NCBI GenBank assembly: GCA_001899085.1
Contig: MKVB01000001.1
Location: forward strand, 1,251,323 to 1,315,322
Direction: 5' to 3'
Length of the DNA: 64,000 nucleotides
From: Devosia sp. 66-14
Lineage (GTDB): Bacteria; Pseudomonadota; Alphaproteobacteria; Rhizobiales; Devosiaceae
This document shows, one piece after another, positions 1-64,000 of the stretch (its first letter is position 1; each line of letters opens with the position of its first letter). The notes under the pieces are model-generated. The model made no database searches, was not told where the DNA came from, and was given only the letters and a program-made list of their open reading frames with translations. The translations under genes were made by a program, and so were the position numbers.

Positions 1-432
1 TGTTCGACATCTCGCCGTCGGGAACTTCGCATCGACCGCCGCCACCAGGTCGGTGGCGAAGGCCGTATCGATGAGGCCAAAGCCGTCTGGGTCGGGATTG
101 TCGACATACCAGCTGTCCCCTGCCCCCGGCGCCACCACCATCATAGGCGGAATGCGACCGTCGGCCATCGCCCGGTCGAGGATCGGGCCGAGATTGCCCC
201 AGGTGAACCAATCGCCGTCCGCCCCGGTCAGCCCGTGCAGCAGATAGACCACCGGCCAGCGTTCGCCCTCGGCCGGCGCCGGGAACGGCGTGTAGACCGC
301 GTAAGGGATCGGCCGCCCCAGGGTCGGGCTCTCGGCCTCGAGCCCGAACGTGACAATCCCCGCCCCCTCGGCCACCGTCACGCCAAGCGCCATCGCCGCC
401 GCGCCCAGCGCGGCAAGAAATCCCAGTCTCAA
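1..432 (-). CDS. Secreted alpha/beta-hydrolase esterase (partial, 3' end outside window)
   Basis: An open frame enters from the left edge on the minus strand and reads LRLGFLAALGAAAMALG at its start, a typical signal peptide, followed by a mature region with YLLHGLTGADGDW. That HG motif is the oxyanion-hole strand of the putative esterase family (PF00756, including S-formylglutathione hydrolase and antigen-85-like enzymes). The GxSxG nucleophile and the rest of the triad would lie outside the window. I chose a TTG start at 432 because a G-rich ribosome site precedes it and the signal peptide follows directly. An ATG at about 393 would remove part of the signal peptide, and an ATG near 495 would add a charged tail. 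The substrate is unknown. The family call is fairly safe; the start is uncertain. Confidence 0.7.
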   Translation of the reverse strand, partial: MRLGFLAALGAAAMALGVTVAEGAGIVTFGLEAESPTLGRPIPYAVYTPFPAPAEGERWPVVYLLHGLTGADGDWFTWGNLGPILDRAMADGRIPPMMVVAPGAGDSWYVDNPDPDGFGLIDTAFATDLVAAVDAKFPTARCRT

Positions 433-475
433 GCTATCCCCCCGATCACCCTGTTCCGGGCGATTTTCAGCATCA

Positions 476-489
476 GGAAAACGTTTTCC
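476..489. promoter_or_regulatory. 14-bp perfect palindrome upstream of the esterase
   Basis: GGAAAACGTTTTCC is a perfect dyad, 44 bp upstream of the proposed esterase start and past the stop of the methyltransferase gene. Its position suits an operator for the esterase. The site is seen; the role is inference and no cognate regulator is evident. Confidence 0.3.
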
Positions 490-591
490 CATCGAGCATC
501 TTACGGGCGTCGAGCAGGCTGGGCAACTGGCCGAAAGGTTGAGTGCGCCGGTCCCGATGGGCACCCGAAATGTCCGGGGATGGCGCCCCGC

Positions 592-1155
592 TCAGCGGCG
601 CGGCTTGGCGTATTGCGACTGGCGCTTGGTTGCTTCGAAGACGAAGTAGCCGTCGACCTCGTGCACGCGGCAGCCGCCGAAGATGGCGCCGAGCTTGTTG
701 CGATACCAATCGAGCCGCTTGGTCACCATCCACATCGTTCCTCCGAGCTTCAGCCTGTTGAAGCCCTTCTCGATGAAGTGCTTGGGGACCGAAAAATCGA
801 CGTGATAGGGCGGGTGCGAAATGATCTTGGAAAAGCCGGCCTCGAGCAGGTCGGCGAAGCCGTCGCTCAGCAGTACCGATATCTCGGGCGCGCCGTTTCG
901 CACCGCATTGGCGCGGGCGGTCTCGACCGCGATGGGATCATTGTCCAGCATATAGACCTGGCTGGGCGCCATGTGCCGGGCGGCAACGAGGCCCACGAGC
1001 CCATAGCCGCACCCGAGGTCCAGCACCTTGTCGTCGGGCGCGAACGGGATCAGCGACAGCATCGCCAGCGTGCCCGGATCGGCCGCCCTGGGAGCGAACA
1101 GCCCGGGCTCGGTCTGCAGCTCGAGCGTCGCTCCACCGATCGTCACCTGAATCAT
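592..1155 (-). CDS. Class I SAM-dependent methyltransferase, RsmC/PrmC-like
   Basis: This 187-residue protein starts MIQVTIGGATLELQTEPGLF. It has the SAM-binding motif I LDLGCGYGLVGLVAA, an acidic motif II VYMLDNDP, and SHPPYH in the place of the NPPY motif that marks enzymes methylating N atoms of nucleobases or glutamine. This is the small MTS-type fold (PF05175) of RsmC/RlmG-like 16S/23S rRNA guanine methyltransferases, without the N-terminal pseudo-domain of full-length RsmC. The frame stays open far upstream, but the ATG at 1155 is the first codon that gives a compact domain. The gene lies 65 bp downstream of a LysR gene on the same strand. The exact substrate cannot be told from sequence. 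Confidence 0.75.
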   Translation of the reverse strand: MIQVTIGGATLELQTEPGLFAPRAADPGTLAMLSLIPFAPDDKVLDLGCGYGLVGLVAARHMAPSQVYMLDNDPIAVETARANAVRNGAPEISVLLSDGFADLLEAGFSKIISHPPYHVDFSVPKHFIEKGFNRLKLGGTMWMVTKRLDWYRNKLGAIFGGCRVHEVDGYFVFEATKRQSQYAKPRR

Positions 1156-1220
1156 CCGCCAGCGTCCCCCCGTGCCATCGTGGTAGCGCGCACCGCGCCC
1201 GCGGGAAAGCCCGCCGGGCG

Positions 1221-2093
1221 CTAGCCCCCGCTCCGTCTCTCGCTCAGCAAGCTGTCCAGCAGCCACTGCCCTGCCGGGCCGGGCGGCGACATCCGCGACC
1301 ACAGCACATCCACCGGCAGCAGCCGCGGCCAGCCGCGCGGCAGCAATTCGCTGAGCGTGTCGCCGGCATATTGGCGCACCAGCCAGTCCGGCAGTTCGGC
1401 CCAGCCAAAACCCTGCTGCGTCAGTTCCAGCAACATCAGGTAGCTCGGCGCCGACCAGGCGAGGCCCAGCGGCCGGGCACCGCCGCCGATATAGCTGTTG
1501 AGGTAGATCTGCCGCGTCGCCGCCAGGTGTTCGGCGCCGGGGCTGCCGATGGCGACGAGCGGATGCGTGCGCGCCACGAACACCCCCATGCGGGTCGGCT
1601 GCGCCAGCCGCGCCGAGGCGATGCCGGCGGGGTAGGACGGCGCCGCCGCGGTGACCGCCAGGTGGGCCCGGCCCGATTGCAGCAGGTCGATGACATCGGG
1701 CCCTTCGGCAATCAGGCATTCGAGTTCGATATCGCGATAACGCTGCTCGAACTCCTGCATCAGTTCGAGGTGGTCGCTCTGCCCATAGGTGTCGGAGAGG
1801 ACGATCGTCAGTCGCGGCTCCACCTTGTCGGACAGCCTGAGGCTCAGCGCCTCGAGCCGATCGCCCGCCGCGAGGATTTCCTGCACATGCGCCAGCACCC
1901 GCCGTCCCGCCGTCGTCAGCACCGGCAGGCGGCTCGAGCGGTCGAACAGCGTGAGGTCGAGATCGGCCTCCAGATTGGCGATCGCCGTGCTGATGGTCGA
2001 CTGGCTTTTGCCGAGCTGGCGGGCGGCGGCCGAGAACGAACCGAGCGCCGCTGCGGCGGCGAAGGCTTCCATGGCTTCGGGGGAGTACAGCAT
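1221..2093 (-). CDS. LysR-family transcriptional regulator (AceR-like position)
   Basis: The 290-residue protein begins with a LysR winged-helix domain, with FAAAAALGSFSAAARQLGK as the recognition-helix region (about residues 10-30) and the wing ending near residue 60. A periplasmic-binding-protein-like effector domain follows (about 90-290). It is divergent from a PACE-family efflux gene 92 bp away, the arrangement known for the chlorhexidine regulator AceR and its target aceI. The likely role is effector-dependent activation of that efflux gene and autoregulation through the inverted repeats in the shared intergenic region. The effector is not predictable. The family call is secure; the target is inferred from position. 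Confidence 0.85.
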   Translation of the reverse strand: MLYSPEAMEAFAAAAALGSFSAAARQLGKSQSTISTAIANLEADLDLTLFDRSSRLPVLTTAGRRVLAHVQEILAAGDRLEALSLRLSDKVEPRLTIVLSDTYGQSDHLELMQEFEQRYRDIELECLIAEGPDVIDLLQSGRAHLAVTAAAPSYPAGIASARLAQPTRMGVFVARTHPLVAIGSPGAEHLAATRQIYLNSYIGGGARPLGLAWSAPSYLMLLELTQQGFGWAELPDWLVRQYAGDTLSELLPRGWPRLLPVDVLWSRMSPPGPAGQWLLDSLLSERRSGG

Positions 2094-2095
2094 CT

Positions 2096-2142
2096 ATCGG
2101 TTTTCTCGATGGTACCTATCTTTGAATACCAGAAAAATCGAT
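2096..2142. promoter_or_regulatory. Divergent LysR/PACE regulatory region with inverted repeats
   Basis: Two nested dyads lie between the divergent starts. The outer one is ATCGGTTTTCTCG (2096-2108) against CAGAAAAATCGAT (2130-2142), imperfect. The inner one is GGTA (2111-2114) against TACC (2127-2130), spaced by 12 bases. LysR regulators bind imperfect dyads of this size next to divergent genes. The repeats are seen; binding is inference. Confidence 0.45.
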
Positions 2143-2185
2143 GCTAGGTCGAGGCGAAATCATTCAGCCGAAGTGTGAGAACACC

Positions 2186-2623
2186 ATGCAACTCCAGAAC
2201 CGGTCCTTCCTCGAACGTATCGGCCACGCGGTCGGCTTCGAAGTCATCGCGCTCGTCGTCTGCGCGCCGATCGCCGCCTGGCTGCTCGACCGGCCGCTCA
2301 GCCATGTCGGGCTGCTCGCCATCCTGTTGTCGACCACCGCCATGGGCTGGAACGTCGTCTATAACCTGATCTTCGATCGGCTCTGGCCGGTTGCACGTGT
2401 GCCGCGCACTCTCGGCATCCGGGCGCTGCATGCGCTGGGCTTCGAAGGCGGACTGATCCTCGCCGGGGTACCGCTCGCCGCCTGGCTGCTGAACATCTCG
2501 CTGACCCAGGCGTTCCTGCTCGATATCGGCTTCTTCCTGTTCTTCCTGCCCTACGCGTTCGCGTATAACTGGGCCTATGACGGGCTGCGGCAGTTGTGGG
2601 TGGAGCGGAAGGTGGGGGTTTAG
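2186..2623 (+). CDS. PACE-family multidrug/biocide efflux transporter
   Basis: The protein has 145 residues and four predicted membrane segments arranged as two repeats of a two-helix unit, which is the bacterial transmembrane pair fold (PF05232) of PACE transporters such as AceI. Repeat 1 has RIGHAVGFEVIALVV and WNVVYNLIFD; repeat 2 has RALHALGFEGGLIL and YNWAYD. The acidic residue in the first helix of each repeat (FE) is the conserved glutamate of the family, which acts in proton-coupled export of chlorhexidine, acriflavine or polyamines. Translation probably starts at the ATG at 2186; an in-frame codon further upstream lies within the operator region. A LysR gene is divergent, and a palindromic element begins right after the stop. 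Confidence 0.85.
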   Translation: MQLQNRSFLERIGHAVGFEVIALVVCAPIAAWLLDRPLSHVGLLAILLSTTAMGWNVVYNLIFDRLWPVARVPRTLGIRALHALGFEGGLILAGVPLAAWLLNISLTQAFLLDIGFFLFFLPYAFAYNWAYDGLRQLWVERKVGV

Positions 2624-2839
2624 GGGCTCCCAAACCCCGTCTCTGGCGAAAACTAAGGACTTAGCTGCGCTAAGCCCAAGTTTTCGCTTTCTCCCCGCCA
2701 AGGGGGAGAAGATCGGTGGCCTCCATTTGCGTCGGAGCATCAGTCGGGACTCTCCCCCTCGGCGTGGGAGAAAGCAAAATCTTAGGTTTAGCCGTTTGGC
2801 TAAGCCTTAGATTTTGCAAGAGAGGGGGTCTTTGGAGGC
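2624..2839. repeat. Palindromic double-hairpin element, copy 1
   Basis: This element of about 215 bp starts directly after a stop codon. Hairpin 1 has arms GCGAAAACT...AGTTTTCGC with inner stem CTTAGC/GCTAAG. Hairpin 2 has arms GCAAAATC...GATTTTGC with inner stem TTAGCC/GGCTAA around a GTTT loop. The centre carries TTTCTCCCC...GGGGGAGA against its complement, and the ends carry GTCTCTGGCGA and GCAAGAGAGGGGGTC. A second copy lies at 29083-29303. It may act as a bidirectional terminator or be a non-autonomous mobile repeat. Confidence 0.75.
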
Positions 2840-2851
2840 GCCGCCCCCATC

Positions 2852-3949
2852 TCAAACCGCCTTCAACAACCTCAAATGATTATCAAAATTCAGCTCGAAC
2901 GTGGTGAGCGGCGCGGGCGAGCCGGCGAGGCCGTCCAGCGCCCCCATGCCGCTCGAGGCCAGCAGCCCGACGCTGTCGGGTGCGATGCCGCAGCCCCTCT
3001 CGAGCCCCAGGGTCGCGACCACCGTCGCCGTGTCGGGGTCGATGGCGAGGATGGTATTGCCCTCCGGCGAGGAGACCCCGATCAGCCCGCCATCGGCCGA
3101 GGCAGCGACCGAGCCGATATAGTTGCGCAGCTCGGTGAGCGTCGCGCGCGGCAGTTCGATCAGCCGGATCTCGCCATCGCGGGTAGCATAGCCGACCAGT
3201 TGCGGGCGATCGACCGCGGGCCCACGGAACTGGCAGCCGAACCAGACGCGGCCCTGGTGGTCGAAGGCCATATGGCGGATCGACAGCTGGTGCAGCCCGC
3301 CATCGAGCCGCAACTGCCCGATCAGGTCGCCCGAGCGCCGGTCGACGAAGGCGATCGAAGGATCCATGGTCTCGAGGTTGAGCTCGGTCCGTCCGTAATC
3401 GGGATGCGTCTCGATCCCGCCATTGGCGACGACGAAGGTCTCGCCATCGGGCATCAGCAGCATCTCGTGCGGGCCGGTGCCGAACGTGTCGAATTCGCCG
3501 ATCCGCTTGTAGCCGCCGGCGACGTCATAGATGCCGATCACCCCGCGCGCATTGTCGAAGTCGTTCTCGGTCGCATAGAGCAGCTTGCCGTCAGGCGAGA
3601 AGGCGCCGTGGCCGAAAAAGTGCCGCCCCTCGATGCTGGTCAGCGTCTGCGGCTTCACGGCTCCACGAGGGTCGAAGATCACCGCGAAGGTGCCGGGCTG
3701 GCGGGCGAACACCACCCCCTGCCCCGTGGTCGGCGAAAAGGTGATGTCATGCCCACGGTCGGGCAGCTCGATGGTCGAGATCACCGCCCCTGCCTCGTTC
3801 ACCAGCGCCGCGCCGAACCCGCCGGCGCGCTTCTGGATCGACGAGGCGAAGATCAGTTCGGCCCGCTCGAGCGCCTCGGCCCGCCGCGGCAGCAGCGAAG
3901 CGGCAAAGCCCATCCCCGCTGCCTTGAGGAATGCCCGGCGCTGCCACAT
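2852..3949 (-). CDS. DUF1513 beta-propeller-like periplasmic protein
   Basis: The 365-residue protein starts MWQRRAFLKAAGMGFAASLL, which reads as a twin-arginine-type signal. The body has repeated short beta motifs (HDITFSPTTGQGVVFARQP, FFGHGAFSPDGKLLYATEN, GTGPHEMLLMPDGETFVVANG) typical of DUF1513 (PF07433), a predicted propeller of unknown function. It is the last gene of a four-gene operon, 2 bp after the preceding imelysin stop, so the two are probably translationally coupled. In many proteobacteria DUF1513 sits with imelysins and a di-haem thiol oxidoreductase, as here, which points to a joint role in periplasmic iron handling. That role is inferred from neighbourhood; the propeller's chemistry is unknown. 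Confidence 0.85.
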   Translation of the reverse strand: MWQRRAFLKAAGMGFAASLLPRRAEALERAELIFASSIQKRAGGFGAALVNEAGAVISTIELPDRGHDITFSPTTGQGVVFARQPGTFAVIFDPRGAVKPQTLTSIEGRHFFGHGAFSPDGKLLYATENDFDNARGVIGIYDVAGGYKRIGEFDTFGTGPHEMLLMPDGETFVVANGGIETHPDYGRTELNLETMDPSIAFVDRRSGDLIGQLRLDGGLHQLSIRHMAFDHQGRVWFGCQFRGPAVDRPQLVGYATRDGEIRLIELPRATLTELRNYIGSVAASADGGLIGVSSPEGNTILAIDPDTATVVATLGLERGCGIAPDSVGLLASSGMGALDGLAGSPAPLTTFELNFDNHLRLLKAV

Positions 3950-3951
3950 CT

Positions 3952-5028
3952 TCAGTCTCCGTCCAGGGACGAAAAGCCCACCGACAGGCCCAAAGCCGCC
4001 GCGAGATTCTCGCCCAGGATGGTGTCGAGCGACTGGGTGACGATCACCAGGTAGTCGAGCGCCTTCTTCTGCCTGGGATCATCAAGTGCCTGTTCCAGCG
4101 GCGCCGTCACCACCTTGCCGGCGCGCTCGGCATTGCCGAACTCGAAGCTGGCGCTGTTGGCAACCCAGAGCTGGTCCGGCGGCGCCGCCTCGGCAATGCG
4201 GGATTTCTCCAGCAGCGCCTTCAACCCTTCGAAATTCGCATTGATCGAGGGCACCGTCATGTCCGAGCGCCAGAACAGTGCCGATTTCGGCTTCGGCGCG
4301 GCGCCGTCGCGGCCGAGAAACGGCAGCAGCCGCTGGTCGCGGATCGCCTCGGTGCCATGCGCCAACAGCCCCGCCAGCGCCTCGGCCACCTCGCGGAAGC
4401 TGCGGTAGTCGGGGTCGCTCGCCGAGGGTTCGAGCAGGCGCTTCGAGATGCCCTGCGGGTCGTTCCACTCCGCCGACAGCGTCGCCGCGGTCGCCGCCTG
4501 CAGCGTCGTGATGGCGCGGGCATAGCGGCAGCGGAAATCGCCTTCGGCGCTGGTCAATTGCTCCGCGCCGGTGCCGAACAGCAGGAACTCGAGCGCCCCC
4601 AGCCCCTGCATGGCGACGCTCTTGTTGCCGAGCTTGTCGGGATCGGTGGCGTCCGGATCGGCATTGGCGAGCACGCCCTGCACCTGCTTGAGCGCGATGC
4701 CCTTGCGGTCGGGCCAGAACAGCACCTTGTCGTAGCGGTTCTCCACCATCAGCGGTCCGAGCCGATAGAGTTCGACCCCCGACCAGGCGACGACCGCCGC
4801 TTTGAACTGGTTGCGCGCCGTATCGAGCGTTGCCGCCGAAGGCGCAGTGCAAAGCTCGGTGACGTCGCGTTCCAGTGCCGCCGTGTCGGCGGCGTATTGC
4901 GCGAAACCGGGGCGGATCGCCTCGTCGATCGCCAGCGACACCACCTGCTCGGCGGTGAGCTTCTGCTCCTCGGCAACGACCGGCGCGACGGTGAGCGCGA
5001 CGAGGACGGCAAGCAACAGGCGCATCAC
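3952..5028 (-). CDS. Imelysin-family protein, degenerate at the metal motif
   Basis: This 358-residue protein has a signal peptide (MMRLLLAVLVALTVAPVVA) and an all-helical imelysin/peptidase M75 domain (PF09375). The family signature GxHxxE, seen intact in the paralogue at 6633-7883, reads GLGALEFLLFG here, so the metal-binding His is replaced by Gly at about residue 144. Despite the M75 label, imelysins studied so far behave as iron-regulated periplasmic or outer-membrane-linked metal-binding proteins. The start codon overlaps the stop of the oxidoreductase gene by 4 bp (ATGA), and the DUF1513 gene follows 2 bp after the stop. The missing His suggests a structural or partner-binding role beside the intact paralogue; this is inference. 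Confidence 0.85.
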   Translation of the reverse strand: MMRLLLAVLVALTVAPVVAEEQKLTAEQVVSLAIDEAIRPGFAQYAADTAALERDVTELCTAPSAATLDTARNQFKAAVVAWSGVELYRLGPLMVENRYDKVLFWPDRKGIALKQVQGVLANADPDATDPDKLGNKSVAMQGLGALEFLLFGTGAEQLTSAEGDFRCRYARAITTLQAATAATLSAEWNDPQGISKRLLEPSASDPDYRSFREVAEALAGLLAHGTEAIRDQRLLPFLGRDGAAPKPKSALFWRSDMTVPSINANFEGLKALLEKSRIAEAAPPDQLWVANSASFEFGNAERAGKVVTAPLEQALDDPRQKKALDYLVIVTQSLDTILGENLAAALGLSVGFSSLDGD

Positions 5029-6533
5029 AGCGACTCCAGGAAGGCGATGAGAGCATCGCGCTCAGATTTCGGCATGTTTGCGAACGCATCGCGGGATTTC
5101 TGCGCCTCGCCGCCATGCCAGAGAATGGCCTCGGTGAGGTTGCGCGCCCGCCCGTCATGCAGGAACTCGGTGTGGCCGGAGACCGCCTCGGTGAGCCCGA
5201 TCCCCCATAGCGGCGGCGTCTTCCACTCATAGCCGTCGGCGTCGCCCTCGGGGCGGTTGTCGGCCAGCCCCTCGCCCATGTCGTGCAGCAGCAGGTCGGT
5301 ATAGGGCCAGATCAGCTGGAATTTGTGCGCGTCGATCGGCGCCTGGCGCGAGGTCACATATTTCGGCGTGTGGCAGCCGGTGCAGTTGGCGGCGTAGAAC
5401 GCCTGCTTGCCGCGCAGGACCTCCGGATCGCCGACCTTCCGGCGTTGCGGCACGCCCAGGTTCTGCGAGTAGAAGGTCACGAGGTCGAGCACCGGATCGG
5501 GCGCCTCGGACACCCCCAGCCGCGCCTGCTCGCCGGTCGGCGCAGCGAGGCACTCGGTTTCAGCCGCGGTGCAATCGCCATGCGGCTTCATCACCAGCGG
5601 CGTCGAAATCCCGATATCGCCGGCAAACGCATCGGCCGATTGCGCCCGGATGCTGGCGGCGCCCGCCTTCCAGCCGAAGCGGCCCACTTCGCGCTGCCCG
5701 CTCACCGGGTCGAGCACCATGTTGGGGCGGCCCGAAATGCCGTCGCCGTCGCGATCGTCGGGGTCGGCTCTGGCGAGGAGGTCTTCGGGCGGGATCTGCT
5801 CCAGCAGCCCGAGCCCGATCATCTGCGGCGCCACGCGCGGGCTCAGCATCACATCGGCGGCCATCGGTCCATAGGCGAGGTCGGCGACCGAATAGCTCGG
5901 CCGGCGCAGCGTCACCACCGTGCCGTCGCCCAGCGTCACCGGCTCGTCGTCATAGCTGATCACCATCCGGCCCTCGGGCCTGATCCCCTGGATGGCGAAA
6001 TTCTGCAGCTGACCGCCATAGGTCGGCTCGGCAATCACCTTGGCGCCGGCAGCCAGCGCCGCGCGGTCGGCATCGTCGCGTGGTGGGATCGACAGCCTGA
6101 GGAACATCGACGCCGCATCGTCGTCCGGCCCGGCCGGGGTATGCCCCCGCCCGTCCTTGAGGTGGCAGTTCTGGCAGCCACGCGCGTTGAACAGCGGCCC
6201 TAGCCCGTCCGAGGCCTCGGTCGAAGCCGGCGCCGACACCCAGAGCTTGGTGAACAGCCCGTTGCCGAGCTTGAACGTCTCTTCCTGGGCAAAGCTCAGA
6301 TTGGCGGATGAGAACGAGAAGATGTCGCGATTGACCCGCTTCTTCACCGTCGCGGCGCCGGCCGAGAGCTGCTCGAAATTCTCCGGCCTGGCGAAATCGG
6401 TGGTCGGCGCGGTGACGCTCCGGACCCGCTGCAGGTCCTTGGGCGTCAAATCGGAACGGGTCCCGCCGTCGCTGGCGACGGCGAGACCCGCGATAAGGGT
6501 TATGACCAGGAAAACGGTCAAGCGCTTGTGCAT
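5025..6533 (-). CDS. Di-haem thiol oxidoreductase family protein (DUF1111)
   Basis: The 502-residue protein has a signal peptide (HKRLTVFLVITLIAGLAVAS) and two c-type haem motifs, CQNCH near residue 120 and CTGCH near residue 381. This spacing fits the DHOR/DUF1111 family (PF06537), related to di-haem peroxidases such as MauG and CcpA. DPDDRDGDGISGRPNM resembles a calcium-binding acidic loop. I prefer the ATG at 6533 to an in-frame ATG at 6560, because it places the signal peptide at the N-terminus. The gene lies between two imelysin genes, overlapping the downstream one by 4 bp. It probably moves electrons to a periplasmic metal or protein substrate in the same complex; the substrate is unknown. 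Confidence 0.85.
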   Translation of the reverse strand: MHKRLTVFLVITLIAGLAVASDGGTRSDLTPKDLQRVRSVTAPTTDFARPENFEQLSAGAATVKKRVNRDIFSFSSANLSFAQEETFKLGNGLFTKLWVSAPASTEASDGLGPLFNARGCQNCHLKDGRGHTPAGPDDDAASMFLRLSIPPRDDADRAALAAGAKVIAEPTYGGQLQNFAIQGIRPEGRMVISYDDEPVTLGDGTVVTLRRPSYSVADLAYGPMAADVMLSPRVAPQMIGLGLLEQIPPEDLLARADPDDRDGDGISGRPNMVLDPVSGQREVGRFGWKAGAASIRAQSADAFAGDIGISTPLVMKPHGDCTAAETECLAAPTGEQARLGVSEAPDPVLDLVTFYSQNLGVPQRRKVGDPEVLRGKQAFYAANCTGCHTPKYVTSRQAPIDAHKFQLIWPYTDLLLHDMGEGLADNRPEGDADGYEWKTPPLWGIGLTEAVSGHTEFLHDGRARNLTEAILWHGGEAQKSRDAFANMPKSERDALIAFLESL

Positions 6534-6632
6534 GTCTCGCACTCTGGGCTTCCCGGCCATAGGCCAGGATCAAATGCAGCAGCGCGGATTCTGGCAACCC
6601 GCGATGCCGATAAAGCTTTGGAAAACGTGTCC

Positions 6633-7883
<1,251 letters not shown>

Positions 7884-7976
7884 TTGCGGGAAATCTCCTG
7901 GAGCAGGCCGATGCGGGCCCTTTGCTCAGCGCGGCCTATCAAAGTGGATACTCGCCTTCAAGAAATATCGACCCAG

Positions 7977-7993
7977 CTTGGAACGGCTCTAAA
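7977..7993 (-). promoter_or_regulatory. Candidate Irr iron-control element (ICE) upstream of imelysin operon
   Basis: Read on the minus strand the site is TTTAGAG-CCG-TTCCAAG. The rhizobial ICE consensus is TTTAGAA-N3-TTCTAAA; 11 of the 14 arm bases agree. It lies 94 bp upstream of the imelysin start, in the intergenic region shared with the divergent ABC importer. The match is imperfect and the call is tentative. Confidence 0.35.
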
Positions 7994-8039
7994 CTGCAGC
8001 AATTGGCCCCATCTCGACTCGTCCAAGCAAAACGGGCAC

Positions 8040-8057
8040 TGTCACAATTGTCACAAT
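8040..8057 (+). repeat. Exact tandem TGTCACAAT x2
   Basis: Two 9-bp units, TGTCACAAT, are directly adjacent in the 366-bp region between the imelysin operon and the ABC importer. They share the TGTCAC core with the Pho-box-like repeat 100 bp downstream, but with a 9-bp rather than 11-bp period. They could be an auxiliary activator site. Confidence 0.3.
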
Positions 8058-8150
8058 TGGCTTCGGAGGGGGTCCGAACGCTGTATCGCCTGCGCCGCCT
8101 GACTTTGCCGGGGCCGTCCAGCGCCCCGCATTCCACTGTTCACCCTCGGG

Positions 8151-8168
8151 GTGTCACGTGGCTGTCAC
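8151..8168 (+). promoter_or_regulatory. Pho-box-like direct repeat upstream of ABC importer
   Basis: GTGTCAC-GTGG-CTGTCAC is two 7-mers separated by 4 bases, the geometry of PhoB sites (CTGTCAT-N4-CTGTCAT). It ends 81 bp before the importer's first gene, and the AT-rich stretch CCAAAATAGG about 10 bp downstream could serve as the -10 region. The match to the consensus is close; control by PhoB is inference. Confidence 0.5.
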
Positions 8169-8249
8169 ACGGCCAAAATAGGTGAAGCGCGGCTTTAGGG
8201 GCTCCTCCCGAGTCAGGACAAGAAGCCAAAATTCCAGGGAGACTTGAGA

Positions 8250-9359
8250 ATGATCTTCAAGAATGCGCTCGTCGCTTCGGTTTCGGTCGCGGCCCTCGCC
8301 GCTTCGACCTTCACCGTCTCGGCGCAGACCGACCTCGCCGCGCTCTACGAAGCCGCCAAGGCCGAAGGCCAGCTGACCACCATCGCCCTGCCGCACGACT
8401 GGTGCGGCTATGGCGCCGTGATCGAAGGCTTCAAGGCCAAGTATCCGGGCATCACCATCAACGAGCTGAACCCGGATGCCGGCTCGGCCGATGAAATCGA
8501 AGCCATCAAGGCCAACAAGGGCAATACCGGCCCGCAGGCTCCCGACGTGATCGACGTCGGTCTCAGCTTCGGCCCCTCGGCCAAGGCCGAAGGCCTGATC
8601 CAGCCCTACAAGGTCTCGACCTGGGACACGATCCCGGACTCGGCCAAGGACGCTGAAGGCTACTGGTACGGCGACTATTACGGCGTGCTGTCGTTCCTCG
8701 TGAACACCGACCTCGTCAGCAAGGTCCCGACCTCCTGGGCCGACCTCAAGGCCGCCGACTACGCCAATGCCGTGGCCCTCGCCGGTGATCCGCGCGCTGC
8801 CAACCAGGCCATCCAGGGCGTCTACGGCGCCGGCCTCGCGACCGGTGCCACCGATGCCAAGGCCGCTGCCGAGGCCGGTCTCGCCTACTTCGCCGAGCTC
8901 AACAAGTCGGGCAACTTCGTGCCGGTGATCGGCAAGGCCGCCTCGACCGCCCAGGGCACCACCCCGATCGTGGTGGCGTGGGACTACAATGCTCTGGCCT
9001 GGCGCGATGGCTTTGCCGGCAACCCCAAGGCCGAAGTCGTGGTGCCGTCCGACAGCGTCGTCGCCGGTGTCTATATCCAGGCGATCTCGGCCTTCGCGCC
9101 GCATCCGAACGCTGCCAAGCTGTGGATGGAATACCTCTACTCCGATGAAGGCCAGCTCGGCTGGCTCGCCGGCTATTGCCACCCGATCCGCTTCAACGAC
9201 CTCGCCGCCAACGGCAAGGTTCCGCAGGAGCTGCTCGACAAGCTGCCGCCGGCCGAAGCCTACGCCAAGGCCGTGTTCCCGACCCTCGACGAGCAGGCTG
9301 CCGCCAAGGAAGTGATCACCGGCCAGTGGGACGCCACCGTCGGCGCCAACGTCCAGTAA
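8250..9359 (+). CDS. ABC transporter substrate-binding protein (Fe3+/phosphonate/polyamine-like family 1)
   Basis: The 369-residue protein begins MIFKNALVASVSVAALAAS and has a signal peptide cleaved near VSAQ, then a bacterial extracellular solute-binding domain. Landmarks are DWCGYGAVIEGF near the N-terminus and LAGYCHPIRFNDL near the C-terminus; the two Cys could pair in the periplasm. The ATG at 8250 is preferred over a TTG two codons upstream because of the GGGAGA site. It is the first gene of an SBP-permease-permease-ATPase operon. The fold covers iron, phosphonate (2-aminoethylphosphonate) and polyamine binders. The Pho-box-like sequence upstream favours a phosphorus compound or a phosphate-stress-induced iron importer, but the ligand is not settled. 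Confidence 0.8.
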   Translation: MIFKNALVASVSVAALAASTFTVSAQTDLAALYEAAKAEGQLTTIALPHDWCGYGAVIEGFKAKYPGITINELNPDAGSADEIEAIKANKGNTGPQAPDVIDVGLSFGPSAKAEGLIQPYKVSTWDTIPDSAKDAEGYWYGDYYGVLSFLVNTDLVSKVPTSWADLKAADYANAVALAGDPRAANQAIQGVYGAGLATGATDAKAAAEAGLAYFAELNKSGNFVPVIGKAASTAQGTTPIVVAWDYNALAWRDGFAGNPKAEVVVPSDSVVAGVYIQAISAFAPHPNAAKLWMEYLYSDEGQLGWLAGYCHPIRFNDLAANGKVPQELLDKLPPAEAYAKAVFPTLDEQAAAKEVITGQWDATVGANVQ

Positions 9360-9360
9360 C

Positions 9361-10299
9361 ATGGCCAATGTCAGCTCTGTAGCTGACCCCGCGGCCGGCC
9401 CGGTTTCCACCGGGCCGGCCGTGCGCGTCGGCGGTAACCCGTTCCGCTTCGTCCGCAGGCTCCGCCTCGGCGACATTCTCGCCATCGCGCCATTCATCCT
9501 CTTCGCCCTGCTGTTCCTGTTGATCCCGACGCTCGGACTGGTCGTCGGCGCCTTCCAGGATGGCGACGGCAACTTCACGCTCCAGAACGTCATGGATCTG
9601 GGCACGCCGCAGATCGTCGCTTCGTTCTGGATCTCGATCCGCGTTTCGGCGGCCTCGGCCATCCTCGGCGCCGGCATCGGGCTGGTGATCGCCCTCGCCA
9701 TCATTCGCGGCCGCCTGCCGGACGCCATCCGCTCCACGGTGATGACCTTTTCCGGCGTCGCCTCGAACTTTGCCGGCATTCCGCTGGCCTTCGCCTTCCT
9801 CGCCACGCTCGGCCGGCTCGGCCTCGTCACCGTGCTGCTGAAGTTCTTCGGCTTCGATCTCTACAAATCGGGCTTCAACCTCCTGAGCTTCTGGGGCCTC
9901 ACCATCACCTATCTCTACTTCCAGATCCCGCTGATGATCCTGATCATCGCGCCGGCGATCGATGGGCTGAAGAAGGAATGGGGTGAAGCCGCGGCGACGC
10001 TGGGCGCCACCAATGGCCAGTTCTGGCGCTATATCGGGCTGCCGGTGCTGTGGCCGAACCTGCTCGGCACGCTGTCGTTGTTGTTCGCCAACGCGTTTGG
10101 CGCGATTGCGACCGCATATGCGCTCACCGGCTCCTCGCTCAACATCGTGCCGATCCTGCTCTATGCGCAGATCCGCGGCGACGTGCTGCACAACCCCGGC
10201 CTCGGCGCGGCGCTGGCGCTCGGCATGATCGTCATCACCGCCTTCGCCAACGTCATCTACCTCGTGATCCGCACCCGCGCCGAGAGGTGGCTCAAATGA
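9361..10299 (+). CDS. ABC transporter permease (subunit 1)
   Basis: The protein has 312 residues, with about six membrane helices after a cytoplasmic N-terminal tail of roughly 40 residues. The EAA loop that contacts the ATPase reads EWGEAAATLGATNGQFWRYI (about residues 205-225). It starts 1 bp after the stop of the binding-protein gene and overlaps the next permease by 4 bp (ATGA), so the operon is tightly coupled. It forms half of the inner-membrane channel together with the product of 10296-11084. The family is the binding-protein-dependent transport permeases (PF00528). Confidence 0.85.
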   Translation: MANVSSVADPAAGPVSTGPAVRVGGNPFRFVRRLRLGDILAIAPFILFALLFLLIPTLGLVVGAFQDGDGNFTLQNVMDLGTPQIVASFWISIRVSAASAILGAGIGLVIALAIIRGRLPDAIRSTVMTFSGVASNFAGIPLAFAFLATLGRLGLVTVLLKFFGFDLYKSGFNLLSFWGLTITYLYFQIPLMILIIAPAIDGLKKEWGEAAATLGATNGQFWRYIGLPVLWPNLLGTLSLLFANAFGAIATAYALTGSSLNIVPILLYAQIRGDVLHNPGLGAALALGMIVITAFANVIYLVIRTRAERWLK

Positions 10300-11084
10300 A
10301 GTCGGGCAAACTCTGGAGCTGGATCATCTTCGGTCTCGGCGCCGCCTATTTCCTGGTGCCGCTGCTCGCCACCTTCGAGTTCTCGCTGCGCATCCGCCGC
10401 GAGGGCTATACCTTCGATGCCTATACTTCGGTGTTCTCCGACGGGCGCTTCCAGGCCTCGTTCAGCTACTCGCTGATCGTCGGCGTCTGCGCCATCGTCA
10501 TCGGCCTGTTGATCGTCGTGCCCGCCGCCTACTACGTGCGGCTGCGCGCGCCGCATCTGCGGCCGATCATCGAGTTCATCACCCTGCTGCCGCTGATCAT
10601 TCCGGCCATCATCCTGGTGTTCGGCTATATCCGCATGTACAACACCTCGTCGCCGCTGCCGCTGCTCGGCACCAACCTCGGCACCGACATCCTCCTCACC
10701 CTCGCCTATGTGGCGCTCGCCCTGCCCTACATGTACCGGGCGGTGGATACGGGGCTGCGCACCATCGACGTGCAGACCCTCACCGAGGCCGCCAACATCC
10801 TCGGCGCCAACCAGGCGACGATCATCGCCCGGGTGATCTTTCCCAACATCATCGTCGCGGTGCTGTCGGGTGCCTTCCTGACCCTTGCCATCGTCATCGG
10901 CGAGTTCACCATTGCGAGCCTGCTCAACCGGCAGGTGTTCGGCGTCTACATGCAGAATGTCGGCGCCAACCGGGCGTTCGAGCCCGCGGCGCTCGCCGTC
11001 ATTTCGTTCGTCATCACCTGGGGCGCCATGGGCATGATCCAGCTGCTCGCGCGTTTCGCCCCCAAAACCGCTCGTAGGGACTAG
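10296..11084 (+). CDS. ABC transporter permease (subunit 2)
   Basis: This 262-residue permease (PF00528) begins MKSGKLWSWIIFGLGAAYF at the ATG that overlaps the preceding stop. An open frame continues upstream, but that stretch is antisense-like reading of the first permease. Six helices are visible, and the EAA loop reads LTEAANILGANQATIIARVI. The gene ends 3 bp before the ATPase start. It pairs with the first permease to form the translocation pore. Confidence 0.85.
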   Translation: MKSGKLWSWIIFGLGAAYFLVPLLATFEFSLRIRREGYTFDAYTSVFSDGRFQASFSYSLIVGVCAIVIGLLIVVPAAYYVRLRAPHLRPIIEFITLLPLIIPAIILVFGYIRMYNTSSPLPLLGTNLGTDILLTLAYVALALPYMYRAVDTGLRTIDVQTLTEAANILGANQATIIARVIFPNIIVAVLSGAFLTLAIVIGEFTIASLLNRQVFGVYMQNVGANRAFEPAALAVISFVITWGAMGMIQLLARFAPKTARRD

Positions 11085-11087
11085 ATC

Positions 11088-12170
11088 ATGGCCGAAGAAC
11101 TCCCGCGCCGAGAATTCCTGCGCATCGAAAAGCTCGTCAAGACCTTCGGCGGCAACCAGGTCGTCAAGGGCGTCGATCTCTCCTTCGACAAGGGCGAGTT
11201 CGTCAGCCTGCTTGGCCCCTCGGGCTGCGGCAAGACCACCATCCTCAGGATGATCGCCGGCTTCGAGCGGCCGGATTCGGGCCGCATCCTGGTCGAAGGC
11301 AAGGACATTTCCGGCCTCGCGCCGAACCAGCGCAAGATCGGCATGGTGTTCCAGGCCTATGCGCTGTTTCCCAACATGAACGTCGCCGACAATATCGGCT
11401 TCGGCCTGAAGATCGCCGCCATGCCCAAACCCGAGCGCGAGGCACGGGTCGAGGAAATGCTGAAGCTGATCGGGCTTTCCGGCTACGGCAAGCGCTATCC
11501 GTTCGAACTTTCGGGCGGCCAGCAGCAGCGCGTGGCGCTCGCCCGGGCGCTGGCGCCCAGCCCCCGCATGCTGCTGCTCGACGAGCCGCTCTCGGCGCTC
11601 GACGCCAAGATCCGCGTCTCGCTGCGCGAACAGATCCGTCAGATCCAGCGTGAGCTGGGCATCACCACGGTGTTCGTGACGCACGACCAGGAGGAAGCCC
11701 TGTCGATCTCCGACCGGATCGTCGTGCTCAACACCGGCAATGTCGAGCAGTTCGGCCAGCCGTTCGAGATCTACAACCGGCCGCAGACCAGGTTCGTCGC
11801 GACCTTCGTCGGAACGCTCAACACCCTCAACGCCACCGTCGCCGATGCCGGCGCAAAGACCGTGTCGCTGGGCGGTACCACAGTCACCATCCCGGCCCTC
11901 CCCGCCACGGCGCGCAACGGCGAAGCGGTGGCACTCACCATGCGGCCCGAAGCGGTATCGCTCGCCAACGGCACGGCACGCGACATCGTGCTCGACGGCA
12001 AGGTGGCCGAAGTCAGCTTCCTCGGCTCGGTGATCCGCCTCAAGGTCGATCTTGGCGACAATGCCGTGAACCTCGACACCTTCAACGACCAGCGCACCCC
12101 ACCGCCCGCCCACGGCGCCCCGGTCCGCATCGGCATCGCCTCGAGCGATGTGCTGGTGCTGGAGCGGTAG
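11088..12170 (+). CDS. ABC transporter ATP-binding protein (PotA/FbpC type)
   Basis: The 360-residue ATPase has Walker A GPSGCGKTT (about residues 44-52), signature LSGGQQQR (about 142-149), Walker B MLLLDEPLSALD, and a C-terminal TOBE/MOP-like domain (about 280-360) that begins near EAVALTMRPEAV. This is the CUT1/PotA/FbpC subfamily serving iron, spermidine and phosphonate importers. It is the last gene of the operon; a 78-bp palindromic repeat follows 58 bp after the stop. Its product energises the two upstream permeases. The subfamily is clear; the transported compound is not. Confidence 0.9.
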   Translation: MAEELPRREFLRIEKLVKTFGGNQVVKGVDLSFDKGEFVSLLGPSGCGKTTILRMIAGFERPDSGRILVEGKDISGLAPNQRKIGMVFQAYALFPNMNVADNIGFGLKIAAMPKPEREARVEEMLKLIGLSGYGKRYPFELSGGQQQRVALARALAPSPRMLLLDEPLSALDAKIRVSLREQIRQIQRELGITTVFVTHDQEEALSISDRIVVLNTGNVEQFGQPFEIYNRPQTRFVATFVGTLNTLNATVADAGAKTVSLGGTTVTIPALPATARNGEAVALTMRPEAVSLANGTARDIVLDGKVAEVSFLGSVIRLKVDLGDNAVNLDTFNDQRTPPPAHGAPVRIGIASSDVLVLER

Positions 12171-12227
12171 GAGGAGCGGAGCCCGCTCGAGCCGGTGGCG
12201 AGTCTCCGCAACTCCCCCAAACTCGAT

Positions 12228-12305
12228 GTCATCCCTGCGAAAGCAGGGACCCAACTCGCAGCCCGCGCCAGCGTAGAAATGGGTCCCTGCTTTCGCAGGG
12301 ATGAC
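12228..12305. repeat. 78-bp palindromic repeat, family A copy 1
   Basis: Arms run GTCATCCCTGCGAAAGCAGG and its complement, around a variable 26-base centre. Each arm contains a small stem CCTGC-GAAA-GCAGG. Copies 2 and 3 lie at 23432-23509 and 35141-35218. It separates the ABC importer operon from the sulfurtransferase gene and may terminate transcription or be an extragenic palindrome. Confidence 0.85.
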
Positions 12306-12465
12306 AGCCGGTGGGTGGGAGAGAGCTTGCCACCGACGCAGCCTGCCACCTACATGCGCAAAATCCTTCTCCCCCTGCCCCTCCAACCCGCAACAGTTTG
12401 ACCCGCAAGCCGATTCACCCGCGCGCCATCCTGCACTAAGGTGCCCGGCAAATCGCGGAGCGCCC

Positions 12466-13302
12466 ATGACCACCCCTCTCGTCACCACCGACTGGCTCGC
12501 CGACCATATCGACGATCCCGATGTCGTCCTCGTCGATGCCAGCTGGTACATGCCCGCCGCCAACCGCAGCGGGCGCGCCGAGTATCTCGCGAGCCACCTG
12601 CCCGGCGCGGTGTTCTTCGGCATCGACGATATCGCCGACAAGAGCACCGGCCTGCCCCACATGCTGCCGACGCCCGAGGCCTTTGCCGCGGCGGTGGGCC
12701 AGCTCGGCATCGCCGACACCGATACCATCGTGGTCTACGACGAAGCCGGCGTGTTCGCCGCGCCGCGCGTCTGGTGGACCTTCCGCGCCATGGGCGCCAG
12801 GGACGTGCGCGTGCTGGATGGCGGCGGCCCGAAATGGCGCGCCGAGGGCCGGCCGACCGCTTCGGGCGAGGAGCATCCGGCCCCGCGCACCTTCGTGCCG
12901 CACTACCAGGCTGGCCTGGTCCAGGATTTCGACGCCGTGCTCGGGCTCACCCGCTCGAAGGCTAAAGCCATCGTCGACGCCCGCCCCGGCGACCGTTTTC
13001 GCGGTGAAGTTCCGGAGCCCCGCGCAGGCCTCGCCTCGGGCCACATCCCGGGCAGCCTCAGTGTTCCGGCCAGCGACGTCACTGCCAACGGGCAGCTGAA
13101 ATCGGCAGCGGAGTTGCAGGCGCTGTTCGCGAAGGCCGGCGTGGATGTGACGAAGCCGATCGTCACCAGCTGCGGCTCCGGCGTGACGGCGTCCACGGTG
13201 GCGCTGGCGCTGGCCATTGCCGGGGCGAAGGATGTGGCGGTCTATGACGGCTCGTGGACCGAATGGGGCGGCCGGGCCGATGCGCCGGTGGAGAAGGGCT
13301 GA
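12466..13302 (+). CDS. sseA: 3-mercaptopyruvate sulfurtransferase
   Basis: The 278-residue protein has two rhodanese domains. The N-terminal one (about 1-130) is inactive; the C-terminal one (about 150-278) carries the active-site loop CGSGVTA with Cys at about residue 236. CGSG(V/I)T marks mercaptopyruvate sulfurtransferases, as opposed to the CRxGx(R/T) loop of thiosulfate sulfurtransferase. The enzyme moves sulfur from 3-mercaptopyruvate to thiol acceptors or cyanide in the cytoplasm. The ATG at 12466 aligns with the family start (TTPLVTTDWLADHIDDPDVV). It stands alone between two palindromic repeats. Confidence 0.9.
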   Translation: MTTPLVTTDWLADHIDDPDVVLVDASWYMPAANRSGRAEYLASHLPGAVFFGIDDIADKSTGLPHMLPTPEAFAAAVGQLGIADTDTIVVYDEAGVFAAPRVWWTFRAMGARDVRVLDGGGPKWRAEGRPTASGEEHPAPRTFVPHYQAGLVQDFDAVLGLTRSKAKAIVDARPGDRFRGEVPEPRAGLASGHIPGSLSVPASDVTANGQLKSAAELQALFAKAGVDVTKPIVTSCGSGVTASTVALALAIAGAKDVAVYDGSWTEWGGRADAPVEKG

Positions 13303-13320
13303 GGCGGGCTGACTGCAGGC

Positions 13321-13445
13321 AGACGGCCCCCTCCCATCCTCCCCCATAAAGGGGGAGGTGCCGCATCGAGTGCTTGGCACGATCGAAGACAGACGCTCGA
13401 CTCTTCACCTCCCCCTTTATGGGGGAGGCCGGGAGGGGGCCGTCT
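13321..13445. repeat. CT/GA-rich palindrome, family B copy 1
   Basis: Arms start AGACGGCCCCCTCCC and end GGGAGGGGGCCGTCT. Inner hairpins CCTCCCCCATAAAGGGGGAGG and the reverse stand on each side of a variable centre. It lies between the convergent sulfurtransferase and alpha-mannosidase genes, so it could terminate both. Relatives occur at five other places in the window. Confidence 0.8.
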
Positions 13446-13461
13446 CTATCAGTCAGCGCCC

Positions 13462-16400
13462 CTACCCCCGCGACACCCGCCAGCTCCTCACCTCGAATGG
13501 CCTGAGCCCCGCGCCCTCGCCGCGCTCCATCGGCTCCTCGAGAATGCTGAGGCTGTCGCTCAGCCTCCACCCCTCCGGCACCGCTACGGCAAAGTCGCCG
13601 CGCCGGCCGGACGGCTCGTACACCCTGAGCACCAGGCCATTGCCGTCCTCGGCCGGCTTCAGCCCCGACAGCGCCGCCGGAATCCCCTCGGTGCCGATCG
13701 GCTCGAAATGCACCGAGGCGACGCCGCTGGCGGCGGCGGCCAGCATCGGCTGGTTCAGGTCCTCGGCCTCCTCGCGCACCCGGCCCTCGTGCCATTCGCC
13801 GGCATGCGGATAGAGCGCGTAGGTGAAGCGCTGGCCGCCCTCGTCGGCCAGCGGATCGGGATAGACCGGCGAGCGCACGAGGCTCAGCCCCAGCACATTG
13901 CCCTTGGCGCTGTGCCCGTATTTGGCATCGTTCAACAGCGCCACGCCGAAGCCCGGCTCGCTCATGTCGAGGAAACGATGCCCGGGCACTTCGAACTGCG
14001 CCTGGTCCCAGCTGGTATTGTTGTGCGTGGTGCGCTGCACCACCCCGTTGGCATGCTCGAAGGTTGCATGCGTGGTGCGTACCGCCACCGGCGTCTGCGT
14101 CCGCAACAGGCAGTGCCGGTCGTGCCAGTCGATCTCGGTGGCGATGTCGAGCCGCACCCCGTTGGCATCGAGGCTGTAGGTCTGCGTCACCGTCGAAGCG
14201 CGGAAGCGCCGGACGATGCGGATCGCGGCGCGCGCCGGCGTATCCTCGACCACCTTGATGCTCTCGGGACGGTTCAGCTCGATGCCGGTCTTGGCATAGT
14301 CCTCTTCGATGTCCCAGGCGTCCCAGTCGCGCGGCTTGTCCGCCGGGTAGACCCAGAGCTGGTTGCCGCGGCCACTGAGCGCCTCGCGCCCGGTCGCCTT
14401 GTGGATGAGGCTGCTGACCGTGCCGTCGGCCCCGATGGTGGCGCAAAGATGCGCGTTCTCGAGCCGCGTCTCGCTCACCGACAGCCCCGGCAGCGGTTCG
14501 AGATCGGCCCGCGTGAACACCTTGATGCCGAGTGGCGGCATCACGTCGGCGCTCGAATAATGCGCGCCGTCGGTAGTGGTCACCCGCACCGGCCGGCGGC
14601 TGAGCGAGGGGTTCACCACCACCACCGCATCGGCCACGTCGCCATCGGGGATGCGCGCGACGATCGCCGACATGGCCATCTGCTGGCGCGCCAGGGCACG
14701 ACCGACCGCATCGTTCAGCTCGCGCTCGGCATCGTCGTAGACCTCGGCGATCGAGGAGCCCGGCAGGATGTCGTGGAACTCGTTCTTCAGCACCACGCGC
14801 CAGATATGCTCGAGGCTTTCAGGCTGCTCGCCGCCGAGCAGCGCCGCGAGCGACGCCAGCGTTTCGGCGGTGATCAGCGCCCGTTCGGCCTGCCGGTGCG
14901 CCTTCTTGGTGGCGCTCTGCGTGGTCAGGGTTGCGCGGTGCAGCTCGAGATAGATATCGCCCTGCCAGATCGGCAGCTCGGTCTTCTTGCCGGTCTCGTG
15001 CGCCGCCGCGAAAAAGTCCTCGACCCGGCTCCAGCGCGCTTTCGGCAGCACCGGGAAATCCCGAAGCTGCATCTCGCGCTCGACATATTCCGGCGTCACC
15101 CCGCCGCCGCCATCGCCATAGCCCACCGCCAGCAGCGAGGTCTGGTGCTGCGGCTTCTGCATGAAGTTGCGCCAGGTCTTCAGAATGCTGAGCGGGTTCA
15201 CCGCCCCGTTATAGCCGTGCCAGGGGTTGTTGAACGTGTGGGTCAACACGCGCGAGCCGTCGATCCCTTCCCACCAGAACAGGTCGGCCGGGATGGTGTT
15301 GGTGTCGTTCCAGTTCACCTTGATGGTGAAGAACGAGTCGATACCGCCTTGTTTGAGCAGCTGCGGCAGTCCGCCCGAAAAGCCGAAGCAGTCGGGCAGC
15401 CAGCACACCCGGTGCCGCACTCCGAATTTCTGCTGGAAGTAGCGCTGCCCATAGAGGATCTGCCGCGTCAGGCTCTCGCCGGTGGGCATGTTGGTGTCGG
15501 GCTCGACCCACATGCCGCCGACCGTCTCCCAACCGCCGGCCGCGATCTTGGCCTTGATCTTCTGGAACAGCGCCGGATCGTCTTCCTCGATCTGCGCATA
15601 GTAATGCGCCGTCGACTGGTTGAAGCGGAAGCCCGACTGCGCCAGGTACTCGTTGCTCCCCTCCATCAGCGTCACCGCCGTCGAGAAGGTGCGGCGCATC
15701 TTCCGCCGCGTCTCGGCATAGGGCCAGAGCCAGGCGAGGTCGATATGGGCGTGCCCGGTCAGCGCGATCTCGCCCTGCTGCGGGAAGCGCTGCTGCAATG
15801 CGCGCAGCCGCTCGATCAGTTTGAGATCGGCGGCGATAACGCTCTGGCGCTGCGCGTCGTTGAGCGGCGCCGGGTTGTCCTTGAGCGGCGGCAATTGCCA
15901 GATCTTCTGCTGGCCGCGCTGCGGCGCGAAGCGCGCCACATAGTCCTCGGTGCCCGAGGGCCAGTCGAGCGCGTAGAACGCCTCCTCGGCCGCTGCGATC
16001 AGGTGCGGCACCACCTCGTGCTCCCCCAGTTCCGTCGCCGCTTCATGCACCTGGCTCAAGCGCAGGCGGAACGCATCGACCGCACCATCGAGCCAGTAGA
16101 GCCGGGCGTCGTTGAGGTGGGGCTTGCGCACCGGCTCGCCGAAGGGCAGCCGTGCCACCGCCTCCGCCTCGATGCGGAAATCATGCGCCTTGACCGGGAA
16201 TTCCTTGTGATACGGGTCGTTGCCGAAGCCGACATTGTCGTCGGCATAGATCAGCGTCGCCAGCGCTTCGCCCCCGAGGTCGAGGAACAGCCTCGTCTCG
16301 GCGATCGGCCAGCTCGAGGGCACCGATACCCCGGTGGCAAAGCTCTGCACGCCATCGCGGTTCGGCCACGGGGCGCCGACCTCGATCGGCTTGCCGTTCA

Positions 16401-16503
16401 ATGTCCAGCCGCCGACCGGCACGCTCTCGCGCTCCCGCCACCAGGTGAGCTCGTCCAGCCGCACCTTGATCCGGTCCAGCCGCTGCTCGATGGAGAGAGT
16501 CAT
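13462..16503 (-). CDS. Alpha-mannosidase, glycoside hydrolase family 38
   Basis: The 1013-residue protein has the GH38 layout: N-terminal domain (1-240), catalytic barrel starting GHAHIDLAWLWPYAETRR (about 248), helical mid domain with GSSIAEVYDDAE (about 580) and C-terminal beta-sandwich domains. The catalytic nucleophile is the Asp in WLPDCFGF (about residue 371); zinc ligands are the His and Asp of GHAHIDLAW plus that Asp. Length matches cytoplasmic bacterial and yeast-vacuolar-type enzymes, and there is no signal peptide. It would release mannose from oligosaccharides taken up by the cell. A LacI-like dyad overlaps its leader. It is a single gene with no sugar transporter beside it. Confidence 0.9.
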   Translation of the reverse strand: MTLSIEQRLDRIKVRLDELTWWRERESVPVGGWTLNGKPIEVGAPWPNRDGVQSFATGVSVPSSWPIAETRLFLDLGGEALATLIYADDNVGFGNDPYHKEFPVKAHDFRIEAEAVARLPFGEPVRKPHLNDARLYWLDGAVDAFRLRLSQVHEAATELGEHEVVPHLIAAAEEAFYALDWPSGTEDYVARFAPQRGQQKIWQLPPLKDNPAPLNDAQRQSVIAADLKLIERLRALQQRFPQQGEIALTGHAHIDLAWLWPYAETRRKMRRTFSTAVTLMEGSNEYLAQSGFRFNQSTAHYYAQIEEDDPALFQKIKAKIAAGGWETVGGMWVEPDTNMPTGESLTRQILYGQRYFQQKFGVRHRVCWLPDCFGFSGGLPQLLKQGGIDSFFTIKVNWNDTNTIPADLFWWEGIDGSRVLTHTFNNPWHGYNGAVNPLSILKTWRNFMQKPQHQTSLLAVGYGDGGGGVTPEYVEREMQLRDFPVLPKARWSRVEDFFAAAHETGKKTELPIWQGDIYLELHRATLTTQSATKKAHRQAERALITAETLASLAALLGGEQPESLEHIWRVVLKNEFHDILPGSSIAEVYDDAERELNDAVGRALARQQMAMSAIVARIPDGDVADAVVVVNPSLSRRPVRVTTTDGAHYSSADVMPPLGIKVFTRADLEPLPGLSVSETRLENAHLCATIGADGTVSSLIHKATGREALSGRGNQLWVYPADKPRDWDAWDIEEDYAKTGIELNRPESIKVVEDTPARAAIRIVRRFRASTVTQTYSLDANGVRLDIATEIDWHDRHCLLRTQTPVAVRTTHATFEHANGVVQRTTHNNTSWDQAQFEVPGHRFLDMSEPGFGVALLNDAKYGHSAKGNVLGLSLVRSPVYPDPLADEGGQRFTYALYPHAGEWHEGRVREEAEDLNQPMLAAAASGVASVHFEPIGTEGIPAALSGLKPAEDGNGLVLRVYEPSGRRGDFAVAVPEGWRLSDSLSILEEPMERGEGAGLRPFEVRSWRVSRG

Positions 16504-16518
16504 GCGAAGAATCCTTGT

Positions 16519-16534
16519 TTTGCAACGTTACAAA
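16519..16534. promoter_or_regulatory. LacI-type operator-like dyad upstream of alpha-mannosidase
   Basis: TTTGCAACGTTACAAA is symmetric except for one pair and has the central CG typical of LacI-family operators. It ends 15 bp before the alpha-mannosidase start codon, where a repressor would block transcription. No LacI gene is present in the window. Confidence 0.4.
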
Positions 16535-16776
16535 GTGCGCGGACAAAACCATAACTGGCCGCCGCTCGCCAGAGCGCTTTCGGGAGAAGATGGCGGGTTT
16601 TTCGGCCCCTGAGCGCGACCATTCGACGGGCCTCGCTGCATTTCGGCGTTTCCCGCACGGCCGAAAATGCGCATGGATTGTCGGGACCCGCGGGAACGAT
16701 ATCGCGCCCGCACGCCTTCCCCACGGTGCGCCCGCACTGGCGCGGCATCGCGCACCTCGCCTCTGGAGATCGGACT

Positions 16777-17214
16777 ATGACGCTCAAGCGAATGGACAAT
16801 GTCGGCATCGTCGTCGAGGACCTCGACCGGGCCGTCGACTTCTTCGTCGAACTCGGCCTCGAACTCGAGGGACGGGCCACCATCGAAGGCGAATGGGCCG
16901 GCCGCGTCACCGGCCTGGGCGACCAGCATGTCGAGGTCGCCATGGTCCGCACTCCGGATGGGCACAGCCGGCTCGAACTCTCGCGCTTCCTGCGCCCGGC
17001 CGTCATCGCCGATCACCGCCGTGCGCCCGTCAATGCGCTTGGCTATCTGCGCGTCATGTTCGCGGTCGATGATCTCGACGACACGCTTGCCCGGCTGGGC
17101 AAGCATGGCGCCGAGCTGGTGGGCGAAGTCGTCGACTACCAGGGCGTGTACCGGCTCTGCTACATCCGCGGCCCCGAGGGCCTGCTGATCGGGCTGGCCC
17201 AGGAGTTGAGCTGA
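16777..17214 (+). CDS. VOC (glyoxalase/bleomycin-resistance) family protein
   Basis: The 145-residue protein begins MTLKRMDNVGIVVEDLDRAV, the first beta-alpha-beta-beta-beta unit of the vicinal oxygen chelate fold. A second unit runs from LGYLRVMFAVDDLDDTLARL to the end. Possible metal ligands are the Glu in HSRLELSRF and the Glu in RGPEGLLIGLAQ. Enzymes of this fold include lactoylglutathione lyases, dioxygenases and drug-binding proteins; the substrate cannot be told. A GGAGA site precedes the ATG. It is convergent with the aldehyde dehydrogenase gene, with 18 bp between the stops. Confidence 0.8.
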   Translation: MTLKRMDNVGIVVEDLDRAVDFFVELGLELEGRATIEGEWAGRVTGLGDQHVEVAMVRTPDGHSRLELSRFLRPAVIADHRRAPVNALGYLRVMFAVDDLDDTLARLGKHGAELVGEVVDYQGVYRLCYIRGPEGLLIGLAQELS

Positions 17215-17232
17215 TCGGCAGGGTAAGCCGCC

Positions 17233-18660
17233 CTACCCGTGGTTGATCATCACGTGGCGGACCGCGGTATAGTCCTCGAGCGCATAGACCGACATGTCCT
17301 TGCCGTAGCCCGACTGCTTCAGCCCGCCATGCGGCATCTCGTTGACCAGCATGAAATGCGTGTTGATCCAGGTACAGCCATATTGCAGCCGCGCCGCCGT
17401 CTGCATCGCCTTGGACACATCCCTGGTCCACACCGATGAGGCGAGGCCATAGTCGCTGTCATTGGCCCAGGCGATGGCATCCTCGGGGTCGGTGAAGCGG
17501 GTCACCGACACCACCGGCCCGAACACCTCGCGCCGCACGATCTCGTCGGCCTGCAGCGCCCCGGCGATCACCGTCGGCTCGTAGAAGAAGCCGCGATCGC
17601 CCGACATATGGCCACCGGCGGTGATCTTGATATGCGGCAGTTCCGACGCCCGCTCGACGAAGCTCGCGACGCGATCGCGCTGGCGCTTCGAGATCAGCGG
17701 CCCGATCTCGTTGAGCGTGTCGTCCTGCTGGTTGTAGCGGATCGAATTGACCGCCGAGCTGAGGTCCGCCACCAGCCTGTCGTGGATTTTCGGGCCGGCA
17801 TAGATGCGGCAGGCCGCGGTGCAATCCTGCCCGGCATTATAGTAGCCGAAAGCCTTGAGCCCGCTCACCACCGCCTCGAGATCGGCATCGTCATAGACGA
17901 TCACCGGCGCCTTGCCGCCCAGTTCGAGATGCGTGCGCTTCACCGATTTGGCCGCCGCCTGCAGCACCTTCTTGCCGGTGGCGACGTCGCCGGTGATCGA
18001 GATCATGTTGATCCTGGGGTGGTTGATCAGGGCGTTGCCGACGCTGTCGCCACGCCCCAGGATCACATTGACCACGCCCTCGGGCAGCACCTCGGCGAAG
18101 ACTTTCGCGAGCTTCAGCGCCGTAAGCGGCGTCTGCTCGGAGGGCTTGAACACCACGGTGTTGCCGCCGGCAATGGCCGGCGCCAGCTTCCACGCCATCA
18201 TCATCAGCGGGTAGTTCCACGGCGCGATCGAGCCGACGACGCCTACGGGATCGCGCCGCACCATCGAGGTGTGCCCCGGCAGGTACTCCCCGGCGATCGA
18301 GCCCTGCATGTTGCGCACCGCGCCGGCAAAGAAGCGCCAGCAATCGACGATCGCCGGAATTTCGTCGTTCTTGACCGCATTGATCGGCTTGCCGCAGTTC
18401 AGCGCCTCGAGCGCCGCAAAGCCATCGGCATCGTCCTCGATCGCCTGCGCGATTTTGAGCAGGTAGTTCGAACGCTGCCCCGGCGTCGTCCGCGACCAGC
18501 TGGCGAAAGCCTTCTCCGCGGCCTGCACGGCCGCATCGATCTGGCTCAGCGATGCCTCCGGGATGCCGCGGATCAACTCCCCGGTCCTGGGATCGAGCAC
18601 CTGCTCCTCGGTTTCCGTCCCCGCCTCGAAGCGCGAGCCGATCAGCATTTCGGTGTGCAT
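17233..18660 (-). CDS. patD: Gamma-aminobutyraldehyde dehydrogenase
   Basis: The 475-residue aldehyde dehydrogenase has the catalytic Cys in [11 protein letters not shown] (about residue 280), the general-base Glu in [12 protein letters not shown] (about 246), and the NAD-site [26 protein letters not shown] and the N-terminal LDPRTGE are typical of PatD/YdcW, which oxidises 4-aminobutanal from putrescine to GABA. It closes a minus-strand cluster in the order SBP-ATPase-permease-permease-dehydrogenase, the same order as ydcSTUV-patD of Escherichia coli. A family B palindrome lies between it and the last permease gene, so expression may be partly uncoupled. Betaine aldehyde dehydrogenase is the main alternative and is less likely given the operon. 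Confidence 0.87.
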
Positions 18661-18694
18661 TTTCTCTCTCCCGTAACTCGACTTTCAGTGCATG

Positions 18695-18820
18695 TGGCCA
18701 CCCCCCTCCCAGCCTCCCCCACAAGGGGGGAGGTGTGGGCTGGTGAGGGTGGCAAGAGACCTGCCAAAGCCCCGATCGGCACCTCCCCCCTTGTGGGGGA
18801 GGTTGGGAGGGGGGTGGCCA
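18695..18820. repeat. CT/GA-rich palindrome, family B copy 2
   Basis: Perfect 16-bp ends TGGCCACCCCCCTCCC and GGGAGGGGGGTGGCCA enclose inner hairpins of the CCTCCCCCACAAGGGGGGAGG type. It sits within the operon, between ydcV and patD, where a stable hairpin would attenuate or protect the transcript. Confidence 0.8.
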
Positions 18821-18838
18821 AGTGAACCAGCGCCAGCA

Positions 18839-19669
18839 TCACTTCCCCATCCCCGCCACCGTCTGGTCGCCGCCGCGGCTGAAATAGAACGCCAACAGGA
18901 TCGGCAGCAGCGTCACGATCACCACCACCATGGCGACCACATTGGTCACCGGGCGCTGCCGCGGCCGCACCAGTTCCTCGAGCATCCAGATCGGCAGCGT
19001 CTGCTGCTGGCCGGCGGTGAAGGTGGTGACGATCACTTCGTCGAAGCTCAGCGCGAAGGCCAGCATGCCGCCGGCGAGCAGCGCCGTACCGATATTGGGC
19101 AGGATCACGTAGCGAAACGTCTGGAACTTGTCGGCGCCGAGGTCCATCGCCGCCTCGATCATCGAACCCGAGGTTCGCCGGAACCGCGCCACCGCGTTGT
19201 TGTAGACGACGACGATGCAGAAGGTCGCGTGCCCCAAGACGATCGTCCAGAACGAGAACGGGATCTCCATCAGGCTGAAGGCCGAGCGCAGCGAGATGCC
19301 GGTGATGATGCCGGGCAGCGCGATCGGCAGGATCACCAACAGCGAAATCGTCTCGCGCCCGAAGAACCGGGTCCCCGAAACCGCCGCGGCGCAGAGCGTT
19401 CCGAGCACCAGCGCGATCCCGGTCGAAATCGCTGCCACCTGCACCGACAGCGTCAGTGCCTGCCACACATCGGCCCGGTTCCAGGTCACCTCGAACCACT
19501 TGAGCGTCAACCCCGGCGGCGGCCACTGATAGGTCCGCTCCTCCGACGAGAAGGCGTAGAGAAAGATCAGCGCGATCGGCGCCAGCATGAAGAACAGCCC
19601 GGCCCCGGCGGCGAGCTTCAGCCCCCAGGGGGCGCGGGGGGCATCCGCCCGCTGGCGGTCAGAGCGCAT
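18839..19669 (-). CDS. ydcV: Polyamine-type ABC transporter permease (PotC/YdcV-like)
   Basis: The 276-residue permease has about six membrane segments and the EAA loop [20 protein letters not shown]. An upstream in-frame ATG at 19747 would add 26 residues, but these are translated from the neighbouring palindromic repeat. I therefore place the start at the ATG at 19669, with GGGAGG just ahead of it. It pairs with the PotB-like permease encoded upstream. Together with the SBP, ATPase and aldehyde dehydrogenase it forms a ydcSTUV-patD-like operon for putrescine or GABA-related uptake; the exact ligand is inferred. Confidence 0.85.
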
Positions 19670-19684
19670 CGGAGCCTCCCTCTT

Positions 19685-19799
19685 CACCTCTCCCTTGGGG
19701 GAGAGGTCGGCGCGCAGCGCCGGGTGAGGGGGCCTTGCCCCAAGCACAGTGTTTACGGCAAGGCCCCCTCACCCCCACCCTCTCCCCCAAGGGAGAGGG
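19685..19799. repeat. Nested palindrome between ydcU and ydcV
   Basis: Outer arms CCTCTCCCTTGGGGGAGAGG and the complementary copy each form a small hairpin. Inner arms GGTGAGGGGGCCTTGCC (19723-19739) and GGCAAGGCCCCCTCACC (19757-19773) pair perfectly over 17 bp. The right-hand end of the transcript-sense copy supplies bases just upstream of the ydcV ribosome site. Confidence 0.8.
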
Positions 19800-19827
19800 G
19801 GCGATAGAGCCGCCATGCCCAAGCACG

Positions 19828-20787
19828 CTAAAGCGCATCGAACGCCCCCATGCGCTTGGCCATCCACAGATAGAGCCCCATGATGACGATCGGCACCACC
19901 GTGAAGGCAGCCGCCAGCGGGATGTTCCCTGCCGTGCCCTGGTGCGCATAGACCGCCTGGCCGATGAAGAAGGCCGAGGTGCCGATGATCTGCGGGATGA
20001 TGTAGTCGCCCAGCGTCAGCGAGAACGTGAAGATCGAGCCGGCGACGATCCCCGGCAGCGCCAGCGGGAAGATCACCTTCCAGAACGTCTGCAGCGGCGT
20101 TGCCCCGAGATCGGACGACGCATCGAGCAGGTTCGTCGGCACCCGCTCGATCGCCGCCTGGATCGGCAGGATCATGTAGGGCATCCAGACATAGAGGAAG
20201 ACGAGGAAGGTGCCGGTATAGCTGATCGACAGCGAATTGCCGCCGATCACCGGCAGCGACAGCCAGGCATCGAGCACTGGAGTGAGGTGCAGCTGTGCGA
20301 ACACCCAGTTGAGAATGCCCTCCTTGGCGAGGATCAGCTTCCAGGCATAGACCTTGACCAGGTAGCTGGCCCACAGCGGCAGCATGATCCCGAGATAGAA
20401 CAGCGCCTTCCATTTCCCCCGCGCATAGCGCGCCGCCATATAGGCGATGGGAAAGGCGATCAGCGCCGCCGCCAGCGTTACCGCCGCCGCCATGATCACC
20501 GTGCGGAGGATCACGTCGACGTTCTGCGGCTTCAGCAGTTCCGCATAGGTCTTGAGCGTGAACTCGTAATTGATCAGCCCCGAGAACTCGTCGATCGAGA
20601 AAAAGCTCTGCAGCAGCAGCGCGAACAGCGAGCCGACATAGACGATGCCGAGCCATAGCAGCGCCGGCAGCAGCAAGAGGAAGACGAACAGCTTGGGCTG
20701 CCGCCAGAAGCGGTCGCTGAGCGCGCCGAGCCAGCCGCGCCGGTTCGGCAGGATCGCGCTGGAGCTGGTCGCGGCGATCGCGCTCAC
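19828..20787 (-). CDS. ydcU: Polyamine-type ABC transporter permease (PotB/YdcU-like)
   Basis: The 319-residue permease has a cytoplasmic N-terminus, a first membrane helix (FVFLLLLPALLWLGIVYVG), a periplasmic loop and five further helices. Its EAA loop is LLDASSDLGATPLQTFWKVI. The Asp/Ser in place of the usual EAA residues is common among PotB-type subunits. The start overlaps the end of the ATPase gene by 4 bp. A nested palindrome of about 115 bp separates it from the second permease gene, an unusual break within an otherwise coupled operon. Confidence 0.85.
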   Translation of the reverse strand: MSAIAATSSSAILPNRRGWLGALSDRFWRQPKLFVFLLLLPALLWLGIVYVGSLFALLLQSFFSIDEFSGLINYEFTLKTYAELLKPQNVDVILRTVIMAAAVTLAAALIAFPIAYMAARYARGKWKALFYLGIMLPLWASYLVKVYAWKLILAKEGILNWVFAQLHLTPVLDAWLSLPVIGGNSLSISYTGTFLVFLYVWMPYMILPIQAAIERVPTNLLDASSDLGATPLQTFWKVIFPLALPGIVAGSIFTFSLTLGDYIIPQIIGTSAFFIGQAVYAHQGTAGNIPLAAAFTVVPIVIMGLYLWMAKRMGAFDAL

Positions 20788-21785
20788 CCCACATCCTCCA
20801 TCAGGTGCAGCGCCTCGCGGGCAAAGCCGATGGTCACCCGCTCGCCATCACCAGGCACGTCGCCGCCTGAAGGCACCACCGCATGGAGCAGCGTGCCGTT
20901 GAGCTCGATGCCAAGCCGCGTCGTGGCGCCCAGATAGGAGCGCGACACCACCGTTCCGGTAAGCGCCGCGTGCCCGGCGGTCGCCCGGATCAGGTGAATG
21001 GCCTCGGGCCGGAGCGAGGCCCAGCGCCGCTCGCCGGCAATGGTCTCGACGAACTCGGGGGCGAGGACGTTGGACGAACCGACGAAATCGGCGACGAAAC
21101 GCGAATTGGGCCTCGTATAGATCTGCTCGGGCGTCCCCACCTGCACCAGCTTGCCGAAGTTGAACACCGCCACCCGGTCGGCCATCGACAGTGCTTCACC
21201 CTGGTCGTGGGTGACGAAGATGAAGGTGATGCCCAGCGTCTTCTGCAGCGCCTTCAGCTCTTCCTGCATCTGCTCTCGCAGCTTCAGATCGAGCGCCCCG
21301 AGCGGCTCGTCTAGCAGCAACACCTTCGGCCGGTTGACGATGGCCCGGGCCAGCGCCACCCGCTGTCGCTGCCCGCCCGAGAGCTGGCCGGGCCGGCGCT
21401 CGCCATACCCGCTGAGCTTCACCAGCTCGAGCGCCGCTTCCGCCTCGCGGGCCCGTGTCGGCTTGTCGACCTTCTTCAGCATCAGCGAGAATTCGACGTT
21501 CTCACGCACGTTCATGTGCGGGAACAGCGCGTAGTCCTGGAACACGGTGTTGACGTTGCGCCGATAGGGCGGCACGCCCTCCACCGCCTCGCCGAAGATC
21601 TGGATCTGCCCCAGCGTCGGTTGCTCGAAGCCGGCGATCAACCGCAAGCAGGTGGTCTTGCCCGAGCCCGAGGGACCGAGCATGGCAAAGAACTCCCCTT
21701 CCCCGACCTCGAGATCGACCTCATCGAGAGCTCTCACCGCGCCGAAATGGCGGGAAACGGTCTTGAGGGATACGGCCGAGGTCAT
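20784..21785 (-). CDS. ydcT: Polyamine-type ABC transporter ATP-binding protein (PotA/YdcT-like)
   Basis: The 333-residue ATPase has Walker A GPSGSGKTT (about residues 38-46), signature LSGGQRQR (about 138-145), Walker B VLLLDEPLGALD and a C-terminal TOBE domain (about 250-333). This fits PotA/YdcT. It overlaps ydcU by 4 bp. The gap to the binding-protein gene upstream is 296 bp and holds three short hairpins. Its product powers uptake through YdcU-YdcV. Confidence 0.88.
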   Translation of the reverse strand: MTSAVSLKTVSRHFGAVRALDEVDLEVGEGEFFAMLGPSGSGKTTCLRLIAGFEQPTLGQIQIFGEAVEGVPPYRRNVNTVFQDYALFPHMNVRENVEFSLMLKKVDKPTRAREAEAALELVKLSGYGERRPGQLSGGQRQRVALARAIVNRPKVLLLDEPLGALDLKLREQMQEELKALQKTLGITFIFVTHDQGEALSMADRVAVFNFGKLVQVGTPEQIYTRPNSRFVADFVGSSNVLAPEFVETIAGERRWASLRPEAIHLIRATAGHAALTGTVVSRSYLGATTRLGIELNGTLLHAVVPSGGDVPGDGERVTIGFAREALHLMEDVG

Positions 21786-21855
21786 GCGTCAGAGAACCTT
21801 TGCGTCAACCGGGGAAGCTTCACGGACGGTGAAAAATCCTCAGGGATCGACCGGA

Positions 21856-21943
21856 GGATTTGCAAGAGCAAATCCCCGGGTGGGTTCGGCGGATTTGCCT
21901 TTCGGCAAATCGCCGGGCGGGAGGATTTGCCGTTGGCAAATCC
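21856..21943. repeat. Three tandem GGATTTGC hairpins between ydcS and ydcT
   Basis: Hairpin 1 is GGATTTGC-AAGA-GCAAATCC (21856-21875). Hairpin 2 is GGCGGATTTGCC-TTTC-GGCAAATCGCC (21888-21914, one bulge). Hairpin 3 is GGATTTGCC-GTT-GGCAAATCC (21923-21943). All share the GGATTTGC arm but differ in loop and flanks. The position, downstream of the binding-protein gene and ahead of the membrane components, suits 3'-end protection or partial termination. Confidence 0.75.
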
Positions 21944-22081
21944 CCCTGGTGTCACCCCCGCAACGGCGGAACCCACTCGCTGTGGACGCGAGGTTGCGCT
22001 GGGCTGCGCCGCCGCGGGAGTGACCGTCGCGGGATGAAGGAAGGGCGCTGACGCGCCATTCCCCGGGCCGGCTAGAGCCCC

Positions 22082-23239
22082 CTAGCGGCCGCCGATAACC
22101 CCGACGTAATCGCTGACCCAGCGGTAATACGGCACGCATTCGCCCTGCTCGCACTTGGCGGTCGGGGTCCGCCAGAAGCGGATCTTGTCGAAATTCTCGT
22201 AGCCGTTGGTGGCGCAGCCCTCATCGGTGAGCAGCTCGTTGCCCTTGCAGGCGGCCGGCACCGACGGCACCGTGCCGAACCAGGCCGATACGTCGCCCTG
22301 CACCTTGGGCGAAAGCGAGTGCTCCATCCACTTGTAGGCGCAGGTGGGGTGCGGGCTGTCGACATGCAGCATCGTGGTGTCGGCCCAGCCGGTGATGCCT
22401 TCTTCGGGGAAGGTCGAGGCAACCTTGGCGCCTTCCGCCTTCAGCACATTGACCATGAACGGCCATGACGACGAGGCGACAACGCCTTCGTTCTTGAAAT
22501 CGTCCATCTGGATGAAGGCGTCGTGCCAGTAGCGGCCGACCAGGGTGCGCTGCACGCGCAGCAGGTCGAGCGCCGCCTTGTACTGGTCCTCATTCAGCGC
22601 ATAGGGATCGGTGATCCCCAGCTCCGGCTTGTGCGTCATCAGGTAGAGCGCGGCGTCCGCCACATAGATCGGACCGTCATAGGCCTGGACGCGCCCCTTG
22701 TTGGACTTGCCGTCGGGCAGCGTCTGCTCTTCGAACACCACGTTCCAGCTGGTCGGCGGCTTATCGCCGAACACTTCGGTATTATACATCAGCACATTGG
22801 CGCCCCACACATAGGGCGTGCCGTAATGGGTGCCGTCGACGGTGTGCCAGGCGGCGTTCTGCAGGCGCTCGTCGATCGTCGACCACGACGGGATCAGTGC
22901 CGTGTTGATCGGCTGCACGCGCTTGCCGGCGATCAGGCGCAGCGAGGCGTCGCCCGAGGCGGTGACGAGGTCGAAGCCGCCTTCGTTCATCAGCGCCACC
23001 ATTTCGTCCGAGGTGTTGGCGGTCTTCACCGACACCTTGCAGCCGGTATCGGCTTCGAACTTGGTGACCCAGTCATAGTTCGGGTCGGTCTCGCCGCGTT
23101 CGATATATCCGGCCCAGGCGACGATCGAAACTTCGCCCTCCCCGGCGCCGAGCGATTGCAGCATTTCCTGCGCAACCACCTGACCGGTGAAGGTCGCAAC
23201 CATGGTCAAGGCCGTACACGTCTTGAGGATGGATTTCAT
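22082..23239 (-). CDS. ydcS: ABC transporter substrate-binding protein (PotD/YdcS-like)
   Basis: The 385-residue protein starts MKSILKTCTALTMVATFTGQ, a signal peptide cleaved near VVAQ, and has a family-1 solute-binding fold. VSIVAWAGYIERGETDPNYD and ANTSDEMVALMNEGGFDLV resemble YdcS, and SWPFMVNVLKAEG lies in the hinge. The frame is open upstream to 23458, but GGGAGA just before 23239 and the signal peptide fix the start. Three Cys (CAYKW, ACKGN, CATNG) and two more at the C-terminus may form disulfides. It is the first gene of the ydcSTUV-patD-like cluster and would bind putrescine, GABA or a related amine in the periplasm; ligand inferred. Confidence 0.88.
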   Translation of the reverse strand: MKSILKTCTALTMVATFTGQVVAQEMLQSLGAGEGEVSIVAWAGYIERGETDPNYDWVTKFEADTGCKVSVKTANTSDEMVALMNEGGFDLVTASGDASLRLIAGKRVQPINTALIPSWSTIDERLQNAAWHTVDGTHYGTPYVWGANVLMYNTEVFGDKPPTSWNVVFEEQTLPDGKSNKGRVQAYDGPIYVADAALYLMTHKPELGITDPYALNEDQYKAALDLLRVQRTLVGRYWHDAFIQMDDFKNEGVVASSSWPFMVNVLKAEGAKVASTFPEEGITGWADTTMLHVDSPHPTCAYKWMEHSLSPKVQGDVSAWFGTVPSVPAACKGNELLTDEGCATNGYENFDKIRFWRTPTAKCEQGECVPYYRWVSDYVGVIGGR

Positions 23240-23343
23240 CGATTTCTCCCTGCTCGGGCAGCGCTCCCAAATGCGCATCAAGCCCTTGCATGGGAGCTTA
23301 TCGGGCGCTGTGCTATGCGCAAATGCATTCGTCCGGGGGAAGT

Positions 23344-23360
23344 TATCGGATTTTCCGATA
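23344..23360. promoter_or_regulatory. LysR-type operator-like dyad upstream of ydcS
   Basis: TATCGGATTTTCCGATA is a perfect dyad with a T-N11-A core, the hallmark of LysR-family binding sites. It lies 104 bp upstream of the ydcS start and downstream of the LysR gene stop, on the path from regulator to target. The sequence is clear; the regulator assignment is inference. Confidence 0.55.
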
Positions 23361-23431
23361 GCAGATGATGTGGTGAGCAGTCCTGGCTCGCCGAGCAATT
23401 GATTGGCACCAAACTCGCAACCCACCCCGGT

Positions 23432-23509
23432 GTCATCCCAGCGAAAGCTGGGACCCAACTCTCCTCTGGCGCGGGCGGTGAAATGGGTCCCAGCTTTCGC
23501 TGGGATGAC
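23432..23509. repeat. 78-bp palindromic repeat, family A copy 2
   Basis: Same size and layout as copies 1 and 3, but the small stems read CCAGC-GAAA-GCTGG instead of CCTGC-GAAA-GCAGG. The change occurs on both strands of both arms, so pairing is kept. The symmetry extends a few bases beyond, through CCGGT/ACCGG. It lies between the LysR gene and ydcS. Confidence 0.85.
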
Positions 23510-23578
23510 ACCGGTGGGGAGGTGAGACTGTGCGCAAGCTCTCGACGCGAATGGCGGCTATCAGCTCGGCACACCCCC

Positions 23579-24502
23579 TCACCGCTCCTGCGCCGCCCTG
23601 CCCCGCGGCGCATGCTGCTGTTGCGCCAAACCGATGAAATCCCGCGCGGCCTGGGTCAGCCGGCTGCCGCGGCGCCACACCATCCCCACCTGCACCACCG
23701 GCAGCGCGCCGGAAATGTCGCGGCTTTCGATCCGGTCGCCTTCCAGCGACCACGGCCGATAGACGAGGTCGGGCAACAGCGCGATGCCGGCGCCGGTGGC
23801 GACGAGGCTGCGCACCGCCTCGACCGAGCGGGTGCGGAACGCCACATTGGGTCGCGCGCTGAACGCGGCGAGCAGCTTGCCGGTATTCTCCTCGGTCTCG
23901 TCCACCGTCAACATGATCAAGGGCTCCGGCACGATATCGGAAACCGAGATGATGTCGGCTCCGCCGAGCCGATGCCCGAGCGGCAGCCACAGCCGATAGG
24001 GCGAGGTCTCGAAGATCTCGGCCTGCAGCGCCACGCGGTCCCTGAGGTTGGAGATTACCATCACCGCCACATCGAGTTCGCCGCCGATCAGGAGGTGCTC
24101 GAGATAATCGCCATTATCCTCGATCGCCGTGACGTTGACCCCGGGATAGGCCCGCCGATAGCGCGCCAGCAGGTCCGACAGCACATAACCCGCGACCAGC
24201 GACGTCACCCCCAGCTGCAGGTTGCCGCCCACCGGCGCTTCCGCCTCGCCGAAGCTGCGCCGCGCATCCGACACGCTGGCGAGGATGCGGGTGGCGTGGC
24301 GGTAGAATTGGTGCCCCTTATGGGTGATGGTCAGCCCGCGCCGATGCCGCTCGAACAGCGTCACCCCCAGGTCGGATTCGAGCTCCTTGATCGCGTCGGT
24401 CACGGCCGACTGGCTGATCGACAGCGACTGCGCCGCCCCCGATACGGTGCCCTCCTCGGCGACCGAGATGAAATATTGCAGCTGCCTGAGGGTGAAAGCC
24501 AT
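23579..24502 (-). CDS. LysR-family transcriptional regulator of the ydc cluster
   Basis: The 307-residue protein has a LysR helix-turn-helix (LRQLQYFISVAEEGTVSGAA; recognition helix SISQSAVTDAIKELE, about residues 28-42) and an effector domain from about residue 90. It is encoded on the same strand as, and 339 bp upstream of, the ydcS cluster, with a perfect T-N11-A dyad in that gap. It probably senses an amine or its breakdown product and controls the cluster. The small 89-residue protein gene is divergent. Confidence 0.85.
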   Translation of the reverse strand: MAFTLRQLQYFISVAEEGTVSGAAQSLSISQSAVTDAIKELESDLGVTLFERHRRGLTITHKGHQFYRHATRILASVSDARRSFGEAEAPVGGNLQLGVTSLVAGYVLSDLLARYRRAYPGVNVTAIEDNGDYLEHLLIGGELDVAVMVISNLRDRVALQAEIFETSPYRLWLPLGHRLGGADIISVSDIVPEPLIMLTVDETEENTGKLLAAFSARPNVAFRTRSVEAVRSLVATGAGIALLPDLVYRPWSLEGDRIESRDISGALPVVQVGMVWRRGSRLTQAARDFIGLAQQQHAPRGRAAQER

Positions 24503-24594
24503 GCTGCACTAAAGCATTGATCCGGGCGTGGGGCACCCCCTTGCCGCCCGCGCCATCTGCGCTATGAACATCGCGAAACCTTCGGAGGCAAATC

Positions 24595-24864
24595 ATGGGC
24601 AGCCGCGCCAACACCCTCGCCGCCATCGAGCGCCGCGTCCGCCGCATCGGCCGGCCGTTCGGCGTCAGCCTGCTGATTGCCGAAAAGCGCAACCCCAAGA
24701 TCGAGGCGCATGGCGGCTACATGCTGCGCGACGACGATACCTTCGAGATCGTCTTCGGCAATGCCGGCTATGATTTCTCCGCCAGCCTCGAGGAAATCGA
24801 GGAGTTCCTGATGGAATCGCGCACCGCCATGCGCGAGGAGATCAAGAGCAAGAAGAAGCGCTAG
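24595..24864 (+). CDS. Conserved small hypothetical protein
   Basis: The 89-residue protein MGSRANTLAAIERRVRRIGR... has a basic N-terminal half and a lysine-rich tail (EEIKSKKKR), with EIVFGNAGYDFSASLEEIEE between. It has no signal peptide and no membrane segment. A GGAGG ribosome site precedes the ATG at a good distance and codon use matches the neighbours, so it is likely real. I do not recognise a family. It is divergent from the LysR gene and followed by a palindromic repeat. Confidence 0.65.
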   Translation: MGSRANTLAAIERRVRRIGRPFGVSLLIAEKRNPKIEAHGGYMLRDDDTFEIVFGNAGYDFSASLEEIEEFLMESRTAMREEIKSKKKR

Positions 24865-24913
24865 GGCTCACAGTCGCCCGTCGCTTCGCTCCGGTCGCGC
24901 TACACTTCGTTTC

Positions 24914-25069
24914 GCGATACCCCTCATCCGCCCTTCGGGCACCTTCTCCCACAAGGGGAGAAGGCGATCGCAACTGACAATTGCGCACCTGAACTCCGCA
25001 CGGAAGGCAGTGTGCGTGCCTTCTCCCCTTGTGGGAGAAGGTGGCCGAAGGCCGGATGAGGGGTATCGC
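24914..25069. repeat. 156-bp palindrome (family C)
   Basis: Ends GCGATACCCCTCATCCG and CGGATGAGGGGTATCGC pair perfectly; inside are CACCTTCTCCCACAAGGGG and its complement, each also able to form a small hairpin. It lies between convergent genes and could terminate both. Confidence 0.8.
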
Positions 25070-25112
25070 ATCGCTTGCGATGCGCGCTTGGAGCGTTTGC
25101 GACGAGCGACAC

Positions 25113-25628
25113 CTACCCCCGCAACACCCCCCGCAACCACTCCCGCACCCCACGCACCCAACCCACTGCCGCCCGCCACGCCGCCGTGGCCTTCGCCCAG
25201 TCGATCGCCCGGTCGCGCAGCCTGAACAACCAGCCCAGGAGCTTCGCGAACCAGTCGATCCGCATCAGCGGCACATACACCGCGTGAAAAATCCGCTCGA
25301 CCACCAGCAGCGACAGCGCATGGGCCAGCAATAGTCCGATGGTGCCGGTGATGACGTGCCCTGTCCCCGCCCACCAGATGGCGACCACCTTCATCGGCTC
25401 GATCACCACGAACGGCACGCCCAGCGCCACCAGCGCCGCATAGGGCGGAAGCCGGCCGAGCCAGTCGCCCACGCGCTGGAACAACCGCAAGGCGCTGAGC
25501 CACTGGATCAGCGGGCGGAACAGCGGAAACAGCAGCTCGTCGAGCAGCGTGTAGATCACCACCGCGACGGTCACTATCGCCCGCCCGACGGCGCGGATCA
25601 CCCGCGTTATCGCCCCCTGCTCCGCCAT
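25113..25628 (-). CDS. Conserved membrane protein of unknown function
   Basis: The 171-residue protein has two or three hydrophobic segments: AVGRAIVTVAVVIYTLLDEL near the N-terminus, AALVALGVPFVVIEPMKVV and HVITGTIGLLLAHALSLLVV in the middle. An amphipathic, Arg/Trp-rich C-terminus (WLFRLRDRAIDWAKA) follows. I do not recognise a function. It is divergent from the transglutaminase operon, with 97 bp between the starts, so the two may share a promoter region. Confidence 0.65.
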   Translation of the reverse strand: MAEQGAITRVIRAVGRAIVTVAVVIYTLLDELLFPLFRPLIQWLSALRLFQRVGDWLGRLPPYAALVALGVPFVVIEPMKVVAIWWAGTGHVITGTIGLLLAHALSLLVVERIFHAVYVPLMRIDWFAKLLGWLFRLRDRAIDWAKATAAWRAAVGWVRGVREWLRGVLRG

Positions 25629-25725
25629 GTTTTCCTCTGCCGCTTACGAAGGCTGGCCGTGCCGAGCTTCTATGCTATCGTCTGATCGGGAAGTTTCTGT
25701 GCCTCAGTAGCGAGCGTCCGACCGC

Positions 25726-28700
25726 ATGTCGATCAAAGCCGCGATCTATCACCTGACGCACTACAAGTACGACCGTCCGGTCATCCTGCAGCCCCAGATC
25801 ATCCGGCTCCAGCCGGCGCCGCAATCAAAGACCAAGGTGCTGAGCCACTCGCTGCGGGTGTCGCCGGCCAACCACTTCGTCAACCTGCAGCAGGACCCCT
25901 ACGGCAACTACCTTTCCCGTCACGTCTTCCCCGATCCGGTGACCGAGCTGAAGATCGAGGTCGACCTCGTCGCCGACATGACGGTCTACAACCCCTTCGA
26001 TTTCTTCGTCGAAGAGCGGGCCGAGACCTGGCCGTTCGAATATCCCGAAGAACTGCGCGACGATCTCTCGATCTACATGAAGCCGCAGCCGGCGGGTCCG
26101 CTGTTGACCGAGTTCCTGCGTGGCGTCGACCGCACGCCGATGAATACCGTCAACTTCATCACTGCGCTCAATGCCCGGGTGCAGCGCGAGATCGGCTATA
26201 TCGTGCGGCTCGAAACCGGCGTGCTCGAGCCCGAGGAAACCCTGGCGCGCGCCCAGGGCTCCTGTCGCGATTCCAGCTGGCTGCTTGTGCAGGCGCTGCG
26301 CCAGCTCGGCTTTGCCGCGCGCTTCGTCTCGGGTTACCTGATCCAGCTGAAGCCTGACCTCGTTTCGCTCGACGGGCCCGCCGGCACCGACCACGATTTC
26401 ACCGATCTCCACGCCTGGTGCGAGGTCTATCTGCCCGGCGCCGGCTGGGTCGGGCTCGACCCCACTTCAGGCCTCCTCGCCGGCGAGAGCCACGTACCGC
26501 TCGCCGCCACGCCGCATTATCGCAATGCCGCGCCGATCTCCGGCTTCACCAGTTTCGCCAATGTCGAATTCGCCTTCGACATGAAGGTGAGCCGCGTCGC
26601 CGAGCACCCGCGCATCACCAAACCCTTTTCCGACGAAAGCTGGGACCGGCTCAATGCGCTCGGCCGGCGGGTCGACGAGGAACTGGTCAAGCACGATGTC
26701 CGCCTCACCATGGGAGGCGAGCCGACCTTCGTGTCGATCGACGATTTCGAAGCCGGCGAGTGGAATGCCGATGCGGTCGGCCCGACCAAACGGCAGAAGG
26801 CCGATGCGCTGATCCGTCGGCTGCGTGAGCGCTTCGCCCCCGGCGGCCTGCTGCATTACGGCCAGGGCAAATGGTACCCGGGCGAGACGCTGCCGCGCTG
26901 GACCTTCTCGCTCTACTGGCGCCGCGACAACCAGCCGGTCTGGCGCGACGAGGCCTTGTTCGCGCATGAGGGCGTGCCGACAGAAGCCAGACCCGGCGAC
27001 GACCAGCGCCTCCTCACCGAAATCGCCGCCAATCTCGGCGTCGGCAGCGAAACCATCGATGCCGCCTATGAGGATCCGGGCGATTGGCTGGTCAAGGAAG
27101 CCCGCCTGCCGCCCAATGTCGATCCGGCCAATTCCGAACTGGCCGACCCCGAGGCGCGCGCCCGCATGGCGCGGGTGTTCGACAACGGCCTCAACAACCC
27201 CACCGGCTATGTGCTGCCGGTGCAGCGCTGGAACGCCCTGCCCGACCGCAACAACCGCTGGATCACCGAGAAATGGCGGACGCGTCGTGGAAAACTGTTC
27301 CTCGCCGCCGGCGACTCGCCGGTCGGCTACCGCCTGCCGCTGAGTTCGCTGAAGCACGTCGCGCCGACCGCATATCCGCATGTGGTGCCGCGTGATCCGC
27401 TGATCGCCGTGCTCGAGCTGCCCGAAGTCGAGGACCTGCTGCGCCAGCCGGTGGAGGTGCGCGTCGGCCACCATGCCCAGCCCTCGACCTTCACTGCCGA
27501 CCCGACGATCACCCAGGAAATCACCGAGCAGGTGCTGGACGAGATCGACTCGACCGTCCGCACCGCCATCACCGTGGAGCTGCGCGAAGGCAGGCTCTGC
27601 GTGTTCCTGCCGCCGGTCTCGACGGTCGAGGACTATCTCGAGCTGATCGCCGCCTCCGAGGAGGCGGCCAAAACCCTCGGCCTCCCCATCCATGTCGAAG
27701 GCTATGCGCCGCCCTACGACCCCCGGCTCAATGTCATCCGCGTCGCGCCCGACCCCGGCGTCATCGAGGTGAACATCCACCCGGCCGCCAGCTGGGAGGA
27801 GTGCGTCGCCACCACCACCGCCGTTTATGAGGAAGCCCGGCAGGCCCGGCTCGGCGCCGACAAGTTCATGATCGACGGCAAGCACACCGGCACCGGCGGC
27901 GGCAACCACGTGGTGGTCGGCGGCTCGACCCCCGGGGATTCGCCGTTCCTGCGCCGCCCGGACCTGCTCAAGAGCCTGATCCTCCATTGGCAGCAGCATC
28001 CGTCGCTGAGCTACCTGTTCTCGGGTCTGTTCATCGGCCCCACCTCGCAGGCGCCACGCCTCGACGAGGCCCGGCACGACAGCCTCTATGAACTCGAGAT
28101 CGCCATGCAGCAGGTGCCGGCGCCCGGCGAGGGTCCGGCACCCCTGCCCTGGCTGGTCGACCGGCTGTTCCGCAACCTGCTCGTCGATGTCACCGGCAAC
28201 ACCCACCGCTCGGAAATCTGCATCGACAAGCTCTATTCGCCCGATGGCCCGACCGGCCGGCTCGGGCTGGTGGAGTTCCGCGGTTTCGAAATGCCGCCCA
28301 ATGCCAGGATGAACCTGGCGCAGCAGCTGCTGGTCCGCGCCCTCATCGCCCGCTTCTGGCAGGCGCCCAAGCAGGGCCGGTTCACCCGCTGGGGCACCAC
28401 GCTGCACGATCGTTTCATGCTGCCGCACTTCGTCTGGGCCGATTTCCTCGATGTGCTCGGCGACCTCAGGGACAACGGCTTCGCGCTCGACCCCGAATGG
28501 TTCGCCGCGCAGCTCGAGTTCCGCTTCCCGTTCTGCGGCGAGGTGGAGGTCGAGGGCATGAAGCTGACGCTGAACCAGGCGCTCGAGCCCTGGCACGTGA
28601 TGGGCGAGCAAGGCGCCATCGGCGGCACCGTGCGCTTTGTTGATTCATCGGTTGAACGGCTTCAAGTGAAACTCGAAGGCCTGAACCCCGGACGCTACCA

Positions 28701-29067
28701 GGTCACCGCCAATGGCCGCATCGTGCCGCTGACCGCAACCGGCGAGGCCGGCGTCGCCGTGGCGGGCGTCCGCTACAAGGCCTGGCACCCCGCATCGGGC
28801 ATGCACCCGGTGCTGCCGATCAACGCGCCGCTGCATTTCGATATCTACGACACCTGGTCGAAGCGCTCGATCGGCGGCTGCACCTACCACACCGCCCACC
28901 CCGGCGGCCGCAACTACGAAACCTTCCCGGTCAACGGCAACGAAGCCGAAGCGCGGCGCCTCGCCCGCTTTGTGCCGAACGGCCATACCCCGGGGGCGTT
29001 CGTACCGCCCACCGAGGCCCGCTCGGCGGAGTTCCCGCTGACGCTGGATTTGCGGGTGCCGGTTTGA
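25726..29067 (+). CDS. Large transglutaminase-DUF2126 protein
   Basis: The 1113-residue protein has an N-terminal bacterial transglutaminase beta domain (about 5-90), a transglutaminase-like cysteine protease core (about 150-260) with probable triad Cys180 (QGSCRDSSW), His229 (LHAWCEV) and Asp245 (GLDPTSG), and a long C-terminal DUF2126 region (about 300-1110) with [14 protein letters not shown] and [18 protein letters not shown]2126 has weak resemblance to amidoligase-type folds. It heads a set of three codirectional genes (this, ATP-grasp-alpha-E, short transglutaminase) predicted in comparative genomics to make and cleave amide bonds on peptides or proteins. No signal peptide, so cytoplasmic. 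The substrate is unknown. A palindromic repeat follows the stop, separating it from the next gene by 324 bp. Confidence 0.88.
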
Positions 29068-29082
29068 TCTTGGACAGGCACC

Positions 29083-29303
29083 GTGCCTCCCAAGACCCCC
29101 TCTCTTGCGAAAACTAAGGACTTAACTGCGCTAAGCCCAAGTTTTCGCTTTCTCCCCCGCCAAGGGGGAGACGATCGGTGGCCTCCATCTGCAAAGGAGC
29201 ATCAGTCGGGACTCTCCCCCTTGGCGGGGGAGAAAGCGATTTCTTAGGTTTAGCCGTTTGGCTAAGCCTTAGAAATCGCAAGAGAGGGGGTCTTGGCAGG
29301 CAC
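29083..29303. repeat. Palindromic double-hairpin element, copy 2
   Basis: This copy has the better-preserved ends: GTGCCTCCCAAGACCCCC on the left and GGGGGTCTTGGCAGGCAC on the right. Hairpin 1 arms match copy 1 (GCGAAAACT...AGTTTTCGC). Hairpin 2 arms are GCGATTTC...GAAATCGC, where copy 1 has GCAAAATC...GATTTTGC; three base pairs are changed on both sides. It begins 16 bp after the stop codon. The remaining ~88 bp up to the next start hold no feature I can name. Confidence 0.8.
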
Positions 29304-29391
29304 CATGGTTCAGCCCTTCCTCCCCCAATCTTACCCATTCCCGCCAATTCCCCCTTGCCATTCCACCCGCATCCGCTAGCGCTATTTCCCC

Positions 29392-31794
29392 ATGGATAAG
29401 CGGAATCAACGGCAGGCGAGAAAGCGCGGGGCACCCGGCCTTGTCGCCGACTACAAGCTGTTGCCGGGTGTTCCCGACGAGATGATCGATGCCGCCGGGC
29501 AGATCCGCCCGAGCTGGCTGCCGCTGATCTCGGCGCTCGACGAGCTGGGCAGCGAGGAATTGACCGGCCGCTTCCAGCGCGCCGACCAGTACCTGCGCGA
29601 TGCCGGCGTCTATTACCGCAAATATGACGGCGCCGAGGGCAAGGAGCGGGCCTGGCCGCTGGCGCATGTGCCGATGATCCTCGACGAAAGCGAGTGGCTG
29701 ACCATCACGCGCGGCCTGACCCAGCGCGCCGAGCTGCTCGAAACCATCGTCGCCGATATCTATGGCAGCAACCAGCTGGTGCAGCGCGGGCTGCTGCCGC
29801 CCGAACTGATCGCCCGCAATGACGAGTTCCTGCGGCCCATGGTCGGCATCCACCCGGCGAGCGGGCATTTCCTGCATTTCTGCGCCTTCGAGCTCGGCCG
29901 TGGCCCCGATGGCGGCTGGTGGGTGCTGGGCGACCGCACCCAGGCGCCCTCCGGCGCCGGCTTTGCGGTCGAGAACCGCGTGGCGACCACCCGCGCCCTC
30001 TCAGACATCTACGGCGCCATGCATGTGCACCGGCTCGCCGGCTTCTTCCGCGGCTTCCGCGATGCGCTCAGCGGCATCGCCACCGACGGCAGGGTCGGCA
30101 TCCTGACGCCGGGCCAGCATAACGAGACCTATTTCGAGCACGCCTACATCGCCCGCTATCTCGGCTTCAGCCTGCTCGAAGGCGAAGACCTGGTGGTCGA
30201 CAACGGCCAGGTGATGGTGCGCACCGTCTCCGGCCTGCAGCCGATCAGCGTGTTATGGCGGCGCATGGATGCGAGCTTCGTCGATCCGCTCGAATTGCGC
30301 TACGACAGCCATATCGGCACTCCGGGCCTGACCGAGGCGCTGCGCCGGGGCACCATTTCGATGGTCAATGCGCTGGGCACCGGCATTCTCGAAACCCGCG
30401 CCTTCTCGGCCTTCATGCCGGCGCTGTGCAAGGCGCTGACCGGCCGCCCGCTCGAACTGCCGTCCATCGCCACCTGGTGGTGCGGCGGCGCCGCCGAACG
30501 CCGGCACGTCATCGACAATGTCGACACCATGATGGTGGGGTCCGCCTTCGCCACCGGCCTCGCCATCGAGGACCAGCGCGGCACCGTGGTCGGCGGGTCG
30601 CTGCCGGCAGCCGAGCGGCAGGCCCTGCTCGATCGGCTCGAAACCGAGGGCGGCCGGTTCGTCGGCCAGGAACAGGTGCAGCTCTCCACCGCCCCGGTCT
30701 ATGTCGAGGGCAAGCTCGAGCCGCGCCCGATGACGCTGCGCGTCTACGCCGCCCGCACCCGCGACGGCTGGAGCGTGATGCCCGGCGGCTTCGCCCGCGT
30801 CGGCTCCACCCAGGATTCCACCGCCATCGCCATGCAGCGCGGCGGCCAGGCCGCCGATGTGTGGGTGGTGAGCCGGCAACCGGTCGAGCGCGTCACCCTG
30901 CTGCCGACCGAAGGCGAAAAGCTGGTGCGCATGTCCTCGGGGAGCCTGCCGAGCCGCGCCGCCGACAACCTGATCTGGCTGGGCCGTTATGCCGAGCGCT
31001 GCGAGGCGACGGTACGGATCCTGCGCGCCTACAACGCGCGCCTCGCCGAGGTTTCCGATCCCGACCAGCCGATCCTCAAGGATACCCGTGCCTATCTCGA
31101 CGGGCTCGGCGTCGATGCCGCCGTGCCACTGCCGCCGGGCCTGCTGGCCGCCATCGACAGCGCCGTGCACAGCGCCAGCCAGATCCGCGACCGCTTCTCG
31201 CCCGATGGCTGGCTGGCTCTGACCGATCTGAGGAAGACCGCGAGGAACTTTGCCCAGCGCGTCGCGCCCGGCGATGACTCCACCCGCGCCATGACCGTGC
31301 TGCTGCGCAAGCTCGCCGGCTTTTCCGGCCTCGTGCACGAGAACATGTATCGCTTCGTCGGCTGGCGCTTTCTCGAGATCGGCCGCCGGCTCGAGCGCGG
31401 TATCCAGATCGCCGGCAGCGTCGCCTGGTGCACCAGGAAAGGCGCGCCCGAGGGGGCGCTCGACCTGCTGCTGGAAGTCGGCGACAGCGTCATGACGCAT
31501 CGCCGCCGCTATTCGGTGAGCCCCGGGGTCAACTCCTATGTCGACCTGTTGGTGCTCGACCCGCTGAACCCGCGCTCTGTCCGCTTCCAGATCGCCGAGC
31601 TGCACCAGCAGCTCGAACAATTGCCCGGGGGTATCGAGGACGGGCACCTGTCCATGGCGGCCAAGGCGGCGCTGACGCTCGATACCGAGCTTCGCGTCAC
31701 CGAGCCCGAGGACATGACCACTGCCAGGATCAACCGGCTGCGCAACGAGATCGGCAACCTCGCCGGGCTCATTGCCGATGCCTATTTCGTCTGA
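29392..31794 (+). CDS. Circularly permuted ATP-grasp / alpha-E fusion protein
   Basis: The 800-residue protein joins a circularly permuted type-2 ATP-grasp domain (about 1-500; HNETYFEHAYIARYLGFSL and EGEDLVVDNGQVMVRTV are landmarks) to an alpha-E helical domain (about 510-800). The latter starts SSGSLPSRAADNLIWLGRYA and repeats a helix-turn-ExxR theme. In many genomes these are two genes, so the fusion supports joint action. ATP-grasp enzymes form amide or peptide bonds through an acyl phosphate; alpha-E is always seen beside this one and is thought to be its partner. It is followed 11 bp later by a transglutaminase gene. Predicted role: ATP-dependent peptide ligation or modification, substrate unknown. 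Confidence 0.9.
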   Translation: MDKRNQRQARKRGAPGLVADYKLLPGVPDEMIDAAGQIRPSWLPLISALDELGSEELTGRFQRADQYLRDAGVYYRKYDGAEGKERAWPLAHVPMILDESEWLTITRGLTQRAELLETIVADIYGSNQLVQRGLLPPELIARNDEFLRPMVGIHPASGHFLHFCAFELGRGPDGGWWVLGDRTQAPSGAGFAVENRVATTRALSDIYGAMHVHRLAGFFRGFRDALSGIATDGRVGILTPGQHNETYFEHAYIARYLGFSLLEGEDLVVDNGQVMVRTVSGLQPISVLWRRMDASFVDPLELRYDSHIGTPGLTEALRRGTISMVNALGTGILETRAFSAFMPALCKALTGRPLELPSIATWWCGGAAERRHVIDNVDTMMVGSAFATGLAIEDQRGTVVGGSLPAAERQALLDRLETEGGRFVGQEQVQLSTAPVYVEGKLEPRPMTLRVYAARTRDGWSVMPGGFARVGSTQDSTAIAMQRGGQAADVWVVSRQPVERVTLLPTEGEKLVRMSSGSLPSRAADNLIWLGRYAERCEATVRILRAYNARLAEVSDPDQPILKDTRAYLDGLGVDAAVPLPPGLLAAIDSAVHSASQIRDRFSPDGWLALTDLRKTARNFAQRVAPGDDSTRAMTVLLRKLAGFSGLVHENMYRFVGWRFLEIGRRLERGIQIAGSVAWCTRKGAPEGALDLLLEVGDSVMTHRRRYSVSPGVNSYVDLLVLDPLNPRSVRFQIAELHQQLEQLPGGIEDGHLSMAAKAALTLDTELRVTEPEDMTTARINRLRNEIGNLAGLIADAYFV

Positions 31795-31805
31795 GGAGGC
31801 GAGCC

Positions 31806-32684
31806 GTGCTCTACGACGTCCGGCTCGAACTGCACTACGACTACAAGGCCTCGGTGCATGGCGATCGTCACCTGGTGCGCGTCGCCCCGATCTCGATCCC
31901 CAATGTGCAGCGGGTCATCGCCTCGTCGCTGTCGTTTGAGCCGCGGCCCGAGCAGGAGACCACCTTCGCCGATTATTTCGGCAACCTCGTCACCACCATC
32001 GCCTATGCCGGACGGCACGATCATCTCGATGTCCGGCTGACCGCGCGCGTGCAGGTCGAGGATCTGGCGAGCCCGGTCGATCTCTCCCCTACCCCCGATG
32101 GGCTGCGCGCCGAGCTGCTGGCGCTCTGGTCGGTGGCGCCGGATTCGCCGCAGCATTTCCTCTCCGCCTCGCCGCGCATCCCGCTCGATCGCGACATCAC
32201 CGCCTATGCGCGCGCTCTCGCCGCGACCGACCAATCCGTCTATGCCGCCGCCATGGCGCTCTGCCTCAGCATCCACCGCGATTTCCGCTATGACAAGGAC
32301 GCCACCAAGGTCGATACCGGCCCGGTCGAGGCCTTTGCGCTTAAGCGCGGCGTCTGCCAGGACTTCGCCCATGTGATGATCTCGGGGCTGCGTGGGCTGG
32401 GCATCCCGGCGGGCTATGTGTCGGGCTTCCTGCGCACCATTCCGCCCAAGGGCAAGCCACGGCTCGAAGGCGCCGATGCCATGCATGCCTGGGTGCGCGT
32501 CTGGTGCGGCAAGCACGCCGGCTGGATCGAGTTCGACCCCACCAACGCCATGCTCGCCGGCCCAGACCACATCACCATTGGGCACGGCCGCGACTATTCC
32601 GACATCTCCCCGATCGTCGGCGTGCTGCGCACCAGCGGCAGCCATACCGCCAAACAGTCGGTCGACGTGGTGCGGGTGGAATAG
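31806..32684 (+). CDS. Transglutaminase-like cysteine peptidase
   Basis: The 292-residue protein starts at a GTG (VLYDVRLELHYDYKAS) preceded by GAGGAGGCGAG and 11 bp after the previous stop. It has an N-terminal beta domain and a transglutaminase core with triad Cys184 (RGVCQDFAH), His227 (MHAWVRVW) and Asp244 (EFDPTNA). The triad spacing resembles that in the large protein at 25726. Members are usually hydrolases or amide-transferring enzymes. It is the third part of the ATP-grasp/alpha-E system. The Anbu proteasome-like gene often found next to such sets is not in this window. Confidence 0.9.
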   Translation: MLYDVRLELHYDYKASVHGDRHLVRVAPISIPNVQRVIASSLSFEPRPEQETTFADYFGNLVTTIAYAGRHDHLDVRLTARVQVEDLASPVDLSPTPDGLRAELLALWSVAPDSPQHFLSASPRIPLDRDITAYARALAATDQSVYAAAMALCLSIHRDFRYDKDATKVDTGPVEAFALKRGVCQDFAHVMISGLRGLGIPAGYVSGFLRTIPPKGKPRLEGADAMHAWVRVWCGKHAGWIEFDPTNAMLAGPDHITIGHGRDYSDISPIVGVLRTSGSHTAKQSVDVVRVE

Positions 32685-32744
32685 AGGGCGTTCGCACCAG
32701 TCCCTTCTTGATCCCGCACCGCGGGGCGCAAGCGGATGATGGTT

Positions 32745-33098
32745 CGGTGCGGGAAGAGCACCCCCCACCCTGTCCCTCCCCCGCAAGGGGGGAGGAGACC
32801 AGAACACAAGCGCCAGTGGGAGCGTCTCCCTCCCCCTGTGGGGAGCAGGGCAATCGCATATGGCTTTGTGCACCGTACTCTCGGTGGTCCTCCACCGTGA
32901 AACGGGGGAGGGGGACCGCCGAAGGCGGTGGAGGGGGCGGCGGGAAGCGCCGGTTTGTGTGGCCGCCCCCTCCACCAGCTTCGCTGGTCCCCCTCCCCCG
33001 CTATGCGGTGGAGGACCACCGAGAGGCCGGTGACTGTCCATATGCGATATCCCTGCCCTTGCGGGGAGGGACAACGGTGGGAGACTCTTCCCGCACCG
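32745..33098. repeat. Nested palindrome of 354 bp (family D)
   Basis: Five successive arm pairs are visible from outside in: CGGTGCGGGAAGAG (32745-32758/33085-33098); GTCCCTCCCCCGCAAGGG (32772-32789/33056-33072); TCGCATATGG (32854-32863/33038-33047); CTCTCGGTGGTCCTCCACCG (32878-32897/33006-33025, 20 bp perfect); CGGGGGAGGGGGACC (32903-32917/32986-33000). The outer and inner pairs have centres 30 bp apart, as expected if one palindrome was inserted into another. No gene is evident in the 582-bp gap that contains it. Confidence 0.8.
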
Positions 33099-33159
33099 GC
33101 CCTTCAACCTATGCCCCAAGCATGCGGGCGCCCTCCGATCACACTTTTCACTTTGCCCC

Positions 33160-33185
33160 GGAACCAATTGTGGCGAGGCCCCGTT
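33160..33185 (+). promoter_or_regulatory. EcfG-type stress promoter (GGAAC-N17-CGTT)
   Basis: GGAAC at 33160-33164 and CGTT at 33182-33185 with a 17-base spacer match the alphaproteobacterial EcfG consensus. It lies 81 bp upstream of the first of two small membrane-protein genes. Confidence 0.7.
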
Positions 33186-33266
33186 ACTAGGGTCAGACGC
33201 GCCAAACGAGGCGGCGTGTCTACCGGCCCTCCCTCCGGTAGCACCCATGAAAAAGGAATGAGAGCG

Positions 33267-33434
33267 ATGACCAGACTCGAGATCGCCAACCTGGAACATG
33301 CAGCCCGTTCGGCCGTCGTGTGGATCCCTGAAGGTTATGACGGGCGCACGCATTACGGCGCGGTACTGACGGCCATTGTCCCGGCTGTCGGCATTCTCGT
33401 CGTCGCGGCAACCCTCCTCCTGTCGATCATCTAG
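33267..33434 (+). CDS. Small single-span membrane protein
   Basis: The 55-residue protein MTRLEIANLEHAARSAVVWI... has a soluble N-terminal half and one C-terminal hydrophobic helix (ILVVAATLLLSII). AAGGAATGAGAG precedes the ATG. A four-codon reading frame (MKKE) ends just ahead of it and is probably fortuitous. An EcfG-type promoter upstream and a DUF3309 gene 11 bp downstream place it in a stress-induced pair. I recognise no family. Confidence 0.6.
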   Translation: MTRLEIANLEHAARSAVVWIPEGYDGRTHYGAVLTAIVPAVGILVVAATLLLSII

Positions 33435-33445
33435 GAGCATCCACC

Positions 33446-33604
33446 ATGACTTTGAGCACGATCATCATCGTTCTGCTGATCCTGCTGCTGATCGGCGCCA
33501 TACCGGCCTGGCCCTACTCCCGCTCCTGGGGAGCTTACCCCTCCGGTATTCTCGGCGTCGTGCTCGTCATCGTCATCATCCTCGTGTTGATGCGCGTGTT
33601 CTGA
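33446..33604 (+). CDS. DUF3309 family small membrane protein
   Basis: The 52-residue protein has two hydrophobic stretches around the motif AIPAWPYSRSWGAYPSG, which is characteristic of DUF3309 (PF11752). The family is small and of unknown function, and members often respond to stress in alpha- and betaproteobacteria. It is too short for ordinary gene-length cut-offs. AGGAG precedes the ATG, and a rho-independent terminator follows 46 bp after the stop. It is probably cotranscribed with the 55-residue protein gene from the EcfG-type promoter. Confidence 0.8.
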   Translation: MTLSTIIIVLLILLLIGAIPAWPYSRSWGAYPSGILGVVLVIVIILVLMRVF

Positions 33605-33649
33605 CGAGCCCTCCGCGAGCCAAGGTCGCCCCCCTTGCGGCTCGCCATC

Positions 33650-33688
33650 GCACCCCAGTTCGCCCCCGGACTGGGGTGCACTCTTTTT
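33650..33688 (+). terminator. Rho-independent terminator
   Basis: GCACCCCAGT (33650-33659) pairs with ACTGGGGTGC (33670-33679), followed by a CTCTTTTT run. It would end transcription of the DUF3309 pair. Confidence 0.8.
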
Positions 33689-33722
33689 GGCAAGAGCTGC
33701 ACGGATGACCCGGCAACCCGCC

Positions 33723-33747
33723 GGAACCCTTGGGCGCGCAGCGCGTT
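33723..33747 (+). promoter_or_regulatory. EcfG-type stress promoter (GGAAC-N16-CGTT)
   Basis: GGAAC at 33723-33727, 16-base spacer, CGTT at 33744-33747. It lies 29 bp upstream of the DUF883-like gene, so the leader would be about 20 bases. Confidence 0.75.
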
Positions 33748-33776
33748 GACACCGCATCACATGAGGAGCGACCACC

Positions 33777-34172
33777 ATGGCATCCACCACCGATATGGCC
33801 CCCAACCGCACCGCCGCCGCCAGCAAGGCCCCGGCCCGTCGCGCCGCCAACGGCCCGCGTCGCGCTGCGGCGCGCCAGAGCCAGAGCCGCGAGGACGATC
33901 TGTCCGCCCAGGTGCAGCAGCTGCAATCGGACCTGAAGTCGATCGCCGCAACGCTGGCGAACCTCGCCGAGGACAAGGTCAATGACGCTCAGAAAGTCGC
34001 CAAGCGCGAGGTCAAGAACCTCGCCAGCAGCGGCCAGAGCGCCATCGAAGACGTACAGGACGAATTCGGCCAGCTGGAAAAGCAGATCAAGGACACCATC
34101 CGCGAGAAGCCGCTGACCGCGGTCGCCGGCGCCATCGCGCTCGGTTTCGTGCTCGCGGTCGTTTCGAGGTAG
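33777..34172 (+). CDS. DUF883/ElaB-YqjD-like membrane-anchored protein
   Basis: The 131-residue protein has a basic, Ala-rich N-terminus, a long helix or coiled coil (DDLSAQVQQLQSDLKSIAAT to DEFGQLEKQIKDTIREKP) and one C-terminal membrane helix (AVAGAIALGFVLAVVSR). This is the layout of ElaB/YqjD/DUF883 proteins, tail-anchored inner-membrane proteins linked to stationary phase and ribosome binding in Escherichia coli. The EREKPLxAV-like junction just before the helix is typical. It is driven by an EcfG-type promoter and followed 4 bp later by a holin-like membrane-protein gene, a pairing resembling yqjD-yqjE. Confidence 0.8.
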   Translation: MASTTDMAPNRTAAASKAPARRAANGPRRAAARQSQSREDDLSAQVQQLQSDLKSIAATLANLAEDKVNDAQKVAKREVKNLASSGQSAIEDVQDEFGQLEKQIKDTIREKPLTAVAGAIALGFVLAVVSR

Positions 34173-34176
34173 TCCC

Positions 34177-34644
34177 ATGCACCTTCTCGCACTGGCCGCC
34201 TCGGTCCTGGGGATCGAGGTCGACGAGTTGCTTGAGCACGCCAAGAAGAACGCCATGGCCTGGTCGGCCGTGGCGCTCTTTGCGTTGATCGCCCTGGTCT
34301 TCGTGCTCGTGGCGCTCAATGCGTGGTTCACCCTGCTCTGGGGACCGATCGTCGCGCCGCTGCTCATCGCCGCCGGCGCGCTGCTGGTGGCGCTTGGCGT
34401 CTATGCCGCCATTGCGATCTCCGACGGCATCGCGAGGCGCCATGCCGCCGAACGGCGGAACTCGGCCGAAAAGACCGCCCTGGTGACCACCGCCGCGCTC
34501 ACCGCACTGCCGCTGGTGCTGAAATCGGACCTGATGAAGAAGGTCGGCATTCCCATCGGCGGCGCCCTCGCTGCCGCCTACCTGCTCGCCAAGCCGGGCA
34601 GTTCCCGATCCGGGCACCACAGCAACGGTCACGACCCCGACTGA
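34177..34644 (+). CDS. Phage holin-like / YqjE-like membrane protein
   Basis: The 155-residue protein has two strong membrane helices in its first half (MAWSAVALFALIALVFVLVA and LIAAGALLVALGVYAAIAIS). After a charged loop there are two weaker hydrophobic stretches and a Gly/Ser/His-rich tail. The position right after a DUF883-like gene matches YqjE or the Holin-X superfamily proteins often found there. It is cotranscribed with the DUF883 gene (4-bp gap) and so likely under the same stress promoter. Function is unknown; a lysis role is unlikely in the absence of other phage genes. Confidence 0.65.
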   Translation: MHLLALAASVLGIEVDELLEHAKKNAMAWSAVALFALIALVFVLVALNAWFTLLWGPIVAPLLIAAGALLVALGVYAAIAISDGIARRHAAERRNSAEKTALVTTAALTALPLVLKSDLMKKVGIPIGGALAAAYLLAKPGSSRSGHHSNGHDPD

Positions 34645-34664
34645 TCACTTCGCCACATTTCGCG

Positions 34665-34689
34665 GGAACCGCGACTTGAGCTCGGCGTT
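34665..34689 (+). promoter_or_regulatory. EcfG-type stress promoter (GGAAC-N16-CGTT)
   Basis: GGAAC at 34665-34669, 16-base spacer, CGTT at 34686-34689. It lies 71 bp ahead of the 77-residue protein gene and directs it separately from the preceding pair. Confidence 0.75.
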
Positions 34690-34760
34690 ATCTGGTGCAC
34701 CTGCAGTTGAAATAAGCAGCTGCAGTCAAGGCCAACGAAGCATTTCCAGGAGTGTGAGCT

Positions 34761-34994
34761 ATGACCCACATCAAGCGGAAGATCGTGACCATTCTGACCG
34801 ACGACCATATCGCAGAGGCTGACAAGATCACCATCCTGCGCCAGCTCGAGGCGGACTCGCTCTCCAAGGAGCGCAGCGCCACCGAGGGCATGATCTCGGT
34901 CGACGGCGACGACGGCGAAGATTTGAAGACCATCGAGAACGCCCTGCGCAAGCTGGGCCAGCAGCCGGTCGAAGCAGGCGCGTCGAGCCTCTGA
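34761..34994 (+). CDS. Small soluble protein of unknown function, stress-promoter driven
   Basis: The 77-residue protein MTHIKRKIVTILTDDHIAEA... is acidic and mostly helical, with no membrane segment or signal. CAGGAG is well placed before the ATG. It has its own EcfG-type promoter and its own rho-independent terminator, so it is a complete transcription unit within the stress island. I recognise no family. Confidence 0.7.
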   Translation: MTHIKRKIVTILTDDHIAEADKITILRQLEADSLSKERSATEGMISVDGDDGEDLKTIENALRKLGQQPVEAGASSL

Positions 34995-35018
34995 GGGCAA
35001 TAGTTTCGAGTAGATTGC

Positions 35019-35059
35019 TCACCCCGCCCGGGTCACCCGCGGCGGGGTGATTGCTTTTT
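35019..35059 (+). terminator. Rho-independent terminator
   Basis: TCACCCCGCC (35019-35028) pairs with GGCGGGGTGA (35041-35050), followed by TTGCTTTTT. It ends the transcript of the 77-residue protein gene. Confidence 0.85.
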
Positions 35060-35140
35060 GGGATGATAACGGCGCAACTGCGTCCCCGCGCCCGTCCCCG
35101 GGCTGCCTCGGTGTGGCTAGGCCTTGGACCCACCCCGGCT

Positions 35141-35218
35141 GTCATCCCTGCGAAAGCAGGGACCCAACTATCGACTAGTGCGGGCGGTGAAATGGGTCCC
35201 TGCTTTCGCAGGGATGAC
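35141..35218. repeat. 78-bp palindromic repeat, family A copy 3
   Basis: Arms match copy 1, with CCTGC-GAAA-GCAGG stems, around a different 26-base centre. It lies in the 318-bp gap between the terminator-bounded small gene and the convergent lipid kinase gene; nothing else is evident there. Confidence 0.85.
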
Positions 35219-35312
35219 ACCGAGTGTGTTCGGTTCAATGGTGAAACGACCTAGTTGCGGACTTTCGGCCCGAGCCTAACGGGCGAAGAGCGATGGGCCC
35301 CGCCCATGGAAC

Positions 35313-36254
35313 TCAAGCCGCCTCGATCTCAGGATCCTCGCGCTTGGGCGCGATCTCCACCGCCGGCAGCACCACCTTCAGGCCGCCGGCATGGATCCTC
35401 AGGTCGACCCGCTTTTCGAGCGGGATCAGTTCCCCGTCGATCACCGCCAGGGCCGAGGCCTTGCGGCGCGGGAAACTCAGGCTCACCTGCGCCACCTCGC
35501 GTTCCGAGACCAGCGGATGCGCCTTCCAGTTGCCGAAGGCCAATGACAGCGCCAGCCGCGCCAGCTCCGCCGGCGGCATGGGTTTGACCACATAGACCCC
35601 GAGCACGCCGCGATCGACCACCTCGGCATAGGGGACGTGCCCCTCCCCCAGCACATTGTTTGAAACCGCAATCGCCGTGGCCTTGCGCCGGTCGGTGCCC
35701 TGCCGGGTGCCGATCTCGGCATCGAACACCGGCGGCCGCGACAGCGCCAGCCCGACGGCCCTGAGGCTCGCCAGCATCTTGCCCCAGCGGCTGTGATAGG
35801 TGAGCCCGTTGCGGATGCGCACCAGCCGCGAATGGAGCCCCACCGAGAACTGGTGCACGAAGGGTCGGCCGTTGGCGGTGGCGATGTCGACCGCGCCGAT
35901 CTCGCCGCCGGCAATGGCTTCGAGCGCCGCCGGCAGCTGCAGCGGCACGCCCAGCGTGCGGGCGAACAGGTTCATCGTTCCGGCCGGCAGCACCGCCAGC
36001 GCCATCTGGTGGGCAAAGCAGATGCCGGCCGCCGCCGAAATGGTGCCGTCGCCGCCGCCGGCCAGCAGCACATCGGCAGCCGGATCGACCGCGGCGCGCT
36101 CGAGCTCCGCCGTCAGGTCGTTCCCGCTCACTGCCCGGCAGTCGAGCGTATGCCCGTGCCGCACGAAGATCGCTTCGGCCTCGGCCATGAAGCCCGGCAT
36201 GTCCATGGTCCGGAACGTGCCGCCATCCTTGTTGAACACGCCGATGAAATGCAT
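35313..36254 (-). CDS. Diacylglycerol kinase-family lipid kinase
   Basis: The 313-residue protein has the DAGK catalytic domain (PF00781) with the nucleotide-binding motif GGGDGT (about residues 66-71) and the motif AVLPAGTMNLFARTLGVPL (about 86-104). The C-terminal half is the beta-rich YegS/DagK accessory region. Such enzymes phosphorylate diacylglycerol, sphingosine-like or other lipids at the inner membrane. It ends convergent to the repeat-rich gap. An EcfG-type promoter lies 29 bp upstream of its ATG, just after the histidine kinase stop, so lipid turnover may be part of the stress response. Confidence 0.85.
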   Translation of the reverse strand: MHFIGVFNKDGGTFRTMDMPGFMAEAEAIFVRHGHTLDCRAVSGNDLTAELERAAVDPAADVLLAGGGDGTISAAAGICFAHQMALAVLPAGTMNLFARTLGVPLQLPAALEAIAGGEIGAVDIATANGRPFVHQFSVGLHSRLVRIRNGLTYHSRWGKMLASLRAVGLALSRPPVFDAEIGTRQGTDRRKATAIAVSNNVLGEGHVPYAEVVDRGVLGVYVVKPMPPAELARLALSLAFGNWKAHPLVSEREVAQVSLSFPRRKASALAVIDGELIPLEKRVDLRIHAGGLKVVLPAVEIAPKREDPEIEAA

Positions 36255-36282
36255 GCCGTTTCCCTCACCCCAACCCGATGGG

Positions 36283-36307
36283 AACGGCGCTGCGCGACGC
36301 CGGTTCC
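36283..36307 (-). promoter_or_regulatory. EcfG-type stress promoter of the lipid kinase
   Basis: On the minus strand GGAAC (36307-36303), 16-base spacer, CGTT (36286-36283). It lies in the 59 bp between the histidine kinase stop and the lipid kinase start, giving the lipid kinase its own stress promoter. Confidence 0.7.
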
Positions 36308-36313
36308 GCTCGC

Positions 36314-37711
36314 CTAGCCGGCTTCCGGCAGATCCAGCCGCGGCAACTGCACGCTGATCGAGGTGCCGCCGCCCGGGCGTTCGCGGTAACTCGGCTCGCC
36401 GCCGCCGAACTGCCGCGCCAGCTGTTTGACGATCACCGCGCCAAGCCCGTCCTGCCCGCCGCCGGTGAGGCCCTTGCCGTTATCCTCGACGGTCAGCAGC
36501 GTCACGCCGCCGGCCGGGCGCTCGAAGCGCACATAGATGATGCCGCCCTCGCCCTCGGCGAAGGCATGCTTGAGCGCGTTGGTCACCAGTTCGCTCACCA
36601 CGATGCCCAGCGTCGTCGCATCGCGCGCCGGGATGACCATCGCCTGCAGGTGCTTTTCGAACGTCACCTGCTTGCCCGACGGCACGGCTGCCGCGAGGTC
36701 GTCGATGACATCGGCGAGAAATTCCGCTGCATCGGTGGTTTCGAGATCGGCCCCGAGCCGCAGCCGCCGATGGGCCGAGGCGATGGCCTGCACCCGCAAT
36801 TGCGCCGCCTCGAGCGCGGTGCGCACCTCCTCGGACTGGGTGCGCGCCAGCTGCAGCCCCAGAAGCGAGGAGACGGTGGCCAGCGAATTGCCGATCCGGT
36901 GGTTGGTGTCCTGCAGCAGCGTCTCGAGCCTCGCCCGCTCGCGCTCGGCATGGCCGCGCGCCTCTTCGGCTTCGACGGTCCGGGCGCGCACATGCGCTTC
37001 CAGCTCCTCGTTCTGGCTGCGCAGCAGGCTCTGCTGCTCCGACAGCGCCGCCACCTTCCTCTGCGTGCGTGACAGCAGCGCATAGGCAAGGATCGCCGCC
37101 GCCCCCAGCGCCGCGAGGATCGTGACGATGGTCAGCTGCCGGTAGAGCTGCATGCGGCCGTTGCGGTCGATCAGCTTTTCGTCTTCTTCGCCGATCACTT
37201 CCTGCAGCCCGCTGCGGATCCGCTCCATCAGCTGCTGGCCGGTGTCGGAGCGCAACAGCGCCAGCGCTTCAGCGCTCTGACCCGACGACATGAGCTCGAT
37301 GGTGCGTGCCATCTCGGCCCGCTTGGAATCGAGATCGGGCACCAATGCGTCGATCCGGGCCTGCTGCGCCGGGTTGTCGCCGAGCAGCGCCAACAGGCTC
37401 TGGTAGGTCTGGCTCAGGTTGCCGATCGCCACGTTGTAAGGGGCGAGATAGGCCTCGTCGCGCGTGATCAGATAGCCGCGCTGCCCGGTTTCGGCATCGA
37501 CCACCGCCAGCATCAATTCGCGCGCCTGACGCCGGATTTCATAGGTCTTGGCAATGTCGGCGAGCTGGTTGTCGACGGTGCGGACCAGATAGAGCGACGC
37601 CGCCACCGCCACCAGCACCAGGGTCAGCGAGGCGAAGATGGCCACGCGCCGCACCATCCCGCGCCGCCGTGGCCGGGCGAATTCGGCAGATTGGGCGCTG
37701 ACGTCGAGCAT
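36314..37711 (-). CDS. CHASE3 sensor histidine kinase (HWE/HisKA_2 type)
   Basis: The 465-residue protein has a membrane helix at about 20-42, a periplasmic CHASE3 domain with the hallmark ETGQRGYLIT, a second helix (QLTIVTILAALGAAAILAYA) and a coiled coil. A HisKA_2/HWE-type dimerisation domain follows, with phospho-His in LLQDTNHRIGNSLATVSSLL, then a HATPase with ELVTNALKHAF and VEDNGKGL. The ATG at 37711 is favoured over 37816 by the GAGGAT site. Kinases of this type phosphorylate PhyR in alphaproteobacteria, and the gene lies 2.4 kb from phyR, so it is a good PhyK candidate. The stimulus is unknown. Confidence 0.87.
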   Translation of the reverse strand: MLDVSAQSAEFARPRRRGMVRRVAIFASLTLVLVAVAASLYLVRTVDNQLADIAKTYEIRRQARELMLAVVDAETGQRGYLITRDEAYLAPYNVAIGNLSQTYQSLLALLGDNPAQQARIDALVPDLDSKRAEMARTIELMSSGQSAEALALLRSDTGQQLMERIRSGLQEVIGEEDEKLIDRNGRMQLYRQLTIVTILAALGAAAILAYALLSRTQRKVAALSEQQSLLRSQNEELEAHVRARTVEAEEARGHAERERARLETLLQDTNHRIGNSLATVSSLLGLQLARTQSEEVRTALEAAQLRVQAIASAHRRLRLGADLETTDAAEFLADVIDDLAAAVPSGKQVTFEKHLQAMVIPARDATTLGIVVSELVTNALKHAFAEGEGGIIYVRFERPAGGVTLLTVEDNGKGLTGGGQDGLGAVIVKQLARQFGGGEPSYRERPGGGTSISVQLPRLDLPEAG

Positions 37712-37826
37712 CAGGATGCCATCCTCGTGCGGAAGCGGTGCGACGTGAGTCCGGTCGTGCCCCCCGGACCACCCATCGAGAGCACGATGATAGCTAGGCT
37801 GGCGGGGTGGCAACAATGCGGCTCGT

Positions 37827-38609
37827 TCATATCAGCGGGCGCCTGCCTTCCCCCAACCCGCTCCAGCCGGCGATCTCGGCCAGCGCATCGGCATCGAGCA
37901 CTTCGCAGGCCCGGTCATGCCAGCGGATCAGCTGCTTTGCGGCAAGCTTGCGCAGCGTCTTGTTGGTGTGGACGATCGACAGGCCCAGCGTGTCGGCGAC
38001 ATGCTGCTGGGTAATCGGGATCAGCTGCCGCGACCCCTTGACCTGCCCCACCTGCTGGGCCCGCTGGTAGAGGAAGGCGATCAGGTAGGCGGCGCGCTCC
38101 ATGGCGCTGCGCCGCCCGACGCTGAGCAGGTTTTCGTCCAGCATGCGCTCCTCGCGCGAGGCGAGCCAGGTGACGTCGAAGGCGAGGCCCGGGTGGTTCT
38201 CGAACAGTTTGGGCAGGTTGTCGCGCTGGAACACGCACAGCACCACCGGAGAAAGCGACTCCACCGAGTGCTCCATCTCGCCGATTACCGAGCCCTGCAA
38301 CCCCACGAGGTCGCCGGGCAGCAGGTAGTTGAGGATCTGGCGCCGCCCATCCTCCAGCGTCTTGAAGCGGAAGGCCCACCCCGACAGCAGGGTGAACAGC
38401 TGCGCGCTGTGCGATCCCTCGGCGAGGATCATCGAGGCCGGTTCACTCACCAGTTCGCCGCGCTTGAAACCGCTGACGAACTTCAGCTCTTCAGCCGTGA
38501 AATCGCGGAAATGCGCGTTGGCGCGCAGCGGGCAGGCTTCGCAGGGGATGCGTCGGACAGTCGAAGTGGAGGCCACGGTCGTACTCACGGCAGAATTCCC
38601 CCGCAGCAT
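37827..38609 (-). CDS. Crp/Fnr-family transcriptional regulator
   Basis: The 260-residue protein has a cyclic-nucleotide-binding-like beta barrel (about 40-160; GDLVGLQGSVIGEMEHSVES) and a C-terminal winged helix (about 170-245). The recognition region is PITQQHVADTLGLSIVHTNK. The N-terminal IPCEACPLR has two Cys, but the full four-Cys set of an oxygen-sensing Fnr cluster is not evident. It is 115 bp upstream of the histidine kinase on the same strand. This subgroup is frequent next to stress-response kinases in Hyphomicrobiales; the ligand and targets are unknown. A later GTG start (VSTTVAS) is possible. Confidence 0.85.
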   Translation of the reverse strand: MLRGNSAVSTTVASTSTVRRIPCEACPLRANAHFRDFTAEELKFVSGFKRGELVSEPASMILAEGSHSAQLFTLLSGWAFRFKTLEDGRRQILNYLLPGDLVGLQGSVIGEMEHSVESLSPVVLCVFQRDNLPKLFENHPGLAFDVTWLASREERMLDENLLSVGRRSAMERAAYLIAFLYQRAQQVGQVKGSRQLIPITQQHVADTLGLSIVHTNKTLRKLAAKQLIRWHDRACEVLDADALAEIAGWSGLGEGRRPLI

Positions 38610-38726
38610 GTCGCCGGGCTGGCCGCGCGCAACCGATAACTGGCCGCCCGATTGCCTGACGTCATGTCTTTGTTAAATGACCCCAGGGCCCGAACGCCCG
38701 ACGATGCCCCCCGTTTCCACAGCGTC

Positions 38727-39110
38727 ATGGACACAGCATCGATGCACGGCCTGCACATCCTCCTCGTCGAGGAAGAATATCTTATTGCTGCCGATATGGA
38801 GCAGACGCTCCGTGCTGCCGGGGCCGAAGACGTCACCATCGTCGGCGATATCGATACCGCCGCGACGTATGATTTCTCGGACGTGCAGCTCGCGGTGATC
38901 GAGGCCAAGTTCGGCAGCGCCAACGCCGTGGCGCTGAATGACGCGCTGCGCGCGGCCGGTGTGGCCGTGGTGGTGACCTCCGCCGACCACGCGGTCCAGG
39001 CACTGTTCACCGGTGCAACTCCCCTCCAGAAGCCTTTCGACTCCACTGCCCTGCTCGCCGCCTGCGAAGCCGCCCGTCGCCGCGACCCGTCATTGGCCGA
39101 ACCCGCCTAG
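38727..39110 (+). CDS. Receiver-domain-only protein with Glu at the phosphoacceptor site
   Basis: The 127-residue protein is a stand-alone receiver fold: HILLVEEEYLIAADMEQTL (acidic pair EE), LAVIEAKFG, VVVTSADHA (the conserved Ser/Thr) and PLQKPFD (the conserved Lys). In the second motif the phosphorylatable Asp is Glu (about residue 59), the substitution used in the laboratory to mimic phosphorylation. It could thus be a permanently 'on' or decoy receiver. The start is uncertain (TTG 38652, ATG 38664, 38727 or 38742); no clear ribosome site helps. It is divergent from the Crp gene and convergent with ecfG. Confidence 0.7.
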   Translation: MDTASMHGLHILLVEEEYLIAADMEQTLRAAGAEDVTIVGDIDTAATYDFSDVQLAVIEAKFGSANAVALNDALRAAGVAVVVTSADHAVQALFTGATPLQKPFDSTALLAACEAARRRDPSLAEPA

Positions 39111-39191
39111 CTCGCCCGGCGGATCGGGCTGCGCCTGCACAACGCGCCGGGCTCGGCTCGAGGCCCGGCCAGCGGCTCTCATCGTATGGAA

Positions 39192-39221
39192 GCGGGGATG
39201 ACACGGCCCGGTCATCCCCGC
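39192..39221. terminator. Hairpin between convergent receiver and ecfG genes
   Basis: GCGGGGATGAC pairs with GTCATCCCCGC around an 8-base loop. There is no clear T-run, so it may be a rho-independent-like or transcript-end-protecting hairpin serving both convergent transcripts. Confidence 0.5.
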
Positions 39222-39227
39222 AGCAGT

Positions 39228-39782
39228 TCAGGTAAAGCGCGGCAGCGTCGTCACCTGCGCCGACACCGAATCCGGCCCGTAATCGCCCTCGCCCGTCACC
39301 TTGAGCACTTCCTGCAGCTTGCTGCGGGCGCGGCTGACGCGGCTCTTCATGGTGCCGACCGCGCATTTGCAGATCTCGGCCGCCTCTTCGTAGGAAAAGC
39401 CGGAGGCGCCGATCAGGATGATCGCTTCGCGCTGGTCGTCGGGCAGTTTGTCGAGCGCCGCCTTGAAATCGCTGAGGTCCATGATCCCGTATTGCGCCGG
39501 GTGCACGGCCATGCGCTCGGTGAAGGCGCCGTCGGTGTCCTGCACCTCACGGCCGCGCTTGCGCATCTGGCTGTAGAACTCATTGCGAAGGATGGTGAAC
39601 AGCCACGCCTTCATGTTGGTGCCCATCTCGAAGCTTTCCTGCTTCGCCCAGGCCTTCATGACGGTGTCCTGTACCAGGTCGTCCGCCTTGTCGTGGCGCC
39701 CTGAAAGCGACACCGCGAACGCCCGGAGGCTGGGCAAAGTGGACAGCAGCTCGCGCTTGAAGCTCGGCTTTTCGGCTTCCAT
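39228..39782 (-). CDS. ecfG: General stress response sigma factor EcfG
   Basis: The 184-residue ECF sigma factor has region 2 (LRAFAVSLSGRHDKADDLVQ, then MKAWLFTILRNEFYSQMRKR) and region 4 (LPDDQREAIILIGASGFSYE and VGTMKSRVSRARSKLQEVL). These match the EcfG group that directs the alphaproteobacterial general stress response. Its start lies 3 bp after the nepR stop, so the pair is translationally coupled. EcfG recognises GGAAC-N16/17-CGTT promoters, several of which flank neighbouring genes here. NepR holds it inactive until phosphorylated PhyR binds NepR. Confidence 0.93.
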   Translation of the reverse strand: MEAEKPSFKRELLSTLPSLRAFAVSLSGRHDKADDLVQDTVMKAWAKQESFEMGTNMKAWLFTILRNEFYSQMRKRGREVQDTDGAFTERMAVHPAQYGIMDLSDFKAALDKLPDDQREAIILIGASGFSYEEAAEICKCAVGTMKSRVSRARSKLQEVLKVTGEGDYGPDSVSAQVTTLPRFT

Positions 39783-39785
39783 GGG

Positions 39786-39998
39786 CTACTCGCCCTTCGC
39801 GGTTTTGGTCTGCTTGCTCTGCTGCTCGACAGTGTCGAGCTGTTCCAGCAGGTCGATCAGCTTGGAGGGAATTTCTTCGCTTTGTACGGCTCCGTAGAGC
39901 GCCCGCAGCTTATTTCCGATGTCGGAGTTAGGCCCCAGTCCATCGTCGCGGCGGCGCCGCACCATACCCAAATCATTCATTGTTGTTTTGTCTCGCAT
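39786..39998 (-). CDS. nepR: Anti-sigma factor NepR
   Basis: The 70-residue protein begins MRDKTTMNDLGMV and contains the NepR signature IGNKLRALYGAVQSEEIPSK followed by LIDLLEQLD. NepR is a small helical protein that binds EcfG under calm conditions and is taken over by PhyR~P under stress. The ATG at 39998, preceded by GAAGGG, is preferred over 40034. It is the first gene of nepR-ecfG and is divergent from phyR. Confidence 0.93.
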   Translation of the reverse strand: MRDKTTMNDLGMVRRRRDDGLGPNSDIGNKLRALYGAVQSEEIPSKLIDLLEQLDTVEQQSKQTKTAKGE

Positions 39999-40054
39999 AA
40001 ACCCTTCGCCCCACAGCAGGATCTGACGCCCCATACTCCAGCCGCGGGAAGCTA

Positions 40055-40079
40055 AATGCGCCGCGACAAAAAAAGTTCC
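40055..40079 (-). promoter_or_regulatory. Near-consensus EcfG promoter of nepR-ecfG
   Basis: On the minus strand GGAAC (40079-40075), a 16-base spacer that includes a T7 run, and CATT (40058-40055), one base off CGTT. The leader to nepR would be about 50 bases. It implies positive autoregulation, weaker than at phyR. Confidence 0.55.
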
Positions 40080-40088
40080 AGATATTCG

Positions 40089-40113
40089 GGAACCAAGTTT
40101 TCAGCATGTCGTT
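40089..40113 (+). promoter_or_regulatory. EcfG-type stress promoter of phyR
   Basis: GGAAC at 40089-40093, 16-base spacer, CGTT at 40110-40113, 45 bp upstream of the phyR start. The elements for the two divergent promoters lie only about 10 bp apart. Confidence 0.8.
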
Positions 40114-40158
40114 CTCATCCATGGTAAGCTCTAAAAGCGTCACGGGAGTAGAATTTCA

Positions 40159-40953
40159 ATGTCGCTATCCACGCGGATCGCACCGCATCTTCCCTATCTG
40201 CGTCGTTTCTCGCGGGCGGTCACCGGCTCGCAAACCTCCGGTGATGCCTATGTCGCGGCAACGCTCGAAGCGCTGATCGCCGATCTCTCCATCTTCCCGG
40301 AAGCGAGCAACGACCGCATCGCCCTCTACCGGCTCTATTCGGCGCTGTTCTCCAGTTCGGCGATCCGAGTTCCCGAGCCGACCTCGACCTTCCCCTGGGA
40401 GTCGCGGGCGGCGGCCAACCTCGCCAATCTCGCGCCACGCCCCCGGCAGGCCTTCCTGCTGGTTGCCGTGGAGGGCTTCAGCCACGGCGAAGCCGCGGAA
40501 ATCCTCGATGTCTCGTCCGACGAGTTCGCCGACCTCCTGTCGCAGGCCTCCGCCGAGATCTCGCGCCAGGTGGCGACCGATATCCTGATCATCGAAGATG
40601 AACCGCTGATCGCCATGGATATCGAGCAGATGGTCGAGGGCCTCGGCCATCGCGTTGTCGGCATCGCCCGCACCCACAAGGAAGCAGTGGCGCTCTACCA
40701 CAAGACCCAGCCGCGCATGATCCTCGCCGATATCCAGCTGGCCGACGGCTCATCCGGCATCGATGCGGTCAACGATATCCTGCACGCCCATCCGATCCCG
40801 GTGATCTTCATCACCGCGTTCCCCGAGCGGCTGCTGACCGGCGAACGTCCGGAACCGACCTTCCTCGTCACCAAGCCGTTCAACCCGGACATGGTGCGCG
40901 CGCTGATCAGCCAGGCGCTGTTCTTCGACGAAGGCTCGCGCGCCGCGGCCTGA
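40159..40953 (+). CDS. phyR: Stress response regulator PhyR
   Basis: The 264-residue protein has an N-terminal sigma-like domain (about 1-130; [19 protein letters not shown] and [20 protein letters not shown]) that mimics EcfG, joined to a receiver domain (about 140-258). The receiver has [13 protein letters not shown], phosphoacceptor Asp191 in [13 protein letters not shown], Thr in FITAF and Lys in LVTKPFNPD. On phosphorylation the sigma-like part binds NepR and frees EcfG. The gene is divergent from nepR-ecfG with 160 bp between the starts. A rho-independent terminator follows. Confidence 0.95.
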
Positions 40954-40979
40954 CCCTCCGGACGCCCCTCCGGATCTTG

Positions 40980-41006
40980 AGCCGGGCTCTGCCCGGCTCT
41001 TTTTTG
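40980..41006 (+). terminator. Rho-independent terminator of phyR
   Basis: AGCCGGGC (40980-40987), TCT loop, GCCCGGCT (40991-40998), then CTTTTTTG. It lies 27 bp after the phyR stop. Confidence 0.85.
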
Positions 41007-41060
41007 TTTGTTGTGGGGCTGGTGGAGTTCACCTCCGTCAAAGGCAGAGAGCCCTCCACG

Positions 41061-41085
41061 GGAACCCAAACTCCGCCCGGTCGTT
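41061..41085 (+). promoter_or_regulatory. EcfG-type stress promoter (GGAAC-N16-CGTT)
   Basis: GGAAC at 41061-41065, 16-base spacer, CGTT at 41082-41085. It is 31 bp upstream of the DUF1328 start. Confidence 0.75.
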
Positions 41086-41116
41086 ACTCCCCCGACAGAT
41101 CAATGGAGTAACAAGA

Positions 41117-41281
41117 ATGTTGCAATACGCACTGCTCTTTCTGGTCATCGCCATCGTCGCGGGCGTGCTGGGATTTGGCGGTATTGCCGGCGCTGCCTCT
41201 GGCATCGCCCAGCTTCTGTTCTTCCTGTTTCTGGCCTTCCTGGTCGTCTCGCTGATCATCGGCCTGTTCCGGCGCGCCTGA
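41117..41281 (+). CDS. DUF1328 family small membrane protein
   Basis: The 54-residue protein [20 protein letters not shown] has two membrane helices separated by [12 protein letters not shown], the signature of DUF1328 (PF07043; YtjA of Escherichia coli is a member). Members are short, abundant and induced by stress in many alphaproteobacteria. A perfect EcfG-type promoter precedes it. GGAG lies at the expected distance before the ATG. The gene is too short for usual cut-offs but well supported. Confidence 0.85.
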
Positions 41282-41333
41282 CGCGCCAGAGTTTACTCGA
41301 ACCGTCCCAGCCGGGTCCGCGGTTCGAGGTGGC

Positions 41334-41363
41334 AACGGCCCCATCCGCGTGGATGGGGCCGTT
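41334..41363 (+). terminator. Hairpin after DUF1328
   Basis: AACGGCCCCATCC pairs with GGATGGGGCCGTT around a GCGT loop, 52 bp after the stop. The T-run is weak (AGCTTGT). A smaller hairpin CTCGAACCG/CGGTTCGAG lies just before it. Confidence 0.6.
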
Positions 41364-41495
41364 AGCTTGTCCGATGCGGCCGGGCCGACAGGGGCGCCAA
41401 CTGGTCCGCGCCGGATTTTCCTGCCATCGCTGTCGAATCCCGCCTGTCTGGTTCGATTAACTGAGAACCCCAGGCAGTCCCCGAAGGAGCAAGCC

Positions 41496-41861
41496 ATGAC
41501 CCAGTATCTCGTCGCCATCCACCACCCCGACGATTTCGAGCCGTTCTCCGAGGACGAGGCGACCCACCGCGACATCAGCGCGCTCAACATCGCCATGCAG
41601 GCCGAGCGCATCGTGGTGTTCGTGGGCGGGCTCGACCGCGCCACCGAAGCCAAGGCGGTGCGGCGCAAGCCCGGCGGCGACCTGCTCGTCACCGACGGAC
41701 CCTATATCGAGACCAAGGAGCATATCGGCGGCTTCTGGGTGCTCGAACTCCCCAGCATGGAGGCCGCGCTCGAGTGGGGCAAACGCGCCGCCATCGCTTG
41801 CCGCGCTCCGGTGGAAGTGCGGGCGTTCAACTCGCTGGAGAACCGCGACGCAGTGCACTGA
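41496..41861 (+). CDS. YCII/DGPF-domain protein
   Basis: The 121-residue protein has the DGPF motif as TDGPYIETKEHIGGFWVLEL, the mark of the DGPF/YCII family (PF03795). The ferredoxin-like fold carries a possible His/Asp catalytic pair, but most members have no known reaction. Many occur beside ECF sigma factors as possible signal-related proteins; this one stands alone here, with the sigma factor 1.7 kb away. GAAGGAG precedes the ATG at 41496. A terminator hairpin follows 90 bp after the stop. Confidence 0.85.
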   Translation: MTQYLVAIHHPDDFEPFSEDEATHRDISALNIAMQAERIVVFVGGLDRATEAKAVRRKPGGDLLVTDGPYIETKEHIGGFWVLELPSMEAALEWGKRAAIACRAPVEVRAFNSLENRDAVH

Positions 41862-41951
41862 GGGACTGGCACCGGCCGCGCCGCAGCGCCCCCCTCGCCC
41901 TCTGGGGAGAGGGGACGCGCTTTGCACCCGCAGCACCTGCCCGGAATCAAA

Positions 41952-41971
41952 AGCCCCGCCGAAGCGGGGCT
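41952..41971. terminator. Hairpin between YCII and CsbD genes
   Basis: AGCCCCGC pairs with GCGGGGCT around a CGAA tetraloop, preceded by AAAA and followed by CAGTCTT. It lies between convergent genes and could end transcripts from both sides. Confidence 0.65.
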
Positions 41972-41994
41972 CAGTCTTCTGGCAATCAGGGCGC

Positions 41995-42195
41995 CTAGTG
42001 CAGGCGATTGACCCAGTCGTCGACTTCGCGCTCGGCCACTTCCTGGGCCTTGCCGTAGCGTTCCTGGATCTTGCCGCTGAGCTGTTTGCGGTTGCCCTTG
42101 ATGATGTCGAGGTCATTGTCGGTCAGCTTGCCCCACTGGGTCTGGACCTTGCCCTTGAACTGCTCCCAGTTGCCTTCAACCTGGTTCCAATTCAT
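41995..42195 (-). CDS. CsbD-family stress protein
   Basis: The 66-residue protein MNWNQVEGNWEQFKGKVQTQ... shows the CsbD pattern (PF05532): WNQVEGNWEQFKGKVQ, GKLTDNDLDIIKGNR and a Gln/Lys-rich helical end. CsbD proteins are small, soluble, abundant and controlled by general stress sigma factors in several phyla; their job is unknown. An EcfG-type promoter lies 57 bp upstream and AAAAGGAG just before the start. Confidence 0.92.
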   Translation of the reverse strand: MNWNQVEGNWEQFKGKVQTQWGKLTDNDLDIIKGNRKQLSGKIQERYGKAQEVAEREVDDWVNRLH

Positions 42196-42252
42196 CTGCA
42201 ATCTCCTTTTCTGCTGAAATGAGCCGCCGTGGCCGGTGGCCCGTGTTGAACT

Positions 42253-42277
42253 AACGCGTCCTGTCCGCGTGAGTTCC
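42253..42277 (-). promoter_or_regulatory. EcfG-type stress promoter of the CsbD gene
   Basis: On the minus strand GGAAC (42277-42273), 16-base spacer, CGTT (42256-42253). This marks the right-hand end of the stress island. Confidence 0.75.
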
Positions 42278-42374
42278 GCCAGCCAGTCAAGTTTGCCCAG
42301 GGGTGCGGGTGAACCACTGCCTCGGTTCCGCAAAACCCTTGCCAGCCGTCGCCGCATTGGATTTGGTGCAGCCG

Positions 42375-43157
42375 ATGCAGAACTCCCTTGCCCCTCCGGT
42401 CGTCGAGATCGCCGACCTCCACAAATCCTACGGCCCGCTGGAAGTGCTGAAGGGCGTCTCGCTCACCGCCCGCCAGGGTGAGGTGGTGGCGCTGATCGGC
42501 TCCTCTGGCTCCGGCAAATCCACCCTGCTGCGCTGCATCAACATGCTCGAAGTGCCCGAGGCCGGCACGGTCAAGGTCGGCGGCGAGGAGATCGCGCTCA
42601 GCGGCAAGCCGCCGCACCGCAAGCCCGCCAACGAGCAGCAGATCCGCCGCATCCGTTCCGAACTCGGCATGGTGTTCCAGTCGTTCAACCTGTGGAGCCA
42701 CATGACCATCCTCGGCAACGTCATGGAGGCGCCGCTCAAGGTGCAGAAGCGCGCCCACGCCGAAGTCGAGGCCGAAGCGCTCGAAATGCTGGCCAAGGTC
42801 GGCATTCGCGACAAGGCCGCGAGCTACCCCAGCCAGTTGTCGGGCGGCCAGCAGCAGCGCGCCGCCATCGCCCGGGCGCTCTGCATCAACCCCAGGGTCA
42901 TGCTGTTCGACGAGCCGACTTCGGCGCTCGATCCCGAGCTTGAAGTCGAGGTGCTCAGGGTGATCAAGCTCCTTGCCGACGAGGGCCGCACCATGATCCT
43001 CGTCACCCACGACATGCAGTTCGCCAAAACCATCGCCGACCGCGTCATCTTCCTGCACCAGGGCCGGATCGAGGAAGAAGGCACTGCCGCCGAGGTGTTC
43101 GGCGCCACCCGCTCGGCACGGCTCAAGCAGTTCCTCAGCGCCGCCGGGCATGGCTGA
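42375..43157 (+). CDS. Polar amino-acid ABC transporter ATP-binding protein (HisP/GlnQ type)
   Basis: The 260-residue ATPase has Walker A GSSGSGKST, signature LSGGQQQR, Walker B VMLFDEPTSALDPELEVEV and the switch His in VTHDMQFAKTIADRV. The insert RKPANEQQIRRIRSELGMVF is typical of HisP. It lacks a TOBE domain, as usual for amino-acid importers. I take the ATG at 42375 (MQNSLAPPVVEIADLHKSYG) rather than 42303, which would add a non-conserved tail. It leads an ATPase-SBP-permease-permease-deacylase cluster. Confidence 0.9.
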   Translation: MQNSLAPPVVEIADLHKSYGPLEVLKGVSLTARQGEVVALIGSSGSGKSTLLRCINMLEVPEAGTVKVGGEEIALSGKPPHRKPANEQQIRRIRSELGMVFQSFNLWSHMTILGNVMEAPLKVQKRAHAEVEAEALEMLAKVGIRDKAASYPSQLSGGQQQRAAIARALCINPRVMLFDEPTSALDPELEVEVLRVIKLLADEGRTMILVTHDMQFAKTIADRVIFLHQGRIEEEGTAAEVFGATRSARLKQFLSAAGHG

Positions 43158-43334
43158 TCGCAGCCCGGCCGCTTCAGTCGGGCGCGCCCGCAACAATTCG
43201 CAAACGATTGACCGAACGGTAAAAAACGCTAGCGTTGCCATCCAGGCGCCGGCCGATTGGACGGCGCAACCAGTGCGCCGGTGGTGAGACCGGCCATCAA
43301 CGCCGGCCAAGACCGGCGGCAAACAGGAGAGATC

Positions 43335-44096
43335 ATGAACAAGCTCATTCTCGCGGCGGCAGCCGCTGCCTTGGCGATGCTCGCCAGCGGCGCCAATGCG
43401 CAGGCCGTCCGCATCGCCACCGAAGGCGCCTATGCGCCGTGGAATTTCCTCGATGAAGCCGGCAAGCCCGCCGGGCTCGATGTCGATGTCGGCACCGAGG
43501 CCTGCAAGCGCGCCGCGCTCGACTGTACCTTCCAGGTCAACGCCTGGGATTCCATCATCCCCAACCTGGTCGCCGGCAACTACGACGTGATCATCGCCGG
43601 CATGTCGGTCACCGACGAGCGCAAGGCCTCGATCGACTTCACCGACGAGTATTTCCCGCCCGATCCCGCCCGCTACATGGTGCGCGCCGGCACGGTGCTG
43701 GATTTCGATAATCTGAGCGGCAAGAATATCGGCGTGCAGGGCGGCACCATCCATGCGGCCTATGCCACCGAGCATTTCGGCGCCAGCAACACCGTCAAGT
43801 CGTTCGACAACGCCGACCAGGCGCTGGCCGACCTCAATGCCGGCAATGTCGACGTGATCCTTGCCGACGGCAACTACATCACCGAGGTGGTCGCCGGCTC
43901 GGGCGGCGCGCTCGAGAAGGTCGGGCCGGAACTGGTGATCGGCGGCGGCGTCGCCATGGGCCTGAGGAAGGCCGACGACGAGTTGGAAGGCAAGCTCAAC
44001 GCCGCGCTGGCCGAGATGAAGAAGGATGGCACGCTCGACGCGCTGATCATCAAGTGGTTCCCTGACAAGGTGGGCCCGATCTACGCCGGCGGCTGA
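43335..44096 (+). CDS. Polar amino-acid ABC transporter substrate-binding protein
   Basis: The 253-residue protein has a signal peptide (MNKLILAAAAAALAMLASGA, cleaved near NAQA) and a family-3 solute-binding domain (PF00497): VRIATEGAYAPWNFLDEAGK, DYVIIAGMSVTDERK-like DVIIAGMSVT, and LNGxVDVILAD-like NAGNVDVILADGN. Family 3 binds polar amino acids, opines or related compounds. GGAGAG precedes the ATG. A 177-bp gap with a possible TTGACC -35 (43208) separates it from the ATPase gene, so it may have its own promoter. Confidence 0.88.
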   Translation: MNKLILAAAAAALAMLASGANAQAVRIATEGAYAPWNFLDEAGKPAGLDVDVGTEACKRAALDCTFQVNAWDSIIPNLVAGNYDVIIAGMSVTDERKASIDFTDEYFPPDPARYMVRAGTVLDFDNLSGKNIGVQGGTIHAAYATEHFGASNTVKSFDNADQALADLNAGNVDVILADGNYITEVVAGSGGALEKVGPELVIGGGVAMGLRKADDELEGKLNAALAEMKKDGTLDALIIKWFPDKVGPIYAGG

Positions 44097-44146
44097 GTTC
44101 AGACGGGGCGGGCTTCGACCCGCCCCGGTTTGCTCGAGCCCGGGGC

Positions 44147-45001
44147 ATGCTCGATTTCCTGCCGCAATGGATGAAGGACGGGATCGGCGACGATCTGCTG
44201 TTCTGGCTGGGCTATTTCACCAATGGCAAGCACCTGAGCTGGTATGCCAGCGTGCAGTACACGCTGGCCGCCGCGCTGTTCGGCGCATTGGTGGCGCTGC
44301 TGCTGGGGCTCGGCGGCGCCGCTGCCCGCAACTCGCGTTTCCTGCCGCTGCGCGCGCTCGGCGCGCTCTACATCAACATCGTCCGCGGCGTACCGGACGT
44401 GCTGTTCTTCCTGTTCTTTCCGCTTGCCTTCGAACAGCTGGTCGAGTGGATCCGCGCGCAATCGGTGTGCACGCCTGAAACGCTCGCCGCCAACGTCGGG
44501 CGCTGGCCGCCCTGCGATGCCGCCAACTGGTTCCTCGGCACCCCCGAATACCTGGCGCTGGCCTGCGTCTCGCTGGGCATCGTCTACGGCGCCTTCGCCG
44601 CCAACGTCATCCATGGCGCGATGAACGCCGTGCCGCGCGGCCAGCTGGAAGCGGCGCGCGCCTATGGCTTCAGCGCCACCCAGGTGCTGTGGCGCTTCCA
44701 CATCCGGCAGATGTGGGTCTATGCCCTGCCCGGCCTCTCCAATGTCTGGCTGCTGCTGGTCAAGGCCACCTCGCTGCTGTCGCTGCTGCAGATCGCCGAC
44801 ATCGTCTTGTGGGCCGATCGGCTCGGCTCGCCCAATTTCACCCGCTCCGCCGGGCTGGTGCACCCCGACTGGCGCTGGGGCTACTACCTGGTGCTGCTGG
44901 TGTTCTACATCCTCATCACCTTCATCTCCGAGAAGGTGTTCGCCGCCATCACCCGCTGGGCCAGCCGCGGCATGGCGACCGCCGGGGGCGCGGCGGCATG
45001 A
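44147..45001 (+). CDS. Amino-acid ABC transporter permease (HisQ/OccQ type)
   Basis: The 284-residue permease has five or six helices; the family segment RALGALYINIVRGVPDVLFF and the EAA loop GQLEAARAYGFSATQVLWRF identify the HisMQ subfamily. An extra Cys-containing loop (VCTPETLAANVGRWPPCDA) lies in the periplasm between helices and is unusual in length. The start at 44147 follows the SBP stop by 50 bp. It overlaps the next permease by 4 bp. Confidence 0.87.
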   Translation: MLDFLPQWMKDGIGDDLLFWLGYFTNGKHLSWYASVQYTLAAALFGALVALLLGLGGAAARNSRFLPLRALGALYINIVRGVPDVLFFLFFPLAFEQLVEWIRAQSVCTPETLAANVGRWPPCDAANWFLGTPEYLALACVSLGIVYGAFAANVIHGAMNAVPRGQLEAARAYGFSATQVLWRFHIRQMWVYALPGLSNVWLLLVKATSLLSLLQIADIVLWADRLGSPNFTRSAGLVHPDWRWGYYLVLLVFYILITFISEKVFAAITRWASRGMATAGGAAA

Positions 45002-45741
45002 ACGAGTTCCTCGCCCCGATCCTCCACGATATCGGGCTGATGGCGCGGCCGGCGCTGTTCAACCTCTATTTCGCCGTGGCCTCGATCCCGCTCGGCTTCC
45101 TGTTCGCGATCTTCTTCGCCCTCGGCAAGGCCTCGCCCAACCGGCTGATCTCGGGCTTCTGCCGCGGCTATATCTACGCCTTTCGCGGCTCGCCCTTCTT
45201 CATCCAGCTGTTCATGTTCTACTCGCTGGCGCTGGCCTTCAACCTGAGCCTGTGGAAGCCCTGGGGCATCGACTGGTTCGTGCTCAACCCGCTGGTGCTG
45301 GGGCCGGTGATCCTGACCCTCAACACCACCGCCTACACCGCCGAAATCTTCTACGGCGCGCTGATGACGGTGCCCAAGGGTGAGATCGAGGCGGCCCGCG
45401 CCTATGGCATGAGCGGAGCGCAGCAGTTCCGCTCGGTGATCTGGCCGCACCTGATCCGCCTCGCCTGGCCGGCCTATACCAACGAGGTGGTGTTCCTGTT
45501 CCACGCCACGGCGCTGATCTACTTCACCCTGCCGGTCATCGGCGACCAGAAGGACCTGATGAACATCGCCGGCGAGCTGTTCGAACGCGACTACAATGCG
45601 GTGCTGCACTTCTCGGTGGCGGCGCTGTATTTCCTCGCGATCTCGCTCGCGATTTTCCTGGTGTTCGGCATAGTGTACCGCCGCCTGACTCGCCACATGC
45701 CCGGGGCCAGCCGGGTGCGCTGGAGCTTCAGCCGCTTGTGA
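44998..45741 (+). CDS. Amino-acid ABC transporter permease (HisM/OccM type)
   Basis: The 247-residue permease begins at the ATG overlapping the previous stop (ATGA). It has the subfamily motifs YIYAFRGSPFFIQLFMFY and the EAA loop GEIEAARAYGMSGAQQFRSV. It partners with the upstream permease to form a heteromeric channel of the histidine/octopine/nopaline type. A deacylase gene follows 12 bp later. Confidence 0.87.
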   Translation: MNEFLAPILHDIGLMARPALFNLYFAVASIPLGFLFAIFFALGKASPNRLISGFCRGYIYAFRGSPFFIQLFMFYSLALAFNLSLWKPWGIDWFVLNPLVLGPVILTLNTTAYTAEIFYGALMTVPKGEIEAARAYGMSGAQQFRSVIWPHLIRLAWPAYTNEVVFLFHATALIYFTLPVIGDQKDLMNIAGELFERDYNAVLHFSVAALYFLAISLAIFLVFGIVYRRLTRHMPGASRVRWSFSRL

Positions 45742-45753
45742 CGAGGTAACCTG

Positions 45754-46896
45754 TTGAGCTTTGAACGCAAAACCGTGCCGCTGCGTGGCGATACCCCCGG
45801 CGCCAGCACGGATTTCACCTATTATGTGATCGGCCCCGGCGACGCGCCGGAAAAGGTGCACCTGCAGGCGGCGCTGCACGCCGACGAGCATCCCGGCACC
45901 ATGGTGCTGCACCACCTGTTGCCGATGCTGCGCCAGGCCGACGACCAGGGCTTGCTGCGCGCCCGCTTCACCGTGATGCCGCTGGTCAATCCGCTCGGCA
46001 TGGCCACCTTCTCGCTGCGCCGCCATATCGGCCGCTACGACGCCAATACCGGCATCAATTTCAACCGCCGCTGGCCCGACCTGTTCGCCGCGGTGCGCAC
46101 CCAGCTCAACGGCCGCCTGTCGGACGACGAGCGCTTCAACGTCAACCTGATCCGAAAGGCCGTCGCCAACTGGATCGACGCCCAGCAGCCGCGCAGCGCC
46201 AACGAGCAGCTGCGCCTCCTGGTGCTGAAGGAAGCCCATGACGCCGAGTTCGTCTTCGACCTCCACTGCGACGACGACGCGCTGATCCACATCTTCACCT
46301 CGCCCGAGCTGATGCCCGAACTGCAGGACCTCGCCGACTGGCTGGGCGCCGCCGCGACGCTGACCGCCGCCGACAGCGGCGGTGGTTCGTTCGACGAGGT
46401 GCTGCCGCAGCTCTATCGCAAGGTGGCCCTCGCCAATCCCGGCAAACCCGTGCCGATGGCGAGCGCCACCGCGACGCTCGAATATCGCGGCCAGGCCGAT
46501 GTGTTCGACCATTTCGGCGCCGACGACGCGCGCCGGCTCTGGGGGTTCCTGTGCGAGCGCAACCTGATCGACGCCGATCCGGGCGAGCGCCCCGCTTCGC
46601 TTTCCGAAGCCACCCCGTTCGATGCCACCGAGATCGTCCGCGCCGACCGCCCGGGCCTTGTCGCCTATCGGGTCGAGCTGGGTGAGCGGGTGAGCAAGGG
46701 CCAGCCGGTGGCCGACCTGATCGCGCTCGACGGCCCCGAGGCCTATATGGCGCGCACCCCGATCCTCGCCGGCACCGACGGGCTGGTGCTGTCGCGCGCC
46801 ATGGCCAAATATGCGCCGCGCGGCGCCGGCATCATGAAGATCGTCGGCAAGGCCGTGCTCGGCAGCCGCAAGGGCGCCTACCTGCTCGAGGACTGA
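45754..46896 (+). CDS. Succinylglutamate desuccinylase/aspartoacylase-family zinc deacylase
   Basis: The 380-residue protein belongs to the AstE/AspA family (PF04952), carboxypeptidase-like zinc enzymes. Zinc ligands are His42 and Glu45 in LHADEHPG and the His in EFVFDLHCDDD; VNPLGM and GINFNRRWPD are other landmarks. The C-terminal part (about 290-380) is a barrel-sandwich domain typical of the family. It starts at a TTG, 12 bp after the permease stop, with GAGG ahead. Following an amino-acid importer, it probably strips an acyl group from an imported N-acyl amino acid or related amide. This is inference from context. Confidence 0.85.
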   Translation: MSFERKTVPLRGDTPGASTDFTYYVIGPGDAPEKVHLQAALHADEHPGTMVLHHLLPMLRQADDQGLLRARFTVMPLVNPLGMATFSLRRHIGRYDANTGINFNRRWPDLFAAVRTQLNGRLSDDERFNVNLIRKAVANWIDAQQPRSANEQLRLLVLKEAHDAEFVFDLHCDDDALIHIFTSPELMPELQDLADWLGAAATLTAADSGGGSFDEVLPQLYRKVALANPGKPVPMASATATLEYRGQADVFDHFGADDARRLWGFLCERNLIDADPGERPASLSEATPFDATEIVRADRPGLVAYRVELGERVSKGQPVADLIALDGPEAYMARTPILAGTDGLVLSRAMAKYAPRGAGIMKIVGKAVLGSRKGAYLLED

Positions 46897-47412
46897 ATGA
46901 TCGATCTGAGGCGCAATAACGGTGCGCTGACCCTCTATGCCGCCCACCAGCAACCGCCGCGCGCCATGTGGCTCGCCGGCGCCGTGGTGGTGTCGGCGCT
47001 GCTCTATTTCATGCTCGAGCAGCAGATCGCCGATCCGGCCTTTCGCCTCGTCTCCGCTGCCATCTGCATCGCCGCGCCTTTGGTCGCCGCCGCAGTGCTG
47101 TACCTGCGGCCGCACACCACCAGCATCGTCACCGCATTCGACCCCAAGGCCCGCCGCATCCGCTCCGAACAGCGGCACGACCGCGGCAAGGACCTGGTGC
47201 TCGAGTTCGGCTTCGAGGAGGTGGCGGCGCTGAAGGTGGCCGAGGACAACGCCGAGCGCCCCCGCAACGATGTGCTGTCGCTGACGCTGACGGATGGAAA
47301 GAAGGTCGTGCTGGCGCTGAAGTCGCGGCAATACACCGAGGGCGGCGAAGGCCAGGACCTGCGCAAGGTTGCCGCGTTCATTCGAAGCGAGATGGGGTTG
47401 CCGGAGGGGTAG
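46897..47412 (+). CDS. Membrane protein of unknown function in the deacylase operon
   Basis: The 171-residue protein has two adjacent membrane helices (LAGAVVVSALLYFMLEQQIA and LVSAAICIAAPLVAAAVLYL) and a soluble beta-rich C-terminal half (SIVTAFDPKARRIRSEQRHD to the end) resembling a PH-like or photosystem-assembly-type domain. Its ATG follows the deacylase stop directly with no gap, so translation is likely coupled. I do not recognise a specific family. Confidence 0.7.
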   Translation: MIDLRRNNGALTLYAAHQQPPRAMWLAGAVVVSALLYFMLEQQIADPAFRLVSAAICIAAPLVAAAVLYLRPHTTSIVTAFDPKARRIRSEQRHDRGKDLVLEFGFEEVAALKVAEDNAERPRNDVLSLTLTDGKKVVLALKSRQYTEGGEGQDLRKVAAFIRSEMGLPEG

Positions 47413-47443
47413 AGCCGAGGCCGCAGTCAGGACTCCCTCTCCC

Positions 47444-47543
47444 GCTCCCCTCCCCCTTGAGGGGAGGGGTGGGGGGTGGGGGTCCATCGGTGATCACAGA
47501 ACCACCCCCACCCCCAACCCCTCCCCTCAAGGGGGAGGGGAGC
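47444..47543. repeat. C/G-rich palindrome (family E)
   Basis: Arms GCTCCCCTCCCCCTTGAGGG and the complement flank inner arms GGGGTGGGGGGTGGGGGT / ACCACCCCCACCCCCAACCC around TCCATCGGTGATCACAGA. It lies between convergent genes and is a likely bidirectional transcript end. Confidence 0.75.
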
Positions 47544-47548
47544 AGGAA

Positions 47549-48622
47549 CTACCCCGCCCAGGGCTGCCGTACACTCCGCACCGTCTCACCCGTCCGCGCC
47601 GCCTCGTGCATCAGCAGCGACAGATACTGGTCCTGTGCACCCTCGGCATAGGGGTACGGCCCTGCCCCCTGCCCGCGCGCCATCTCGCCCATCCGCTCCA
47701 TCGCCACCGCGATGGCGATCTCGTCGTCCATCAGCCGGGCGTTCGGATAGGGCATCGTCCACACCACCTCGTCGCCGCACACCATCGCTTCGAGCGCGTA
47801 ACCGAACAGGTTGCCGTAGCGGCCGGATTCATTGCGGGTGAAGCTCCGGGTCAGCGGCTGGCCATAGACCGGCATCACCCGCGCCTCGAGATCGGCGATC
47901 TCGCCGCGTTCGCCGCGGATCACCACCCGATGCGAATGCACCGGCGAGCGGTACTGCACGTCGGTGAAATCGAACAGCCCCAGCCGGTCGCCGAAATCGA
48001 ACTCGCCCAGCGTCTGCCGGGTGGTGACGAAGCGTTCGGTTTGGGGCCAGCTGAAGCGGTTCGGCCCTTCCAGCGCGCGCGCTTCGAACAGCTTGCCGCG
48101 GATCACCGCGTCCTCGAAACCGATGCCGAGGAACTGCCGCATCAGGCTGACGCCATGGTAGCCATGCGCGGCCGAGACGCGGGCGAAGCTGACCTTGCCG
48201 AGCCCGCCATTGCCGATGAGCCGCAGCCGCGCCGCATGCAGCGGCTGGAACAGGTATTGCTCGGCGATGTGGAGCCTCAGCCCGGCTTCGACCAGCCGCC
48301 AGATCGCGACCATGGTTTCGAGATCGAGCGCCGCCGGGGTTTCGCACAGCACCGCGAGGCCAAGCTGGTGCAGCTCGGAGAGGATGGCGAGATGCGCCTC
48401 GGGTTTCACCGAGAGCACCACGAAATCCGGCTCCGCCGCGGCGAGTTCGGCATAGCCCGCAAAGGCCGGTGCGCCCCATTGCGCCGCGAATGCCGCGGCT
48501 TTCTGCGGGTCGCGCTGCACCACGCCCACCAGCTGGAACCGCTCCGGCAGTTCGCGGGCGATGCGCGTGAAGAACTCGGCGCGCCAGCCGCCGCCGATCA
48601 GCCCGAAGCGGATCGGCGCCAT
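47549..48622 (-). CDS. Gfo/Idh/MocA-family oxidoreductase
   Basis: The 357-residue protein starts APIRFGLIGGGWRAEFFTRI, a Rossmann NAD(P) site with GxGGxxxxF. The family EKP motif is altered to SVKPEAHLAI then ETPAALDLETM; the EKP lysine position reads CETPA, so the usual catalytic Lys is not obvious. The C-terminal part is the beta-sheet domain of the family. Its ATG overlaps the uxuA stop (TGATG), so it is coupled to mannonate dehydratase. It may interconvert a sugar acid feeding that enzyme. The substrate is not predictable. Confidence 0.8.
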   Translation of the reverse strand: MAPIRFGLIGGGWRAEFFTRIARELPERFQLVGVVQRDPQKAAAFAAQWGAPAFAGYAELAAAEPDFVVLSVKPEAHLAILSELHQLGLAVLCETPAALDLETMVAIWRLVEAGLRLHIAEQYLFQPLHAARLRLIGNGGLGKVSFARVSAAHGYHGVSLMRQFLGIGFEDAVIRGKLFEARALEGPNRFSWPQTERFVTTRQTLGEFDFGDRLGLFDFTDVQYRSPVHSHRVVIRGERGEIADLEARVMPVYGQPLTRSFTRNESGRYGNLFGYALEAMVCGDEVVWTMPYPNARLMDDEIAIAVAMERMGEMARGQGAGPYPYAEGAQDQYLSLLMHEAARTGETVRSVRQPWAG

Positions 48623-49839
48623 CAGGCGCCGAGCCCGAACTCGCGGTGACTGAGCGCCGTCATCACGCCGCGCAGTTCAGCGAGGCCCTTGAGCCGGCCG
48701 ATGGTCGGATAGCCCGGCTGGGCCCGGCGGCCGAGATCATCGAGAATGTCCTGCCCGTGGTCGGGCCGCATCGGGATCTGCGCGTCCTCGCGTCCCTCGC
48801 GCTTCCGCCGCGCTTCCTCGGTGAGGATGGCGGCGATCAGCGGCACCATGTCGGTGCTGCCGCTGAGGTGCTCATCCTCGTAGAACGAGCCGGAAATGGC
48901 GTCGCTCTCGCGCCGGACGTTCCTCAAATGCAGGAAATGCACCTTCGGCCCGAACTCGCGCATCATCTCCGGCAGGTCGTTGTCGGGGCGTGCCCCGAGC
49001 GAGCCCGAGCAGAAGGTCATGCCGTTGGCCGGGCTGTCGACCGCGCCGAGAATGTGCCGGTAGTCGGCCGCCGTCGACATGATGCGCGGCAGGCCGAGCA
49101 GCGGGAACGGCGGATCATCCGGGTGGCAGCAGAGCCGCACCCCGACTTCCTCGGCCACCGGCACGACTTCCGAGAGGAAATCGACGAAATGCCGGCGCAG
49201 CAGGTCGGGCGATATGCCCTGGTACTCGCTCAGGTGCGCCCGCACATCGTCGAGTGTCATGCTCTCGGTCGAACCGGGCAGCCCCATGGTCACGTTGCGC
49301 GACAGCTGCTGCTGCGCCGCATCGTCCATCCCCGCGAAACGGCGCGCCGCCTCGGCCACCACTTCGGGCGCAAAACTCTCGGCCGCTCCGGATCGCTTCA
49401 GGATATGGATTTCGAACACCGCGAAATCGTTGATGTCGAAGCGCATGCAGGTGCCGCCATGCGCCACCTGGTAGCGCAGGTCCGTGCGGGTCCAGTCGAG
49501 CACCGGCATGAAGTTGTAGCAGACGGTGCGAAGTCCCGCCGCCGCGACATGGCGCAGGCTCTGCTTGTAGTTGGCGATGTGCTCGCGCCACGCGCCCTTC
49601 TGCTTCTTGATATCCTCCGAGACCGGCAGGCTCTCGATCACCTCCCAGGCGATGCCGGAGGGCGAGCCATCCTTGCGCTGCCGGATCTGCTGCTGGCGCT
49701 TGCCGATTTCCTCGGCACTCCACACCACCCCATTGGGCACGTGGTGCAGCGCGGTCACCACGCCTTCGGCGCCTGCCTGCACGATATCGTCGATGCTTGC
49801 CAGGTCCGCCGGACCGAACCAGCGCCACGTCTGCCTCAT
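48622..49839 (-). CDS. uxuA: D-mannonate dehydratase
   Basis: The 405-residue protein has the UxuA length and hallmarks: WRWFGPADLASIDDIVQAGA at the N-terminus, the metal-site region RLCCHPDDPP (the conserved Cys and His bind Mn/Fe) and HFLHLRNV plus MRPDHGQDIL near the C-terminus. The enzyme turns D-mannonate into 2-keto-3-deoxygluconate in glucuronate breakdown. An open frame continues upstream to 50163, but the ATG at 49839 matches the family start. A GntR/FCD regulator is divergent, with a strong dyad in the gap. Other glucuronate genes (uxaC, uxuB, kdgK) are not in this window. Confidence 0.93.
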   Translation of the reverse strand: MRQTWRWFGPADLASIDDIVQAGAEGVVTALHHVPNGVVWSAEEIGKRQQQIRQRKDGSPSGIAWEVIESLPVSEDIKKQKGAWREHIANYKQSLRHVAAAGLRTVCYNFMPVLDWTRTDLRYQVAHGGTCMRFDINDFAVFEIHILKRSGAAESFAPEVVAEAARRFAGMDDAAQQQLSRNVTMGLPGSTESMTLDDVRAHLSEYQGISPDLLRRHFVDFLSEVVPVAEEVGVRLCCHPDDPPFPLLGLPRIMSTAADYRHILGAVDSPANGMTFCSGSLGARPDNDLPEMMREFGPKVHFLHLRNVRRESDAISGSFYEDEHLSGSTDMVPLIAAILTEEARRKREGREDAQIPMRPDHGQDILDDLGRRAQPGYPTIGRLKGLAELRGVMTALSHREFGLGA

Positions 49840-49919
49840 TTGGCCTCTCCAACAGCGCCAGGAGGGGAAAGCTCTGCGACTTTTCCGCCTCGAAAGCGCG
49901 ACAACCGACTGGCTTCGAA

Positions 49920-49949
49920 CATTTCGCCGTTCAATGAAACGGCAAAATG
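49920..49949. promoter_or_regulatory. GntR/FCD-type operator in the uxuA-regulator gap
   Basis: CATTTCGCCGTT (49920-49931) and AACGGCAAAATG (49938-49949) are inverted repeats matching at 11 of 12 bases around CAATGA. It lies 80 bp upstream of uxuA and 58 bp upstream of the regulator, fitting control of both. Binding is inference. Confidence 0.6.
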
Positions 49950-50007
49950 CTCTAGCGCTTCCAACCGCGCCAACCGGTGCTAGTATGGCAGCGTTGGGGG
50001 AGTCAAC

Positions 50008-50715
50008 ATGACCATTGAACTGGAGCTGGTAAACCAGCCCGTGATCGCCGGAACGCGGCAGGTTTCGATGAGCCAGCGGGTCTATGACACGGTCCGCAAC
50101 GCCATCGTGCAGCTGCAATTGCGGCCCGGCCACCTGCTCTCGGAAGCCGAACTCGCCCGCCATATGGGAGTGTCGCGCCAGCCGGTGCGCGAGGCCTTCA
50201 TCAAGCTGGCGGAAGCCGGCCTTGTCGAGGTGCGGCCGCAGCGCGGCACCTTCGTCAAGCTGATCTCGATCCGCGAGGTGCAGAACTCCCGCTTCATCCG
50301 CGAGGCGATCGAGCTGGCGGTGGTCCGCAAGGCCGCCGAAAAGATCAAGCCATCAGGCATTGCCGAACTGCGCGAGCTGGTCGCGGCGCAGCGCGTGGCG
50401 CTGGCCGGCAAGCTCATCGATTTCATGCGGCTCGACGACGATTTCCACTGCGCCATCGCCGCGCATGGCGGCGTCGAGCATGCCTGGCGGCACATCGTCA
50501 GCCTCAAGGCGCAGCTCGACCGCGTGCGCTTCCTCGGCTTCCCGCAAGCCACGCCCCGCCCGCAGGTGATCGCCCAGCACACCGCCGTGGTCGACGCGCT
50601 CGAACGCAACGACGACGACGGCGCCGTCTCGACGATGCATCTGCACCTCAACGAACTGGCGCCCTCGCTGCCCAAGCTCGCGGAAGAACACGCGGATCTG
50701 TTTGCCGAAGAGTAG
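50008..50715 (+). CDS. GntR-family (FCD) transcriptional regulator, UxuR-like
   Basis: The 235-residue protein has a winged helix-turn-helix (about 15-85; PGHLLSEAELARHMGVSRQ and PQRGTFVKLIS) and an FCD effector domain (about 95-225). The FCD metal-ligand set appears as the Asp of DDDFHCAIA plus His in AQHTAVVDAL and MHLHLNEL. FCD regulators of sugar-acid genes, such as UxuR and ExuR, are released by hexuronates or related acids. It is divergent from uxuA-gfo. GGGGGAG precedes the ATG at 50008. Confidence 0.88.
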   Translation: MTIELELVNQPVIAGTRQVSMSQRVYDTVRNAIVQLQLRPGHLLSEAELARHMGVSRQPVREAFIKLAEAGLVEVRPQRGTFVKLISIREVQNSRFIREAIELAVVRKAAEKIKPSGIAELRELVAAQRVALAGKLIDFMRLDDDFHCAIAAHGGVEHAWRHIVSLKAQLDRVRFLGFPQATPRPQVIAQHTAVVDALERNDDDGAVSTMHLHLNELAPSLPKLAEEHADLFAEE

Positions 50716-50726
50716 CTCTGAAGCGT

Positions 50727-50910
50727 GCAGTCGGCGGCCCTCTCCCGCTTGCGGGGGAGGGGGGACCAGCCGAAAGGCTGGTGGGAGGGGGGTGCCACAG
50801 ACACCGGCCCCTGCCCCAGCCGCCCACCGCCAGTGCGTGGGGCTCCCCCCTCCCACCACGCTTTCGCGTGGTCCCCCCTCCCCCGTAAACGGGAGAGGGA
50901 CGCCGACTGC
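50727..50910. repeat. 184-bp palindrome (family D relative)
   Basis: Ends GCAGTCGGCGGCCCTCTCCC and GGGAGAGGGACGCCGACTGC match at 19 of 20. Inside are CCCTCCCACCACGCTTTCGC/ACCAGCCGAAAGGCTGGTGG-type arms with their own loops, like the inner part of the 32745-33098 element. It lies between the convergent regulator and alcohol dehydrogenase genes. Confidence 0.75.
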
Positions 50911-50931
50911 GGCTTTCGGAGCCTTACCCCC

Positions 50932-52059
50932 TCAATCCATCGCCGCTTCCAGCAGTTGCCGATAATCCTCAGCCGTCGCGAGCCGAGGATTGGTCGCGTG
51001 GCTGTGGTCGGCCAGCGCGCGCGCGATCACCCAGTCAAAATGCTCTTCGCGTACGCCCAGCCCGCGTAGCCCCGCCGGGATGCCGAGGCGTCGGTTCAGC
51101 GCGTCCAGTTCGAGCGCCAGGTCGGTGGCCGGTGGGAACCCCATCGCCGCTTTCAGCCGGCCCAGCTTCTCGCCGATCTCGGGGCCGTTGAAGCGCAGCA
51201 CCGGCGGCATCAGGATGGCATTGAGCGTGCCGTGATGCAGCGACACATCCTTGAGCCCGCCCAGCGCGTGGCTCAGCGCGTGCACCGCGCCCAGCCCCTT
51301 CTGGAACGCCAGCCCGCCCATCAGCGCGCCCATCATCATCTCCGAGCGCGCCGTGGCGTTGCGCCCGTCGCGGCAGGCGGTCTCGAGCTGCCGCCAGATC
51401 CGCCCTGCCCCATCGAGCGCGATGGCCTCGGCCGGCGGGTTGACCCGCGGCGAGCAGAGCGTCTCGATGCAGTGGCTGAGCGCATCGAGCCCGGTCGCGG
51501 CCGTGAGCCCGGCCGGCAGGCCGTAGGTCAGCACCGGGTCGCAGATCGCCCGCTTCGGGATCAGATGCGGCGAGATGAAGCCGAGCTTGCGGCCATCCTC
51601 GAGCGTCAGCAGCGCCGCACGTCCCACCTCGGCGCCGGTGCCCGCCGTGGTCGGCACCGCGATCAGCGGCGCCACCTTGCTGCCGATCCGCTCCAGCCCG
51701 CCATAAATCATGGCATATTGTTCGAGCGGTCCGGGATGGGTGGCGAGCAGCGCCACGCCCTTGGCGAGATCGATCGGCGAGCCGCCGCCGATAGCGACGA
51801 TGCCGTCGCAGCCCTCGCCGCGATACTGCTCGAGCGCCGCGATCACCGCCCCTTCGGTCGGGTTGGGCGGGGTATCGAGAAACACCGGGGTCTCGGCCGG
51901 CAGGTGCGCCAGCGCCTCGGCCACCAGCCCGGCTGCGAGGATGCCCCGATCGGCGACCAGCAGGGGCCGGTTGAGCCGGAACTCCTCCACTGTCTCGGCG
52001 AGTGTCGCCAGCGCCCCGGCGCCGAACTCGATGCTCGTCAGGTAGTTTATCCGCGCCAT
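50932..52059 (-). CDS. Iron-containing (group III) alcohol dehydrogenase
   Basis: The 375-residue protein has the NAD-site [11 protein letters not shown] (about residues 95-105), [12 protein letters not shown], and metal-ligand region [11 protein letters not shown], then [11 protein letters not shown] and [13 protein letters not shown]. The Asp and three His of these segments bind Fe2+ or Zn2+. Such enzymes reduce or oxidise aldehydes, lactaldehyde, glycerol or maleylacetate. It ends the convergent gap with the GntR gene and follows a DUF4326 gene by 4 bp on the same strand. The substrate is not clear. Confidence 0.88.
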
Positions 52060-52063
52060 CAGC

Positions 52064-52423
52064 CTATCCGTTCGCCAGTTCGATCAAAATGTCCGCGTGA
52101 CAGGGCGTTCCCGCCTTGCACCAGCAGGCAAGGTTATGTCCCCCGAGTTCTGCCCGAATGACAGCCCGCTCCGGCGGCGCGCCCGGCGACAATGCCGGGT
52201 CGAGCGTGCCACGCAGCCACTGCCCGCAGAGCTCCACTGCCTTGGCCTGCGCCTCAGCCCGGTCGAGGCCGTAGCGGCTGGCCATCTCGTCGATGGTGAA
52301 CGGGTTGCCCCACCGCCCCGGCCGGGTGATCAGCTTGGCCGGCAGCCCGTTCAGCGCCAGCGAGCTGGCCATGAGGTTGAAGCCGGCCCGGCGCGACAGC
52401 TGCAGGCGTTGGGGGCGAGGCAT
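52064..52423 (-). CDS. DUF4326 family protein
   Basis: The 119-residue protein contains the DUF4326 pattern (PF14216): [11 protein letters not shown]-like [20 protein letters not shown], then an alpha-helical middle and [20 protein letters not shown]. The CWC...CH motif could bind a metal. The family is widespread in phages and bacteria and has no known activity. I chose the ATG at 52423 because it overlaps the stop of the cation-channel gene (TGATG); 52471 would add residues inside that gene. Confidence 0.85.
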
Positions 52424-53040
52424 CACCGAAGTTCCTTGTCGTAGACGAATTTCGGCATTTCGAGCTTCCACACGATCGCCGCGACGCGCAGCGCGAAGCC
52501 GATGGCGATGGTGCCCAGCACCAGGAGGTCATGCGGCAGCTCGAGCCAGCGGCCCAGATAGTAGAGCGTGCCCGAGATGATGGCGACGGTGGCATAGAGC
52601 TCGGACGAGAACACCAGCGGCACCTCGTTGCACAGCACATCGCGCATGATGCCGCCGGCGATGCCGGTGATCATCCCCGCCACCACCACGATGATCGGTT
52701 GCTGGCCCATTTCCAGCGCCACGTTGCAGCCGATGATGGTGAAGGCGGCCAGCCCCAGCGCATCGAGCAGCAGGAACGGCCAGCGCAGCGCCGCCATGTA
52801 GCGGGCGAGGCCGATGGTGACGACGGCCGCGGCGCAGCAGATGATCAGCAGATACGGGTTGGCGACCCAGATCAGCGGATAATGCCCGAGCACCAGGTCT
52901 CGCGCCGTGCCGCCGCCCAATGCGGTGACGCAGGCCAGCACGCAGACGCCGAACCAATCCATCTTGCGGCGCCCTGCCGCCAGCGCAGCGGTCATCGCTT
53001 CCGCGGTGATCGCGACATAAAAGATGATCTGCAGCAGCAT
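52423..53040 (-). CDS. TRIC/UPF0126-family membrane channel (YadS-like)
   Basis: The 205-residue protein has about seven membrane helices arranged as two repeats of the UPF0126 domain (PF03458). Repeat 1 has ALGGGTARDLVLGHYPLIWV and repeat 2 has ITGIAGGIMRDVLCNEVPLV; GGGxxRD and the matching GGxxRD are family hallmarks. Prokaryotic TRIC proteins form trimeric monovalent-cation channels in the inner membrane. It is the first gene of a three-gene minus-strand run (TRIC, DUF4326, alcohol dehydrogenase) with overlapping or near-overlapping ends. Confidence 0.9.
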   Translation of the reverse strand: MLLQIIFYVAITAEAMTAALAAGRRKMDWFGVCVLACVTALGGGTARDLVLGHYPLIWVANPYLLIICCAAAVVTIGLARYMAALRWPFLLLDALGLAAFTIIGCNVALEMGQQPIIVVVAGMITGIAGGIMRDVLCNEVPLVFSSELYATVAIISGTLYYLGRWLELPHDLLVLGTIAIGFALRVAAIVWKLEMPKFVYDKELR

Positions 53041-53095
53041 GGCGCCCCTCGGGTCTTGCCCGACAGCGACTAAAGCAGACGAATCGCCCCTGGGG

Positions 53096-53563
53096 CTAGT
53101 TGGCCTTCGGGGTGATATCGTCGGTCGACTGGATGGTGATCACCCTGACATCGAAGGCGGCGCAGGCATCATCCTGGCAGATGCCGTTGAGCCAGACCTG
53201 ACCGTTGCCGTACATGATGCCGTCGGCATTGACAAACAGCGTCTCCCATTTCTGCTTGAGGATCGCGTCCTTGATATCGCCGGTAATGACTACGTCGTAC
53301 TCGGTCTCGAACTGGTCGGCATCGTTGATGGTCAGCTCCTTGCCACCGACATTTACCGTGATCGGATAGGACACCCACTCGGCGACCCCGGCGGCATCGT
53401 CATTGGCGACCGCCGCATGGATGGCGTCGAACGCGATGTGGTAAGGCGCCGGATCGCCGAGATCGGCGGTCACGGCGGCATCCACTTCGGCCCCGGTCTG
53501 CGCCGCGGCGGGCACGGCGCCGAGCGCGACAGCGAACAGGGCGGCGACAGCGAGCTTCAGCAT
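53096..53563 (-). CDS. Secreted protein of unknown function
   Basis: The 155-residue protein begins LKLAVAALFAVALGAVPAAA, a signal peptide with cleavage near AAAQ. The mature part is acidic, with the repeated theme AIHAAVANDDAAGVAEWVSY and VNVGGKELTINDADQFETEY, suggesting a nuclear-transport-factor-2-like or KTSC-like alpha+beta fold. Two Cys near the end (GICQDDACAAF) may pair. The ATG at 53563 is preferred over 53626 because it starts the signal peptide. No family recognised with confidence. Confidence 0.7.
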   Translation of the reverse strand: MLKLAVAALFAVALGAVPAAAQTGAEVDAAVTADLGDPAPYHIAFDAIHAAVANDDAAGVAEWVSYPITVNVGGKELTINDADQFETEYDVVITGDIKDAILKQKWETLFVNADGIMYGNGQVWLNGICQDDACAAFDVRVITIQSTDDITPKAN

Positions 53564-53695
53564 TCTCGTAAACTCCTGTGAACGGGGACTATCCGCCAAA
53601 CCATTGATAGCGCACACTATCGGCAAACGAACAGCTGACAGGATAGCTAAAAACGCGCTGGCCGCCGAGCCCTTGCGCCGCCCGGAGGCGCCGGC

Positions 53696-54481
53696 CTAGC
53701 CGATATCGATGCCGAGCCGGGCGAACGCCGCGGCGACGACGGCCGACCTGGCCGAACGGAAGCGATCGCGACTGTAGCGACGTGCCAGTTCGGTATCCCT
53801 GCTCCCGGCTGCGGCGCTCAGCACGATGCCATGTCGGGCGGCCCAGCCACGATCGGCCTCGTAGCCGAGTTCGACCAGCTCATCGTCGATCGCCCCGCCC
53901 TCTTCCAGCTTCTCCTGCAACCTGTCGGTATGCTCGGTCCACTTTCCCTGGTTGCTGCGATCGATCGGGCGAACCCCATTGAGCGCCAGCTGCGACGGAC
54001 CGGACACGGCGCCGCGCCGGTGGAAATCGGAGAACCGGCCCGTCATCCTGAGGAACGGAAACCGCTCGGCGATCCGGCGCTGCACCTCGTCGGGATCGGC
54101 GATCAGATCCTCGTATTTGAGCCACAAGAAGCGCGGGTGATCCTGAAACTGGCGCACCAGCGCCCAGCCTTGCCTGAACCGGCCGATCGAGGTGTGCATC
54201 CAGTAGTCGTCAGGTTGGCTGCCATGCTTGCTGATCACCGTATCGCGCGGGTCGCGCACCATGCAGATGGCGTGAAACCGCGGGTCGAGTTTCAGCCGAA
54301 GCCCCAGATAGCGCAGGTCCTGCGGTGTCTTGGTGAGATAGACGCCCCGGCAGCGGCGCAACCGGTACAGCCGCTCCTCGTGCTCGGCCGATCGCTCGAT
54401 CTCGAAGCAGAGCCGCATGCACTCGGCCAGCAGGGTCGTTCCGGTTCGCGGGTTCACCCCGACGATGTGCAAGCGGTGCAT
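53696..54481 (-). CDS. Sulfotransferase-family protein
   Basis: The 261-residue protein has the PAPS-binding P-loop-like motif GVNPRTGTTLLAECM at its N-terminus (5'-phosphosulfate loop) and CMVRDPRDTVISKHG (3'-phosphate loop) near residue 85, with FLWLKYEDLIADPDEVQ further on. These are the two hallmarks of PAPS-dependent sulfotransferases. A long frame continues upstream, but the ATG at 54481 starts the domain directly. Such enzymes sulfate polysaccharides, lipids or small molecules. It stands alone, divergent from the amidase gene; the acceptor is unknown. Confidence 0.82.
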   Translation of the reverse strand: MHRLHIVGVNPRTGTTLLAECMRLCFEIERSAEHEERLYRLRRCRGVYLTKTPQDLRYLGLRLKLDPRFHAICMVRDPRDTVISKHGSQPDDYWMHTSIGRFRQGWALVRQFQDHPRFLWLKYEDLIADPDEVQRRIAERFPFLRMTGRFSDFHRRGAVSGPSQLALNGVRPIDRSNQGKWTEHTDRLQEKLEEGGAIDDELVELGYEADRGWAARHGIVLSAAAGSRDTELARRYSRDRFRSARSAVVAAAFARLGIDIG

Positions 54482-54635
54482 GGTCCCTCGCCATCCCCTG
54501 ATGAAGCGGCGCTGATAGCAGCGGCAATCCCGGCCGCCAAGCCGAAGAAGGAGACTCCGGGCGCTGCCGGTGATGGGCTGGTGACAACCCTCCCCCGGCC
54601 CGCTACCCCTTATGGCCAGAGGAGAAATTGACCCA

Positions 54636-55547
54636 ATGACCACGCATCGCTTCGTCGCCACCGAATGGCACAATGTGCTGGGCACGCGCCCCCCGGCCTT
54701 CACCATTGCCTCGGGCGATACCGTCATCACCGAGACGCTCGATGCCTGGGGCTTCGACAAGGATGGGGTGCAGCGCCAGCCCGGCCCCAACCCGATGAAC
54801 GGGCCGATCTTCATCGAGGGCGCCGCTCCCGGCGACGCGCTGAAGGTCGAGATTCTGCGCATGACGCCCAACCGCGCCACCGGCTGGACCCGCTCGTCGC
54901 TGGCCGGCAACGTGGTCGATCCGGAATCGGTGCGCGAGCTGCCGTCGCGTGAGGCGGCCAACTGGTCGATCGACCGCCAGGCTGGCACCGCCCAGCTGCA
55001 GCCGCCGGTCAAAGGGCTCGAGCATTTCGTGCTGCCGCTCGAGCCGATGATCGGCTGCTTCGGCGTCGCGCCGAGCCTCGGCCAGGCCTTCTCCACCGCC
55101 ACCAGCGCCCAGAACGGCGGCAACATGGATTATCGCGGCTTCGGCCCGGGCGCCACGGTGTGGTTCCCGGTGGCGGTCGAGGGCGCGCTGTTCTTCCTGG
55201 GCGATTGCCATGCCGTGCAGGGCGATGGCGAGATCGTCGGCACCGGCATCGAGACCAGCTACGAGGTCGAGATACGGCTCAGCGTCGAGAAAGGCCGGAA
55301 ACTGGTGTGGCCGCGCGGCGAAAGCGCCACCGAAATCTTCTCGGTCGGCAATGCCCGCCCGCTCGACCAGGCCCTGCAGCATGCCACCAACGACATGTTC
55401 AACTGGCTGTGCACCGAGTACGGGCTGAGCAAAACCGCCGCCAGCCACCTGATGGGCCAGGTGGTGCGCTACGAGGTCGGCAACGTCTACGACCCCGCCT
55501 ACACCATGGTCTGCAAGATCCCCAAGCAGTGGCTGCCGAAGACCTGA
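54636..55547 (+). CDS. Acetamidase/formamidase-family amidase
   Basis: The 303-residue protein belongs to the FmdA/AmdA family (PF03069): HNVLGTRPPAFTIASGDTVI, PGPNPMNGPIFIEGAAPGDA, EPMIGCFGVAP and FLGDCHAVQGDGEI are conserved blocks, the last containing probable metal or catalytic residues (Asp, His). Family members release ammonia from formamide or acetamide. GAGGAG lies 11 bases before the ATG at 54636; an upstream ATG at 54612 is less likely. A metallophosphoesterase gene follows 7 bp later. Confidence 0.88.
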   Translation: MTTHRFVATEWHNVLGTRPPAFTIASGDTVITETLDAWGFDKDGVQRQPGPNPMNGPIFIEGAAPGDALKVEILRMTPNRATGWTRSSLAGNVVDPESVRELPSREAANWSIDRQAGTAQLQPPVKGLEHFVLPLEPMIGCFGVAPSLGQAFSTATSAQNGGNMDYRGFGPGATVWFPVAVEGALFFLGDCHAVQGDGEIVGTGIETSYEVEIRLSVEKGRKLVWPRGESATEIFSVGNARPLDQALQHATNDMFNWLCTEYGLSKTAASHLMGQVVRYEVGNVYDPAYTMVCKIPKQWLPKT

Positions 55548-55554
55548 GCCCAAC

Positions 55555-56316
55555 GTGACGCCGCTCGACCGCATCGCCATCATCTCCGACATTCACGGCA
55601 ACCTGCCGGCGCTGGAAGCCGTGCTGGCCGATATCGCGGCGCGCGGCATCACCCGCATCTACGGGCTTGGCGACCTCGCCGGCAAGGGCCCTGATGGCGC
55701 CGCGGTGATCGACATTTCGCGCCGCGTCTGCGTCGCCACCGTGCAGGGCAACTGGGACGAGAGCCTCGCCAATGCCGAGCCCGACGCCACCGTGGTGTGG
55801 CACCGCCGGCAGCTCGGCCCGGCGCGGCTGGCCTGGCTGCGCGAGCTGCCGGGGACGGTCGATTTCCGCCTCAGCGGCCGCCAGGTCCGGTTGTTCCATG
55901 CCTCGCAGCGCGGCGTCTATCACCGGGTGCGCCAGTATGACGGCCACGACGCCCACCTTCAGATGTTCGACAACACCGATTTCACCGGCCATGGCGCCGT
56001 GCCCGACATTGTCGGCTATGGCGACGTGCACACCGCCTATGTGAAGAGCTTTGCCAACAAATGCCTGTTCAACGCCGGCAGCGTCGGCAACCCGCTCGAT
56101 CTGCCGCTCGCCTGCTACGCCGTCCTCGAGGGGCACTTCGACAGCCCCGAAGCTGGACCGTGGACGGTAAGTCTGATCCGCCTGCCCTATGATGTCGAGG
56201 CTTCGATCCGGCAGGCCGAAGCCTCCGGCATGCCCGACCTCGAGCACTACATCAACGAACTGCGGACGGCCCGCTATCGCGGCCTGACTCCGAAGCCGGC
56301 GCCGGTGGCCGGGTAA
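55555..56316 (+). CDS. Calcineurin-like metallophosphoesterase
   Basis: The 253-residue protein starts at a GTG 7 bp after the amidase stop. Metal-site motifs appear in order: IISDIHGNLPALE (DxH), LGDLAGKGPDG (GDxxxxG), QGNWDESL in the place of GNH(D/E), and GYGDVHTAY in the place of GHTH. The Trp instead of His in GNWD is known in a subgroup of YfcE/ApaH-like phosphodiesterases. The substrate is unknown. It forms a two-gene unit with the amidase. Confidence 0.85.
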   Translation: MTPLDRIAIISDIHGNLPALEAVLADIAARGITRIYGLGDLAGKGPDGAAVIDISRRVCVATVQGNWDESLANAEPDATVVWHRRQLGPARLAWLRELPGTVDFRLSGRQVRLFHASQRGVYHRVRQYDGHDAHLQMFDNTDFTGHGAVPDIVGYGDVHTAYVKSFANKCLFNAGSVGNPLDLPLACYAVLEGHFDSPEAGPWTVSLIRLPYDVEASIRQAEASGMPDLEHYINELRTARYRGLTPKPAPVAG

Positions 56317-56343
56317 CGCGTATCGTCACATCGGAGGCTACCG

Positions 56344-56466
56344 CTCCACCCCCTCCCGGCCTCCCCCATCAAGGGGGAGGTGTCGGGCCGGTGGATGGGG
56401 CTAGATGGTGCCATAAACTCCGAACGGCACCTCCCCCCTTGTGGGGGAGGCTGGGAGGGGGGAGCC
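56344..56466. repeat. CT/GA-rich palindrome, family B copy 3
   Basis: Inner hairpins CCTCCCCCATCAAGGGGGAGG and CCTCCCCCCTTGTGGGGGAGG flank a variable centre; outer arms CCACCCCCTCCCGG and CTGGGAGGGGGGAG are less exact. It lies between convergent metallophosphoesterase and DenD genes. Confidence 0.75.
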
Positions 56467-56497
56467 ACGGGCACCGGCTGCAGAGTGAACTCCGCCT

Positions 56498-57484
56498 CTA
56501 CCCCCCGATCTTCCCGCCCAGCTCATCCTCGATGTGAATCCGGATGATCTCGTCAAAGCTCTGCTCGGCCTTGAACCCCAGCGAAATCGCCCGCCTGGCG
56601 TCGAAATTGCGCGGCCAGCCGGCGACCATCGAGATGATTTTCGGGTCCGGCACGTCCTTGATCAGGCTCACCGCCTTGTCGCCGGCAACCCGGCGCAGCG
56701 CCTCGATCTCCTCGCCCACCGTGGTCGAGAGGCCCGGCACCGACAGGGTGCGGCGCCAGCCGAGCTTGGTCGTATCGAGCTCTGCCGCATGGGTCAGAAA
56801 GCCGATGGCGGCGCGTGGGCTGGCGAACCAGTGGCGCACGTCCTTCGACACCGGTAGCACCGCCTCCTGCCCGACCAGCGGCTCGCGCAGGATGTTGGAG
56901 AAGAACCCCGAGGCCGCCGCATTGGGCTTGCCCGGCCGGATGGTGATGGTCGGCAGCCGGATGCCGACGCCGTCGACAAAGCCCTTGCGCGAATAATCGT
57001 TGAGCAGGAGCTCGCAGATTGCCTTCTGCGTGCCGTAGCTGGTGAGCGGCGTGTTGAAGAACTCGTCGCCGATGGCTTCCGGGAACGGCGCGCCGAACAC
57101 CGCGATCGACGAGGTGAACACCAGCCGCGGCAGGTACGGCGCCCGTAGCCCTTCCTGGCGGATGGCTTCGAGCAGGAACCGCATGCCATCCATGTTGATG
57201 CGGTAGCCCTTGTCGAAATCAGACTCGGCCTCGCCCGAAACGATCGCCGCGAGATGGAAGATCAGGTCGGGCCGCGAGGCGATCAGCTTTGCGGCTTCAC
57301 CGGGCAGCGACACGTCGGAGACCACGGTCGTCACGTCACCGTTGAACGCGATCTTTGCCGGCTCCACCACATCGGTGAGCGTGAACTTGCTGATGGCCTT
57401 GCCGCCCACCTGCCCCGACTTGAGCAGCGCAGACGTGAGCTTGCGGCCGATCATGCCGGCCGCCCCGATGATCAGGATATGCAT
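56498..57484 (-). CDS. denD: D-erythronate dehydrogenase-like NAD-dependent epimerase/dehydratase
   Basis: The 328-residue SDR-type protein has the NAD site LIIGAAGMIGRKL, and catalytic SS...YxxxK as VFTSSIAVFG and SYGTQKAICE. LPTITIRPGKPNAAASGFFS and the overall length match DenD, which oxidises D-erythronate at C2 for its catabolism. Other enzymes of the erythronate route (DenK-type kinase, OtnI, OtnC) are not in the window, so a related sugar acid is possible. It begins a run of catabolic genes separated from each other by family B palindromes. Confidence 0.78.
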   Translation of the reverse strand: MHILIIGAAGMIGRKLTSALLKSGQVGGKAISKFTLTDVVEPAKIAFNGDVTTVVSDVSLPGEAAKLIASRPDLIFHLAAIVSGEAESDFDKGYRINMDGMRFLLEAIRQEGLRAPYLPRLVFTSSIAVFGAPFPEAIGDEFFNTPLTSYGTQKAICELLLNDYSRKGFVDGVGIRLPTITIRPGKPNAAASGFFSNILREPLVGQEAVLPVSKDVRHWFASPRAAIGFLTHAAELDTTKLGWRRTLSVPGLSTTVGEEIEALRRVAGDKAVSLIKDVPDPKIISMVAGWPRNFDARRAISLGFKAEQSFDEIIRIHIEDELGGKIGG

Positions 57485-57566
57485 GGAGTCTCCTCGGATT
57501 TTTGCCGGGAGATTAGCGAGTGAGCCGCGCCGCGCAAGCGCTGCTTTTGGGGAAGGCGTACCGCAA

Positions 57567-57694
57567 CAGACGGCCCCCTCCCGTCCTCCCCCATAAAGGG
57601 GGAGGTGAAGAGTCGAGGCGTTGTCTTCGATCGTGCCAAATGCACCAGCGGAGCACCTCCCCCTTCATGGGGGAGGATGGGAGGGGGCCGTCTG
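57567..57694. repeat. CT/GA-rich palindrome, family B copy 4
   Basis: Ends CAGACGGCCCCCTCCC and GGGAGGGGGCCGTCTG pair perfectly over 16 bp; inner hairpins CCTCCCCCATAAAGGGGGAGG type. It separates the denD-like gene from the isomerase gene, both on the minus strand. Confidence 0.85.
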
Positions 57695-57728
57695 CTTCAG
57701 CCGGCCCGAATACTCTTCGAGCCAGCCC

Positions 57729-58550
57729 TCAGCACACCGTATTGAGCCGCTCCACGCACACCCGCACCACCTCGTCCCCCGGCCGCTTCCACCAGTTATC
57801 CCGGCTGAAGATCTCGACTTCCTGCGGGCCGTGATAGCCGGCGGCCTCGATCATCGCGCGGATGGCCGGTAAGTCGATCACCCCGTCGCCCATCATGCCG
57901 CGGTCGAGCAGCATGTCGGTGGTCGGTACCAGCCAGTCGCAGATGTGGTGGGCCAAGATCCGCCCTTCTCTCCCGGCCCGGGCAATGGCCGCGGCAAGCT
58001 TGGGGTCCCACCACACGTGATAGACGTCGATGGCGACGCCGACCCCCTCGCCCAGTTGCGCCGCGATATCGAGCGCCTGGTCGATGGTGTTCACGCACGC
58101 CCGGTCCGCCGCATACATCGGATGCAGCGGCTCGATGGCGAGCGGCACGCCCGATGCACGGGCATGCGGCAGCATCGCGCCGATGCCATCCGCCACCATC
58201 TGCCGGGCCCCCGGCAGGTCGCGCGACGAGCCGGGCAACCCACCCACCACCAGCACCAGGCAATCGGCGCCGAGCGCCGCCGCCTCATCGATGGCGCGGA
58301 GGTTATCATCGATATTGGCCTGCCGGCCGGCAACAGTTTCCGCCGGGAACATACCGCCGCGGCAAAGGCCGGTGACGCGCAGGCCATTGGCCTTGACGAT
58401 GCCGGCAGCCTCGGTGAGCCCGACCGCCGCCACCTGGTCACGCCAAGGCGAAATGGCGGTAACGCCATGCTGGACGCAGTCATCGACCATCTGCGCGAAA
58501 CTTGAACCGTTGCGCAGGGTCGCGAGGTTTATGGAGAGTTGCTGGGTCAT
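57729..58550 (-). CDS. Sugar phosphate isomerase/epimerase (AP endonuclease-2 fold)
   Basis: The 273-residue protein has a TIM-barrel xylose-isomerase-like fold. Metal-site segments include ALEPLHP-like LAIEPLHPMYAADRACV, GVAIDVYHVWWDP and LAHHICDWLVP, with Glu in EVEIFSRDNWW. These fit hydroxypyruvate isomerase, inosose epimerase or sugar epimerases. The ATG at 58550 (MTQQLSINLATLRNG) is preferred over 58643, whose added residues come from the palindromic repeat. It probably rearranges an intermediate of the sugar route formed by its neighbours. Confidence 0.82.
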   Translation of the reverse strand: MTQQLSINLATLRNGSSFAQMVDDCVQHGVTAISPWRDQVAAVGLTEAAGIVKANGLRVTGLCRGGMFPAETVAGRQANIDDNLRAIDEAAALGADCLVLVVGGLPGSSRDLPGARQMVADGIGAMLPHARASGVPLAIEPLHPMYAADRACVNTIDQALDIAAQLGEGVGVAIDVYHVWWDPKLAAAIARAGREGRILAHHICDWLVPTTDMLLDRGMMGDGVIDLPAIRAMIEAAGYHGPQEVEIFSRDNWWKRPGDEVVRVCVERLNTVC

Positions 58551-58570
58551 CAGAATGGCAAGGCCGATAG

Positions 58571-58693
58571 AGACGGCCCCCTCCCATCCTCCTCCACAAG
58601 GGGGGAGGTGCCGGCCTGTGGGCCTGGCACCATCGAGCCACAAACTCGACTCTGCACCTCCCCCCTTGTGGGGGAGGCCGGGAGGGGGCCGTC
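58571..58693. repeat. CT/GA-rich palindrome, family B copy 5
   Basis: Left end AGACGGCCCCCTCCC, right end GGGAGGGGGCCGTC; inner hairpins CCTCCACAAGGGGGGAGG and CCTCCCCCCTTGTGGGGGAGG. It lies between the isomerase gene and the DUF993 gene. Confidence 0.8.
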
Positions 58694-58712
58694 CGTCTCA
58701 GTCAGCACCACC

Positions 58713-59879
58713 TCAAACCACCCCATGCACGGCCAGCACCCGCTTCATCCGCTCCACCGCCAGCCCTGGATCGGCCAGCACGCGCGCCTTGTCGGCCAGC
58801 CGGAACAGTTGCGCGAGATGTTGCAGCGAGCGGGTCGATTGCTGGCCGCCGATCATCGCAAAATGCTCCTGCAACCCGTTGAGATAGGCGAGGAACACCA
58901 CGCCGGTCTTGTAGAAGCGGGTGGGCGCCGCGAAGATGTGCCGGCTGAGCGGCACGGTGGGCTCCAGCAGTTCGAAGAACTCGTTGTCGCTGCCGCGGCC
59001 GAGCGCCGCGAGCGCTGCCGAGGCGGCCGGGGCGATGGCGTCGAAGATGCCGAGCAGCGCGTCGGAATGGCCCTGCTCGTCGCCGGCGATCAGCTCGGCA
59101 TAGTTGAAATCGTCGCCGGTATACATCCGCACCCCGGCGGGCAGCCGGCGGCGCATGGCGATCTCTTTCTCTTTCGACAGCAGCGAAATCTTGATGCCGT
59201 CGACCTTGTCGGCATGCGCCGCGATGACGTCGAGGCACACGTCCATCGCCGCATTGTGGTCGGCACTGCCCCAATAGCCCTCGAGCGCCGGATCGAACAT
59301 TTCGCCCAGCCAGTGGAGGATCACCGGCTGCTTCACCTGATCGAGGATGCGGCCATAGACCCGGGCATAATCGTCGGGCGATTTCGCCGCGACCTTGAGG
59401 GCGCGAGACGCCATCAGGATGATGCGGCCGCCCTCGCCTTCGACGAACCCGACCTGTTCCTCATAGGCGCGGATCACGTCGTCGATGCTGACATCGGGCC
59501 CCGGCGCCAGGTGATCGGTGCCGGCGCCATAGGCGATGAGCGCATCCGAGCGGCCGCGCGCCTCGGCCTGGGCGCGGCGGATCAGTTGCTGCGCATCCGT
59601 CCAGGTGAGTCCCATGCCGCGCTGCGCCGTATCCATCGCTTCGGCCACGCCCAGCCCCAGGTCCCACAGCCGATGGCGGAATTTCAGCGTGGTGTCCCAG
59701 TCGATGGCGGGCGTCAGCCAGGGGTCGTTGCTGGCCAGCGGATCGGCGACGACATGCGCCGCGGCATAAGCAATGCGCGGGAAATCGCTGGCGGCGTGTT
59801 TTTCGAACGGGATCGGCGTGCCGGTAAGGCGGTAGGTTCCGAGCGTCCGAGAAGGCGTCGGAAGAAGGAGGTCAACCAT
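58713..59879 (-). CDS. DUF993 family (dihydrodipicolinate-synthase-like) protein
   Basis: The 388-residue protein MVDLLLPTPSRTLGTYRLTG... belongs to DUF993 (PF06187), a TIM-barrel group classed near DHDPS/NAL aldolases. A likely Schiff-base Lys lies in KVDGIKISLLSKEKE and a conserved Tyr in RMYTGDDFNYAELI. The family's reaction has not been settled. The ATG at 59879 is preferred; 59912 would translate repeat DNA. The ribosome site appears to come from the family B palindrome upstream. The position among sugar genes suggests an aldolase or related lyase step. Confidence 0.82.
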   Translation of the reverse strand: MVDLLLPTPSRTLGTYRLTGTPIPFEKHAASDFPRIAYAAAHVVADPLASNDPWLTPAIDWDTTLKFRHRLWDLGLGVAEAMDTAQRGMGLTWTDAQQLIRRAQAEARGRSDALIAYGAGTDHLAPGPDVSIDDVIRAYEEQVGFVEGEGGRIILMASRALKVAAKSPDDYARVYGRILDQVKQPVILHWLGEMFDPALEGYWGSADHNAAMDVCLDVIAAHADKVDGIKISLLSKEKEIAMRRRLPAGVRMYTGDDFNYAELIAGDEQGHSDALLGIFDAIAPAASAALAALGRGSDNEFFELLEPTVPLSRHIFAAPTRFYKTGVVFLAYLNGLQEHFAMIGGQQSTRSLQHLAQLFRLADKARVLADPGLAVERMKRVLAVHGVV

Positions 59880-59882
59880 TGG

Positions 59883-60008
59883 CAGACGGCCCCCTCCCGG
59901 CCTCCCCCACAAGGGGGGAGGTGAAGAGTCGAGGCTGAAGCTCGATTATGCCTGCCACACAGGGTGGCACCTCCCCCCTTGTGGGGGAGGATGGGAGGGG
60001 GCCGTCTG
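59883..60008. repeat. CT/GA-rich palindrome, family B copy 6
   Basis: Ends CAGACGGCCCCCTCCC and GGGAGGGGGCCGTCTG; inner hairpins of the CCTCCCCCACAAGGGGGGAGG type. Its left end reaches within 4 bp of the DUF993 start codon and supplies a GGAGGG-type ribosome-site region. Confidence 0.85.
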
Positions 60009-60023
60009 TCTCGGCGATCATCG

Positions 60024-61178
60024 TCAAATCCCCAACGCCGGCACATCCAGCCAGCGCCGTTCCTTCCAGCTCTGCAGCCCGAGCATGGCGAGTTGCACGC
60101 CCTTGGCCCCGGCCTCGAGCCCATACGGCCACGGTGCGTCCTCGGCGACGTGCCTGAGGAACATTTCCCACTGCGCCTTGAAGCCGTTCTGCGCCGGCCA
60201 GTTGTCGGGCACTTCCTCCCAGTTCTGGAAGAAATCGATGGTCTGCGGCTGGTCGGGGTTCCACACCGGCTTGGGGGTGTTCACCCGGTGCTGGCTGAAG
60301 CATTTGTGCAGTCCAGCCACCGCCGAGCCATGCGTGCCGTCGACCTGGAAGGTGACGAGATCGTCGCGCCGCACCCGGACGTCCCAGCTCGAATTGATAT
60401 GGGCGACGACCCCGCCCTTGAGCTGGAACGTTGCGTAGGCCGCATCGTCCGCGTCGGCCGTATAGGTGTTGCCCTTCTCATCGACGCGCGTCGGAATATG
60501 CGTCGCGCCAAGGCAGCTCACCGCCTCGACTTCGCCGAACAGGTTGTCCAGCACATAGCGCCAGTGGCACAGCATATCGAGGATGATGCCGCCGCCATCG
60601 GCCTTGCGATAGTTCCAGCTCGGGCGCTGCGCCGGCTGGCCCCAATCGCCCTCGAACACCCAGTACCCGAATTCGCCGCGCACCGAGAGAATGCGGCCGA
60701 AAAACCCGGCATCCCTCAGCATCTTGAGCTTCAGCAAACCGGGCAGGAACAGCTTGTCCTGCACCACGCCGTGCTTGACGCCGGAAGCCTTGGCCTTCTT
60801 CGCCAGCGCGATGGCGGACTCGAGGTCGTCGGAAACCGGCTTCTCGCAATAGACGTGCTTGCCCGCATCGATCGCCCGGCTCAGCAGCTCGGCCCGCATC
60901 TGCGTGGTGCCGGCGTCGAAGAACACCTCGTCCTCGGTGTTGGAAAGCACCTCGTCGAGATCGGTCGACCAGCGCTTGATCTGGTGCTTTTCGGCCAGCC
61001 GCTGGATCTTGTCGCGGTCGCGCCCGACGATGATCGGGTCGAGCACCAGCCGATCGCCGTTCGACAGCGCCACCCCGCCCTGCTCGCGAATGGCGAGGAT
61101 CGAGCGCACCAGGTGCTGGTTGTACCCCATCCGGCCCGTCACGCCGTGCATGATCAGTCCCAGCCGCCGCTCGGCCAT
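60024..61178 (-). CDS. Gfo/Idh/MocA-family sugar dehydrogenase
   Basis: The 384-residue protein begins AERRLGLIMHGVTGRMGYNQ, a Rossmann NAD(P) site, and has the family EKP motif as CEKPVSDDLESAI, whose Lys takes part in catalysis. Other blocks are DMLCHWRYVLDNLFGEV and AHINSSWDVRVRRDDLVTF. Enzymes of this family oxidise a sugar or inositol hydroxyl or reduce the corresponding ketone. It is the first gene of the minus-strand catabolic run and is divergent from a TetR regulator. A GTAAC-N6-GTTAC operator-like site lies 23 bp upstream of its start. Confidence 0.87.
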   Translation of the reverse strand: MAERRLGLIMHGVTGRMGYNQHLVRSILAIREQGGVALSNGDRLVLDPIIVGRDRDKIQRLAEKHQIKRWSTDLDEVLSNTEDEVFFDAGTTQMRAELLSRAIDAGKHVYCEKPVSDDLESAIALAKKAKASGVKHGVVQDKLFLPGLLKLKMLRDAGFFGRILSVRGEFGYWVFEGDWGQPAQRPSWNYRKADGGGIILDMLCHWRYVLDNLFGEVEAVSCLGATHIPTRVDEKGNTYTADADDAAYATFQLKGGVVAHINSSWDVRVRRDDLVTFQVDGTHGSAVAGLHKCFSQHRVNTPKPVWNPDQPQTIDFFQNWEEVPDNWPAQNGFKAQWEMFLRHVAEDAPWPYGLEAGAKGVQLAMLGLQSWKERRWLDVPALGI

Positions 61179-61201
61179 CCCTCGCTCCCTCGCTCGTGTT
61201 T

Positions 61202-61217
61202 GTAACTACTTGGTTAC
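61202..61217. promoter_or_regulatory. TetR operator-like site 1
   Basis: GTAAC-N6-GTTAC in the gap between the divergent dehydrogenase and TetR genes, 23 bp from the dehydrogenase start. It extends to TTGTAACTACTTGGTTACTT, sharing flanks with site 2 at 62160. Confidence 0.65.
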
Positions 61218-61363
61218 TTGGATACACGTCGCTAGGATGGAGCGTCAAGAGCGGCCGCCGCGGACTGAACGAAAGAACGATTTTCGTCCGGGCCCGGCGC
61301 GGCAGATGAACCGTCCTGTTACACCGGACGACATGACCGCAACGGCGCGGGGGAGTGGGAGCG

Positions 61364-62044
61364 ATGGCGAGCGACGTGGCAGCGGTGAAGGTTCGGCGGC
61401 GCACCGCCACGCCGGCACCGGTGCGCCCGCGCGATGCCGAAAAGACCAAGGCCTCGATCCTCAAGGCGGCGCGCGACGAGTTCTGCGAAGAAGGCTTCAA
61501 CGGCGCCCGGGTCGATGCCATCGCCGACCGCGCCAAGGCCAATAAACGGCTACTCTATCACTATTTCGGGAACAAAGAGGCTCTGTACCAGGCCGTTCTG
61601 CTCGACGCCTACCAGGAAATCCGGCGCGGCGAACGCGAGTTACGCATCAGCCAGTACGATCCGGTCGAAGCAGTCGACCGGATCATCCGGTTTACATTTC
61701 GGCACTTCCTCGCCAATCCGTGGTTTCCGCGGCTGCTCTCTGTGGAAAACTTGCAGAACGCCAAGTTCGTCAAGCAGATCAAGGATCTCGACGAGATCCG
61801 CTCGCCCATTGTCGGCGAGCTGCAGGAGATCGTGAAACGCGGGCACGCCGAGGGCACGTTCCGCACCGATGTCGACCCGATGCAGCTCTACATCTCGATC
61901 ATTTCGCTCTGCTATTTCTACGTCTCCAACATGAAGACCCTGTCGGTGGTTTTCGGCAAGGACCTCAGCCAGTTCGCCCTGATCCAGGATCGCGAAGCGC
62001 AGGCCGTGCAGATGGTCGTCGATTACCTCCGCACCCGCCGCTGA
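61364..62044 (+). CDS. TetR-family transcriptional regulator of the sugar cluster
   Basis: The 226-residue protein has a TetR helix-turn-helix (about 27-73): KTKASILKAARDEFCEEGFN, then VDAIADRAKANKRLLYHYFG with the family YHYFGNKEALY. A helical ligand domain follows. The ATG at 61364 follows GGGGGAGTGGGAG; a GTG three codons earlier is less likely. It is divergent from the dehydrogenase gene and upstream of the sugar importer. Two near-identical dyads in front of those genes point to it as the local repressor, with a sugar or derivative as inducer. Confidence 0.88.
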   Translation: MASDVAAVKVRRRTATPAPVRPRDAEKTKASILKAARDEFCEEGFNGARVDAIADRAKANKRLLYHYFGNKEALYQAVLLDAYQEIRRGERELRISQYDPVEAVDRIIRFTFRHFLANPWFPRLLSVENLQNAKFVKQIKDLDEIRSPIVGELQEIVKRGHAEGTFRTDVDPMQLYISIISLCYFYVSNMKTLSVVFGKDLSQFALIQDREAQAVQMVVDYLRTRR

Positions 62045-62159
62045 CCCGGCCACCGCCGCATACCGATTCCCAGCCAAAGCTGCCCCGCGAACCCGATTCT
62101 GCCCGGGTTCGGCGCCAGACTGCACCTGCTTGACAGGCCGCACGTCCCGGCCCATGGTT

Positions 62160-62175
62160 GTAACCAATTAGTTAT
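62160..62175. promoter_or_regulatory. TetR operator-like site 2
   Basis: GTAAC-N6-GTTAT, 81 bp upstream of the sugar-binding protein start. Extended, it reads TTGTAACCAATTAGTTATTT and agrees with site 1 at most positions (TTGTAACYANTTRGTTAYTT). Confidence 0.65.
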
Positions 62176-62256
62176 TTAGCGCCACCAAGAGCGCCCAGAG
62201 GGATCGGGTCGGCGTCGCCGCCCGGAGAACCAAGAAGAACTAAACGGGAGGAATCC

Positions 62257-63534
62257 ATGACCATGAAGCTAGACCGCCGTCAGTTTCTGCTCGGCACGAC
62301 GGCGCTCGCCGCCGCCGCCGGCATTTCGCCTGCCTTTGCACAGCAGGCCCTGCGCCTGATCTTCTGGGGCAGCCAGGCTCGTGCCGACCGCACCTATGGG
62401 GTGACCGACCTCTACGCCAAGGACGGCGGCCCGGCGATTGAAGGCGAGTTCCTCGCCTGGAACGATTACTGGCCCAAGCTCGCCACCCAGACCGCCGGCG
62501 GCAATGCCCCCGACGTCATTCAGATGGATTACCGCTACATCGTCGAATACGCCAAGCGGAACGCCATTGCCCCGCTCGACGAGTTCGTCGGCGGCGCCTT
62601 GAATCTGAGCGATTTCGACCAGGACCAGCTTGATGGCGGCAAGGTCGACGGCAAGCTCTACGGCATCAGCCTCGGCGCCAACTCGGTGGCGCTGATGATC
62701 AACACTGTCGATTTCGAGAAGGCCGGCGTCGAGGTGCTTGGCCCCAACACCACCTATGCGGACCTGACCACGATCGGCGAGGCCTTCAAGTCCAAGGGTG
62801 TCGGCAAGGCGGTGATCGCCGACGGCTCGGTCTCCGAGCCGATGTACGAGAACTGGCTGCGCCAGCGCGGCAAGGCGCTCTACACCGCCGACGGCAAGGT
62901 GGCCTTCGACGAAGCCGACGCCACCGAGTGGTACAAGCTGTGGGCGGACCTGCGTGCCGCCGGCGTCTGCGTGTCGCCCGACGACCAGGCGCTCGACACC
63001 GGCCCGCTCGAAACCACCATGATTACCCTCAACAAGGCGTCGGTGATCCCGTCCAACTCGAACCAGCTGGTGGCCTTCCAGGCCATCAACAAGGACAAGA
63101 TCACCATCTCCAACTTCCCGCGCATCGCCACCGACGCGCCTGGCGGGCATTATCGCAAGCCCTCGATGTTCTTCTCCATCGCCGGCACCAGCAAGTCCAA
63201 GGAAGAAGCGGCGAAGTTCCTCAGCTTCTTCGTCAACGACCAGGCGGCGAGCAAGGTGCTCGGCGTCGAGCGGGGCATCCCGTGCTCGAAGGCGGTGCGC
63301 GATGCGCTCGCCCCGACCCTCGACGAGCAGAGCCAGATCGCCCTCAACTTCGTCGCCAATCTCGGGCCGCTGCTCGGCGCCCTGCCCCCGTCTCCGCCGG
63401 CCGCCGCCGGCGAAATCGATGCGTCGCTGTTCCGCACCCTCGGGCAGGAAGTAGGCTTCGGCGCCAAGACCCCGGAACAGGCCGGTCCCGAGCTCGTCAA
63501 GGGCGCGACCGACATTCTGAACCGCGCGGCCTGA
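62257..63534 (+). CDS. Sugar ABC transporter substrate-binding protein (family 1, Tat signal)
   Basis: The 425-residue protein begins MTMKLDRRQFLLGTTALAAA, a twin-arginine signal (RRQFLLG), and continues with a family-1 (CUT1) sugar-binding fold: LIFWGSQARADR, GGNAPDVIQMDYRYIVEYAK and DQAASKVLGVERGIPCS. Tat export suggests folding before export. GGGAGGAATCC precedes the ATG. It leads an importer whose permease starts 4 bp later. The TetR site upstream links uptake to the catabolic genes 1-6 kb to the left. The sugar is unknown. Confidence 0.88.
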   Translation: MTMKLDRRQFLLGTTALAAAAGISPAFAQQALRLIFWGSQARADRTYGVTDLYAKDGGPAIEGEFLAWNDYWPKLATQTAGGNAPDVIQMDYRYIVEYAKRNAIAPLDEFVGGALNLSDFDQDQLDGGKVDGKLYGISLGANSVALMINTVDFEKAGVEVLGPNTTYADLTTIGEAFKSKGVGKAVIADGSVSEPMYENWLRQRGKALYTADGKVAFDEADATEWYKLWADLRAAGVCVSPDDQALDTGPLETTMITLNKASVIPSNSNQLVAFQAINKDKITISNFPRIATDAPGGHYRKPSMFFSIAGTSKSKEEAAKFLSFFVNDQAASKVLGVERGIPCSKAVRDALAPTLDEQSQIALNFVANLGPLLGALPPSPPAAAGEIDASLFRTLGQEVGFGAKTPEQAGPELVKGATDILNRAA

Positions 63535-63538
63535 CGTC

Positions 63539-64000
63539 ATGACCGCGCCCGCCATGGAGGCCCCAGTCCCCCATGCCGGGGGCGCGGTGAGCCAATCGTG
63601 GTGGTCGAGGGTGTGGCAGAACCACGCCCCCGGCTACCTGTTCCTGCTGCCCTGGTTCATCGGCTTTCTCGGCCTGACCATCGGGCCGATCCTCACCTCG
63701 TTCTACCTGAGCCTGACCAATTTCGATCTCCTCACTGCGCCGCGCTGGGTGGGGGCCGACAACTATATCCGCATGTTCACCGCGGACCCCAAATTCATCG
63801 CCTCGATGCAGGTGACGCTGACCTTCGTCATCTTCTCGGTGCCGCTGAAGCTGGCCTTCGCGCTCGGCGTGGCGCTGCTGCTCAACCGCGGCATGCGCGG
63901 CCTGCCGCTCTACCGCGCCCTGTTCTACCTGCCGAGCCTGCTCGGCGCCTCGGTGGCGATCGCTATCCTCTGGCGCCAGCTGTTTGCCGGCGACGGGCTG
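63539..64000 (+). CDS. Sugar ABC transporter permease (MalF/UgpA type, partial at window end)
   Basis: The frame begins MTAPAMEAPVPHAGGAVSQS 4 bp after the SBP stop and is open to the window end (154 codons seen). The first helix is APGYLFLLPWFIGFLGLTIG, followed by the family segment YLSLTNFDLLTAPRWVGADN, a typical CUT1 periplasmic stretch (WVGxxNYxxMF), and helices around VFVIF-like FVIFSVPLKLAFALGVALLL. The EAA loop lies beyond the edge. It would pair with a second permease and an ATPase expected to the right. Confidence 0.88.
   Translation, partial: MTAPAMEAPVPHAGGAVSQSWWSRVWQNHAPGYLFLLPWFIGFLGLTIGPILTSFYLSLTNFDLLTAPRWVGADNYIRMFTADPKFIASMQVTLTFVIFSVPLKLAFALGVALLLNRGMRGLPLYRALFYLPSLLGASVAIAILWRQLFAGDGL

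Follow-up and report, generated by a model that had tools for sequence, protein, structure and literature searches.

The analysed window, a 64-kb (64,000-nucleotide) stretch of the genome of Devosia sp. 66-14, contains the divergent transcription units nepR-ecfG and phyR together with a kinase gene, further regulators and a series of mostly small genes (Table 1). Core regulators of the general stress response (GSR) had been proposed for this stretch in a preliminary description, and the identities of PhyR, NepR and EcfG were borne out by Pfam and NCBIfam models. PhyR exceeded the cut-offs of PF22029, PF22233 and PF00072 and thus combines a sigma-like domain with a receiver. As in a GSR locus, an EcfG-type site lies before each of the two divergent units (40089(+), exact; 40079(-), CATT variant); the sigma factor was placed in subgroup ECF15 by its context, not by an ECF15-specific model. 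The HRIGN box of the nearby kinase fits the HRXXN motif of HWE/HisKA_2 kinases, as given in the available sections of PMC8103513, so that a kinase of the type expected near EcfG is present. Against the PhyK equivalog model (NF051872), it scored 91.8 bits, from the kinase part alone, at a cut-off of 750, and it is considered a candidate PhyR kinase that may, judging from its sequence, act on PhyR. The crp gene and the kinase gene are perhaps transcribed together. The EcfG-like site ahead of crp may be due to chance, since one-mismatch matches number nine (at eight places) in 15.5 kb. The receiver-like protein departs from canonical receivers in its score (cut-off 30.2 bits) and in carrying Glu, not Asp, at the phosphoacceptor position.

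Table 1. Genes and predicted promoters of the island (positions within the 64-kb window)
Feature	Position	Strand	Evidence
EcfG-type promoter, N17, before p55/DUF3309 pair	33160..33185	+	exact motif
p55, 55-aa small protein	33267..33434	+	ORF and coding score
DUF3309 small protein	33446..33604	+	PF11752, 76.1 bits, above cut-off
EcfG-type promoter before DUF883-like/holin-like pair	33723..33747	+	exact motif
DUF883-like protein, 131 aa	33777..34172	+	DUF883_C, 20.3 bits, below cut-off 27
155-aa protein, weakly like Phage_holin_3_6	34177..34644	+	19.6 bits, below cut-off 28.4
EcfG-type promoter before p77	34665..34689	+	exact motif
p77, 77-aa protein	34761..34994	+	ORF and coding score
Lipid kinase, DAGK_cat	35313..36254	-	PF00781, 67.9 bits
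EcfG-type promoter before lipid kinase	36283..36307	-	exact motif
CHASE3-HisKA_2 histidine kinase, HRIGN box	36314..37711, start uncertain, up to 37816	-	CHASE3 129.7 bits, HisKA_2 65.7 bits
Crp/Fnr-family regulator	37827..38609 (start 38609 or 38576)	-	cNMP_binding and HTH_Crp_2
Weak EcfG-like site ahead of crp, GGAAA-N17-CGTT, one mismatch	38693..38718	-	
Receiver-like protein, Glu at phosphoacceptor position	38742..39110	+	Response_reg, 17 bits; alignment
ecfG, ECF sigma factor	39228..39782	-	Sigma70_r2 (PF04542) and r4_2 (PF08281); NCBIfam PRK12516, 353 bits, cut-off 321
nepR, anti-sigma factor	39786..40034	-	PF18557, 47.1 bits, cut-off 25.7
nepR-ecfG promoter, CATT -10 box	40055..40079	-	GGAAC-N16-CATT
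phyR promoter, back to back with nepR promoter	40089..40113	+	exact motif
phyR, sigma-like and receiver anti-anti-sigma factor	40159..40953	+	PhyR_sigma2, PhyR_sigma-like, Response_reg; PRK09191, 390.9 bits, cut-off 240
EcfG-type promoter before DUF1328	41061..41085	+	exact motif
DUF1328 small protein	41117..41281	+	PF07043, 52.1 bits, above cut-off
CsbD-family protein	41995..42195	-	PF05532, 71.1 bits, above cut-off
EcfG-type promoter before csbD	42253..42277	-	exact motif

The assignments given earlier to the putative target genes held for DUF3309, DUF1328, CsbD and the lipid kinase, all of which exceeded the Pfam cut-offs; the 131-aa protein is termed only DUF883-like because neither DUF883 cut-off was reached (20.3 vs 27 and 14.8 vs 25.4 bits). 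For p55 and p77, previously listed by length, neither a Pfam match above cut-off nor an NCBIfam match was obtained; the C-terminal half of p55 is hydrophobic, as judged by eye. The holin-like gene starts 4 bp behind the DUF883-like gene. For the lipid kinase, the MamU equivalog model (NF040993) returned 173 bits at a cut-off of 400.

Seven exact copies of GGAAC-N16/17-CGTT had been reported, and all were recovered, at 33160(+), 33723(+), 34665(+), 36307(-), 40089(+), 41061(+) and 42277(-), with no further strict site in the whole 64-kb window. The element ahead of nepR-ecfG, said to be one base off, is GGAAC-N16-CATT. In the order given, the distances from site end to start of the open reading frame are 81, 29, 71, 28, 45, 31 and 57 bp (29–81 bp in the preliminary description); a coding-score gene caller, i.e., a dicodon model of our own making trained on 255 genes and not a standard gene finder, gave the same gaps for six sites and a later start for the DUF883-like gene (gap 47). 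No strict site lies directly upstream of crp, the histidine kinase gene, the receiver gene or the YCII gene in the window. When the window was shuffled 100 times, 0.69 strict sites were found on average and 3 at most, compared to the real 7. It is presumably EcfG that uses these sites, given their agreement with its consensus.

A genome-wide scan, which had been proposed as a check of the clustering, found 77 strict sites in 5.72 Mb and 66 sites for the backward motif; a single site therefore weighs little. Seven of the 77 fall inside the 9,118-bp island, where the density of the remaining genome would predict 0.11, and no other stretch of that length holds more than three, so that the claimed clustering stands. 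Sites were called promoter-like if intergenic and at most 200 bp before a gene start, which applied to 35/77 strict sites and to 2/31 backward-control sites (31 of the 66 were classified). The CATT pattern showed no genome-wide excess (30 of its 34 sites, those with fetched loci, were classified). The genome total exceeds the control by only 11, and seven strict sites lie in the island, as would fit an EcfG that acts locally, like many ECF factors, with the island as nearly its whole regulon; this reading was rejected as very unlikely, as 28 of the 70 sites outside the island are promoter-like, compared to the 2/31 of the control (p ~7e-4). Among the proteins downstream of 20 of these 28 sites, which were scanned against Pfam, are ferritin/Dps-like, Ku, OsmC, MgtC, PRC and DAGK_cat proteins, some of them typical of stress responses. 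Given the promoter-like outside sites, some ahead of stress genes, the island is instead regarded as the hub of a dispersed regulon. A second cluster, of three sites, was observed at C1:1406343-1413215, with one site 20 bp before a gene, one overlapping a start by two bases and one without a near gene.

For comparison, the best 80 of 566 phyR matches were selected by similarity, some of them on short contigs. Close kin are over-represented among these loci because they were taken as the best matches, and the loci are non-independent observations. Thirty-three of the 80 were counted as Devosiaceae: 29 under the genus name Devosia, one from Arsenicitalea (family verified), and L033, L047 and L078, which bear no genus name and were assigned by PhyR identity and gene order. 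Upstream stretches of at most 120 bases were left out of the per-gene site counts. In these best 80 of 566 loci, 433 strict sites were found (32.7 for permuted motifs), and at least three were present in 73 of the 80, so that other genomes show such packing too. Of the strict sites, 126 of the 144 in Devosiaceae and 108 of the 289 elsewhere precede homologues of window genes. With so short a motif, and with 30 of its 77 genome matches inside coding sequence, chance or base composition might be suspected; as a source of the island sites, these have a negligible probability and were rejected, given the shuffled windows, the excess over permuted motifs and the fact that Devosiaceae retain sites before the same genes.

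Among the same best 80 of 566 loci, the DUF1328 site was strict wherever the gene was found (24/24 Devosiaceae, 23/23 other loci), and the phyR promoter was strict in 29/33 and 46/47, respectively. Ahead of nepR-ecfG, a CATT -10 box occurred in 29/33 Devosiaceae loci and CGTT in none. A strict site preceded p55 homologues in 23/25 Devosiaceae loci (permuted motifs: 0.03), p77 in 6 of the 8 Devosiaceae loci bearing the gene, csbD in 3 of the 4 in which it was found, and the DUF883-like gene in 24/29 Devosiaceae and 4/28 other loci. The corresponding counts were 7/29 and 14/19 for the lipid kinase and 10/24 and 12/17 for crp, which has no strict site in the window. Of 14 aligned receiver-like sequences from Devosiaceae, 11 have Glu in the phosphoacceptor column, a count that leaves out four sequences (L036, L040, L089, L094).

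The targets may have come to lie near phyR by accident in an ancestor and have been inherited vertically since, the clustering then having no selective meaning, and this account has a substantial chance of being right, if somewhat below even. In its favour, Alpha-E/ATP-grasp and transglutaminase genes, which lack an EcfG site, adjoin the island in 26 of the 33 Devosiaceae loci among the best 80 of 566, the other seven including short contigs; these genes were found, however, in none of the 47 loci outside Devosiaceae. There, DUF1328, the lipid kinase and Crp do occur near phyR (23, 19 and 17 of the 47), often in another order or orientation and with strict sites in 23, 14 and 12, and half of the NepR loci sampled across the class (10 of 20) carried a homologue of DUF1328, DUF3309 or CsbD within the stretch retrieved, all of which speaks against mere vertical inheritance. 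This argument is qualified by p55, p77 and CsbD, homologues of which were found in 0/47 of these outside loci (best 80 of 566). Matches to ABC transporters that turned up near phyR in loci from outside Devosiaceae were discarded as unrelated paralogues (26–40% identity).

The observations are best explained by a canonical phyR/nepR-ecfG GSR locus of a Devosia-type bacterium that has been enlarged into an island, with positive feedback and co-regulated small genes, and we hold this to be very probably correct; gene identities, site positions, enrichment and conservation were observed directly. Against it count the lipid-kinase site, strict in a minority of Devosiaceae loci, and, outside that family, the many sites not placed before homologues of window genes and the few before the DUF883-like gene. 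Upon stress, PhyR would be phosphorylated by a kinase of the HisKA_2/HWE type (probably the one with the CHASE3 domain in the island, perhaps others) and would then draw NepR off EcfG, and EcfG with RNA polymerase would fire at GGAAC-N16/17-CGTT promoters. Those of the island would drive phyR and six units, i.e., p55-DUF3309, the DUF883-like/holin-like pair, p77, the lipid kinase, DUF1328 and csbD; nepR-ecfG would be driven too, probably more weakly via its CATT box, closing a feedback loop. The products, whose functions we infer throughout, are likely to tune both envelope and resting state, and the 28 dispersed promoter-like strict sites would form a further part of the regulon. The genome also encodes, on C2, an ECF paralogue with 41% identity to EcfG, which might read the same promoters. 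That this or another sigma factor drives some or all of them is improbable, even with paralogous EcfG factors sharing promoters in Sphingopyxis and Methylobacterium (according to the source sections available), since the sole NepR match of the genome adjoins ecfG and there is one strong PhyR match. Beyond the enlarged GSR locus itself, we tentatively consider, as a rather doubtful extension, a single module kept by selection across Hyphomicrobiales, in which gene order reshuffles and EcfG targets stay near phyR; in Devosiaceae, the weak CATT at nepR-ecfG would let feedback favour PhyR over NepR-EcfG, and the Glu receiver would mimic permanent phosphorylation.

The components are known, and their arrangement recurs in relatives; the tight packing is the notable point. 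Both the GGAAC-N16/17-CGTT consensus and the feedback are already published (PMC8103513, PMC7083833, PMC3892343, available sections). A literature search, with most subscription papers outside its reach, returned no description of the island packing, the fixed CATT or the Glu receiver, and no paper on a Devosia GSR by title. With the EcfG (ECF15) locus of Alphaproteobacteria, the island shares PhyR, NepR, EcfG, the divergent units, sites before both, an HRXXN kinase and the consensus; it differs in having six further EcfG-site units, within some 7 kb on one flank and 2 kb on the opposite one, and in the CATT/CGTT asymmetry, which is nearly fixed in Devosiaceae. In Rhizobium etli, the ecfG1-phyR-tcrY region is likewise adjoined by an extra EcfG target (the ncRNA ReC64, with mapped start), although by one compared to six units here (PMC3892343, in the part available). 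The regulon of Sphingopyxis granuli TFA, as far as the available text of PMC7083833 goes, includes csbD, osmC, ku-ligD and a sphingosine kinase as EcfG targets and CATT -10 boxes that were tested there; unlike in the island, locus tags place csbD and the sphingosine kinase gene at a great distance from ecfG.

The island offers a small set of probable direct EcfG targets from Devosia that lends itself to testing, and its recurrent EcfG-site neighbours (DUF1328, lipid kinase and Crp; in Devosiaceae also the DUF883-like gene and p55) are candidate core outputs, of mostly unknown function. Small proteins of the CsbD (YjbJ) and DUF1328 (YtjA) families also belong to the enterobacterial RpoS regulon, in Salmonella (PMC5437024, in part), which hints at outputs common to unrelated general-stress sigma factors. 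RpoS differs from, and is unrelated to, EcfG. YqjD, which we take to be a DUF883 protein, allows a further comparison, with the DUF883 match of the island protein below cut-off. It is RpoS-dependent, and yqjD is confined to close relatives of E. coli (PMC8778775, available sections).

All seven exact matches to the EcfG-type consensus GGAAC-N16/17-CGTT (strict sites) that the preliminary description had placed in the island were recovered at their positions, with none elsewhere in the 64-kb window; dinucleotide-shuffled versions of the window held 0.69 strict sites on average and three at most (100 trials). The eighth promoter indeed deviated by one base, in its -10 box (see table). Across the genome (5.72 Mb, 13 contigs), 77 strict matches were counted versus 66 for the motif read backward. 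Seven of the 77 lie within the 9,118 bp of the island, where 0.11 were predicted from the density elsewhere, and the runner-up stretch of this length holds three. Site density is thus not equal genome-wide, and the clustering claimed at the outset stands.

Coordinates of the features discussed (L-numbers, fetched loci; G000:C1, contig of the own genome)
Feature	Position	Details
Island	window 33160-42277	
Nested inverted repeats	window 32734-33109	directly before first promoter
Arms within these	window 32871-32941 and 32962-33032	71 nt, 86% complementary; more arms outside
Inverted repeat, p77/lipid-kinase gap	window 35131-35228	36-nt arms, 89% complementary, 26 nt spacer
Crp/Fnr-type regulator	window 37827-38718	one-mismatch site
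Receiver-like small protein	window 38742-39110	
nepR and phyR promoters	window 40055-40113	back-to-back, one -10 base apart (CATT, CGTT)
Eighth site	window 40079(-)	GGAAC-N16-CATT
CATT-type site of second CsbD gene	L226 (G000:C1:549425-549450)	37 bp ahead of gene
Second DAGK_cat lipid kinase	L112:925-1901	strict site 64 bp ahead
184-aa protein	L123:438-1034	strict site 16 bp ahead; without Pfam match

PhyR, NepR, and EcfG all scored above the cut-offs of their family models. The families assigned to the targets were borne out for DUF3309, the DAGK_cat lipid kinase, DUF1328, and CsbD, whereas the DUF883-like protein (DUF883 being the type to which YqjD belongs) scored below cut-off. The protein encoded behind it was weakly holin-like, and family-model search found no family for the 55-aa and 77-aa proteins (p55 and p77). 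The genome contained one NepR match, one strong PhyR match (a second, ECF-like place barely exceeding the cut-off), an ECF paralogue (41% identical), and a second CsbD gene. The island kinase was assigned to CHASE3-HisKA_2 by domain models, with an HRIGN box seen in the translation; it resembles PhyK in the kinase part only, its score being far under the PhyK model cut-off.

Genes were called with a home-made dicodon model (255 training genes), and sites were considered promoter-like if intergenic and at most 200 bp ahead of a same-strand start. This applied to 35 of the 77 strict sites versus 2 of the 31 classifiable backward controls (out of 66), and to 28/70 with the island excluded. To be set against this, 30 strict sites are located inside genes and probably represent noise, and a gene is lacking close behind some of the remaining 12, which are intergenic. 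A Pfam scan took in the proteins behind 20 of the 28 outside sites; 14 had a match with E ≤ 0.001, which in 12 cases also exceeded the curated cut-off, with families including ferritin/Dps-like, Ku, OsmC, MgtC, PRC-barrel, glyoxalase-like, DUF2934, an AI-2E-type transporter, and the second DAGK_cat lipid kinase. Since promoter-like sites and stress-type genes are dispersed outside it, the island is a hub of the regulon and not its entirety. The 184-aa protein of locus L123 is taken by us to resemble heme oxygenase.

For comparison with relatives, a PhyR scan of genome contigs yielded 566 related loci, the best 80 of which were taken: 33 Devosiaceae (29 named Devosia, one Arsenicitalea, and three unnamed grouped with them) and 47 others, including Mesorhizobium, Rhizobium, Ensifer, and Brucella. 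These held 433 strict sites versus 32.7 for permuted motifs (mean of 40), counts that stem from related sequences and are therefore non-independent events; each locus carried 1 to 12, with at least one in every one of the 80 and at least three in 73. Several Mesorhizobium phyR loci, having 10 or 11, surpass the window's count. Homologues of window genes followed within 200 bp at 126/144 strict sites in Devosiaceae and 108/289 in other families; most sites of the latter therefore serve genes absent from the window island or not identified.

Within Devosiaceae, strict sites preceded DUF1328 (24/24), p55 (23/25), phyR (29/33), DUF883-like (24/29), p77 (6/8), csbD (3/4), crp (10/24), and lipid kinase genes (7/29), and in no locus the ecfG, kinase, receiver, ABC, DUF3309, holin-like, ATP-grasp, or transglutaminase genes; nepR had a strict site in 0/33 and a one-mismatch site in 29/33. 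The counts in other families were 46/47 for phyR, 23/23 for DUF1328, 14/19 for the lipid kinase, 12/17 for crp, 8/34 for nepR, 4/28 for DUF883-like, 1/1 for DUF3309, 1/47 for ecfG, and 0/12 each for kinase and receiver. The permuted-motif control gave at most 0.23 loci per gene (strict matches). The Crp/Fnr-type regulator, whose gene adjoins that of the kinase, has a strict EcfG site in 22/41 relatives, compared with a one-mismatch site in the window. In a sparser sample drawn from the whole class (20 NepR loci, 18 genomes), 55 sites were counted versus 6.8; two loci had none and eleven had one or two, which means that not every locus of the class is densely packed.

The -10 boxes of the divergent promoters were counted by scanning the gap beside phyR, including loci without a tblastn NepR match. 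In Devosiaceae, the nepR-ecfG promoter carried CATT in 29/33, CGTT in 0/33, and neither form in four, and the phyR promoter CGTT in 29, CATT in one (locus L039), and neither in three; the one-base difference between the two promoters is thus close to fixation in this family. Among the 47 other loci, nepR showed only CGTT in 24 and only CATT in 19, with both boxes present in two loci and both absent in two, and phyR had CGTT in 46. The CATT pattern overall showed no genome-wide excess (34 vs 37 backward); 11 of the 30 classified CATT sites, nepR's included, were intergenic and near a start versus 2/31 CGTT-motif controls (p ~0.005; ~0.009 without nepR). According to the part of the Sphingopyxis study consulted, changing CGTT to CATT cut transcription in vitro and the reverse change increased it (PMC7083833). 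Feedback would accordingly raise PhyR more strongly than NepR-EcfG.

In the proposed mechanism, stress would act via the kinase to yield phosphorylated PhyR and release EcfG, which would then fire the eight island promoters (seven with CGTT, one with CATT) and roughly 28 or more promoters elsewhere in the genome. The clustering may be of use for inheriting the genes together and for rapid feedback at the locus, or it may be an inherited order. Against a role of selection, p55, p77, and CsbD were, like the ATP-grasp and transglutaminase neighbours, not found near phyR outside Devosiaceae. We nevertheless lean towards some selection, in a comparison that is not a formal test, because homologues of DUF1328, the lipid kinase, and Crp recur near phyR with EcfG sites outside Devosiaceae and those two neighbours, which lack such sites, do not.

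The reading of the island as a mostly expected example of a known EcfG locus, with attractive density, is well supported. In the consulted parts of the cited papers, the general arrangement has nepR-ecfG divergent from phyR, both under feedback control, and a kinase close by (PMC8103513, PMC4814048), the promoter consensus is already published (PMC3892343, PMC7083833), an EcfG-dependent ncRNA adjoins the R. etli locus (PMC3892343), and Sphingopyxis EcfG targets include csbD, osmC, ku-ligD, and a sphingosine kinase (PMC7083833). RpoS controls CsbD and DUF1328 proteins in Salmonella (PMC5437024), and E. coli YqjD is RpoS-dependent according to a review that nevertheless describes it as restricted to close E. 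coli relatives (PMC8778775). The parts of the literature searched described neither the packing as such nor the fixed CATT.

The receiver-like protein keeps the acidic stretch and lysine of receivers and has Glu at the phosphoacceptor Asp position. This column, in an alignment of 24 sequences (four further ones were left out as misread), held Glu in 11, from the window and ten Devosiaceae relatives; Asp in 12, of which two are from Devosiaceae and ten from other families; and Asn in a single Devosiaceae sequence. No locus had a strict EcfG site ahead of the gene. Of the inverted repeats in the island region, the nested set looks like a palindromic repeat element.
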